Below are positions 1-34,100 of a stretch of DNA of 34,100 nt, piece by piece. The position numbers and the translations under genes are program-made. The notes under the pieces were generated by a model. The model was not told the origin of the DNA. It made no database searches and worked only from the letters and a program-made list of their open reading frames with translations. The first letter of the stretch is position 1. Each line of letters starts with the position of its first letter. Source of the stretch: Pilibacter termitis (lineage in GTDB: Bacteria; Bacillota; Bacilli; Lactobacillales; Streptococcaceae); NCBI RefSeq assembly GCF_900167335.1, contig NZ_FUXI01000029.1, forward strand, positions 1 through 34,100. The letters are read 5' to 3'.

Positions 1-236
1 CCTTGCTTGCACTAAAACAACGGGAAGAAATAGACAACCGTTCCATTGGCGACTTGTTTTATTTGATGGTCGATGAATTATCTGACCTCTCTTTTGTAGT
101 GGCGTTCAAGCAACTCATCGAACTGTTCAAAAAAATATCTGCCGATGAATTGGTTTTAGATGACGAAACATTAAATAACATCATCAGTGAATTTCTCAGC
201 CAACTTCCCAAAAATTATCAAAGAGTATTTTGGTAG
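1..236 (+). mobile_element. C-terminal fragment of a probable IS4-type transposase
   Basis: An open frame enters from the left edge and stops at 236. The roughly 78 visible residues include a run like 'RSIGDLFYLMVDELSD' and end in 'LPKNYQRVFW'. From memory this resembles the C-terminal tail of IS4-family transposases common in Lactobacillales, but no catalytic residue lies in the window, so the family call is tentative. The frame is open right to the edge, so the TTG at position 3 is not a credible start. Confidence 0.45.
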
Positions 237-287
237 TTGATTGAGTGAGTTTTTCTTTGGTTAATGTTGGTGTAGCAAGGGGCGTAG

Positions 288-409
288 GGTGGTTTGGGTG
301 GTTCAAGTTATAGTTATTATTTGGTAGCAACAGACGTAAAAGAGTTAAATGAACAATTGAAACAAGCGAAAAAAAAGCTAGAACAAGATTCAAAATCAGA
401 CCTAAATTA
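288..409 (+). pseudogene. 3' remnant of an unidentified gene
   Basis: A frame open from 288 to a TAA at 407-409 encodes about 40 residues: a Gly/Ser/Tyr-rich start followed by a charged, helix-prone tail (KELNEQLKQAKKKLEQ). There is no start codon with a ribosome binding site, and an upstream in-frame TAG lies at 285. An intrinsic terminator follows immediately, as expected for the true 3' end of a gene whose 5' part was lost, perhaps through the adjacent transposase. I do not recognise the family. Confidence 0.3.
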
Positions 410-423
410 AAAGCACTTCTAAA

Positions 424-478
424 AAAAATCGCATGAAATCAACATTTGAGAAAATGAATTTCTGCGATTTTTCTTTTT
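424..478 (+). terminator. Intrinsic terminator with AAAAATCGCA stem
   Basis: The arm AAAAATCGCATGAAATC pairs with GAATTTCTGCGATTTTT, followed by a T-rich run. The same AAAAATCGC/GCGATTTTT stem recurs in the terminators at 2394 and 15136. Confidence 0.7.
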
Positions 479-617
479 TGCTGGTTTTCTTCCGACTTTT
501 TTTGCACCTTAGTTCACTATTTTTGCATCATAGTCAAAAGCTATTGTTCTTGCTAGTGTTTTTCCGTATTGTAAAAACAGAAACAGAAATCAAATAGTAA
601 AAACAAAGGAGAACGCT

Positions 618-1487
618 ATGCAAAAGATGATACAAGTAACAAATTTAACAAAGAAGTACGGAAATTTCACTGCTGTTGACAATTTGAGTTTTGACGTGAA
701 AAAAGGGAGTATTTTTGCCCTTCTCGGTGAAAATGGTGCAGGAAAATCTACAACGATTTCTTGTTTAACGACCCTTTTGTCTGCAAATTCAGGCGAGGTA
801 ATCATTGACGGAGCAACGCTTGGCGTAGACGATACACATATTCAAAATGCAATTGGCGTAGTGTTTCAAGATTCACTTTTAGATCGAAGTTTAACCGTGA
901 AAGAAAATTTATACTTGCGAGGTCGCCTTTATTCTCTCAGTAAAAAGGAAGTGCTAAATCGAATAAAGGAACTCGCTAGACAACTTTCAATGGAAGAATT
1001 TCTAAGTCAATCTTACGGAACACTTTCTGGAGGACAGCGTAGACGCGTGGATATTGCTCGTGCATTACTTCACCAGCCTGCTATCTTATTTTTAGATGAA
1101 CCGACAACAGCCCTTGACCCGCTTAGCCGTGTGCAAACATGGAAAGCAATCAAAACTTTGCGTGAAGAGCAACAACTGACCGTTTTTTTGACGACTCATT
1201 ACATGGAAGAAGTCGAAAATGCAGATGACGTGTTAATTTTAGATAAGGGAGTGAAAAAAGCATTTGGCACACCTATGGAATTAAAACAGCAATTTGCTCC
1301 AAATATTTTGTCGCTCTACGATGAAAATGGTAAGAAAACGGAAATCATGGTAGCTCATAGCATGGAGGCTCTTGAATATTTGAATGAACACAAAACAAAC
1401 TATCATCATTTTGAACTTCGACTTGGAACAATGGATGACGTATTTTTACATTTGACAACGAAAAAAAGAGAGGTGGCGGAAAAATGA
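618..1487 (+). CDS. ABC-2 type exporter, ATP-binding protein (DrrA-like)
   Basis: This cytoplasmic ATPase of 289 residues should power the membrane protein encoded next. Walker A is GENGAGKST near residues 37-45, the signature is LSGGQRRR near 138-145, and Walker B is ILFLDEPTTALD near 157-168, followed by the switch histidine in TTHYMEE. The length and the C-terminal extension fit the DrrA/CcmA class of multidrug or antibiotic exporters. The start is preceded by AAAGGAG with good spacing. The last codons overlap the permease start by four bases (ATGA), implying translational coupling. The substrate cannot be inferred. Confidence 0.93.
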   Translation: MQKMIQVTNLTKKYGNFTAVDNLSFDVKKGSIFALLGENGAGKSTTISCLTTLLSANSGEVIIDGATLGVDDTHIQNAIGVVFQDSLLDRSLTVKENLYLRGRLYSLSKKEVLNRIKELARQLSMEEFLSQSYGTLSGGQRRRVDIARALLHQPAILFLDEPTTALDPLSRVQTWKAIKTLREEQQLTVFLTTHYMEEVENADDVLILDKGVKKAFGTPMELKQQFAPNILSLYDENGKKTEIMVAHSMEALEYLNEHKTNYHHFELRLGTMDDVFLHLTTKKREVAEK

Positions 1488-2380
1488 GCAATTTACTTAC
1501 ACTTACCAACAGAAATTTGAAAATCTACACGAAGAACAAAGGTCGCCTAATTTTCTCCTTCTTCTCTCCTGCACTTGTTTTAGTGCTTTATAACGTCTTT
1601 TTATATGGTGTCATTGAGAGAAGTTTCACGAAGAATTTCCAAGGAATAAATGCAAGTAAGGAAGAAATTTCAACTGCTATTTTACTTTGGATTGTCTCTG
1701 GAGCTATTTACCTTGCAACACTTTCTACTGCAACTTCGGCAATACAAGGTTATACGGAAGACCGTTTGAATAGAGCATTTGATGACTTTTACATTACACC
1801 AATCTCACGTTTTGAACTGGCACTTAGCCACATTCTTTCGACATTTGTGATAACTTTCGTCATTACCACCACGCTTTATTTGGCAAGTATTCTCGCAACA
1901 TTTGGTCGTATTCCGTTTTCTCCTATGATACTTGTAGGAATTTTGGTTGAAAGCCTGTTTGCTGCTGCTTTCTTGGCATTTCTAGCCGTTTGTTTTGCCA
2001 ATTCTGAGGGGAGCGTGACAGCTCTCAGTGCGTTGATGAACTCGCTTGGCGGATTTTTAGCTGGAGTGTATATCACTTTTGATACGTTGGGCAACGTTTT
2101 TGCAAGCAGTTTGAAACTTCTCCCTTTCGCCCAAGGTGCTACGCTTTTTCGTGAGTATTTTATGCAGGAAAAAATGAATGATTTAATAGAAAAATTTCCA
2201 CCTACTGTTCAAAGCGACGTACGAGAAAAAGTTTTTGAGGGGTTTGGCATTTCTTTGACGACATTTGATAAAACATTGTCAAGCACCTCCGTTCTCCTGC
2301 TCGCTCTTGCGTGGTCGGTATTCCTTTTAGCAATTACCGTGAAAATGATTGCCCGCAAACGAAATGGCGGGGAAATGTAA
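1484..2380 (+). CDS. ABC-2 type exporter, permease
   Basis: A protein of 298 residues with about six hydrophobic segments and the ABC-2 permease layout: a charged N-terminus (LTNRNLKIYTKNKGRLIFSF), a long extracytoplasmic loop after the first membrane segment, and a final helix followed by KMIARKRNGGEM. It forms the membrane half of the exporter encoded with the upstream ATPase, overlapping it by ATGA. It has its own terminator, so the two genes form a complete two-gene operon. The role is drug, bacteriocin or lipid export by family analogy; nothing in the sequence identifies the cargo. Confidence 0.9.
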   Translation: MSNLLTLTNRNLKIYTKNKGRLIFSFFSPALVLVLYNVFLYGVIERSFTKNFQGINASKEEISTAILLWIVSGAIYLATLSTATSAIQGYTEDRLNRAFDDFYITPISRFELALSHILSTFVITFVITTTLYLASILATFGRIPFSPMILVGILVESLFAAAFLAFLAVCFANSEGSVTALSALMNSLGGFLAGVYITFDTLGNVFASSLKLLPFAQGATLFREYFMQEKMNDLIEKFPPTVQSDVREKVFEGFGISLTTFDKTLSSTSVLLLALAWSVFLLAITVKMIARKRNGGEM

Positions 2381-2393
2381 ATAAGATAAACTA

Positions 2394-2426
2394 TAAAAAT
2401 CGCTGAATTATTGGCGATTTTTTTCT
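2394..2426 (+). terminator. Intrinsic terminator after the ABC exporter
   Basis: AAAAATCGCTGAA and TTGGCGATTTTTTTC form a short stem with a T-run, 15 bases after the permease stop. Confidence 0.8.
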
Positions 2427-2449
2427 TAGAAAGATACCTCTAAAAAGTA

Positions 2450-2479
2450 TTGACAAAATAGTATATACCATTTTATAAT
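2450..2479 (+). promoter_or_regulatory. Promoter with candidate GntR/HutC-type operator for the gntR-pepV operon
   Basis: A near-consensus promoter has -35 TTGACA at 2450-2455 and -10 TATAAT at 2474-2479, with an 18-base spacer. The spacer contains the palindrome GTATATAC (2461-2468) within TAGTATATACCA, similar in style to the GGTATA-type sites of HutC/NagR regulators. A repressor bound there would occlude RNA polymerase, suggesting autoregulation by the downstream GntR protein. The promoter is seen directly; operator function is inferred. Confidence 0.7.
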
Positions 2480-2510
2480 GTAAACGGAAACAGAGAATAG
2501 AGGTGAAGAA

Positions 2511-3233
2511 TTGAAAAAAGCATTATACAAACAAATAGAAGAAAAAATAGAGGAGCGGATACTGGCAAATGAATACGGAAGTCGTAATCGACTGCCTAGC
2601 GAGTATGAACTTGCCGAAGAATTTGCAGTGAGTCGCTTGACCATTCGCAAAGCATTGCAGCAATTAATCGACAAAAAAATGCTGTATCGCAGAGAAAATG
2701 CTGGTCTTTATGTCATGAGCAAACCAAAAATCGTAAGTGGGAAAGGAGGGTTGCACTCGTTTAGCGAAGTTGCAAAAAAACAAGGAAAATCCGTTCATAC
2801 AAGAGTGTTAGATTTCCAAGAAATTCCCTACCAACAAGAAATTTGGGAAGAATTAGAGGCGGCAGAGGAGGAAAAAATTCTTCATATCACTCGCATACGT
2901 TCCTTAGAAAACGAACCTATGACTATTGAAGAACTTTGGATACGAAGAAAATATTTGCCTGAAAAACTCTCAACAACGCTATTTACACAATCTATTTTTC
3001 AACTTATTGAGCAAAAAATTAAACTTGCCTATTCACATCAAGAAATCGAAGGGCGAGTAGCAAATAAAAAAGAGGCAGATTTGTTGAAAATAAAGGAAAA
3101 TAGTGCGATTTTACACGTACATTCTATCACTTACGGTGTGACTGGTGTGCCAATTTTAGTAGATAGCTCTTTTTACCGAGCTGACAAATATAAATTTCAA
3201 ACGACCTATATAAGAAATGGAGAAGAAAAATGA
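2511..3233 (+). CDS. GntR family regulator, HutC/UTRA subfamily
   Basis: This 240-residue DNA-binding protein has an N-terminal winged helix (YKQIEEKIEERILANEYGSRNRLPSEYELAEEFAVSRLTIRKALQQL, about residues 5-52) followed by a UTRA-type ligand domain (about 90-230). The length is standard for HutC-type regulators. The start is TTG, chosen because AGAGGTG lies eight or so bases upstream and the helix-turn-helix begins right after. Its stop overlaps the peptidase start (ATGA), so both are made from one message. It probably senses a small metabolite linked to peptide or amino-sugar use and controls its own operon. The ligand is unknown. Confidence 0.9.
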   Translation: MKKALYKQIEEKIEERILANEYGSRNRLPSEYELAEEFAVSRLTIRKALQQLIDKKMLYRRENAGLYVMSKPKIVSGKGGLHSFSEVAKKQGKSVHTRVLDFQEIPYQQEIWEELEAAEEEKILHITRIRSLENEPMTIEELWIRRKYLPEKLSTTLFTQSIFQLIEQKIKLAYSHQEIEGRVANKKEADLLKIKENSAILHVHSITYGVTGVPILVDSSFYRADKYKFQTTYIRNGEEK

Positions 3234-4510
3234 TTGAAAGCGAAGTGTTTCTAAGCGGACTTGACCGTCTGCTGAAAATTCCTAGCGTGCGAGAGGTGGC
3301 GGAGGAAGATGCACCTTTTGGAAAACAAAGTCGTATGGCACTAGAGGAGATTGTCAAAATCGCTCGTGAACTAGGATTTCAAGCACGCATGGTGAAAAAT
3401 GTCGCTGCCGTTGTAGAATACGGTTATGGCGAGGAATATTTCGGGATTTTTGGGCATTTAGATGTCGTACCTGCAGGTTGTGGTTGGAGCGTGCCTCCTT
3501 ATCAGCTGAATGACTGCGGTGAAAAGTTTATCGCTCGTGGCGTTCTTGACAATAAAGGCCCTATTTTCACTTGTCTTTATGCTCTTTGGCGATTGAAAGA
3601 GGAAGGTTTTACGCCAGTCATTCCAATTCGTATCGTTTTTGGTTCGAGTGAAGAAACAGGTTCTGAGGACATGAGCATTTATCTTGAAAATGAACCACCC
3701 GCACTTTTTGGTTTCACACCAGACGGAAAATTTCCTGCGATTTACGGGGAACGTGGTTTGGTAAATTTCTCCATTCGAACAACGCTTGATAGAGCTGCTT
3801 TAAAAAATTTGAGTGAAATCTCTGGCGATCAATCACGTGCATTTGTGCCTGATCATCTTTCCGTTAGCTACAACCAAAAAGAAATTACCGCTTTAGGAAA
3901 AAAAGCTCCGTCAAACGCTCCAGAACTTGGGGAAAATGCGATTACTCTACTTGCAAAAAAACTTTTGGAAGAAAAGTTGCCCGAGAAACTTCGTGAGTAT
4001 TTCACATGGCTCGTTGAGACTATGCACGAAAAACATTTTGGCGAAGGGCTTGGACTTGATTTTTCCGATGAAGAAAGTGGGAAAACCATTATCACGCCTG
4101 TCAATTTCCAAAAATACGAGAACGCTTTGGAAATCGAGTTAGCTGTTCGCTATCCTGTCACTGTGAGCGAAGAAGAATTAACACACGCACTTGAAAAACA
4201 TTTGCCAAGCGAAACACAAGTCGAAGTCGTTCGCAGAATCCCTGGAGTTGTCAAGGATAAAAATCAATGGTGGATACAGGAATTATCCAAAATTTATGAG
4301 GATTTCACAGGATTGAGCGGAAAACCAACAACGACAACAGGTGCTACTTATGCTAGAAGTGTACCAAATATCATCGCCTTTGGTCCCTCATTCCCCGGGC
4401 AAAAAGGAATTGCTCACAATGCAGATGAATATATGCTGAAAGAGGATTTTGAAAAGTTATATGAAATTTACAAAGAAAGTATCAAGGTTTTGAGTTCTCA
4501 TCAATTTTAG
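3230..4510 (+). CDS. M20 family dipeptidase (PepV-like)
   Basis: A cytoplasmic metallopeptidase of 426 residues. M20 motifs are visible in order: GHLDVVPAG (metal His and Asp), GVLDNKGP (bridging Asp), GSSEETGSED (catalytic and metal Glu), FTPDGKFP, and a late metal His in KGIAHNADEYM. This matches PepV-type dipeptidases that split dipeptides, including beta-Ala or D-Ala dipeptides; it is somewhat shorter than the usual 465-470 residues. It overlaps the regulator by four bases, so expression is tied to that GntR protein. No intrinsic terminator is evident; an R1 repeat begins about 20 bases downstream. Confidence 0.85.
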   Translation: MIESEVFLSGLDRLLKIPSVREVAEEDAPFGKQSRMALEEIVKIARELGFQARMVKNVAAVVEYGYGEEYFGIFGHLDVVPAGCGWSVPPYQLNDCGEKFIARGVLDNKGPIFTCLYALWRLKEEGFTPVIPIRIVFGSSEETGSEDMSIYLENEPPALFGFTPDGKFPAIYGERGLVNFSIRTTLDRAALKNLSEISGDQSRAFVPDHLSVSYNQKEITALGKKAPSNAPELGENAITLLAKKLLEEKLPEKLREYFTWLVETMHEKHFGEGLGLDFSDEESGKTIITPVNFQKYENALEIELAVRYPVTVSEEELTHALEKHLPSETQVEVVRRIPGVVKDKNQWWIQELSKIYEDFTGLSGKPTTTTGATYARSVPNIIAFGPSFPGQKGIAHNADEYMLKEDFEKLYEIYKESIKVLSSHQF

Positions 4511-4530
4511 GGAACCTATAAAAACAACAC

Positions 4531-4724
4531 AAAGAAAAATAGAAAAGCGGAGAGGGGCGGTTTGAAGTCTGTGGCAGTGAGCCACGTCGTTCATTTACTG
4601 CTACACTTCGTTTCGCATACAGTCTTTCTAAGAATCAAAGATTCTTGAAAGACTAGCATTGAAACGAAGTTTCAAGCGACGTTGTGAACAGCCACCAGAC
4701 TTCAGCCACTCGTAGCTAGACACA
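4531..4724 (+). repeat. R1 repeat, long form, CTAGACA end facing the 4740 gene
   Basis: A structured repeat of about 194 bp. Its outer arms match other R1 copies, but the apex carries about 70 extra bases, including the hairpin AGTCTTTCTAAGAATC/GATTCTTGAAAGACT. A nearly identical long form lies inverted at 7966-8148. The end CGTAGCTAGACA is followed directly by the AAAAGGAG ribosome binding site of the next gene, so the element probably forms its 5' leader. Confidence 0.85.
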
Positions 4725-4739
4725 AAAGGAGAAAATAAA

Positions 4740-5711
4740 ATGTACGGAATCATCGCAACATGGAGAATGTCGTTAGAGGGCATTTGTGAAGAAATAGAGG
4801 ATTTAAAAAATAACGGAACAATCGAAAACGCATTGGTCAACGCAATTTCAGCAGTCGAGGATTTCCCTTATTATAAATCGGTAGGCTACGGCGGTTTGCC
4901 AAATGAGGAAATGGAAGTCGAATTAGATGCCGCATTTATGAATGGCGACAACATGGCAATCGGTGCGGTGGCGGGAATAAAAGATTTCGCCAACCCTGTC
5001 AAAATCGCTTGCCAACTAAGTAAAGAATATCTCAACAATATGCTCGTTGGCAATGGTGCTGAAAAATACGCTCATAAAAACGGATTTGAGCGAAAAAATA
5101 TGCTAAGTGAGCGAGCGAAAATTCATTATCATAACAAACGCAAAGAATTGCAACTTGCCGAAAAAGAAATCGGCACGATGAAAGCCTATCGTGGTCATGA
5201 TACGGTAGGAATGGTAGGCGTTGATACACTTGGAAGTGTGGCAGCTGCGACTAGCACAAGTGGACTTTTCCTCAAAAAACAAGGACGTGTGGGCGACTCT
5301 GCCCTTTCAGGTTCTGGTTTTTATGCCGATAGCAAAGTCGGTGCTGCTACTGCAACAGGACTTGGCGAAGATTTGATGAAAGGCTGTATCTCCTACGAAA
5401 TCGTCCGTCTTATGAAACAAGGACATTCCGCTCAACTTGCGTGTGAAATGGCAGTGAATGAGTTGGAAAAGGAACTGATTGAGCGAGTAGGTGAGGCTGG
5501 TGATATTTCCGTTGTAGCAATGAGTAAAAACGGTGAATTTGGTGCTGCCTCAACGATCGAGAACTTCTCTTTTGTCGTGGCAAACGAACAGACACCACCG
5601 AGTGTATTCCTTGTCAAACGTGACGGCAAACATCATCTGCACATCCCCGCAACAAAAGAATGGCTAGAAAATTATCTCACTACACGCATGATGCCTTTAG
5701 AAAAAAAATAG
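4740..5711 (+). CDS. N4-(beta-N-acetylglucosaminyl)-L-asparaginase / isoaspartyl-peptidase family Ntn hydrolase
   Basis: The 323 residues match the glycosylasparaginase fold. The hallmark is GHDTVGMVGVD around residues 152-162; Thr155 after HD would be the N-terminal nucleophile exposed by autocleavage into two subunits. A Gly-rich segment follows (STSGLFLKKQGRVGDSALSGSGFYAD), typical of the substrate pocket. There is no signal peptide, so it should be cytoplasmic. The family releases aspartate from glycosyl-asparagine or related amides; the natural substrate here is unknown. The start has AAAAGGAG located right at the end of an R1 repeat. It is convergent with rlmH and shares a terminator. 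Confidence 0.85.
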   Translation: MYGIIATWRMSLEGICEEIEDLKNNGTIENALVNAISAVEDFPYYKSVGYGGLPNEEMEVELDAAFMNGDNMAIGAVAGIKDFANPVKIACQLSKEYLNNMLVGNGAEKYAHKNGFERKNMLSERAKIHYHNKRKELQLAEKEIGTMKAYRGHDTVGMVGVDTLGSVAAATSTSGLFLKKQGRVGDSALSGSGFYADSKVGAATATGLGEDLMKGCISYEIVRLMKQGHSAQLACEMAVNELEKELIERVGEAGDISVVAMSKNGEFGAASTIENFSFVVANEQTPPSVFLVKRDGKHHLHIPATKEWLENYLTTRMMPLEKK

Positions 5712-5728
5712 CCCCCTTCTTACAGCAA

Positions 5729-5762
5729 TAAGCTTGCAATTTTTGAACATTGCAAGCTTTTC
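5729..5762. terminator. Bidirectional terminator between the 4740 gene and rlmH
   Basis: AAGCTTGCAAT and ATTGCAAGCTTTT form a strong stem with an A-rich left flank and a short T-run on the right, so it can serve both converging genes. Confidence 0.75.
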
Positions 5763-5767
5763 GCTTT

Positions 5768-6247
5768 CTATTTATGATAAGGCTCACCTGCATTAATCCG
5801 AAAAACACGATAAATTTGCTCAGTTAAAATCAATCGCATTAACTGATGAGGATAGGTCAAACGTCCGAAACTAATCGCTTTATCCGCTCGTTTACTTACT
5901 TCTTCACTTGTGCCAAGTGAGCCTCCAATAATAAAGGTGATTTTGCTCTTTCCATGAGTGCCAAGATTGCGAATTTCTTCCGCTAACTCTTCACTTGAAG
6001 GAAGCGTGCCGTGAATGGCAAGTTCAAAAACAAATTCATCTTCTTTGATTTTAGACAAAATTCTTTGCCCTTCTTTCTCCTTGATTTGTTTCATTTGCAT
6101 TTCACTCAGGTTTTCAGGAGCTTTTTCATCTGCCAACTCAATCATCTCTAGCTTACAATAACTCTTCAAACGCTTAGCATACTCCTCAATCCCCATTTTC
6201 AAATACTTTTCTTTCAGTTTTCCTACGGTAATAATTTTAATATTCAT
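5768..6247 (-). CDS. rlmH: 23S rRNA (pseudouridine1915-N3)-methyltransferase RlmH
   Basis: A SPOUT-class enzyme that uses S-adenosylmethionine to methylate pseudouridine 1915 in helix 69 of 23S rRNA on assembled ribosomes. From the chosen ATG the product is 159 residues, exactly the usual length, starting [16 protein letters not shown]. The SAM-binding knot motif [13 protein letters not shown] is present, as is the C-terminal [31 protein letters not shown] signature. The start at 6247 is preceded by GGAGGAG; an ATG 42 bases further upstream would add a non-conserved tail. In many Lactobacillales rlmH neighbours htrA and lies near oriC. Confidence 0.96.
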
Positions 6248-6349
6248 CTTTCTCCTCCATTTATTTTCAATATCACTTTTAAGGTACACTTTAGTATTAT
6301 ACTCAATCCTTTTTAGAGGAGTCCATAAATAAAACCTTTTTACACATTC

Positions 6350-6539
6350 TGTGGAAAACGTTCATTTGAGTTTTCCACCGTTTTTTCCACATTTTTACAA
6401 GTTATCCACAATTTTTTGTACTTGTTTCTCACATTGTCCTAGGCTGTTTCACATATTATCTGACAATTCCACAGACTTTTTCACAACTTTGTGGAAAACT
6501 ACTTTCCTTTTTCCACAAGATTTCCACAGCTTTTCCACA
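6350..6539. other. Cluster of DnaA-box-like sites
   Basis: About 190 bases hold one perfect TTATCCACA box (6402-6410) and several TTTTCCACA-type boxes, one mismatch from consensus: 6383-6391, 6509-6517 and 6531-6539 on plus, with 6350-6358 and 6490-6498 on minus. Weaker matches lie at 6371, 6465, 6477 and 6520. The region sits between the symporter terminator and the rlmH promoter and has no credible gene. It could be oriC, a relic of it, or a DnaA-titrating locus. dnaA itself is not in the window and no clear unwinding element was seen. Confidence 0.65.
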
Positions 6540-6551
6540 ATTTTCTTCAAA

Positions 6552-6582
6552 AAAACCATTGCAACAGGGAATTGCAATGGTT
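6552..6582 (-). terminator. Terminator of the symporter gene
   Basis: On the minus strand AACCATTGCA pairs with TGCAATGGTT followed by a run of seven T, about 20 bases after the symporter stop. Confidence 0.8.
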
Positions 6583-6600
6583 AAGTGTGAATGGGGAACT

Positions 6601-7947
6601 CTAATTTTTTGTTTCAAAATGAATTTGTTCGTTTTCGTAAATAGTTTCATCTAACATATCCAAATCTTTGGCTATCCATAAACCGCTAATGCTATCATCT
6701 AGTACGTTGACCGCTGTAACAAGCATTTCAACTGGTCGATTAATCGCAAGAATGAGCGTATAAGCTGCCATAGCACTTGGATTGACAAAACCTAGTCCGC
6801 TAATAATCGTATAAAGTAAAATTGCTCCCGCCCCCGGTGCTGCTGGTGTGGAAAGCGAGCCAATAAGCGTTAAGGCAATAATCAGCACAATTTCAGAAAA
6901 ACCAATCGAATATCCTCCGCTTTTTGCAATGAAATACGTTGCAATAATTTGCATGATTGCTGTCCCTGTCATATTTAGTGTTGTCGCTAACGGTACGATA
7001 AATGAGGCAATATCTTTGTTCATCCCTAGTTCATCTGTCGTTGTTTCCAAATTCAGTGGCAATGTCGCAACAGATGACGAAGTAGAAAAGGCAAACAATG
7101 CAACTTTATACATTTTCTTGAAATAAATTCTTGGATTGACTTTGATAACAAACTTCAAAATCAATGAAAAGACGACAAGAACAAAGAAAAATAAGGTTAC
7201 AATCGTCAATAACATATACACCATTGCACTTCCAAGATAATTCAATCCATAAGAGGCGAAAGTTCTCGTGATAAGAGCAAAAATCGCAAATGGGCTCAGT
7301 TTTAAAATAACAAAATTCAAGTATTTTATCGCAAGCATATTGATTTCATCATTTAATTTGCTTAGCAAAGTTTTTTCCTTAAATGACTGCAAGCCAATTC
7401 CTACAATCAAAGCAAGTAGAACGACCGACAAAATCGCACCGTTATTGGTAAATGTTGCCACCAAATTGGGTTGAACCAAATCAAGTAGCACCGTAAGTGG
7501 ATTCCCGTTTGCTTTTACCTCACTCACATTATCCAATCCCTTGGGTGCTTCAAAGTGGAAAAGATTCATTGAATACCCCGTCAATCCTACAACCGTTCCA
7601 ATAACAAGAGCAATCGAGAGCAAGATAAAAAGATTGCCAAACGTTTTTTTCGCAATTTTATTGAGCAAACTCGTGTCGTGAATATGCTCAATTGCCTTGA
7701 CAATTGAAGTGAAAATAAGCGGTACAATGATAAACTGCAAACTTTTTAAGAATAATTGCCCAACAAGGTAAAACAGCCCTAGTGATTTCTCCTGCCCCTC
7801 CTGTGTAATATCGACAAAGAGCAAATTGGTAAGTGTCGTCCAAATCTCTTTTGACGAATTTTCACGGACGTAGACGAAAATAAGTCCAAAAACAACTCCT
7901 AATACTAATGATAAAACCGATTTTTTTGCAAATGACATTTTTTTCAA
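6601..7947 (-). CDS. Dicarboxylate/amino acid:cation symporter (DAACS; TcyP-like)
   Basis: An integral membrane carrier of about 445 residues with eight or more hydrophobic segments and the family's re-entrant-loop signatures: FSTSSSVATLPLN (serine-rich HP1), then LNMTGTAIMQ (the NMDGT position in glutamate carriers) and LSTPAAPGAGAI (HP2). It couples uptake of an acidic amino acid, dicarboxylate or cystine to Na+ or H+. The changed NMTGT and overall similarity favour a cystine/TcyP-like carrier, but substrate is uncertain. The start is TTG at 7947 with AGGAAA upstream, or ATG at 7938. The 5' leader carries two R1 repeats and, further up, a structured element ending in a terminator, so attenuation is likely. 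Confidence 0.88.
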   Translation of the reverse strand: MKKMSFAKKSVLSLVLGVVFGLIFVYVRENSSKEIWTTLTNLLFVDITQEGQEKSLGLFYLVGQLFLKSLQFIIVPLIFTSIVKAIEHIHDTSLLNKIAKKTFGNLFILLSIALVIGTVVGLTGYSMNLFHFEAPKGLDNVSEVKANGNPLTVLLDLVQPNLVATFTNNGAILSVVLLALIVGIGLQSFKEKTLLSKLNDEINMLAIKYLNFVILKLSPFAIFALITRTFASYGLNYLGSAMVYMLLTIVTLFFFVLVVFSLILKFVIKVNPRIYFKKMYKVALFAFSTSSSVATLPLNLETTTDELGMNKDIASFIVPLATTLNMTGTAIMQIIATYFIAKSGGYSIGFSEIVLIIALTLIGSLSTPAAPGAGAILLYTIISGLGFVNPSAMAAYTLILAINRPVEMLVTAVNVLDDSISGLWIAKDLDMLDETIYENEQIHFETKN

Positions 7948-7965
7948 TGTTTTGTTTCCTTTCCT

Positions 7966-8148
7966 TTTGTCTAGCTACGAAGTGCTGAAGTCTGGTGGTT
8001 GTTCGCAACGTCGCTTGAAACTTCGTTTCAATGCTAGTCTTTCAAGAATCTTTGATTCTTAGAAAGACTGTATGCGAAACGAAGTGTAGCAGTAAATAAA
8101 CGGCATGGCTCACTACCACAGACTTCAAAACGCCCCTCTCACTTTTCT
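7966..8148 (-). repeat. R1 repeat, long form, CTAGACAAA end facing the symporter
   Basis: Nearly identical, in inverted orientation, to the long-form copy at 4531-4724, including the extra AGTCTTTCAAGAATC hairpin. It ends about 20 bases before the symporter start, next to its ribosome binding site. Confidence 0.85.
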
Positions 8149-8271
8149 TTGTCTAGCTATGAGGGGCAGGAGTTGGGCGACTGCTCACAACGTCGCTCGA
8201 AACTAACGTTTCGAGTAAATAAACGACGTGGTTCGCTGTCGCAAACTCCTGAACGCCCCTCTTCGCTTTTA
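8149..8271 (-). repeat. R1 repeat, standard form
   Basis: A 123-bp copy directly abutting the long form; the junction reads CTTTTCTTTGTCTAGCT. The apical stem is CTCGAAAC/GTTTCGAG and the middle stem is GGCGAC/GTCGC. Confidence 0.85.
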
Positions 8272-8286
8272 TGTTTCTTTTGAAAC

Positions 8287-8432
8287 ATAAAAAAACTTAT
8301 TTGAAATTCATTCAAATAAGCACACCTCTCCAGAATAGTCCCACTGCTCCCTCGGCAGTTCAGACTAAATATGTAAATATAACAACCTATACAGTTCTTA
8401 TAAACCTCTCTGGATTTACTTAAAGAATGATT
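8287..8432 (-). promoter_or_regulatory. Structured leader ending in a terminator (candidate riboswitch or attenuator)
   Basis: The minus-strand RNA starting near 8432 folds as follows: P1 from TCCAGA (8408-8413) and TCTGGA (8329-8334), each followed by GAGAGG; a P2-like pairing TATAA/TTATA; and a P3 formed by AGTC..ACTGC and GCAGT..GACT with loop CGAGGGA. It is followed by a strong terminator, CTTATTTGAA/TTCAAATAAG plus seven T. The 145-nt size, three-way-junction shape and placement before the transporter fit an attenuation riboswitch. It did not match the glycine, SAM, lysine or T-box consensus that I know. A glycine-riboswitch-like GCCGAGGGAGC is present but the matching CUCUCAGG part is absent. 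Confidence 0.55.
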
Positions 8433-8438
8433 TTTATT

Positions 8439-8467
8439 AGTGTATCAAATGTTTTACTTACTTGCAA
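8439..8467 (-). promoter_or_regulatory. Promoter of the symporter leader
   Basis: On the minus strand -35 TTGCAA (8462-8467) and -10 TACACT (8439-8444) have a 17-base spacer. This predicts transcription start near 8432, just upstream of the structured leader. Confidence 0.6.
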
Positions 8468-8554
8468 TGATTACACATATTTTTTTATTTAAAGTGTAGA
8501 GCTAAAGTGATTTTTAGAACTCCTCTTAAAAAAAGTTTTATCTTCGAGAGTTTA

Positions 8555-8585
8555 AATAAGGTTCGTTTAAGGTTTTTGGTATAAT
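8555..8585 (+). promoter_or_regulatory. htrA promoter with CiaR-like direct repeat
   Basis: The -10 TATAAT is at 8580-8585. In place of a clear -35 box lies AATAAG (8555-8560), five bases, then TTTAAG (8566-8571). This matches the streptococcal CiaR pattern NTTAAG-N5-WTTAAG with one mismatch, in the same place relative to -10 as in streptococcal htrA, a known CiaRH target. The elements are visible; control by a CiaR homologue is inferred. Confidence 0.6.
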
Positions 8586-8627
8586 ATACTTACATACCTA
8601 AATAACAAACGAAAGCTGGGATAAACA

Positions 8628-9878
8628 ATGAATAATAAAGGAAAAATTTTTTTAACAGGATTAGCAGGTGGGGTAGTAGGTGCAGCCTTAATTGTTGGCG
8701 GAAATTATGCTATTAATGGTAATTCTTCAAACAACACGACAAATACCTCTACTACTACACAAACAAGCTCAAAGGGAGATACAAAAGTACAGACGATTGA
8801 TTACACGATTAACAATGGTATCACCCAAGCAGCAGACAAAGTGAAAGGTGCAGTAGTCTCTGTCATCAATCTTCAATCTAGTAAAAGTTCACTAGAAGAT
8901 ATCTTAAGGGAAGATAGTGATACAGAAGATATCGACACTTCAAATCTTGAACCTGCTGGTGAAGGAAGTGGGGTTATTTATAAGAAAAATGACGGAAAAG
9001 CCTATATTGTTACCAACAATCACGTTGTTGCAGAAAGCAAAGGACTTGAAATTCAACTTTCAAACGGTAAAAAAGTCAAAGGAACACTTGTCGGTGCAGA
9101 CTCTTACTCTGACCTAGCTGTTATCTCTATTCCTGACAAAGACGTGACAACTGTTGCACAATTTGGCGATTCTAGCAAAATTCAAGTCGGCGAACCTGCG
9201 ATTGCAATCGGTTCTCCTCTTGGAACAGAATTTGCCAATACTGTAACAAGCGGAATTATCTCTGCAATTGCCCGCAATGTTCAACTTGTAAACGAACAAA
9301 AACAAGCGGTCAACACAAACGCAATTCAAACGGACGCAGCGATTAACCCGGGAAATTCTGGTGGTGCGTTAATCAACCTTGCAGGACAAGTAATCGGAAT
9401 TAACTCTAGTAAAATCGGAAACTCTGGCACTGGTACAAGTGTAGAAGGAATGGGATTTGCCATTCCAAGTAATGACGTAGTCAATATTATCAACCAACTC
9501 GAAGAAAACGGAAAAGTAAAACGTCCGGGAATCGGCATTTCTTCTTGGCCTTTGTCAAGTATGACCCAACAAGACATCTCTTCACTGAAACTTAAACTTC
9601 CTGATGATGTAACAAATGGTGTTGTCATCTTCAGACTATCAAAAGACTGGCCTGCCCAACAAGCTGGTTTGAAAAAATTAGACGTCATCACTGAAGTAGA
9701 CGGACAAAAAATCAATGATACAACAACACTTCAATCTGTCTTGTTCAAACACAGCATTGGAGATTCTATCAAAGTCGTTTACTACCGTAGCGGAAAAAAA
9801 GCTGAAACAACGCTAAAACTAGACAAAGAATTTGCAAATTTACCAAGCGAACTAACACAAAATTCGTCAAATAAATAA
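8628..9878 (+). CDS. htrA: Serine protease HtrA (DegP/DegQ type), membrane-anchored
   Basis: A surface quality-control protease that degrades misfolded exported proteins. In the 416 residues there is an N-terminal membrane anchor (about 7-30), a Ser/Thr/Asn-rich linker (31-50), a trypsin-like domain with His132 (NNHVV), Asp162 (YSDLAV) and Ser244 (GNSGGAL), and one C-terminal PDZ domain (about 300-400, GVVIFRLSKDWPAQQAGLKKLDVI). The ribosome binding site is weak (AAGCTGGGAT). The promoter carries a CiaR-like repeat, consistent with envelope-stress control. It is monocistronic with its own terminator. Confidence 0.97.
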   Translation: MNNKGKIFLTGLAGGVVGAALIVGGNYAINGNSSNNTTNTSTTTQTSSKGDTKVQTIDYTINNGITQAADKVKGAVVSVINLQSSKSSLEDILREDSDTEDIDTSNLEPAGEGSGVIYKKNDGKAYIVTNNHVVAESKGLEIQLSNGKKVKGTLVGADSYSDLAVISIPDKDVTTVAQFGDSSKIQVGEPAIAIGSPLGTEFANTVTSGIISAIARNVQLVNEQKQAVNTNAIQTDAAINPGNSGGALINLAGQVIGINSSKIGNSGTGTSVEGMGFAIPSNDVVNIINQLEENGKVKRPGIGISSWPLSSMTQQDISSLKLKLPDDVTNGVVIFRLSKDWPAQQAGLKKLDVITEVDGQKINDTTTLQSVLFKHSIGDSIKVVYYRSGKKAETTLKLDKEFANLPSELTQNSSNK

Positions 9879-9883
9879 CGTAA

Positions 9884-9920
9884 AAAAGGTACAGTCAATT
9901 TTAGACTGTGCCTTTTTTAA
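9884..9920 (+). terminator. htrA terminator
   Basis: AAAAAAGGTACAGTC and GACTGTGCCTTTTTT form a long stem beginning a few bases after the htrA stop. Confidence 0.85.
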
Positions 9921-9927
9921 GGGTAAT

Positions 9928-10034
9928 GGGCACCTCTAAAAACTCGCACTTATCCTAAATTGCTAGTTTTCCGATTTCCTCGATAATCGAAAAACTAGCT
10001 AATTTAGTCTTAAGCGGAGTTTTTAGAGGTGTCC
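9928..10034. repeat. R2 palindromic MITE-like repeat, complete copy
   Basis: A 107-bp element with terminal inverted repeats GGGCACCTCTAAAAACTC and GAGTTTTTAGAGGTGTCC. The interior is also palindromic (CTAGTTTTCCGATT against AATCGAAAAACTAG). Both ends are flanked by TAAT, a possible 4-bp target duplication. It has no coding capacity. It lies between converging htrA and the aldo/keto reductase gene and could also terminate transcription of the latter. Confidence 0.75.
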
Positions 10035-10039
10035 TAATT

Positions 10040-10888
10040 TTAAAAATCAACTTCATCAGGATTTTTCGCAAGTCCTGCTTTTCCTTTCAAGCTGTCAATA
10101 AATGCAACGTCTTCCTCGCTCAATTCAAAATCAAATACATCAATATTTTCCTTGATTCGATCTTCGTGAACTGATTTTGGAATTGGCAAGAGACCTTTTT
10201 GTAAACTCCAGCGTAAAACAAGTTGAGCAATCGTTTTTTCGTATTTCTCCGCCAACTCTTTTAACTCATCAATTTCAAAAATTTTCCCTGTTCCAAGCGG
10301 AGAATATGCCTCTGTAATCATGCCATTCTCTTGATTGTAGGCAACAAGTTCTTCTTGCATATCGCTTGGATTCGCAAGAATTTGATTGACCATTGGTTGA
10401 ACGGTCGCACTCTCCAAAAGTGCCTCAACGTGTCTTGGGTGAAAATTAGAAATACCAATCGCACGCACTTTTCCTGCTGCAAGAGCCTCTTCCATTGCTC
10501 GCCATGCTCCAGTATTTGCCTCTTGCCAGCTATCACGAAACATTTTCGGATTTGGCCAATGAATCAAATATAAATCTACATAATCCAAACCAAGTCGCTC
10601 AAGCGATTCATCAAGTGCCACTTTTGCTCCCTCATAGCTATGAGCATCATTCCAGAGTTTTGTCGTGACAAATAATTCCTCACGTGGCACTCCAGAATTT
10701 GCAATTCCTCGCCCTACACCTTCTTCATTTCGGTAAATCGCTGCAGTGTCAATGTGACGATAACCCGCTCGAATTGCATCTATTACACTTTTTTCAGCAA
10801 CGTCACCGTCTGGTGTTTGCCAAGTGCCGAACGCAATAATCGGAATTTCTACTCCATTGGCAAGTTTGTAAGTATCTGTCGCTTTCAT
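10040..10888 (-). CDS. Aldo/keto reductase
   Basis: A soluble NADPH-dependent oxidoreductase of 282 residues with the full catalytic tetrad: Asp47 and Tyr52 in GYRHIDTAAIYRNEE, Lys77 in TTKLWN and His110 in LYLIHWPNP. The C-terminal IPKSVHEDRIKENIDVFDFELSEED is the cofactor-binding hallmark. It most resembles the YvgN/2,5-diketogluconate reductase group that reduces small aldehydes such as methylglyoxal. The start is preceded by GAGGAGG. It is a single gene; the substrate cannot be deduced. Confidence 0.95.
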   Translation of the reverse strand: MKATDTYKLANGVEIPIIAFGTWQTPDGDVAEKSVIDAIRAGYRHIDTAAIYRNEEGVGRGIANSGVPREELFVTTKLWNDAHSYEGAKVALDESLERLGLDYVDLYLIHWPNPKMFRDSWQEANTGAWRAMEEALAAGKVRAIGISNFHPRHVEALLESATVQPMVNQILANPSDMQEELVAYNQENGMITEAYSPLGTGKIFEIDELKELAEKYEKTIAQLVLRWSLQKGLLPIPKSVHEDRIKENIDVFDFELSEEDVAFIDSLKGKAGLAKNPDEVDF

Positions 10889-11051
10889 TGGAAATCCTCC
10901 TCGTTTTGATTATTAAGTACCTTTAAAAAACTTACTATTTTTATTTTAGACTTTTGTATATACTTTTTCAAATAAAACGGTTTAGTTTTTTTGTGAGAAA
11001 AAGAGATTGGGGAAACTTTGCATACACTCAATGAATGTTGTATGGATACAC

Positions 11052-11098
11052 CAAAAAAAGCCAACTCCTCAATAAATATAAATAAAGAGAAGCTGACT
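11052..11098 (-). terminator. Terminator of the ugd pseudogene
   Basis: On the minus strand AGTCAGCTTCTC pairs, with G-U wobbles, with GAGGAGTTGGCT, followed by seven T. Confidence 0.7.
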
Positions 11099-11110
11099 TT
11101 CTACTTTTAT

Positions 11111-12281
11111 TTAGTCTAACCCAAACACATCATGCGTATGCACTTTATCTTTTACATCAAACAAATCATCATCTACACGATTTGCCAAAATAACCTCGCT
11201 TTGTCGCTTAAACTCTTGCAAATCATGAACGACATTGATTCCGTCAAATTTAGGACCAATGTGTCGAGGTTCGTAAATAAGAATTTTTGCACCATTTTCT
11301 TTCAAACGTTTGATCACTTCAAGAACAGAACAATAGTAGGAATTGCCTCTTTCTTTCTCTATTCCCAAGCGATAAACCCCGATTGTTTTTGGTGTTTTTT
11401 GCAAAATATTTAACGCTACAAAGTCATGACGGATTTTATTGCTCTCAATAATCGCCGAAATCAAACGTTCTGGCACGTTCCAAAAATTTGCTTTTAATTG
11501 TTTGGTATCTTTTGGCAAGAAATGACCGTCAAAACCAAAACTTGGTTTATTGTAATGATTGCCAATTCTCGGATCCAAACTTAATCCTTGAATGATTTTC
11601 TTACAATCTAATTCATTGATTGTCGCAAATGTATCCAGCTCATTGAAAAACGCAAGACGTAGCGAAAGATAAGCATTAGAAAATAATTTGATTGCCTCAG
11701 CCTCTGTCTCCGTCGCATAAAGAATCTCCACATCACTCTCCCACACATTGCGAGCATACACCTCACCAATTCGCTTGCCGTCTTCCGTGCTATCGCCAAT
11801 AATCAGACGAGTGGGATAAAGATTGTCATACAATTCACTTTCTTTCCGTGAAAAATCCGAGAAGAAAATGATGTGGTTTAAATTAGAAAACTTTTCTTTG
11901 AGCGTTTCAATATAGCCGATTGGAATCGTTGTTTTGATAACAAATTTACTCTCTGGATTGATTTCTAACGCTTTTGACATGAGAAATTCAATCACAGTCG
12001 TATCAAAAGATCTTTTCTTTTCGTCATAATCAATCGGTGTCGTAATCACTAAATATTCACCATGCAACACGGCTTTTCTAAAACTTGCAGACCATCTTAT
12101 CTTTGTTTTTTTTTTCATTAATAAATTTTGAAATGAAATCATCCTGAATCGCTAAATTTTTCCTTTTTAGCGTTCTTATTTTTTCTTCATCTTGATCATA
12201 ACCAAGCACATCTTCATTTTGTCCTAGTAGTAATGCATTAGCAACTCCAACAGAATCTAAACCTAGAATTGAAATTTTCAT
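11111..12281 (-). pseudogene. ugd: UDP-glucose 6-dehydrogenase, frameshifted and active-site degenerate
   Basis: Two overlapping frames together cover a full UDP-glucose dehydrogenase of about 390 residues. The N-terminal part (12281 to about 12110) gives MKISILGLDSVGVANALLLGQ; the rest reads on in another frame from KTKIRWSASFRKAVLHGEYLVITTPIDYD to the C-terminus HTHDVFGLD. The shift lies in a run of ten A (12106-12115); nine A would restore one frame. Key residues are also lost: the catalytic Cys motif (GYCLPKDT in HasB) reads GHFLPKDT, the catalytic-Glu segment (EFLRE) reads DFSRK, and the NAD loop GxGYVG reads GLDSVG. The intact enzyme would make UDP-glucuronate for capsule. Decay is the likeliest reading. 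Confidence 0.88.
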
Positions 12282-12375
12282 GATTGTCCTCCTTTTCTTT
12301 TTTTAAATCGATATCTTATTACCCCTTGCAAAAAAATCGATATAAAAACAACAACGTCATCACAAAAAATGTTCT

Positions 12376-12447
12376 TTATTTATGATGAATACTTTGATAA
12401 TTGTTGTCTCTCTTTGCTATTTTTTCAACATTTTTTCTTTATCCATG
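12376..12447 (-). CDS. Possible 23-residue basic peptide
   Basis: An ATG at 12447 follows a near-perfect ribosome binding site, GAAGGAGGTAATC, and opens a 23-codon frame (MDKEKMLKKIAKRDNNYQ and so on, ending in HHK). The peptide is charged and without a membrane segment. It lies about 95 bases upstream of the ugd pseudogene and about 100 bases downstream of an R1 copy. It could be a leader peptide, a remnant of a lost gene or a real small protein. The strength of the ribosome binding site is the only positive evidence. Confidence 0.3.
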
Positions 12448-12545
12448 ATTACCTCCTTCTTCTCGTTTCCTTCGAAAATGCTCGAAACTTATCGCTCCAG
12501 CCAAACGAGAACACGATCGAACTGCATCCGATCAAAATCTTTCCT

Positions 12546-12667
12546 TGTCTAGCTATGAAGTGCTGAAGTCTGGTAGCTGTTCACAACAGTACTTGAAGTT
12601 TCACTTCAGGAAAATAAATGATGTTACTCACTGTTACAGACTTCAAAACACCCCTCTCCGATTTCTG
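12546..12667 (-). repeat. R1 repeat, diverged copy
   Basis: A 122-bp copy with CTAGACAAGG pointing towards the small ORF and ugd. The apex (TTGAAGTTTCACTTCAGG) and outer arms are more diverged than in other copies, suggesting an older insertion. Confidence 0.8.
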
Positions 12668-13020
12668 TGAGTTTACATTTATTTACAAGCATTTCTTTCC
12701 TCTACATTATGTGCTTAAATTCATTTTTATTTAATTTATCCTTAGTAAATAATATCATATTCTAATAAAAAATCAATAACTTTTTTCTATATTTTAATCT
12801 TTGTTTTATGATTATATCTTGAACAACCTTTACACGGTTCGAAATCTCTTTATTCACTTGGCTTCACATCATTTTTTCCTATTCTATAAAAATAATCCAA
12901 TTTTTAAATTTATGAACAATTTATAATCCACCTTTCATTTTTAATTCAACTTTTCACAAAAAACGAACGTCTCGTAAGTCAAACGCTCCAACTTATAGAA
13001 AACTCTGATTTTTTTCGCAA
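12668..13020. other. AT-rich intergenic stretch
   Basis: Very AT-rich DNA without a supported gene, RNA or long repeat on either strand. Confidence 0.5.
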
Positions 13021-13022
13021 CA

Positions 13023-13057
13023 AAAAGCTCATGAATCAAAAATCCATGAGCTTTCAA
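13023..13057 (-). terminator. Terminator of the SPFH operon
   Basis: On the minus strand AAAGCTCATG pairs with CATGAGCTTTTTG around an AT-rich loop, about 30 bases past the SPFH gene stop. Confidence 0.75.
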
Positions 13058-13084
13058 AAACTAAACAATATTTATATTTCTTCC

Positions 13085-14053
13085 TTAATCATGCTTTTCA
13101 TTTTCGCTATCCCACAACGCTTTAACTACTGGCACATTGCCGAGTTCTGTCATGTTGCTTGGTAAAATAACCGTATTCGTATTGCTGCGGGCAACTTCTT
13201 TGAACGCTTGGATACCTAGATAACTCAAAACATTTTCATCAATGCCACTTTCACGAATGGCGGTATTAATTGTTTGAATCCGCTGTTTGTCTGCTTCGGC
13301 AAGTGTGCGAATTTTCGCTGCCTCAGCCTCGGCATCAATTCTCATCCGCTCTGCACGTGCCTCGGCATCAATTTTTGTTTGCTTCGCACGAGCTTCAGCG
13401 TCAATTTCCATTTCACTCGCACGTGCCTCAGAATCGAGGATCACAGATTGCTTTTTCCCTTCAGAAACGGTAATCATACTTTCTTTATCACGACTTGCCG
13501 TAATCAATTTGTTCATGGAGTCAACGATTTCTTGACTTACCTTGATTTCTCCGATATTGATGCGGTCAATTGACAAACCATAACCTGCGGTAATGTGCTG
13601 AACGCTGGCAAAAAGTGCTTGGTTGATTTCTTCCGTTCCATTTAACACTTCGTTCAAATCCATTTTCCCGATAATACCACGCAGATTACTCTGGCAATCT
13701 TGCACCATAGACAAAACAGAATCCTGATTGTCATAGACAAATGCACGTGCATCTGTTACATGATATTTTAGTGCCTCGTCAATATTGATGATTACATTAT
13801 CCTTTGTAATCACGCTTTGTGGCGGGATTTCAAGCGGCGTTTGTTTTAGACTTACACGCTGACGAACGTTGTAAAGCACTGGCACCAAAAAATGCAACCC
13901 GGGATCTAAGGTGCGAACGTATTTCCCAAAACTTTCCACAACCTTAACCTCACCTTGCTGAACAATAATCACCATTTGACTTACCGCAATCACTACAACA
14001 GCAAAAATAATAACTGCAATCACAATAAAACTAATCAATGTACTTGAAATCAT
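13085..14053 (-). CDS. SPFH/Band 7 membrane protein (stomatin/QmcA-like)
   Basis: A protein of 322 residues with an N-terminal membrane helix (about 5-30), an SPFH domain (about 30-180, with VKVVESFGKYVRTLDPGLHFLVPVLYNVR) and a long helical arm. The arm contains three tandem 11-residue units of the form IDAEARAxxxK/R (about 215-250), i.e. a hendecad coiled coil, encoded by visibly repetitive DNA around 13310-13415. Such proteins oligomerise as membrane microdomain scaffolds and often regulate membrane proteases. The start overlaps the upstream short gene by 23 bases, implying coupling. This pairing is typical of stomatin with NfeD-type partners. Confidence 0.92.
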   Translation of the reverse strand: MISSTLISFIVIAVIIFAVVVIAVSQMVIIVQQGEVKVVESFGKYVRTLDPGLHFLVPVLYNVRQRVSLKQTPLEIPPQSVITKDNVIINIDEALKYHVTDARAFVYDNQDSVLSMVQDCQSNLRGIIGKMDLNEVLNGTEEINQALFASVQHITAGYGLSIDRINIGEIKVSQEIVDSMNKLITASRDKESMITVSEGKKQSVILDSEARASEMEIDAEARAKQTKIDAEARAERMRIDAEAEAAKIRTLAEADKQRIQTINTAIRESGIDENVLSYLGIQAFKEVARSNTNTVILPSNMTELGNVPVVKALWDSENEKHD

Positions 14054-14255
14054 TTTCTAAATCCTCCTCTACGACTTTTACAAAAAGTTCATTTTCTTTA
14101 AAATCAACAACCTCCAATAGTGCATTCTCCACTGGTTTTCCAGCAATCACACGATAGCTATAAGGCAAACCCAAAATTTGAGTAAATCCCGAATACTCCG
14201 CATTTTTACTGCGAAATACCCTACCTATTGCTTTTTCCCATTGATAATCACTCAC
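14031..14255 (-). CDS. Short NfeD-like partner of the SPFH protein (hypothetical)
   Basis: A soluble protein of 74 residues starting after AGGGAGGAAAG. The segment from GRVFRSKNAEYSG to NELFVKVVEED has the spacing of an NfeD C-terminal OB-fold: a turn, a central G-rich strand and a final 'G/N-x-L-x-V-x-V' strand. The similarity is weak, and no membrane segments are present as in full NfeD. It overlaps and precedes the SPFH gene, and genomic pairing of SPFH with NfeD is common. The function is inferred from context only. Confidence 0.6.
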   Translation of the reverse strand: MSDYQWEKAIGRVFRSKNAEYSGFTQILGLPYSYRVIAGKPVENALLEVVDFKENELFVKVVEEDLENDFKYID

Positions 14256-14291
14256 TTTCTTCCCTCCTTATATTTTTTTACCGCCATAATT

Positions 14292-14357
14292 ATGGATACC
14301 TCTAAAAACGAAAAACTATCTAATTTGGTATTAAACAGAGTTTTTAGAGGTACCCAT
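14292..14357. repeat. R2 repeat, short internally deleted copy
   Basis: A 66-bp copy with terminal repeats ATGGATACCTCTAAAAAC and GTTTTTAGAGGTACCCAT-like arms (actual left and right ends at 14292 and 14357). It keeps ACTATCTAATTTGGTATTAAACAGAG of the right half but lacks the left-centre of the copy at 9928. It lies in the divergent region upstream of the NfeD-like gene. Confidence 0.65.
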
Positions 14358-14412
14358 ATTATCTTCTTTTTCCTGCCGTTTGTAAATAAAATCTCATCTC
14401 TTTCATGTAAAA

Positions 14413-14453
14413 TCAGTCCTTAGATGTAGACTTGCAATACATCTAAGGACTGA
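14413..14453. other. Perfect 16-bp stem hairpin in a divergent intergenic region
   Basis: TCAGTCCTTAGATGTA (14413-14428) and TACATCTAAGGACTGA (14438-14453) are exact reverse complements around a 9-nt loop. It lacks a strong T-run on the plus strand and has only TTTT on the minus strand. It is not next to a gene end, so it may be a small RNA, a protein-binding site or a mobile-element relic. Confidence 0.6.
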
Positions 14454-14641
14454 AAATTACTCTTTCTATTTCTAATTTTAGAGTTGACTTCTTTTAATGT
14501 AATTCCCATAACAAAACAACCATGTTTCTAAACATTCTCCATAAAAATTTTATACTTTTCCTCATGTTTTTTTGGTACAATAAGGTAAAAGAATTACTCA
14601 CAAATTATGTGAGAAAATTTCATTTGCGAGGAGGTGAATTT

Positions 14642-15121
14642 ATGAACGATCGGATAAAAATGATTGTCAATCGATTTTTAGATTTGTTTTTATTTGCATT
14701 GGCACTTTTGTTGCTTGTGGCAATGGCACGTGATATTCATATGATTTTCTCGATTGTTTTCGGGACATTTGATGACCGTTCGATTAGTATTTTAATTCAA
14801 GAAGTGTTGACCTTTTTCATGCTCTTTGAGTTTATGATTTTGCTGTTTCGCTACATTCAAGAAGGACATCATATCCCTATTCGCTATCTTGTTTACATTT
14901 GTATCACTGCCGTCCTCAGACAAATCTTGTCAGCACACGGACCTGCTCTTGAAATCTTGCTTTATGCAATTGCGATTTTACTCTTAGTCGCAACACTGAT
15001 CCTTACACATTTCGCCATGAGCTACATTCGTGGAAAAAAAGACAAAACACCTATCGGAAAAGTCAATATGCGACAAGAAATGGATAAACTCTTAGGAGAT
15101 GATTTGGATTTGCACGGGTAA
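14642..15121 (+). CDS. psiE: Phosphate-starvation-inducible protein PsiE homologue
   Basis: A membrane protein of 159 residues with four hydrophobic helices (about 10-35, 48-70, 80-102, 108-130) and the PsiE family motif RYIQEGHHIPIRYLVYICITAVLRQIL. The role is unknown beyond phosphate-stress induction in Escherichia coli. The start at 14642 is chosen because GAGGAGGTG lies just upstream; an ATG at 14522 would add a tail spanning the promoter. A TGG-TACAAT extended -10 at 14573-14581 is a likely promoter. Confidence 0.85.
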   Translation: MNDRIKMIVNRFLDLFLFALALLLLVAMARDIHMIFSIVFGTFDDRSISILIQEVLTFFMLFEFMILLFRYIQEGHHIPIRYLVYICITAVLRQILSAHGPALEILLYAIAILLLVATLILTHFAMSYIRGKKDKTPIGKVNMRQEMDKLLGDDLDLHG

Positions 15122-15135
15122 AGTGTTTTCTTTTC

Positions 15136-15172
15136 AAAAAAATCGCACGGAAACCTCCATGCGATTTTTCTT
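15136..15172 (+). terminator. psiE terminator
   Basis: AAAAAATCGCA and TGCGATTTTTC enclose a 12-nt loop; the A-rich left flank makes it usable for the converging surface-protein gene as well. Confidence 0.8.
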
Positions 15173-15177
15173 ATAGA

Positions 15178-16431
15178 TTAAACTTCTTTTGTTTCTCTTT
15201 TCTTTTTGAAAACAAATGCTGCCATTGCAACAAATGCTGTACCTACTGCAAGAAGTGCGATATTGCTTTTTTCTCCTGTTTTAGGAAGTGCAGTTTCTTT
15301 CGCTGGTGTTGCTGCTTTGTTTTGTGTTGTTTGTGTCGTTGTAGTTTCTTGTGTACCAGTTTTTGGAAGTTCTTCTTTTTGATCAGCTTTTGATTCTTCC
15401 GTTGTAGAAGTTACTGGTGTCGGTTCTGGTGTTGGAACTGGAGTTACAGGCGTTGTCGCCACTTGATTGCGATAAACCAACGTCACTTGTTGATCACTTT
15501 CTCCATGTTTTACGGCAATTTCTTTAGATGTCGAAGTAAAATTTTCTCCGTCTTTTTGGATTAAGTCATACCCACTAATTTCAGGTGCTTTAAATGATGA
15601 AACTTCACCAAATTTCCCTGTAAATACAGAGTCATCTTGCAATTTTTCACCTTGTTCATTCACATAAGAAACAGTTACTTTTGTTTCAACACGAGTATAA
15701 ACAACGTCAATTACTTGTAAAGTGTCCGTCAATACACCATTTACCGTACCACCATTGTAAACATATCCCGGAATTGCTGGAGGGTCATAGCTAAACGCAT
15801 CCCCTACTTGTCCACCCATTGTCGCAATCGGAGCCCCAACAACTGGTTTTCCTGCATCATCAATAAAATTGATTTTTGCATCCCCCGAAGCATTGTATGC
15901 ATACATTGTCACAACAAAATCAGTGGTAGTAGCTGAAACTGTTCCTACAAGAACAGGAGCATTTGTCTCATCTAGCTCAACTGAAAAATTCGGATCCAAT
16001 ACATCTGCTACAAATAAACCATTTGTTGGCAAGAAAACGCCAATGACTTGACCAACTTATTCTGTTACAGCAATAGAATCAATAACTTGCCCGCTCCCTT
16101 GTTCCACAAAGGTAATCGTAAATGAAACAGTTTTAGCTTTTGCTGCAGGAGCCGTTGTTTTCACTGTTTCTGTTGGTGCAATCACATCTTCCGTTGTTGT
16201 CGTAGTTGCTGAAGTTTTCACTTCTACGGCTGACGTTTTTGTTTCTTCGCTGGTTGCAGTAACTGGAGTTTCCGCTACTTCTTCCGCTGGAGTTGTCACT
16301 CCTTTTGCTGTTGCTACTTCACTTGTTGTAACTGTTTCAGCAGACACTTCTTCTGCCGTTGCTGATTGTGTGCTTAGTACAAGTGGGCAAGCCAATGATA
16401 CTAAAGCAAGATAAATACTCTTTTTCTTCAT
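15178..16431 (-). pseudogene. MucBP-domain LPXTG surface protein interrupted by one in-frame stop
   Basis: One frame runs through, broken only by TAA at 16057-16059 (GTA ACA GAA TAA GTT GGT CAA). The 5' part begins at ATG 16431 after GGAGAG with a signal peptide (MKKKSIYLALVSLACPLVLSTQSATA), then a Thr/Glu/Ala-rich stretch. The 3' part has two MucBP modules (INFIDDAGKPV to IDVVYTRVE; VTVSYVNEQGEKL to VTLVYRN), a Pro/Thr-rich wall spacer and a sortase signal LPKTGEKSN plus hydrophobic segment and KKKRETKEV. A second LPKTG lies about 27 residues earlier. It would be a mucin-binding adhesin if intact. A single base change explains the break; sequencing error or readthrough are alternatives. Confidence 0.85.
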
Positions 16432-16678
16432 TCGTTCTCTCCATTTTCTTTTATTACTTAATGAAATTGTCATTTATTTTTATTTATATTTTCATTAAAC
16501 ACTCCTTACCTTATCATCTTTTATTTTTTCTTTCAACTACCGTTTAGTGTTTTTTCCTACACTTTAAGTAATTAAGATCGAAAATCAAGCTCATCTTTTT
16601 TTCATTAAATGAAAAAATATATCAGGAATCTTAATTTACACATGAACACTCGCCCTCTCAACAAAAAAATATAAATAC

Positions 16679-16708
16679 TTGGCAAACACTTCCCAATTAT
16701 GCTATTAT
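16679..16708 (+). promoter_or_regulatory. SRP RNA promoter
   Basis: -35 TTGGCA (16679-16684), 18 bases, then -10 TATTAT (16703-16708) with an upstream TG (16700-16701) making an extended -10. Confidence 0.6.
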
Positions 16709-16712
16709 ATTC

Positions 16713-16795
16713 AGGGGCAAGGTTCCACATATGAAGGGTGTCAGGTTCGGAAGAAAGCAGCACTAAGTATGCTGGGGCTTGTGCCTCTTTTTTTT
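16713..16795 (+). ncRNA. ffs: Signal recognition particle RNA, small bacterial type
   Basis: The conserved Ffh-binding hairpin GTGTCAGGTTCGGAAGAAAGCAGCAC is present (apex GGAA tetraloop, 16738-16763), preceded by the conserved GTTCCACATATGAAGG. The outer helix is AGGGGCAAG with CTTGTGCCTC, followed by a T9 terminator. With Ffh it targets nascent membrane and secreted proteins to the Sec translocon. The symmetric loop differs slightly from the common GTCCGGAAGGAAGC form, with compensating U and A. Confidence 0.95.
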
Positions 16796-16895
16796 GCCAA
16801 AATTTTCAAGAGCAAAATTCATGAGTTGTTCGAGGAGTTTAGTATAATAGAGGTTAGGTAACGTATCAGAAAATGAAAACCTAGAGGAGACAACG

Positions 16896-18623
16896 ATGAA
16901 AATCTTTCACGCACTAAAAGGGGATACTTGGGTATTGCCTTTTATGAAAAAATATAAAAAAATGTTGCTACTTGCTATTTTCCTTGGACTTTGCACATTT
17001 CTTTGTGGCGGAGCGTTGATGTTTACTTCGGGCTATTTAATCAGTCGTTCGGCTAGTTTGCCTGAAAATATTATTGTCATCTACGTCCCTGTCGTTCTCA
17101 CACGAGCTTTCGGGATTTTTCGCCCAGTTTTTCGCTATATAGAACGTTTGACCAGTCACAATTGGGTGCTGAAAATGACCAGTAGTTTGAGGGAAAAACT
17201 CTATATTACACTGGAAAAACAAACAACACTTGTCATGAACAAAATCAAACTCGGCGATATTTTAGGGATTTTAAGCGAAGATATTGCACATATTCAAAAC
17301 CTTTATTTACGAAGTATTTTCCCTGTACTGATTGCTTTCGCTCTTTCTCTAGTTGTTATTTTGGCTCTTGGTGTGTTTTCGATAGGGTTTGCTATACTTA
17401 TCGCTTTGTGGTTGTTAAGCGTAATGTTGCTCATTCCTTTTATCAGCCTACTGTTCAAAGGGGCAACGGAGGAAAAAATACGAAGTGAAAAATTAGCACT
17501 TTACAGTGAAATAACCGATTACGTCCTTGGGGTGAGTGATATTGTCTTTAGCGGTCGTGGCAAGGAATTTGCTTGGAAAATCGAGGAAAAACAGGAAAAT
17601 TTACGTGCTTTGCAGAAAAAAATTCACCAGCATAATCGAATCCGTAATCTTTTGCTGGAGCTATCTTTTGGGTGTTTGGCTGTTGTCCTACTTATCTGGA
17701 CGACACAGACATTTGGCGAAACTTCGCAATCTGCCAACTGGATTGCTGCATTTGTGTTAGCAGTTTTCCCTTTGATTGATGCATTTGCTCCATTAAGTGA
17801 GGCGATAAGTGAATCGCAAGTTCATGCAGAGTCAATTGTTCGCATGAACAATTTAGATGCACCTTTGAGTCAGCAGACAAACCAAAACGAGTTGCCGACT
17901 TCCTTTGAGATTCAATTACAGAACGCTCATTTTTCTTACGAGGACAAACTTATTTTTGAAAACTTAAACCTCACCGTTCCACAAGGGCAAATTCTGGCAC
18001 TTCTTGGAAAAAGCGGTGCTGGAAAGTCTACGCTTTTGAAAATTTTGCGTGGAGATGAGCAACTTTCCAGTGGCGAGGTGAGAATTGGCAACCAAAATAT
18101 TTTGACTCTAAGTGAAAAAATAGATAAGCTCATTGGCGTCATTGACCAGTCGCCCTATCTTTTTCATACGACCATTCGCAATAATTTACGGATTGCCAAT
18201 GAAAGTGCAACAGATGAGGAAATATGGGAAGTCTTGAAAAAAGTCGAATTATTTGATATGGTAAACTTGCTCCCAGAAAAATTGGATACACTTGTTGACG
18301 AGGCAGGACTTCGATTTTCTGGCGGAGAACGTCATCGCTTAGGTTTGGCACGTATTTTGCTCAAGGATACTCCGATTGTACTTTTAGATGAAATCACAAA
18401 CGGACTTGACCCGATTACCGAGCGAAAACTATTAAACGTACTCTTTCGAGAGCTAAGCGGGCGTACAATCCTCTGGGTGACACATCACTTGCTCGGAGTA
18501 GAAAAAGCAAATCGTGTGGTTTTCCTAGAAAACAAACAAATTCTAATGGATAACACACCAAAAAATTTAGAAAAAGAAAATTCACTTTATCAGGAATTAC
18601 TACTGCTTGATAGAGGAATTTAA
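16896..18623 (+). CDS. ABC exporter of the CydC (thiol reductant) type, orphan
   Basis: A protein of 575 residues fusing a six-helix membrane domain (about 20-310) to an ATPase domain. The N-terminal part with GALMFTSGYLISRSASLPENIIVIYVPVVLTRAFGIFRPVFRYIERLTSHNWVL is the CydC signature. Walker A GKSGAGKST lies near residue 374, the signature FSGGERHRLG near 475, and Walker B PIVLLDEITNGLD near 495. CydC pairs with CydD to export cysteine/glutathione or supply haem for cytochrome bd. No cydA, cydB or cydD is nearby, which is unusual. The start follows GAGGAG; a TATAAT lies at 16843. A DUF2969 gene follows by 14 bases. Confidence 0.88.
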   Translation: MKIFHALKGDTWVLPFMKKYKKMLLLAIFLGLCTFLCGGALMFTSGYLISRSASLPENIIVIYVPVVLTRAFGIFRPVFRYIERLTSHNWVLKMTSSLREKLYITLEKQTTLVMNKIKLGDILGILSEDIAHIQNLYLRSIFPVLIAFALSLVVILALGVFSIGFAILIALWLLSVMLLIPFISLLFKGATEEKIRSEKLALYSEITDYVLGVSDIVFSGRGKEFAWKIEEKQENLRALQKKIHQHNRIRNLLLELSFGCLAVVLLIWTTQTFGETSQSANWIAAFVLAVFPLIDAFAPLSEAISESQVHAESIVRMNNLDAPLSQQTNQNELPTSFEIQLQNAHFSYEDKLIFENLNLTVPQGQILALLGKSGAGKSTLLKILRGDEQLSSGEVRIGNQNILTLSEKIDKLIGVIDQSPYLFHTTIRNNLRIANESATDEEIWEVLKKVELFDMVNLLPEKLDTLVDEAGLRFSGGERHRLGLARILLKDTPIVLLDEITNGLDPITERKLLNVLFRELSGRTILWVTHHLLGVEKANRVVFLENKQILMDNTPKNLEKENSLYQELLLLDRGI

Positions 18624-18637
18624 GAAAGAGGCTGGAT

Positions 18638-18871
18638 ATGAGTAAAAAGAATAAAGATATTGAAGTAACAGTTGAGGAAGTCAAACGTCCTTCTGGCAAT
18701 GCACACATTAACGTTCAACGTCTTTCGATTGGAAAAGTAGAGCTTGGGTTTCTCATTCCAGACGGAAATAAATTTTCTGTCGAAAAAAATGGAAAACTCC
18801 TCGCCACCGTCAACAATGAGGCACAAGGGTATGAGTTGTTGATTTCTGATTATAACTTGAATAGTTTGTAA
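18638..18871 (+). CDS. DUF2969 family small protein
   Basis: 77 residues, soluble, starting MSKKNKDIEVTVEEVK, with GYELLISDYNLNSL at the end. It fits the DUF2969 family of Lactobacillales, whose function is unknown. It lies 14 bases after the CydC-type gene with a weak ribosome binding site (AAGAGG) and is followed by a terminator, so the two probably share a transcript. No catalytic motif is evident. Confidence 0.75.
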   Translation: MSKKNKDIEVTVEEVKRPSGNAHINVQRLSIGKVELGFLIPDGNKFSVEKNGKLLATVNNEAQGYELLISDYNLNSL

Positions 18872-18874
18872 AAA

Positions 18875-18908
18875 AAACGAGGCTAGAAAATTTCTAGTCT
18901 CGGTTTTC
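18875..18908 (+). terminator. Terminator after DUF2969
   Basis: AAACGAGGCTAGAAA pairs with TTTCTAGTCTCGGTTTT. The first R1 repeat of a three-unit array starts immediately after. Confidence 0.85.
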
Positions 18909-18910
18909 TT

Positions 18911-19280
18911 TGTCTAGCTGCGAAGGGCTGAAGTCTGGCAACTGTTCGCAGTGTCGATCGCAACTGACGTTGCGATTAAATAAACGACACGGCTCACTGT
19001 TGCAAACTTCAAAACGCCCCGCTCCGCTTTTCTGTGTCTAGCTGCGAAGGGCTGAAGTCTGGTGGATGTTCGCAGTGCCGCTTGAAACTTCGTTTCAAGC
19101 AAGTAAACGGCACGGCTCACTTCCACAGACTTCAAAACGCCCTTCTCCGCTTTTCTGTGTCTAGCTGCGAGGGGCTGAAGTTTGGCAACTGTTCGCAGTG
19201 TCGATCGCAACTGACGTTGCGATTAAATAAACGACACGGCTCACTGTTGCAAACTTCAAAACGCCCCTCTCCGCTTTTCT
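18911..19280 (-). repeat. R1 array of three head-to-tail units
   Basis: Units begin (TGTCTAG) at 18911, 19035 and 19158, a period of 123-124. Units 1 and 3 are almost identical, sharing the apex TCGCAACTGACGTTGCGA. Unit 2 differs (TTGAAACTTCGTTTCAA, middle stem TGCCG/CGGCA), giving an A-B-A pattern. The last bases (TTTTCTTA) reach into the stop codon of the next minus-strand gene. This array is at the junction of two converging genes rather than in a leader. Confidence 0.88.
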
Positions 19281-19972
19281 TACCAATCTAAATTTGTTTT
19301 TTCGTTAGTTATTATTTCTTTTTTCACCACGTTGGCTTCTAGCAAGTGTTTGACTGAGTTTGAGACAAAAGTTAATGCACCTTCAAGGTTTCCGTTGTCA
19401 ATATCTTCAAAAATAAAAATTGCTTTTTTGGTTGCAGAATCAATTTTCGTTTTGTCGCTTTCTCGATAATTGAAATTTCTGCACACAATCATATTGCCAC
19501 TTTTATAGACAATTTCTTCTTCATTCGGATGTTCCATTTCCGTTTGCCCGAGCAAAATAAATTCTTCCTCTCCTGTCGCAAACGTTAACTCCAAATCACT
19601 TGGCATTTTCGATAAATCCTCACTACCACACGGAAGTTCAAACTTGAGCGAGGCAAGATTATACAAATCAACAAGCGGGGAAATTCGGTACAATTCATTG
19701 CCGTTTTTCACCCGTTTTATCAACGCCTCAACAGATGAACGAGCTTTCTTCTCTCCAAAACTCTTGTAAATTTTACGCCATTTGGCAATCCGCGGTTCAT
19801 CCGCGAGATTCATCATTCCATATTTCTCCATGATTGCTTGCGTGATTTCGCCATACTCTTGCTTGAAAAAATCATCAATATTTTTTGTGTTGTCAATATT
19901 TTCAAGAATTAGCACCCCAATTTGAAGTTCTGGAATACGCTCAAAAATTCTCTTATCTACTCTAAATTCCAT
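19280..19972 (-). CDS. B3/B4 tRNA-binding domain protein
   Basis: A soluble protein of 230 residues matching the stand-alone B3/B4 domain found in the beta subunit of phenylalanyl-tRNA synthetase. Recognisable elements are FGEKKARSSVEALIKRVKNG, PLVDLYNLASLKFELPCGSEDL and the late ATKKAIFIFEDID. Such proteins may act in trans on mischarged tRNA or on nucleotide-like ligands; the actual role is unknown. The start at 19972 follows GGAGGGG; an upstream TTG/ATG would add a tail that overlaps this site. The gene is solitary. Confidence 0.82.
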   Translation of the reverse strand: MEFRVDKRIFERIPELQIGVLILENIDNTKNIDDFFKQEYGEITQAIMEKYGMMNLADEPRIAKWRKIYKSFGEKKARSSVEALIKRVKNGNELYRISPLVDLYNLASLKFELPCGSEDLSKMPSDLELTFATGEEEFILLGQTEMEHPNEEEIVYKSGNMIVCRNFNYRESDKTKIDSATKKAIFIFEDIDNGNLEGALTFVSNSVKHLLEANVVKKEIITNEKTNLDW

Positions 19973-20135
19973 GTGTCCCCTCCAATTTTCAAAAAAACAT
20001 AGCAGTTCAACCATTTGTTATCGTCATTCTACATCACCACCATATAAATAGCAACAAGCAAACCTCTCATTTCAATAGCCGCAACTTTCATTGTCTTCTG
20101 TGGAAAGTTGTTCATTTTTTTACTAAAAATTATCA

Positions 20136-20163
20136 TTGAACTTCTTGAAAAAATATGTATAAT
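20136..20163 (+). promoter_or_regulatory. Promoter of a candidate small RNA
   Basis: -35 TTGAAC (20136-20141), 16 bases, -10 TATAAT (20158-20163). Predicted start is near 20170. Confidence 0.6.
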
Positions 20164-20168
20164 AGAGA

Positions 20169-20278
20169 GTGTAAACAGGTGCTGCTAACACCTTTGCGTT
20201 TACGGCTATCGTTTTTCGATTAGCTAGGATTTAAAGGGTTAACGTCGTTTCCTTTTTGGAGGAAAACGGCGTTTTTTG
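20169..20278 (+). ncRNA. Candidate small RNA of about 110 nt with three hairpins
   Basis: Between a good promoter and a strong intrinsic terminator lie three stems. The first is GTAAAC/GTTTAC enclosing GGTG/CACC; the second is GCTATCG/CGATTAGC; the third, the terminator, is CGTCGTTTCC against GGAAAACGGCG followed by six T (20249-20278). No start codon with a ribosome binding site lies inside. The shape suits an independent small RNA or a terminated leader that has lost its gene, since the next gene downstream is a tRNA 400 bases away. It was not assigned to any known riboswitch or sRNA class. Confidence 0.5.
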
Positions 20279-20280
20279 TG

Positions 20281-20640
20281 GTTGTAATTTTGCCGACTTG
20301 CTAGGAAGTCAAAATATGCTTTTACACATTGCAACACTCCAGCAACTAAGGCAAGAATTGACACCAAAAGAACGGTATCTACATTCACGCAAGCAACACC
20401 TCGCAATCACTAGTGAGATAAGTAAACAAGTTTACTTTCAGTCGATTTAAAGTCGTCAAAGAAACTGCTCACCTAACTTCTACTTGATAGCTGTTACTCT
20501 CTATTATTAATATACGCAATTTTTTCGTGATTTGGATAAGTTTTTTCATTAATTTCAATTAAAACTGAATAAAAAATGTAGTGTATTTATCATTATTTTT
20601 TACAGTGAAGAAAAAAATATAAAATATAACATATGTTTTT
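20281..20640. other. Intergenic stretch downstream of the candidate small RNA
   Basis: No supported gene. A perfect short palindrome AAGTAAAC-AA-GTTTACTT lies near 20424-20441; the second half is AT-rich. Confidence 0.4.
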
Positions 20641-20641
20641 C

Positions 20642-20670
20642 TTGATTTTTTTCTTAGGTAACGTTAGAAT
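20642..20670 (+). promoter_or_regulatory. Promoter of the tRNA-Tyr/tRNA-Gln unit
   Basis: -35 TTGATT (20642-20647), 17 bases, -10 TAGAAT (20665-20670), 18 bases before tRNA-Tyr. Confidence 0.5.
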
Positions 20671-20688
20671 GTTAAATGTTGGTGCTAC

Positions 20689-20769
20689 GGAAGGGTAGCG
20701 AAGAGGCTAAACGCGGCGGACTGTAAATCCGCTCCTTCGGGTTCGGGGGTTCGAATCCCTCCCCTTCCA
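20689..20769 (+). tRNA. tRNA-Tyr (GTA)
   Basis: 81 nt, class II with a long variable arm (CTCCTTCGGGTTC). Acceptor GGAAGGG pairs with CCCTTCC. Anticodon GTA is at 20723-20725. The T-loop TTCGAAT is intact; CCA is not encoded. Confidence 0.97.
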
Positions 20770-20863
20770 TTACTTCTATCTCCATAGAAGTTTCTCCCTT
20801 ATTCTGTTTATTACAGAATATATTCATTTTGAGGCGGAGTTCCCCCTTCGCCTCATCTCCCCT

Positions 20864-20935
20864 TGGGGTATAGCCAAGCGGTAAGGCAAGGGACTTTGAC
20901 TCCCTCATGCGTTGGTTCGAATCCAGCTACCCCAG
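20864..20935 (+). tRNA. tRNA-Gln (TTG)
   Basis: 72 nt. Acceptor TGGGGTA pairs with TACCCCA; the anticodon loop CTTTGAC carries TTG at 20896-20898. It lies 94 bases after tRNA-Tyr, and the spacer contains small hairpins that may guide processing. Confidence 0.97.
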
Positions 20936-21116
20936 TTTACTTGAACAACTTTTTTCATATCTTTCCTCTAAGACTGAATTATTTCAGTCTTTCTTTTGTT
21001 TAAGGACACTTTTAACCAGAAAACTTGAATTGTAAAAATGCTATCTTTTTTGAAATTTGTATATTATAATAAAGTAGCTATATTTAATTTTTTTAACAAA
21101 AATGGAGGATTTCAAA

Positions 21117-21575
21117 TTGAAAAAAATTTATTCAGTAATTTTCACTCTGGCTCTTAGCTTGATTGTCTTGGTAGGCTGTGGCGAAGAAAAGGGGCAAAAA
21201 ACGTTTACCCAAGAAAAAAATGGTGTCTCATTGTCTGTGACCTATTACTATACTGGCGACAATGTAACCAAGCAAACAACGAAAAGCTCCATGCCTTATA
21301 GTTCGCTAAATGCGAAAACAAAAGAAGAGGCTAAAAAGATTGCAGACCCTCTTAGCGAACAATATCAAGGTGTAAAAGGGCTAAGTGAAAAACTTTCTTA
21401 CGGGAAAGATACTCTTACCGAAACAATCGAAGTCGATTATACAAAAGTTGATTTTGACGAATTAAGTAAAATTCCGAGCATGATTTTGGATGAAAATGTC
21501 AAGAAAACGAAAAAAATCAGCATGAAGAAATCAGAAGAATTGCTCGAAAAACAAGGTTTTAAAGAAAAGAAATAA
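21117..21575 (+). CDS. DUF1307 (YehR-like) lipoprotein
   Basis: A surface lipoprotein of 152 residues. The signal peptide KKIYSVIFTLALSLIVLVGC ends in a lipobox (LVGC), so Cys is lipidated and the protein is anchored in the membrane. The body matches the YehR/DUF1307 family: paired strands starting at KTFTQEKNGVSLSVTYYYTGD and a central YSSLNAKTKEEAKKIADPLSEQYQGVKGL. The function is unknown. The start is taken as TTG at 21117 because TGGAGG ends nine bases upstream; the ATG at 21102 overlaps that site. A TATAAT at 21065 is a likely -10. Confidence 0.85.
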   Translation: MKKIYSVIFTLALSLIVLVGCGEEKGQKTFTQEKNGVSLSVTYYYTGDNVTKQTTKSSMPYSSLNAKTKEEAKKIADPLSEQYQGVKGLSEKLSYGKDTLTETIEVDYTKVDFDELSKIPSMILDENVKKTKKISMKKSEELLEKQGFKEKK

Positions 21576-21584
21576 AAACAAAAT

Positions 21585-21630
21585 GCCTGAAATAAACCTC
21601 TACGTGAGAGATTTATTTCAGGCTCTTTTT
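21585..21630. terminator. Bidirectional terminator between DUF1307 and ychF
   Basis: GCCTGAAATAAA pairs with TTTATTTCAGGC, with an inner CTC/GAG stem, followed by CTCTTTTTT on plus. Confidence 0.85.
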
Positions 21631-22748
21631 TACACGTTAAAGCGAAATTCCATAATATCGCCATCTTGCACGACATATTCTTTTCCTTCAAGGCGAACAC
21701 GTCCTGCCTCTTTTGCAGCGTTGTGACTACCGTATTTATCCAAATCATCAAAACTAATCGTTTCCGCACGGATAAAACCACGCTCAAAGTCTGTATGGAT
21801 AATACCTGCACATTCTGGGGCTTTCATGCCTTTTTTGAATGTCCACGCACGCACTTCTTTTTCACCAGCTGTAAAGTAAGTACCAAGACCTAACAAGTGA
21901 TATGCCTCTTTAATCAAAACGTCTAGCCCACTTTCTTCCAGACCAATCGCCTCAAGAAATTCTTGTTTTTCTTCATCACTGTCCAATTCAGCAATTTCTT
22001 CTTCCACACGTGCAGAAATCACCACGACATCAGCATTTTCCGTTTCAGCAAATGCACGAATTTGTTTCACGTACTCGATATTTTCAGCATCTGCTACTTC
22101 GTCCTCGCTAACGTTCGCAACATACAAAACAGGTTTTGTAGTGAGCAAGAATAAACGTTTGACAATCGGAAGTTCATCTTTGGTAAATTCAATTGTTCTA
22201 GCACTTTTTCCTTCTTCTAATACTGGTTTAATTTTTTGTAAAATCGCAAATTCTGCTACGGCATCCTTGTCTTTTGTTGTGCGTGCTTGTTTTTCCACAC
22301 GTGCATAGCGTTTATTGACCGACTCCAAATCGGCTAAAATCAACTCAAGATTGATTGTTTCAATATCTGCCATTGGGTCAACAAACGCATCTTCACGATT
22401 ATTTTCACGCATTACATTTTCATCGTCAAAAGCACGTACCACGTGAACAATCGCATCTACCTCACGAATATTGGCAAGAAATTTATTCCCTAACCCCTCA
22501 CCTTTGCTGGCACCTTTCACGATTCCTGCAATGTCGGTAAATTCAAATGTCGTAGGCACTGTTTTTTTCGGTTGAATCAGCTGAGTAATGCGGTTCAATC
22601 GCCAATCTGGTACTTCTACCATGCCAACATTTGGGTCAATTGTTGCAAAAGGATAGTTTGCAGCCTCTGCTCCTGCTTGTGTAATTGCGTTAAAAAGTGT
22701 AGACTTCCCTACATTTGGAAGTCCTACGATTCCTGCGGTTAATGCCAT
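21630..22748 (-). CDS. ychF: Redox-regulated P-loop ATPase YchF (Obg family)
   Basis: 372 residues. G1 is [15 protein letters not shown] at residues 7-21, G3 is DIAG near 69, followed by [25 protein letters not shown]. The C-terminal TGS-like domain includes [15 protein letters not shown] and [29 protein letters not shown]. Obg-family YchF prefers ATP over GTP and binds ribosomes and stress factors. The ribosome binding site AAAGGAG lies directly at the CTAGACAAA end of an R1 repeat, so the repeat forms its leader. The gene follows DUF951 on the same strand as in related genomes, but with an R1 array in between. Confidence 0.97.
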
Positions 22749-22763
22749 TGTTTTTATCTCCTT

Positions 22764-23022
22764 TGTCTAGCTATGAGGGGCTGGAGTTGGGCGACTGCTC
22801 ACAATGTCGCTCGAAACTGACGTTTCGAATAAATAAACGACATGGTTCGCTGTCGCAAACTCCAAAACGCCCCGCTCGCTTTTCTTTGTCTAGCTACGAG
22901 GGGCTGAAGTCTGGCAACTGTTCGTTGTGTCGCTCGAAACTGTGTTTCGAGCAAGTAAACGACACAGCTCACTGTTGCAGACTTCAAAACGCCCCGCTCG
23001 CTTTTCTTTGTCTAGCTACGAG
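22764..23022 (-). repeat. R1 array: two full units and one truncated start
   Basis: Units begin at 22764 and 22887. A third begins at 23009 but keeps only about 14 bases of the CTAGACAAA end before unique sequence. Apices are CGAAACTGACGTTTCG and CTCGAAACTGTGTTTCGAG. The array separates ychF from the upstream DUF951 gene. Confidence 0.88.
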
Positions 23023-23215
23023 TTCTTCAAGATATATTTCGTAACTTTTTTCCTATTGTTTTGTACTTATTAGTACACCAAAAGACTTTGCTTAACGCTT
23101 TATCTCTTTCTACTTACTTTTTTACACTCCATTTTTTATGCTCACACTCACGAGCCACTTTTTTTGATTTGTTTGTATATTTTTTGAAAAAGTAAGTTAT
23201 GCTTATTAATGTTCT

Positions 23216-23272
23216 AATAGCGAGGCACCATTACCCTTTTCTTTTACCCCATCTCTTTCGTGCCTCGCTATT
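23216..23272. other. Long-loop inverted repeat at the 3' end of the DUF951 gene
   Basis: AATAGCGAGGCAC and GTGCCTCGCTATT form a 13-bp stem with a loop of about 31 bases. The right arm abuts the DUF951 stop. It could terminate transcription or protect the 3' end. Confidence 0.6.
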
Positions 23273-23566
23273 TTATTCACGATATTCTAAAAAGTTTTTT
23301 CTTGAAGTATCATTAATCGCCTCTTTTTTCTTTAATATTGCCTCTTTTTCTGATTCCTCGGCGTGCGTTAAGACACGTTTTAATCGTTTGTTGAAATCCA
23401 CACGTTTCATCATAACCAAGCGATTGCAGTTTGTGCATTCAATTTTTATATCTGCTCCTAAGCGAACGATTTTCCACGCATTCGCCTTTTTACCGTTTGG
23501 CAATGTGCAAGCATGAGGCTTTTTCATTTCTACTATATCACCTAAACCATAAGCCTTATCTTTCAT
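23273..23566 (-). CDS. DUF951 family protein
   Basis: 97 residues. The core GDIVEMKKPHACTLPNGKKANAWKIVRLGADIKIECTNCNRLVMMKRVDFNKRLKRVL is a textbook DUF951 sequence, with Cys-x2-Cys and an upstream HxC that may bind a metal. A charged C-terminal tail follows. The function is unknown. In streptococci and enterococci this gene lies between parB/dnaN and ychF near oriC, as in the order here. The start follows AAAGGAG. Confidence 0.88.
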   Translation of the reverse strand: MKDKAYGLGDIVEMKKPHACTLPNGKKANAWKIVRLGADIKIECTNCNRLVMMKRVDFNKRLKRVLTHAEESEKEAILKKKEAINDTSRKNFLEYRE

Positions 23567-23644
23567 ATCCTGCTCCTTTCTGCAAATGTCAAAACAAGGT
23601 AATTATAGCACAAAATCCTATTTTTTTCTTTCCAAAAAGACAGA

Positions 23645-23679
23645 CAAAAACGGCTTAGTTATTCACCAAACCGTTTTTG
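23645..23679 (-). terminator. azoR terminator
   Basis: On minus CAAAAACGGTTTGG.. pairs with CCGTTTTTG; the stem lies just beyond the azoR stop. Confidence 0.7.
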
Positions 23680-23691
23680 TGCTTATTCCAT

Positions 23692-24297
23692 TTAAAACTT
23701 TTGTGCAATATCTGAGATTTTTTCCAATGAATTGTTCAAAATTTCCTCTGATTTGCTTGGTTCGTAGGCGTGCCCTTCAATATAGACAGACTCCACATCG
23801 TTTACTCCGATAAAATTGAAAACTCCTCGCAAATACTGTGAACCGTAATCACTGCCGTTATAAACACCGCCATTTGCTTGAATATGCAAGACTTTTTTTC
23901 CTTTGACTAAACCAACAGAACCCTCAGCTGTATAGCGGAACGTTTTTCCTGCAACATTAATCGTATCCACCCACGCTTTTAATCTCGTTGGAAAATGAAG
24001 ATTCCACAACGGATTGGCAATCACGACTTTGTCGCTTTCCAAAAACAAATCGGTCAATTCATTAAAGCGTGTCATTTTTTCTTGTTGTGTTTTTGTAAGA
24101 GATGAAAATTCAGCCCCTGTTGCACGTGCTAAATCTTCGTCAATCTCAGGAACATCGTCCTTGAACACATCAAGTGTCACCACTTCATCTTGTGGATTGT
24201 GTGCTTTATACACTTCCACAAATTTATCCAAGCCCTTTAATGAAAAAGACTCCTCACTTGTCAAGGGATGTCCCTTTACTACTAATAATTTTGCCAT
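23692..24297 (-). CDS. azoR: FMN-dependent NADH-azoreductase
   Basis: A flavodoxin-fold enzyme of 201 residues that reduces quinones and azo compounds using NADH and bound FMN. Visible family marks are MAKLLVVKGHPLTSEESFSLK at the N-terminus (phosphate loop), NPLWNLHFPTRLKAWVDTINVAGKTFRYTAEGSVGLVKGKKVLHIQANGGVY (FMN-binding), and GSQYLRGVFNFIGVNDVESVYIEGH. The length is as expected. The start follows AGGGGG. The promoter carries an inverted-repeat operator, fitting control by a quinone- or electrophile-sensing repressor. Confidence 0.93.
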   Translation of the reverse strand: MAKLLVVKGHPLTSEESFSLKGLDKFVEVYKAHNPQDEVVTLDVFKDDVPEIDEDLARATGAEFSSLTKTQQEKMTRFNELTDLFLESDKVVIANPLWNLHFPTRLKAWVDTINVAGKTFRYTAEGSVGLVKGKKVLHIQANGGVYNGSDYGSQYLRGVFNFIGVNDVESVYIEGHAYEPSKSEEILNNSLEKISDIAQKF

Positions 24298-24346
24298 TTA
24301 AAATTCCCCCTATATTTTTTTCACACCAGAAATCTGATGTAATGCT

Positions 24347-24398
24347 ATGATACTAATAAAAGAACTTACTTTCAATTTTTTTGCTTACAAAATGTAAG
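24347..24398 (-). promoter_or_regulatory. azoR promoter with inverted-repeat operator
   Basis: On the minus strand -35 TTGAAA (24370-24375), 17 bases, -10 TATCAT (24347-24352). Just upstream is a perfect inverted repeat CTTACA-AAA-TGTAAG (24384-24398), and a further half-site ACTTAC overlaps the spacer. HxlR/YodB- or MarR-type repressors control azoreductases in other Firmicutes; no such regulator gene is in the window. Confidence 0.6.
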
Positions 24399-24480
24399 TG
24401 AAAAAATTGATTAAGGGTACCTATAAAGGAATGATAAAAAAATAATCAACAGATTCCTCCCTTTTTCACTTAAAATACGT

Positions 24481-24486
24481 TATACT
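24481..24486 (+). promoter_or_regulatory. -10 box upstream of an R1 array
   Basis: TATACT at 24481-24486 lies immediately before four R1 units and 520 bases before the DUF1129 gene. The -35 region is weak. If active, the R1 array is transcribed as the gene's leader. Confidence 0.4.
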
Positions 24487-24490
24487 AATA

Positions 24491-24985
24491 AGAAAAGCGA
24501 AGAGGGGCGGTAAGGAGTTTGCGACAGCGAACCATGTCGTTTATTTACTCGAAACTTCGTTTCGAGCGACATTGTGAGCAGTCGCCAAACTCCTGCCACT
24601 CGTAGCTAGACAAAGAAAAGCGTAGAGGGGCGATTTGAAGTCTGTGGCAGTGAGACGTGCCGTTTACTTGCTCGAAACGCTAGTTTCGAGCGGCACTGCG
24701 AACAGCCACCAGACTTCAGCCCCTCGTAGCTAGACAAAGAAAAGCGTAGAGGGGCGGTTTGAAGTTTGCAACAGTGAGCCATGCCATTTACTTGCCTGAA
24801 GCTCTAGCTTCAGGTGGCATTGCGAACAGTTGCCAAACTTCTGCCCCTCGTAGCTAGACAAAGAAAAGCGAAGTGGGGCGGTTAGGTGTTTGTCGCAGTG
24901 AGCCACAGCATTTATTTACTGGAAACGCTAGTTTCCAGTGCTGTTGCGAACAGTGACCAAACTCCTGCCCCTCGTAGCTAGACAA
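24491..24985 (+). repeat. R1 array of four head-to-tail units in front of the DUF1129 gene
   Basis: Units start at about 24491, 24613, 24738 and 24862 (122, 125, 124 and 124 bp). All point their CTAGACAAA end to the gene. Apical stems differ with pairing kept: TCGAAAC/GTTTCGA (twice), CTGAAGC/GCTTCAG and TGGAAAC/GTTTCCA. Middle stems likewise: CATGTCG/CGACATT, TGCCG/CGGCA, ATGCC/GGCAT, CAGCA/TGCTG. Confidence 0.9.
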
Positions 24986-25005
24986 AAAAACACACGGAGG
25001 AAAAA

Positions 25006-25707
25006 ATGAACGCAACAGAATTACAAGAAAAAAAACAACAAAATCAAGAATTAGAAGAAAAATTAACAAAGAAAAATACAGAGTATATTTTTTCCTTGAA
25101 AAAAGCAATGGATGAATTAGGCATTTCAGAAACAGAAAAAGTCGAAAAACTAAATGAAATGTTAACGGAAATCGTTGATAAACAAAAATCTGGACAGACT
25201 GCACGCTCCATTTACGGCACTGTTACACACGTTACAAATGAAATGAAAAGTCCAAATGCAACCGCTCAAAACAAAGAAGAAAACACTCGTCCTCTTTGGA
25301 TGTGGCTAGACAATACTCTTTTACTATTAGCTGTTCTCGGACTCGTTTCTGGTGTGAGTGCATTTATAACAAAAGAGCAGACTTCTACTTATGGATTACT
25401 TTCTACCGTTGTCATGGCGGCTGTCGGTGGTGGGGTGTTCTACATGATGTATCACTTCATTTACCAATATGAAAAGCCCGGTGCTGACCGAAGTAAACGT
25501 CCTAGTATGCTAAAAATGGCAGGTATTATGCTGGTTGCAATGTTTGTGTGGATGTTAATTTATGCAGGCACTCTCTTTGTTCCACCTGTCTTAAATCCAC
25601 ACGTTTCTGGCTGGGTAATGATTCTTATTGGAGGATTGAGTTTCCTTGCGAAAATGTATTTAAAACGACAATTTAATATCGCCTCAAGTTTGCAAAGTCG
25701 TAGATAA
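25006..25707 (+). CDS. DUF1129 family membrane protein
   Basis: 233 residues. The N-terminal third is a charged helical cytoplasmic domain (ELEEKLTKKNTEYIFSLKKAMDELGISETEKVEKLNEMLTEI). Four membrane segments follow (about 103-122, 128-152, 170-192, 198-215). This is the DUF1129 layout; the function is unknown. The start follows CGGAGG, 15 or so bases after the last R1 unit. In enterococci a DUF1129 gene commonly lies beside ychF, consistent with shared ancestry of this neighbourhood. Confidence 0.85.
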   Translation: MNATELQEKKQQNQELEEKLTKKNTEYIFSLKKAMDELGISETEKVEKLNEMLTEIVDKQKSGQTARSIYGTVTHVTNEMKSPNATAQNKEENTRPLWMWLDNTLLLLAVLGLVSGVSAFITKEQTSTYGLLSTVVMAAVGGGVFYMMYHFIYQYEKPGADRSKRPSMLKMAGIMLVAMFVWMLIYAGTLFVPPVLNPHVSGWVMILIGGLSFLAKMYLKRQFNIASSLQSRR

Positions 25708-25726
25708 AATAACGAGGCAATATAAA

Positions 25727-25758
25727 AACGAGGTTGGAAATTCACACCAACCTCGTTT
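25727..25758. terminator. Bidirectional terminator between DUF1129 and the PTS IIB gene
   Basis: AAACGAGGTTGG and CCAACCTCGTTT form a 12-bp perfect stem with flanking A- and T-rich sequence. Confidence 0.85.
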
Positions 25759-25768
25759 GTTTTGCTAA

Positions 25769-26185
25769 TTAAAGCAACGTATCAATAAATTCAAGTCCTT
25801 TGTCACCATTCATCAAACCAAATGTTTGCATTGGAACAACAGCGACAATTTTGTTTGGATATTTTGCTTTTACATCATTTTCCACATAGCGTGTTTGTGG
25901 GCCGATTAGGATAATATCTGTATCTGTTGCTTCATCGTCCAAAACAGAAATAGAAAATGCTTTAATTGTCATGTCACGACCTTGTGCATCCATTGATTTT
26001 TGTACATTTTGTGCCCATAAGGATGTAGAGGCTCCTGCTGAACAGAAAATACGAACATCTACGTGTCCTTCAGGTGATGTAGTCGGTGCAGCTGGTGTTT
26101 CAACTGCCTCTTCTTTTACCTCCACCTTTTCTGCAACAGGTGCAGTATTTTCTTCTTTCTTCTTTCCAAATCCAAAAAGTGCCAT
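25769..26185 (-). CDS. Orphan PTS lactose/cellobiose-type IIB protein with N-terminal tail
   Basis: 138 residues. The C-terminal 100 form a IIB domain of the lactose/cellobiose family: VRIFCSAGASTSLWAQNVQKSM holds the phosphocysteine loop (Cys after beta-1), then DIILIGPQTRYVENDVKAKYPNKIVAVVPMQTFGLMNGDKGLEFI. The first 40 residues are an added Lys/Glu/Ala/Pro-rich tail (MALFGFGKKKEE..VETPAAPTTSP), unlike typical 100-residue IIB proteins. No IIA, IIC or regulator is adjacent, so it may serve a distant permease or act as a regulatory phosphoprotein. The ribosome binding site is AAAGGAAG, near an R1 end remnant. Confidence 0.88.
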   Translation of the reverse strand: MALFGFGKKKEENTAPVAEKVEVKEEAVETPAAPTTSPEGHVDVRIFCSAGASTSLWAQNVQKSMDAQGRDMTIKAFSISVLDDEATDTDIILIGPQTRYVENDVKAKYPNKIVAVVPMQTFGLMNGDKGLEFIDTLL

Positions 26186-26198
26186 GTTTGCTACTTCC

Positions 26199-26222
26199 TT
26201 TCTTTTGTCCAGCTATGTACCG
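26199..26222 (-). repeat. R1 end remnant
   Basis: TTTTGTCCAGCTATGTACCGCTC on plus matches only the CTAGACAAA terminus of R1 (one change), again just upstream of a ribosome binding site. Confidence 0.45.
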
Positions 26223-26383
26223 CTCTTTACAGTCATAGCCTTTCTTCACGTTATTTTTTCATTACGCTACTTTGTAGAAAAATATGTCTACTAATCTCAA
26301 AGTTTTGTAATCACTTACAAGGAACATTATAACAAATAATAACAAAAAATAAAAGCATTTTTTTCTGTTTGTTTTTCTTTATA

Positions 26384-26427
26384 AAAAAATCCGCACTCTC
26401 TATTGTCTAAGTGCGGATATTTTTTTG
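26384..26427 (-). terminator. tadA operon terminator
   Basis: ATCCGCACT and AGTGCGGAT form a stem with seven A on the left (T-run on minus) and seven T on the right; it may act both ways. Confidence 0.8.
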
Positions 26428-26453
26428 TCTAAGAAGAATCTTTATTTGTCTAG

Positions 26454-26960
26454 TCATTTTGGCGTATCATTTCGTTTCTTCGCTCGCTTATCTTGAAAAA
26501 ATTCGGTCATAATTCTCCCGCATTCTTCCTGTAAAATGCCACCTTCTACGAACGGTGCGTGGTTAATGGCTGGAATATCCATTACATCTACCACACTCCC
26601 GCAAGCACCACCTTTTGCGTTGGCAGAACCATAGTAAACCTCTGGGATACGTGAGAGCAAAATAGCACCCGCACACATTACACAAGGTTCAACCGTCACA
26701 AATAAAGCGGAATTTTCCAAGCGAAAACTAGACAACGAATGATTGGCAAAACGAATAGCATTCATTTCTGCGTGTGTTGTCGCATCTTGTGTCAATTCAC
26801 GAACATTACTCCCTCGAGCGATAATGTTGCCATTATGAACAATGACACAACCAATCGGCACTTCCTCTTGCTCAAAAGCCAAACGTGCCTCGCCTAATGC
26901 CTCACGCATATACATTTCTTTTTCTTCATTCGTAAAACTAGAGGTGAATTTCTGAGCCAT
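26454..26960 (-). CDS. tadA: tRNA adenosine(34) deaminase TadA
   Basis: A zinc enzyme of 168 residues that converts A34 to inosine in tRNA-Arg(ACG). The substrate tRNA is encoded at 33796-33869 in this window. The catalytic motifs are THAEMNAIR (His zinc ligand, Glu proton shuttle) and PCVMCAGAI (two Cys ligands). Length and the C-terminal FFQDKRAKKRN are typical. Its ATG overlaps the stop of the upstream yjdM-type gene by one base (TAATG), so translation is coupled. In Bacillus and others tadA is next to the SRP RNA; here they are 10 kb apart. Confidence 0.97.
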   Translation of the reverse strand: MAQKFTSSFTNEEKEMYMREALGEARLAFEQEEVPIGCVIVHNGNIIARGSNVRELTQDATTHAEMNAIRFANHSLSSFRLENSALFVTVEPCVMCAGAILLSRIPEVYYGSANAKGGACGSVVDVMDIPAINHAPFVEGGILQEECGRIMTEFFQDKRAKKRNDTPK

Positions 26961-27310
26961 TAGCCCTTTTTCACGACAGAGCTTTTCAACCCCATGTTAC
27001 CAAATCCGTCAACTTTTGCATCAATATCATGCCCGTTGTTCAAATCTGGGTCAACTAGACGAATGTTTTTCACTTTTGTCCCTTTTTTAATCGGTTTTGG
27101 CATTCCTTTCACAGCTAAGTCTTTGATAATGGTAACTGTGTCGCCTTCATTCAAGACATTTCCTACGGAGTCCTTGATTACATTTGCCTCAGCTTCGGCT
27201 GCTAATTCTTCTGGGCGAAATTCGTAGGCACACTCTGGGCAGATTACTAGCCCTGTACCGTCATCATAGGTATATTCGCAATTACATTTTGGACAATTTG
27301 GTGTGTTCAT
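26960..27310 (-). CDS. yjdM: YjdM/PhnA family zinc-ribbon protein
   Basis: A small soluble protein of 116 residues. The N-terminal zinc ribbon [28 protein letters not shown] has two CxxC pairs, followed by the SH3-like PhnA domain with [41 protein letters not shown] and a final [10 protein letters not shown]. Despite the name PhnA it does not break phosphonates; its cellular role is unclear. The start at 27310 begins MNTPNCPKC after GAGGAAT; earlier ATGs add non-conserved residues. It forms an operon with tadA. Confidence 0.92.
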
Positions 27311-27420
27311 TTTATTCCTCTTTTCAATCATCATTTTCATGTCAAAAGACATACTCTATTATTTTACCTCATTTTTGATGATTTCTCTAGTTATTTCTTT
27401 GTGTAGGTAGTGTGGAAACA

Positions 27421-27444
27421 AAAAAGCCCCATAAATAAGGGCTT
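27421..27444 (-). terminator. nrnA terminator
   Basis: On minus AAGCCC and GGGCTTTTTT enclose an AT loop about 35 bases past the nrnA stop. Confidence 0.75.
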
Positions 27445-27483
27445 AACACTAATACTATACCTAGCTAATCGAAAAACAATCCT

Positions 27484-28419
27484 TTAGTTATTCAATATTC
27501 CTTGTATTTCACGATAAATTTCTTCACATTCTGCAAGGTCTTTTGCGTTTGCTCCGCTGGCAAGTGGGTGTCCGCCACCATTGTGTCGCTTGGCGATTTC
27601 ATTTATTGCTATTTCCTTGCTACGCAGGCGAACTCGAAATTTTCCGTTTGGTTGTTCAACAAAAATCCCCCAACTTTCAACATTTTCAATTTGCCCCGGT
27701 AGACTGACGATATGGCTTGTTTCGTAATCACTCAATCCGAATTTCGCCAAAACTTCCTTGGTAATCATCACACGACCTGCACCGTTGGTGTCGACTTCTA
27801 AGTTTTCAAAAACAAATCCCGAAAGTTTTGCCACGTTAAAGGAAATTTGCTCCATTTCCCGCATAAGACGTGTCGCATCAAAACGATAGCTACGCAATTT
27901 ACTTGCGATAAGCATGGTTTTTGCAGTCGTTGCTGGATACAAAAATCGCCCTGTATCTCCTACAATTCCCGCATAAAGCAGACGTGCTGCATTATCCGTC
28001 AAACTCAAGCCTTGATTGGTCATAAAACGCATAATTAGCTCACTACAACTACTCACACCCGTATCCACATAAACCAAGTCACCATACGGTTCGTCATTTG
28101 GATGATGATCAATTTTTATCAACATTTCACCATTTTTATACCGCTCATCACTTATTCTTGCTGTATTTGCTGTATCTGTAACAATCACTAGAGCGTTTTT
28201 GTAAACTTCATCGCTTACTTCGTCCATTTGTGCCAAAAAACTCAAACCCTCAACCGTTTTGCCGACAGCATAAATTTTCTTTTCTGGAAAATTCTTACGC
28301 AAAATCTCCGCCAAACCAACTTGCGATCCTATCGCATCAGGGTCTGGTCGCATATGTCTGTGAATGAGTATCGTATCGTATTTTTTTATTGCATTTATGA
28401 TTTTTTCTTCAATATTCAT
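27484..28419 (-). CDS. nrnA: DHH/DHHA1 phosphoesterase, NrnA/Pde2-like
   Basis: 311 residues. DHH-family motifs: HRHMRPDPDAIGSQ (near 20-33), VTDTANTAR (near 80), KIDHHPND (near 103) and the C-terminal DHHA1 signature HNGGGHPLASGA. NrnA degrades short RNA oligonucleotides and dephosphorylates pAp; in streptococci the homologue Pde2 also turns pApA into AMP in c-di-AMP turnover. The gene starts three bases after the CBS-HotDog regulator gene, whose last codons provide the GAGG ribosome binding site. The pairing is conserved (ytoI near ytqI in Bacillus). Confidence 0.93.
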   Translation of the reverse strand: MNIEEKIINAIKKYDTILIHRHMRPDPDAIGSQVGLAEILRKNFPEKKIYAVGKTVEGLSFLAQMDEVSDEVYKNALVIVTDTANTARISDERYKNGEMLIKIDHHPNDEPYGDLVYVDTGVSSCSELIMRFMTNQGLSLTDNAARLLYAGIVGDTGRFLYPATTAKTMLIASKLRSYRFDATRLMREMEQISFNVAKLSGFVFENLEVDTNGAGRVMITKEVLAKFGLSDYETSHIVSLPGQIENVESWGIFVEQPNGKFRVRLRSKEIAINEIAKRHNGGGHPLASGANAKDLAECEEIYREIQGILNN

Positions 28420-28422
28420 CTA

Positions 28423-29730
28423 TTAGCCTCTTTCCATTAGTTGCAACGTAATCATTGATTTCACCACAATATTTGCCCCAACTTTTCCCTCCACCTCAAT
28501 CAACGCACGTCTGCGAGAAGTTTCTAGCACTTTTAGAAAGAAATAAACCGTACTTTCAAGCGGAATCAGTTTGAGCATAAATAAATTGATTTGTTCAATG
28601 ACGATATTTTTTTTGAGTTTTGAACGCATGATTTCTTCTACACTTGCGACAATTTGTTCGGTCAAGACACCGTGAGAAAGCGTGCCAAACTGGTTGACTA
28701 GCTGCGGAGTAACAATGACTTTGAATACATCCTCACGTTCTTTGTCTAGCGAATCACGCATTTTGTCGCTCAGCGTATCAAGAGCAAGACCTGTACGACT
28801 TGTTCCTTGCATGGCTTTCATCACATCAAATCGGCTGATGACACCTGCTAAAGTTTCGTCCTCATTGATTACAGGCAAGACTTCTAGTTGTTCCCAGACC
28901 ATTAAATGACTAACACTTGCGATACTCATTGCTTTTTTGGCAACGATTGGGTGGCGTGTCATGACTTTTTCAATGCTCATGCGTTCGTCCTTGTCCAAAA
29001 TATCACTACCAGAAACTACTCCTACCACACGCATACTGCTCGTAACAACAGGGAAACGTGTATCTTTCATTTTCTTCACAAGTTTGCGATAATCCGCAAT
29101 TACTTCCGAACTTTTCAAAAAAGGAGTTTTTTCCAACGGTGTAAACACATCACTCACGTGCATAATATCCTTTTTTATCAATGCTTCGCTCATTGCTCGG
29201 TTAATCATGGTCGCTGTGGTAAACGTGTCATAGCTCGTTTTCAAAATGGGAATCCCAAGTTCATTTGCTAACAAAATAACCGATTGATCCGCAATAAAAT
29301 CTCCCGTAATCAAGACCGCCAAACCGTTTTCAAGTGCGTACTGTTGAATATCCACTCGATTGCCGACAATCATCAAACCATTGCCTGTCTTGCTAATATA
29401 GCGAGCAATGCTCTCTTTCTGCATTGCTCCAATGATGAAATTACTGAGCGAATTGCCAATGCCTTCCATGCCCCCTAGCACTTCTGCATCTGTAATTCTC
29501 GCCACTTCCGCAAATGTGAGATGTTCAATCGGTTTCAACGTACGTCCTTCAATACGCACCGTTCCCACTCTATCCATTGTTGCTACCAACCCACGAGTTT
29601 GTGCTTCTTTTATCGCTCGATAACTCGTTCCCTCACTCACTTTCAAACGTTGCGAAATCGCACGCACGCTAATTCTATCTCCTGGTGCAAGATTTTTTAT
29701 GTAATCTAAAATCATTTCGTGCTTTGTCAT
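28423..29730 (-). CDS. spxR: CBS-HotDog transcription factor (SpxR/YtoI-like)
   Basis: 435 residues in four parts: an N-terminal winged helix (ERI..SVRAISQRLKVSEGTSYRAIKEAQTRGLVATMDRVGTVRI, 15-60), a DRTGG domain (about 70-185), paired CBS domains (about 195-310, with FPVVTSSMRVVGVVSGSDILDKDERMSIEKVMTRHP and LPVINEDETLAGVISRFDVMKAM) and a hotdog domain (about 330-435). CBS pairs bind adenine nucleotides; in streptococci SpxR controls spxA1 and stress responses. It is first in an operon with nrnA. The start follows AGGAGG. Confidence 0.9.
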   Translation of the reverse strand: MTKHEMILDYIKNLAPGDRISVRAISQRLKVSEGTSYRAIKEAQTRGLVATMDRVGTVRIEGRTLKPIEHLTFAEVARITDAEVLGGMEGIGNSLSNFIIGAMQKESIARYISKTGNGLMIVGNRVDIQQYALENGLAVLITGDFIADQSVILLANELGIPILKTSYDTFTTATMINRAMSEALIKKDIMHVSDVFTPLEKTPFLKSSEVIADYRKLVKKMKDTRFPVVTSSMRVVGVVSGSDILDKDERMSIEKVMTRHPIVAKKAMSIASVSHLMVWEQLEVLPVINEDETLAGVISRFDVMKAMQGTSRTGLALDTLSDKMRDSLDKEREDVFKVIVTPQLVNQFGTLSHGVLTEQIVASVEEIMRSKLKKNIVIEQINLFMLKLIPLESTVYFFLKVLETSRRRALIEVEGKVGANIVVKSMITLQLMERG

Positions 29731-29804
29731 AACGCACCTCCTACCCCTGTTGTACTAACTTCCATTTTATCATAATTTTATAAAAAACTGTATCCGCCTA
29801 CGTC

Positions 29805-29833
29805 AAAAAAAGGATACTGAAATTCAATATCCT
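29805..29833 (-). terminator. Terminator of the DUF4190 gene
   Basis: On minus AGGATATTGAA and TTCAGTATCCT are followed by seven T. Confidence 0.8.
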
Positions 29834-29842
29834 AACTATCCA

Positions 29843-30562
29843 CTATTTTACTTCTAACTTCAATTCTCCGATTACTTCATCATATAAAGCATCACCAAAC
29901 TCCACAATCACAGGGTCTTTCTCATTTTCTAACTCAAGAACTATAAAAGTGGAAATTGTTTTCTTCGCCTTTAGCGTATCATATAAATGCTCTTCTTCCT
30001 CTTCTTTTAGAACTGTTACACTTAGTTCATTTTTCACTGTTCCATTGTCTTGTTTAAATTGCGTAGTATTTGATAAAAGCGTGTCTACTTCTTCGTCTTT
30101 TGATTGATTATTCGTAATGGTAAAGAAGACTTTCAATGCTGGTTTTCCGTCATAATCTTTCACTTTCTCCGCTTTGTCAATTTTGACCGTGGCAATTTTT
30201 CCTGTAAAAGTTTTTTCCTCTTGGTTAAATGAAGAAGGTGAATCAGATACTTCTTCTGTCATTTCTTCTAGGGTAGATTGAAAATCAGGATCGTTTGCGA
30301 CTTCATTCACCGCAATCACAACTATTACATTTATGATAATCGCAACAAGAATCGTCAAGGAACTTAAAATGATCCCTGCAATTGACATTCCTTTTGATGA
30401 ACCTTGACGGTTGGCTTTAAGAATCGCTAGAATCCCTAAAACCAAGCCTACAATTCCTAATAAAAGCGAAAAAATGTTCAAAATCGGAATCAAACTTCCA
30501 ACTATACCAATAATCCCTAAAACCAATGCTGCAATCGCAAATCCATTTGTTTTTGTTTCCAT
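29843..30562 (-). CDS. DUF4190/DUF5067-type membrane protein
   Basis: 239 residues. The N-terminus has two or three hydrophobic segments of DUF4190 type (GFAIAALVLGIIGIVGSLIPILNIFSLLLGIVGLVLGILAILKANRQGSSKGMSIAGIILSSLTILVAIII in outline). A loop follows and then an extracytoplasmic beta-rich domain (TGKIATVKIDKAEKVKDYDGKPALKVFFTITNNQSKDEEV), as in DUF5067/DUF4352 proteins. The function is unknown; probably a surface-exposed ligand-binding or immunoglobulin-like domain. It is solitary with its own terminator. Confidence 0.82.
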   Translation of the reverse strand: METKTNGFAIAALVLGIIGIVGSLIPILNIFSLLLGIVGLVLGILAILKANRQGSSKGMSIAGIILSSLTILVAIIINVIVVIAVNEVANDPDFQSTLEEMTEEVSDSPSSFNQEEKTFTGKIATVKIDKAEKVKDYDGKPALKVFFTITNNQSKDEEVDTLLSNTTQFKQDNGTVKNELSVTVLKEEEEEHLYDTLKAKKTISTFIVLELENEKDPVIVEFGDALYDEVIGELKLEVK

Positions 30563-30668
30563 GTTAACAACTCCCTATTCGTTATTTGATATGTTCAGTT
30601 ATTAGTTTACACTACTGAGATGAGAAAAACAACGAGAATAAACAAAAAAGCGGCAATATCTCACCACT

Positions 30669-31307
30669 TCATTTCCCGAGGAATTTTGCTAAACTAGGGT
30701 TTGTTATCGTTTGATTGAAAATGTTAATCAATGGTCCTAAGAAAACAGCTGTAAGCAAACTTGCCACACCAATTGGACCGCCGAGGAAAAATCCTAGAAT
30801 AAAAAAAGTAGAATCCACCAAAATACGACAATTCATAAATTTCCACCCTGTTATTTCACTAAGAACAGGGGCAAGTGCATCATATGGTCCCGCTCCTAAA
30901 CCACTTGTAGAATAAAGCGAAATACCAAGCGAATAGATCAATAATGCTACAAGCATGATTAGAACTTTCACCACGATATTTTCCGGCGAATGTGAGCCGA
31001 ATAAAAACATGAAAAAATCAATAAAATAGCCTGTAAGCAAGATGTTGATTATACTTGCATACCCGAGATGATGTCGTTTGAACAGCAAAATAATCAAACC
31101 TACCACCAGTCCAAAGGTCATTTGATATACACCCAAACTCCACCCTAGCTTTCCTGCTGCTCCTAAATTGGCTACTGTAAACGCATCTACACCAAGAGAG
31201 GCAAAAATCAATAACGCAGCACCCAACGCTAAAATAATATCACCAATTAACGCATACAATAATCGTACAAATAATTCTTTTTTCATTTCTTCACCATTCT
31301 TTCTCAT
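30669..31307 (-). CDS. YczE/YitT-like integral membrane protein
   Basis: About 205-212 residues with five hydrophobic segments. Family marks are LLYALIGDIILALGAALLIFASLGVDAF near the start and the central GISLYSTSGLGAGPYDALAPVLSEITGWKFMNCRILVD, then FFLGGPIGVASLLTAVFLGPLINIF. This is the YczE/YyaS group; YczE affects non-ribosomal peptide production in Bacillus, but the mechanism is unknown. Two starts are possible: ATG 31307 with GAAGGAA, or ATG 31286 with GGTGAAG. It is divergent from the MATE gene. Confidence 0.82.
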   Translation of the reverse strand: MRKNGEEMKKELFVRLLYALIGDIILALGAALLIFASLGVDAFTVANLGAAGKLGWSLGVYQMTFGLVVGLIILLFKRHHLGYASIINILLTGYFIDFFMFLFGSHSPENIVVKVLIMLVALLIYSLGISLYSTSGLGAGPYDALAPVLSEITGWKFMNCRILVDSTFFILGFFLGGPIGVASLLTAVFLGPLINIFNQTITNPSLAKFLGK

Positions 31308-31471
31308 TATATTCCTTCTCCGTTTGGTATTATAACGTGTTCAGAGAGGAAACGCAATTGTTAGCTTAAACTCGTTTCTCTACTAATAAAACAAAAAAAT
31401 TATCATTTTCTATCGTATTTATAAAAAAAATATGGTATTCTTACTTCATCACTTTTTTGAGGTATGAATAT

Positions 31472-32848
31472 ATGAAAGAATTAACTAAAGGAAGTCCTGT
31501 TAAACTCATTTTGCTCTTTACGATTCCGCTGTTGATTGGAAATATTTTCCAGCAACTTTATGCAACAGTTGATATGATTATCGTAGGAAAAACGCTTGGG
31601 AAAACGCCACTTGCTGCGGTCGGTTCTACTGGCTCGCTTAATTTTTTGATTATCGGATTTGCTGTCGGGCTGACAAGTGGACTTTCGATTCTCACCGCTC
31701 AACGTTTTGGTGCGGAAGATTTTCGTGGTGTGAAGAAAAGTTTTGCGGTAAGTATTGTTATTTCTGCTATTGTAACAGTCATTTTGACGATTTTATCCGT
31801 ATTATTTGTTCACCCTATGCTTGTGATTATGCAAACACCAAAAGCAATTATTCATGATGCACAGAACTTTATCACGATTATTTTTCTTGGCATTTTCGCT
31901 TCGATTGCCTTTAATTTACTGAGCAATGTATTGCGTGCTTTAGGCGACAGCAGAACACCGCTAGTATTTTTGATTATCGCTTGCGTAATCAATATTGCAC
32001 TTGATTTGTTTTTCATTATCATAATGGATTGGGGCGTTGCAGGTGCTGCAATTGCAACGGTTGTTGCTCAAGTGTTGGCAAGCGTTTGTTGTGTGATTTA
32101 TATTTACCAAAAAATTCCGCTTCTCCAACTTAGGAAAAAGGATTTTCAGCTGAGTAAACAAGATTTTGTTGCTCACGCAAGAGTGGCGTTTCCTATGGCA
32201 TTCCAGACCTCTATCATTGCAATTGGTGCTGTCGTCTTGCAAGGAGCACTCAATTCGCTTGGTACCAATGTTGTTGCCGCTCAAACCGCAGCAGGAAGAA
32301 TTGACCAATTTGCCACACTTCCGATGATGAGTTTCGGGGTAACAATGGCGACTTATACTGCTCAAAATTACGGAGCAAAGCAGTATTTGCGTATTATCCA
32401 AGGGGTCAAGCAAGGATTGATGTTAAGTTGCAGTTTCGCCGTGATTGCAGGTGCTTTAGTCATTCTTTTTGGTAAACAACTCGTCAAAATTTTCATCAGT
32501 GCCAGCGAAATCAAAGTAATTGAACTTGCTCAAGTTTATTTTAATATCAACGCTTCGCTTTATTGGATACTGGCGATTTTATTCATTCTTCGCTATACGC
32601 TACAAGGTCTAGGACAATCCGTTGTACCAACAATCGCAGGTATTATGGAATTAATTATGCGTTGTGGGGCTGCTATTTTCCTCACGATCCTACTCGGCTA
32701 TCCGGGAGCTGCAGCTGCAAGTCCGCTCGCATGGATTGGCAGTGTCGTTGTCCTCTTGGCAAGCTATGTAAAATCTATCCAGCGATTAAAAACATTGGAA
32801 AAAGAAAAACAGATGAAAATTGAAATGGAACACAAAACCGTGGGGTGA
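31472..32848 (+). CDS. MATE family multidrug/Na+(H+) efflux transporter
   Basis: 458 residues with twelve membrane segments in two six-helix halves. Motifs are GSPVKLILLFTIPLLIGNIFQQLYATVDMIIVGKTLGKTPLAAVGSTG at the N-terminus and the matching AFPMAFQTSIIAIGAVVLQGALNSLGTNVVAAQTAAGRIDQF in the second half. It expels cationic drugs or metabolites against Na+ or H+ entry. The start at 31472 uses GAGG ten bases upstream; an in-frame TTG at 31457 would include that site. The terminator overlaps the stop codon. Confidence 0.94.
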   Translation: MKELTKGSPVKLILLFTIPLLIGNIFQQLYATVDMIIVGKTLGKTPLAAVGSTGSLNFLIIGFAVGLTSGLSILTAQRFGAEDFRGVKKSFAVSIVISAIVTVILTILSVLFVHPMLVIMQTPKAIIHDAQNFITIIFLGIFASIAFNLLSNVLRALGDSRTPLVFLIIACVINIALDLFFIIIMDWGVAGAAIATVVAQVLASVCCVIYIYQKIPLLQLRKKDFQLSKQDFVAHARVAFPMAFQTSIIAIGAVVLQGALNSLGTNVVAAQTAAGRIDQFATLPMMSFGVTMATYTAQNYGAKQYLRIIQGVKQGLMLSCSFAVIAGALVILFGKQLVKIFISASEIKVIELAQVYFNINASLYWILAILFILRYTLQGLGQSVVPTIAGIMELIMRCGAAIFLTILLGYPGAAAASPLAWIGSVVVLLASYVKSIQRLKTLEKEKQMKIEMEHKTVG

Positions 32849-32862
32849 CTTGCGGTTTTTTT
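32834..32862 (+). terminator. MATE gene terminator overlapping its stop
   Basis: AAAACCG and CGGTTTTTTT form the stem; TGA at 32846-32848 lies in the loop. Confidence 0.75.
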
Positions 32863-32876
32863 ATTTTGGAAATAAA

Positions 32877-33101
32877 GGGCAGCTCTAAAAACTCACGATT
32901 ATTCAAAATTGCTAGTTTTCCGATTTTCTTTTCACAATGTCGCTAGAAACTTACGTTTCTAGTAAATGAACGACAGTGTTCGCTGTTGCAGACTTCAAAC
33001 CACTCCTCTCCGCTTTTCTTGACAACACATAGCTTTGTCGATTTCCTAGAAAACAAAAAGACTAGCTAATTTAGTCTTAAGCGGAGTTTTTAGAGAAGCC
33101 C
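32877..33101. repeat. R2 repeat split by a truncated R1 fragment
   Basis: The outer ends are GGGCAGCTCTAAAAACTC and GAGTTTTTAGAGAAGCCC, with interior arms CTAGTTTTCCGATT and AAAGACTAGCTAATTTAG as in the complete copy at 9928. The middle (about 32930-33020) is the 3' three-quarters of an R1 unit with apex CTAGAAACTTACGTTTCTAG and end CTCCTCTCCGCTTTTCTT. The 5' part of R1, including CTAGACAAA, is missing. This shows R1 moved after R2. Confidence 0.8.
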
Positions 33102-33135
33102 TATAATTCTGTAACAAAACAAAAACCATATGAAC

Positions 33136-33354
33136 TCAAGAACTAATGGTTGTCCCAACTGGATTTTTTACAATCTGAAGGTCAGGTAGGGCATTGCCCT
33201 TGGCGTCTGTTGAGGTTCCTGTCTGGTAAATGACTCCTTTCGGCAGTGTCGTGTTCAATGCACTGTCATAGGAAGTCGTATTGTTCGGAACCGTTGGAAT
33301 GCCTGATACTTTGATTTCAATGTCTTGGTCGATTAAATAAAGGGGGGCTTGCAC
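33136..33354 (-). pseudogene. C-terminal fragment of a cell-surface or fimbrial-like protein
   Basis: The frame ends at 33136 and stays open upstream past 33354, with beta-rich, Thr/Asn-rich sequence (VQAPLYLIDQDIEIKVSGIP, TVPNNTTSYDSALNTTLPKG, DLQIVKNPVG). The style is that of isopeptide or DUF11-type surface proteins, though there is no sortase signal. No ribosome binding site marks a start. Upstream it runs into the IS630-type remnant on the opposite strand, so the gene is broken. The assignment is by composition only. Confidence 0.45.
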
Positions 33355-33382
33355 ATCCGTTTTAGTAGAAATACTAAAATCT

Positions 33383-33550
33383 CGGATAAAAATACTCTCG
33401 CCTACATATACACCTGAGATGAATCCGATTGAACAAGCGTGGGCGAAAATAAGAGAGATTGGATTAAATAATCGGATTTTTAACTTCTTAGAGGAGGTGA
33501 CGGATCAACTTTGCGAGACGATAAAGAATTTAAAAAAACGAAATGATTAA
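33383..33550 (+). mobile_element. 3' remnant of an IS630-family transposase
   Basis: The frame contains PTYTPEMNPIEQAWAKIRE, the hallmark C-terminal block of IS630/Tc1 transposases (P-x-Y-S/T-P-E-x-N-P-I-E with the last catalytic acidic residue), then LNNRIFNFLEEVTDQLCETI and a stop at 33548-33550. The 5' two-thirds of the gene is absent. It marks an old insertion close to the tRNA array. Confidence 0.8.
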
Positions 33551-33678
33551 AAGTATTTGTTATCGGTAGGGGATAAGGTGAGTTTTTAGAATTACATCTT
33601 TCTCCAATTTTAAAAATTCGGTAAAAACCTAAATTAATACCAAAAACACAACTCCCAAAGTTCACGTTTCTTGAAAAT

Positions 33679-33712
33679 AAAAAAACTTCCAAAATTGGAA
33701 GAAAAAAACTCG
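33679..33712 (-). terminator. Terminator of the tRNA array
   Basis: On minus CTTCCAATTTTGGAAG is followed by seven T, directly after tRNA-Pro. Confidence 0.85.
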
Positions 33713-33713
33713 A

Positions 33714-33787
33714 TCGGGACGACAGGATTCGAACCTGCGACCCCTTGGTCCCAAACCAAGTGCTCTACCAAGCTGAGCTACGTCCCG
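33714..33787 (-). tRNA. tRNA-Pro (TGG)
   Basis: 74 nt; acceptor CGGGACG/CGTCCCG; anticodon loop TTTGGGA with TGG (complement at 33751-33753). It is the last gene of the array. Confidence 0.97.
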
Positions 33788-33795
33788 TTCGTCTA

Positions 33796-33869
33796 TGCAC
33801 CCTAGAGGAGTCGAACCTCTAACCGCCTGATTCGTAGTCAGGTACTCTATCCAGTTGAGCTAAGGGTGC
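33796..33869 (-). tRNA. tRNA-Arg (ACG)
   Basis: 74 nt; acceptor GCACCCT/AGGGTGC; loop CTACGAA with ACG (complement at 33833-33835). A34 is the target of TadA, encoded at 26454-26960. Confidence 0.97.
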
Positions 33870-33887
33870 GTTATTTACTTCTTAGAA

Positions 33888-33973
33888 TGCCGAGGACCGG
33901 AATCGAACCGGTACGGTGATCACTCACCGCAGGATTTTAAGTCCTGTGCGTCTGCCAGTTCCGCCACCCCGGC
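33888..33973 (-). tRNA. tRNA-Leu (TAA)
   Basis: 86 nt, class II with long variable arm; acceptor GCCGGGG with CCTCGGC (one G-U); loop CTTAAAA with TAA (complement at 33937-33939). Confidence 0.97.
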
Positions 33974-33984
33974 GAGAGTAGTCA

Positions 33985-34056
33985 AGCGAACGACGGGGTT
34001 CGAACCCGCGACCCCCACCTTGGCAAGGTGATGTTCTACCACTGAACTACGTTCGC
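33985..34056 (-). tRNA. tRNA-Gly (GCC)
   Basis: 72 nt; acceptor GCGAACG/CGTTCGC; loop TTGCCAA with GCC (complement at 34022-34024). Confidence 0.97.
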
Positions 34057-34062
34057 ATTCTA

Positions 34063-34100
34063 TGCCGGCTAAAGGACTTGAACCCTCGACCCTCTGATTA
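34063..34100 (-). tRNA. tRNA, 3' part only, probably tRNA-Thr
   Basis: The 3' half (T-arm GAGGGTTCAAGTCCTT and acceptor AGCCGGC plus A) is present and cut by the window edge before the anticodon. The sequence and the Thr-Gly-Leu-Arg-Pro order usual in Lactobacillales suggest tRNA-Thr (TGT). Confidence 0.75.

Follow-up and report, generated by a model that had tools for sequence, protein, structure and literature searches.

A predicted PyrR-dependent transcription attenuator upstream of a candidate orotate importer in Pilibacter termitis

The window analysed here is a 34,100-nucleotide stretch of Pilibacter termitis DNA (positions 1–34,100 of contig NZ_FUXI01000029.1), and it carries on its minus strand a TTG-initiated gene (6601–7947) for a 448 amino acid symporter. 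The protein falls in the SDF family (PF00375, 274.2 bits against a gathering cut-off of 27.9) and is a candidate orotate importer on the gene contexts and residues of its relatives; in the window it adjoins no pyr gene. A transcription attenuator precedes this gene on the same strand at 8436–8288, where a sequence-only reading of the DNA had placed it, and the distance of about 340 bases from leader to gene given in that reading is correct. Within this distance, positions 7962–8278 are made up of copies of a dispersed repeat, recognized by similarity to other copies, which could have altered the coupling between leader and gene. Other copies lie in the window at about 4541–4730, 12539–12669, 18898–19281, 22761–23022, and 24490–24990, and outside it near the pyrK leader (L002, L134) and between pyrP, pyrB, and pyrC (L139, 2784–3278 and 4397–5143). 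Upstream of the leader, at 8467–8439 on the minus strand, the sequence TTGCAA-17-TACACT with an upstream TG matches the promoter consensus at 8 of 12 positions by eye; this is below the 9/12 threshold of a promoter scan, which lists nothing at 8467–8439, and the element is a plausible candidate promoter but not the "clear" one it had been called.

The free fold of 8435–8285 has an energy of −37.0 kcal/mol (z −2.75; 1 of 200 shuffled sequences is equally good) and contains each structural element described earlier from the letters: a three-way junction with UCCAGA/UCUGGA as its P1, GAGAGG after both junction strands (8410–8405 and 8330–8325), an ACUGC-CGAGGGA-GCAGU hairpin (8359–8343), and a terminator stem (8320–8296) followed by seven U residues (8295–8289). 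A simple terminator scan does not list this terminator, because it requires three G-C pairs where this stem contains two. In computed folds of the growing transcript, RNA ending at 8305 forms a long antiterminator (−36.1 kcal/mol), in which a 5′ arm at 8430–8409 pairs with a 3′ arm at 8334–8308 through the helices UCAUUC/GAAUGA, UAAGUA/UGCUUA, and UCCAGA/UCUGGA, with the CGAGGGA-loop hairpin inside it. The last of these helices is the former P1; it is present as described, but its role is that of a part of the antiterminator, a structure that has bases in common with the PyrR hairpin and with the terminator. The 5′ arm lies within a PyrR-binding hairpin, or anti-antiterminator (8427–8395, minus strand; UUCUU-UAAG-UAAAUC-CAGAGA-GGUUUA-U-AAGAA), which consists of UUCUU/AAGAA, a UAAG bulge, and UAAAUC/GGUUUA, as given by the RF00515 alignment, the core models R1 and R2 described below, and pair counts; the conserved PyrR-binding stretch, UCCAGAGAGG, is at 8414–8405 by the same alignment and by conservation. 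The 3′ arm extends into the 5′ arm of the terminator. When the PyrR hairpin is forced, the terminator still forms (−31.9 kcal/mol). Since the three energies (−37.0, −36.1, and −31.9 kcal/mol) are close, our claim is limited to mutual exclusion: in silico, antiterminator and intrinsic terminator are predicted to exclude one another, as in known pyr attenuators. The GAGAGG motif is present in both antiterminator arms, its 5′ copy falling in the PyrR-binding stretch and its 3′ copy at 8325–8330.

An Rfam search at the gathering threshold gives no family match at the leader. In the relaxed covariance-model search the best match, which spans the whole model, is to the PyrR binding site family, RF00515 (43.7 bits, E 7.1e-5); this full-length score is below the curated cut-off of 54 bits, as are those of the leader before pyrK-pyrD in this genome (52.3 bits) and of the leaders of three relatives with about 45% identity (51.9, 49.2, and 48.1 bits). 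Other relaxed matches (an L10 leader at 17.5 bits, the rest lower) are far below their cut-offs, and T-box and glycine riboswitch were considered and set aside because neither had a match. The leader resembles RF00515 pyr attenuators in having a hairpin with the UCCNGNGAGG stretch in its upper stem, a 4-base bulge, and a lower stem, a competing antiterminator, a terminator 5′ of the gene, and a PyrR protein encoded in the same genome (NF003548, 280.8 bits against a cut-off of 218). It differs from them in its score, in a greater distance from hairpin to terminator (total length 143 positions, against 115 in the model), and in its target, which is an SDF symporter and not a biosynthesis gene or uracil permease. 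The genome has two further PyrR leaders, one (54.1 bits) that precedes pyrR together with an NCS2 uracil-permease-like gene, and the pyrK-pyrD leader mentioned above; a fourth RF00515 candidate (L004; 23.8 bits, E 0.6) lies at convergent frame ends with no gene downstream and was rejected. The leader is, by prediction, almost certainly a PyrR-dependent attenuator. What had been described as an unassigned riboswitch-like element is thus matched, if below the curated cut-off for the full-length model, by an RNA class that is already known, an outcome which the sequence-only reading had itself named as a refutation; it is the target that is new.

Six of the 395 genomes of the order sample have a symporter match at E ≤ 1e-45, namely the window's own, three others with an identity of about 45%, and two with 32–33%. 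An RF00515 match lies directly upstream of the symporter in all three of the closer relatives, and none was found at the loci examined near the two more distant ones (L009, L010) and the genome's own paralogue (L012), 0 of 3. The relatives search at strict E-value found only the symporter itself in the family sample (1 of 196) and the class sample (1 of 398), and found 1 of 105 in the family of genome G439 and 2 of 76 in that of G294. A single-protein scan of named-genome contigs gave no relatives; an alignment scan of named genomes found 342, and the best 80 of these were taken for analysis. No symporter was found in a scan of viral contigs, and among the 20 matches listed from a plasmid search (215 records) identity is at most 30%.

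A strict PyrR-loop pattern fitted only 4 of 80 leaders and was replaced by covariance models. The first of these, R1, was built for the hairpin core from nine sequences, three of them from the 80 relatives, and detects it 5′ of the symporter in 29 of the 80 (E ≤ 0.1), 26 of which are not in its training set; all 37 R1 matches at E ≤ 0.1 in 600,856 bases fall in one of three places, namely ahead of the symporter, ahead of two NCS2 permease genes (L018, L021), or within leaders known already. The second, R2, was trained on the R1 matches, and all of its 31 positives among the 80, or a near-copy of each, are in its training set; these are separated from the rest by a clear gap (E 5e-4, then 1.3). 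R2 did not find the hairpin in the other 49 of the 80 best named relatives, four of which have less than 400 bases upstream, where its absence says little. Of the 31 leader-bearing loci, 27 have a terminator-like hairpin in the interval from PyrR hairpin to gene, as compared with 1 of 48 controls that have no leader (scanned over a median length of 110 bases; L092, with too little upstream sequence, was omitted), and none was found in the remaining 4 of 31 leaders, including L013–L015, three of the window's four nearest tree relatives. The 5′ arm of the terminator is paired with bases of the hairpin region in 24 of 27 best folds (26 relatives and the window, omitting L089, a near-copy of L069, and the four leaders with no terminator). 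Shuffled arms do the same in 260 of 540 cases, or about half. In the L070 locus the PyrR hairpin (2944–2984) ends at the listed symporter start (2986) and pyrR follows (4406–4945); translational control by the hairpin is possible there, because no room is left for a terminator.

The structure is also supported by covariation, the second check proposed earlier. A MAFFT alignment of nine leaders is 86.9% paired with a covariation score of 0.354, against 77.0% and 0.163 for shuffled alignments, and none of 500 shuffles reaches either value; two of the five measures count against it, in that changes on both sides of a pair are reached by 55 of 500 shuffles and further pair types by 97 of 500. An alignment of 38 sequences (34 distinct), which was fitted to the model and so leans toward the structure, is 89.6% paired with a score of 0.523, against 73.2% and 0.219 (0 of 500 for either); here both-side changes are reached by 37 of 500 shuffles and further pair types by 9 of 500. 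On a tree of 86 rows (the 246 amino acid L090 omitted) presence or absence of the leader can be accounted for by 6 changes, as compared with 27.5 for shuffled labels, and one 40-row clade has no leader. The window's symporter, whose branch is divergent (end branch 0.75, with a long-branch flag), groups with those of Tissierella (L015) and Erysipelothrix (L013, L014, L016), all of which have leaders (support 100/100).

The hairpin and its conservation, the alternative folds, the PyrR gene, and the link to pyrE and pyrF in relatives together argue strongly that the leader is a transcription attenuator operated by PyrR and that the gene under its control imports a pyrimidine precursor, most likely orotate. 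The mechanism as published is one in which PyrR together with UMP favors termination (PMC6212727). By analogy, sensing is predicted to lie with the PyrR protein and UMP or UTP, rather than with a ligand that binds to the RNA. At low UMP/UTP, PyrR would be off the nascent RNA, which could then form the long antiterminator, using up the terminator's 5′ arm, and the symporter gene would be transcribed. When UMP/UTP is high, PyrR would bind and stabilize the UCCAGAGAGG hairpin; because this hairpin takes the same 5′ bases as the antiterminator, the terminator would form and the importer would be turned off. Orotate, once imported, would feed into UMP synthesis by way of PyrE and PyrF. Coupling of the symporter to a cation may be expected from the context.

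The substrate is read mainly from gene context in relatives. In 11 of the 31 leader-bearing loci pyrE lies 3′ of the symporter in the same direction, and in 10 of these pyrF does too; the orders are symporter-pyrF-pyrE (L015, L021, L022, L085), symporter-pyrE-pyrK-pyrD (L034), and symporter-pyrK-pyrD-pyrF-pyrE (L054, L057, L066, L067, L083, L087), and in L070 it is pyrR that directly follows. Some of these neighbor names rest on tblastn with pyr proteins from the same loci, not on one family model each: PyrF and PyrE of L015 are above the TIGR cut-offs, PyrE of L034 is below its equivalog cut-off (156 against 245 bits), and the NCS2 permeases are below the uracil-permease equivalog cut-off (427 and 408 against 477 bits). 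From this context orotate is probably the symporter's substrate. The amino acid, cystine, or dicarboxylate suggested before as ligand fits only the generic Pfam name; the relatives' gene context and the substrate-site residues point to orotate.

The symporter of a PyrR attenuator might instead import aspartate, which PyrB consumes, or another dicarboxylate. The nearest solved structures to this PF00375 protein are aspartate/glutamate transporters, and the window's genome encodes pyrB, whereas neither pyrE nor pyrF was found above cut-off in its assembly. For this last reason, the use of orotate in P. termitis itself is something that we infer. A gap in the assembly may account for the two missing genes, since about 110 bases separate the end of pyrD from a contig edge (L134, G000:C36:1-1057) and the gene order in the congener G007 is pyrD-pyrF-pyrE. 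The contig end after pyrD was also considered as a repeat copy, and blastn with the spacer gave no match at E 1e-3. Against aspartate, relatives of the symporter cluster with pyrF and pyrE, whose products act on orotate and OMP. Furthermore, two single-contig genomes (G294 and G426) have the leader, the symporter, and PyrR, plus pyrF and pyrE behind another PyrR leader (L136 and L137; 39.2 and 35.9 bits), but no PyrB above cut-off (no match in G294; 117 against 237 bits in G426). Because they appear to have no aspartate carbamoyltransferase, these two would have to obtain the ring from outside and are candidate natural orotate dependents.

The substrate site also speaks against aspartate. At the equivalents of Asp390, Asp394, and Arg397 (numbered as we take them to be in GltPh), 83 of 83 readable members among 84, the window's included, have N, E, and V, C, or L (L090 is cut); the last position is V in 74, C in 7, and L in 2, and in the window E407 and V410 stand at the Asp394 and Arg397 equivalents. 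The outsiders L009 and L010 keep D, D, and R, and the paralogue L012 has G, D, and E. The window symporter is like the aspartate transporters GltPh and GltTk in family by sequence and in the Thr398, Asn401, and Asp405 equivalents, which are kept in 83 of 83, but is unlike them in the three replaced positions. The loss of the arginine for the side-chain carboxylate argues against aspartate or glutamate. Neither does the protein reach the NCBIfam cut-offs for DctA (109.4 against 513 bits), GltP (108.2 against 638), or SstT (84.5 against 308), and so is not DctA itself. On balance, aspartate or another dicarboxylate is an unlikely substrate.

A symporter under PyrR control might also take up dihydroorotate or N-carbamoylaspartate, other acids of the same pathway, and both are likely substrates of enzymes in a sister operon. 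Four leaderless Lachnospiraceae-type loci (L024, L031, L044, L048) encode, in this order, a carbamoylase-family amidase (cut and named by eye in L048), a dihydroorotase, the symporter, PyrK, and PyrD. The dihydroorotase is above cut-off in all four (NF006839, 637.7–650.9 against 576 bits), as are PyrK (307.7 against 219), PyrD (398.1 against 269), and the amidase (TIGR01879, 345.1 against 204) of L031, where the end of a PucR-type regulator gene precedes the operon. By its genes this operon looks like one for orotate degradation; orotate fermentation is known from Clostridium oroticum, and the gene content of the four operons matches it. On the other hand, the four symporter-pyrF-pyrE loci have these two genes directly after the symporter with no pyrK-pyrD between them, and orotate is the one metabolite common to the pyrF/pyrE loci and the degradation-like operons. 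We regard dihydroorotate and N-carbamoylaspartate as quite unlikely substrates, and orotate as the preferred one.

Could the leader be degenerate, a PyrR site that insertion of the repeats at 7962–8278 has uncoupled from the symporter and left with no effect? The repeats do lie between terminator and gene, the hairpin is rich in A-U pairs, and the full-length RF00515 score is below cut-off. Yet insertions 3′ of an attenuator need not uncouple a gene from it, the binding stretch and both competing folds are intact, and one lower-stem pair is U-A in the window and C-G in the other eight aligned leaders, a compensated change; loss of function is thus very improbable. The proposal of the sequence-only reading, a new riboswitch class in which the RNA alone senses an amino acid or dicarboxylate, would agree with the compact fold (z −2.75) and with the lack of any Rfam family at gathering score, but the junction strands are the two antiterminator arms and the part conserved in relatives is the PyrR hairpin, and we consider it highly improbable.

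With a PyrR-controlled orotate importer as the favored reading, it seems rather more plausible than not that the symporters with the motif AINRP[IV]EML[VCL]T[AS]xN, present in 83 of 83 readable members, form a dedicated orotate subfamily of SDF that is widespread in Bacillota. Its members would have two opposite uses, UMP supply under PyrR attenuation and orotate fermentation in the Lachnospiraceae-type dihydroorotase/amidase/PyrK-PyrD operons, and some lineages, G294 and G426 for instance, would have lost the front part of the pathway and would depend on imported orotate. Two other transporters invite comparison: DctA, which we take to be an SDF family member like the window symporter, and OroP, whose class TC 2.A.7.21.4 presumably belongs to a superfamily other than that of the PF00375 protein. 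In the relevant parts of the sources, DctA, the C4-dicarboxylate transporter of E. coli and Salmonella, also takes up orotate (PMC13328217), and OroP is the orotate transporter of Lactococcus lactis (PMC12802215). Orotate uptake, the predicted role of the window symporter, is thus a likeness to both; unlike DctA, the window symporter is tied to PyrR and, in relatives, to pyrE and pyrF. Neither the matches listed from the open-access literature on PyrR and symporters, RegPrecise, orotate transport, and Clostridium oroticum nor the passages covered (PMC12802215, PMC4030025, PMC3781023, PMC13328217, PMC3766115, PMC2965389, PMC6212727, PMC12369341, and PMC4490491) place an SDF symporter under PyrR control or describe one as an orotate importer of Gram-positive bacteria, although the supplements of PMC3766115 could list such genes.

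The element is ordinary as an RNA, and its interest lies in linking to a pathway a transporter that otherwise carries just a generic family name. The predicted substrate, orotate, is testable in a single growth experiment. If the prediction is true, Gram-positive bacteria would have a second type of orotate importer besides OroP, laboratory strains would gain another counter-selection marker based on 5-fluoroorotate, and attention would be drawn to bacteria living on orotate from outside.
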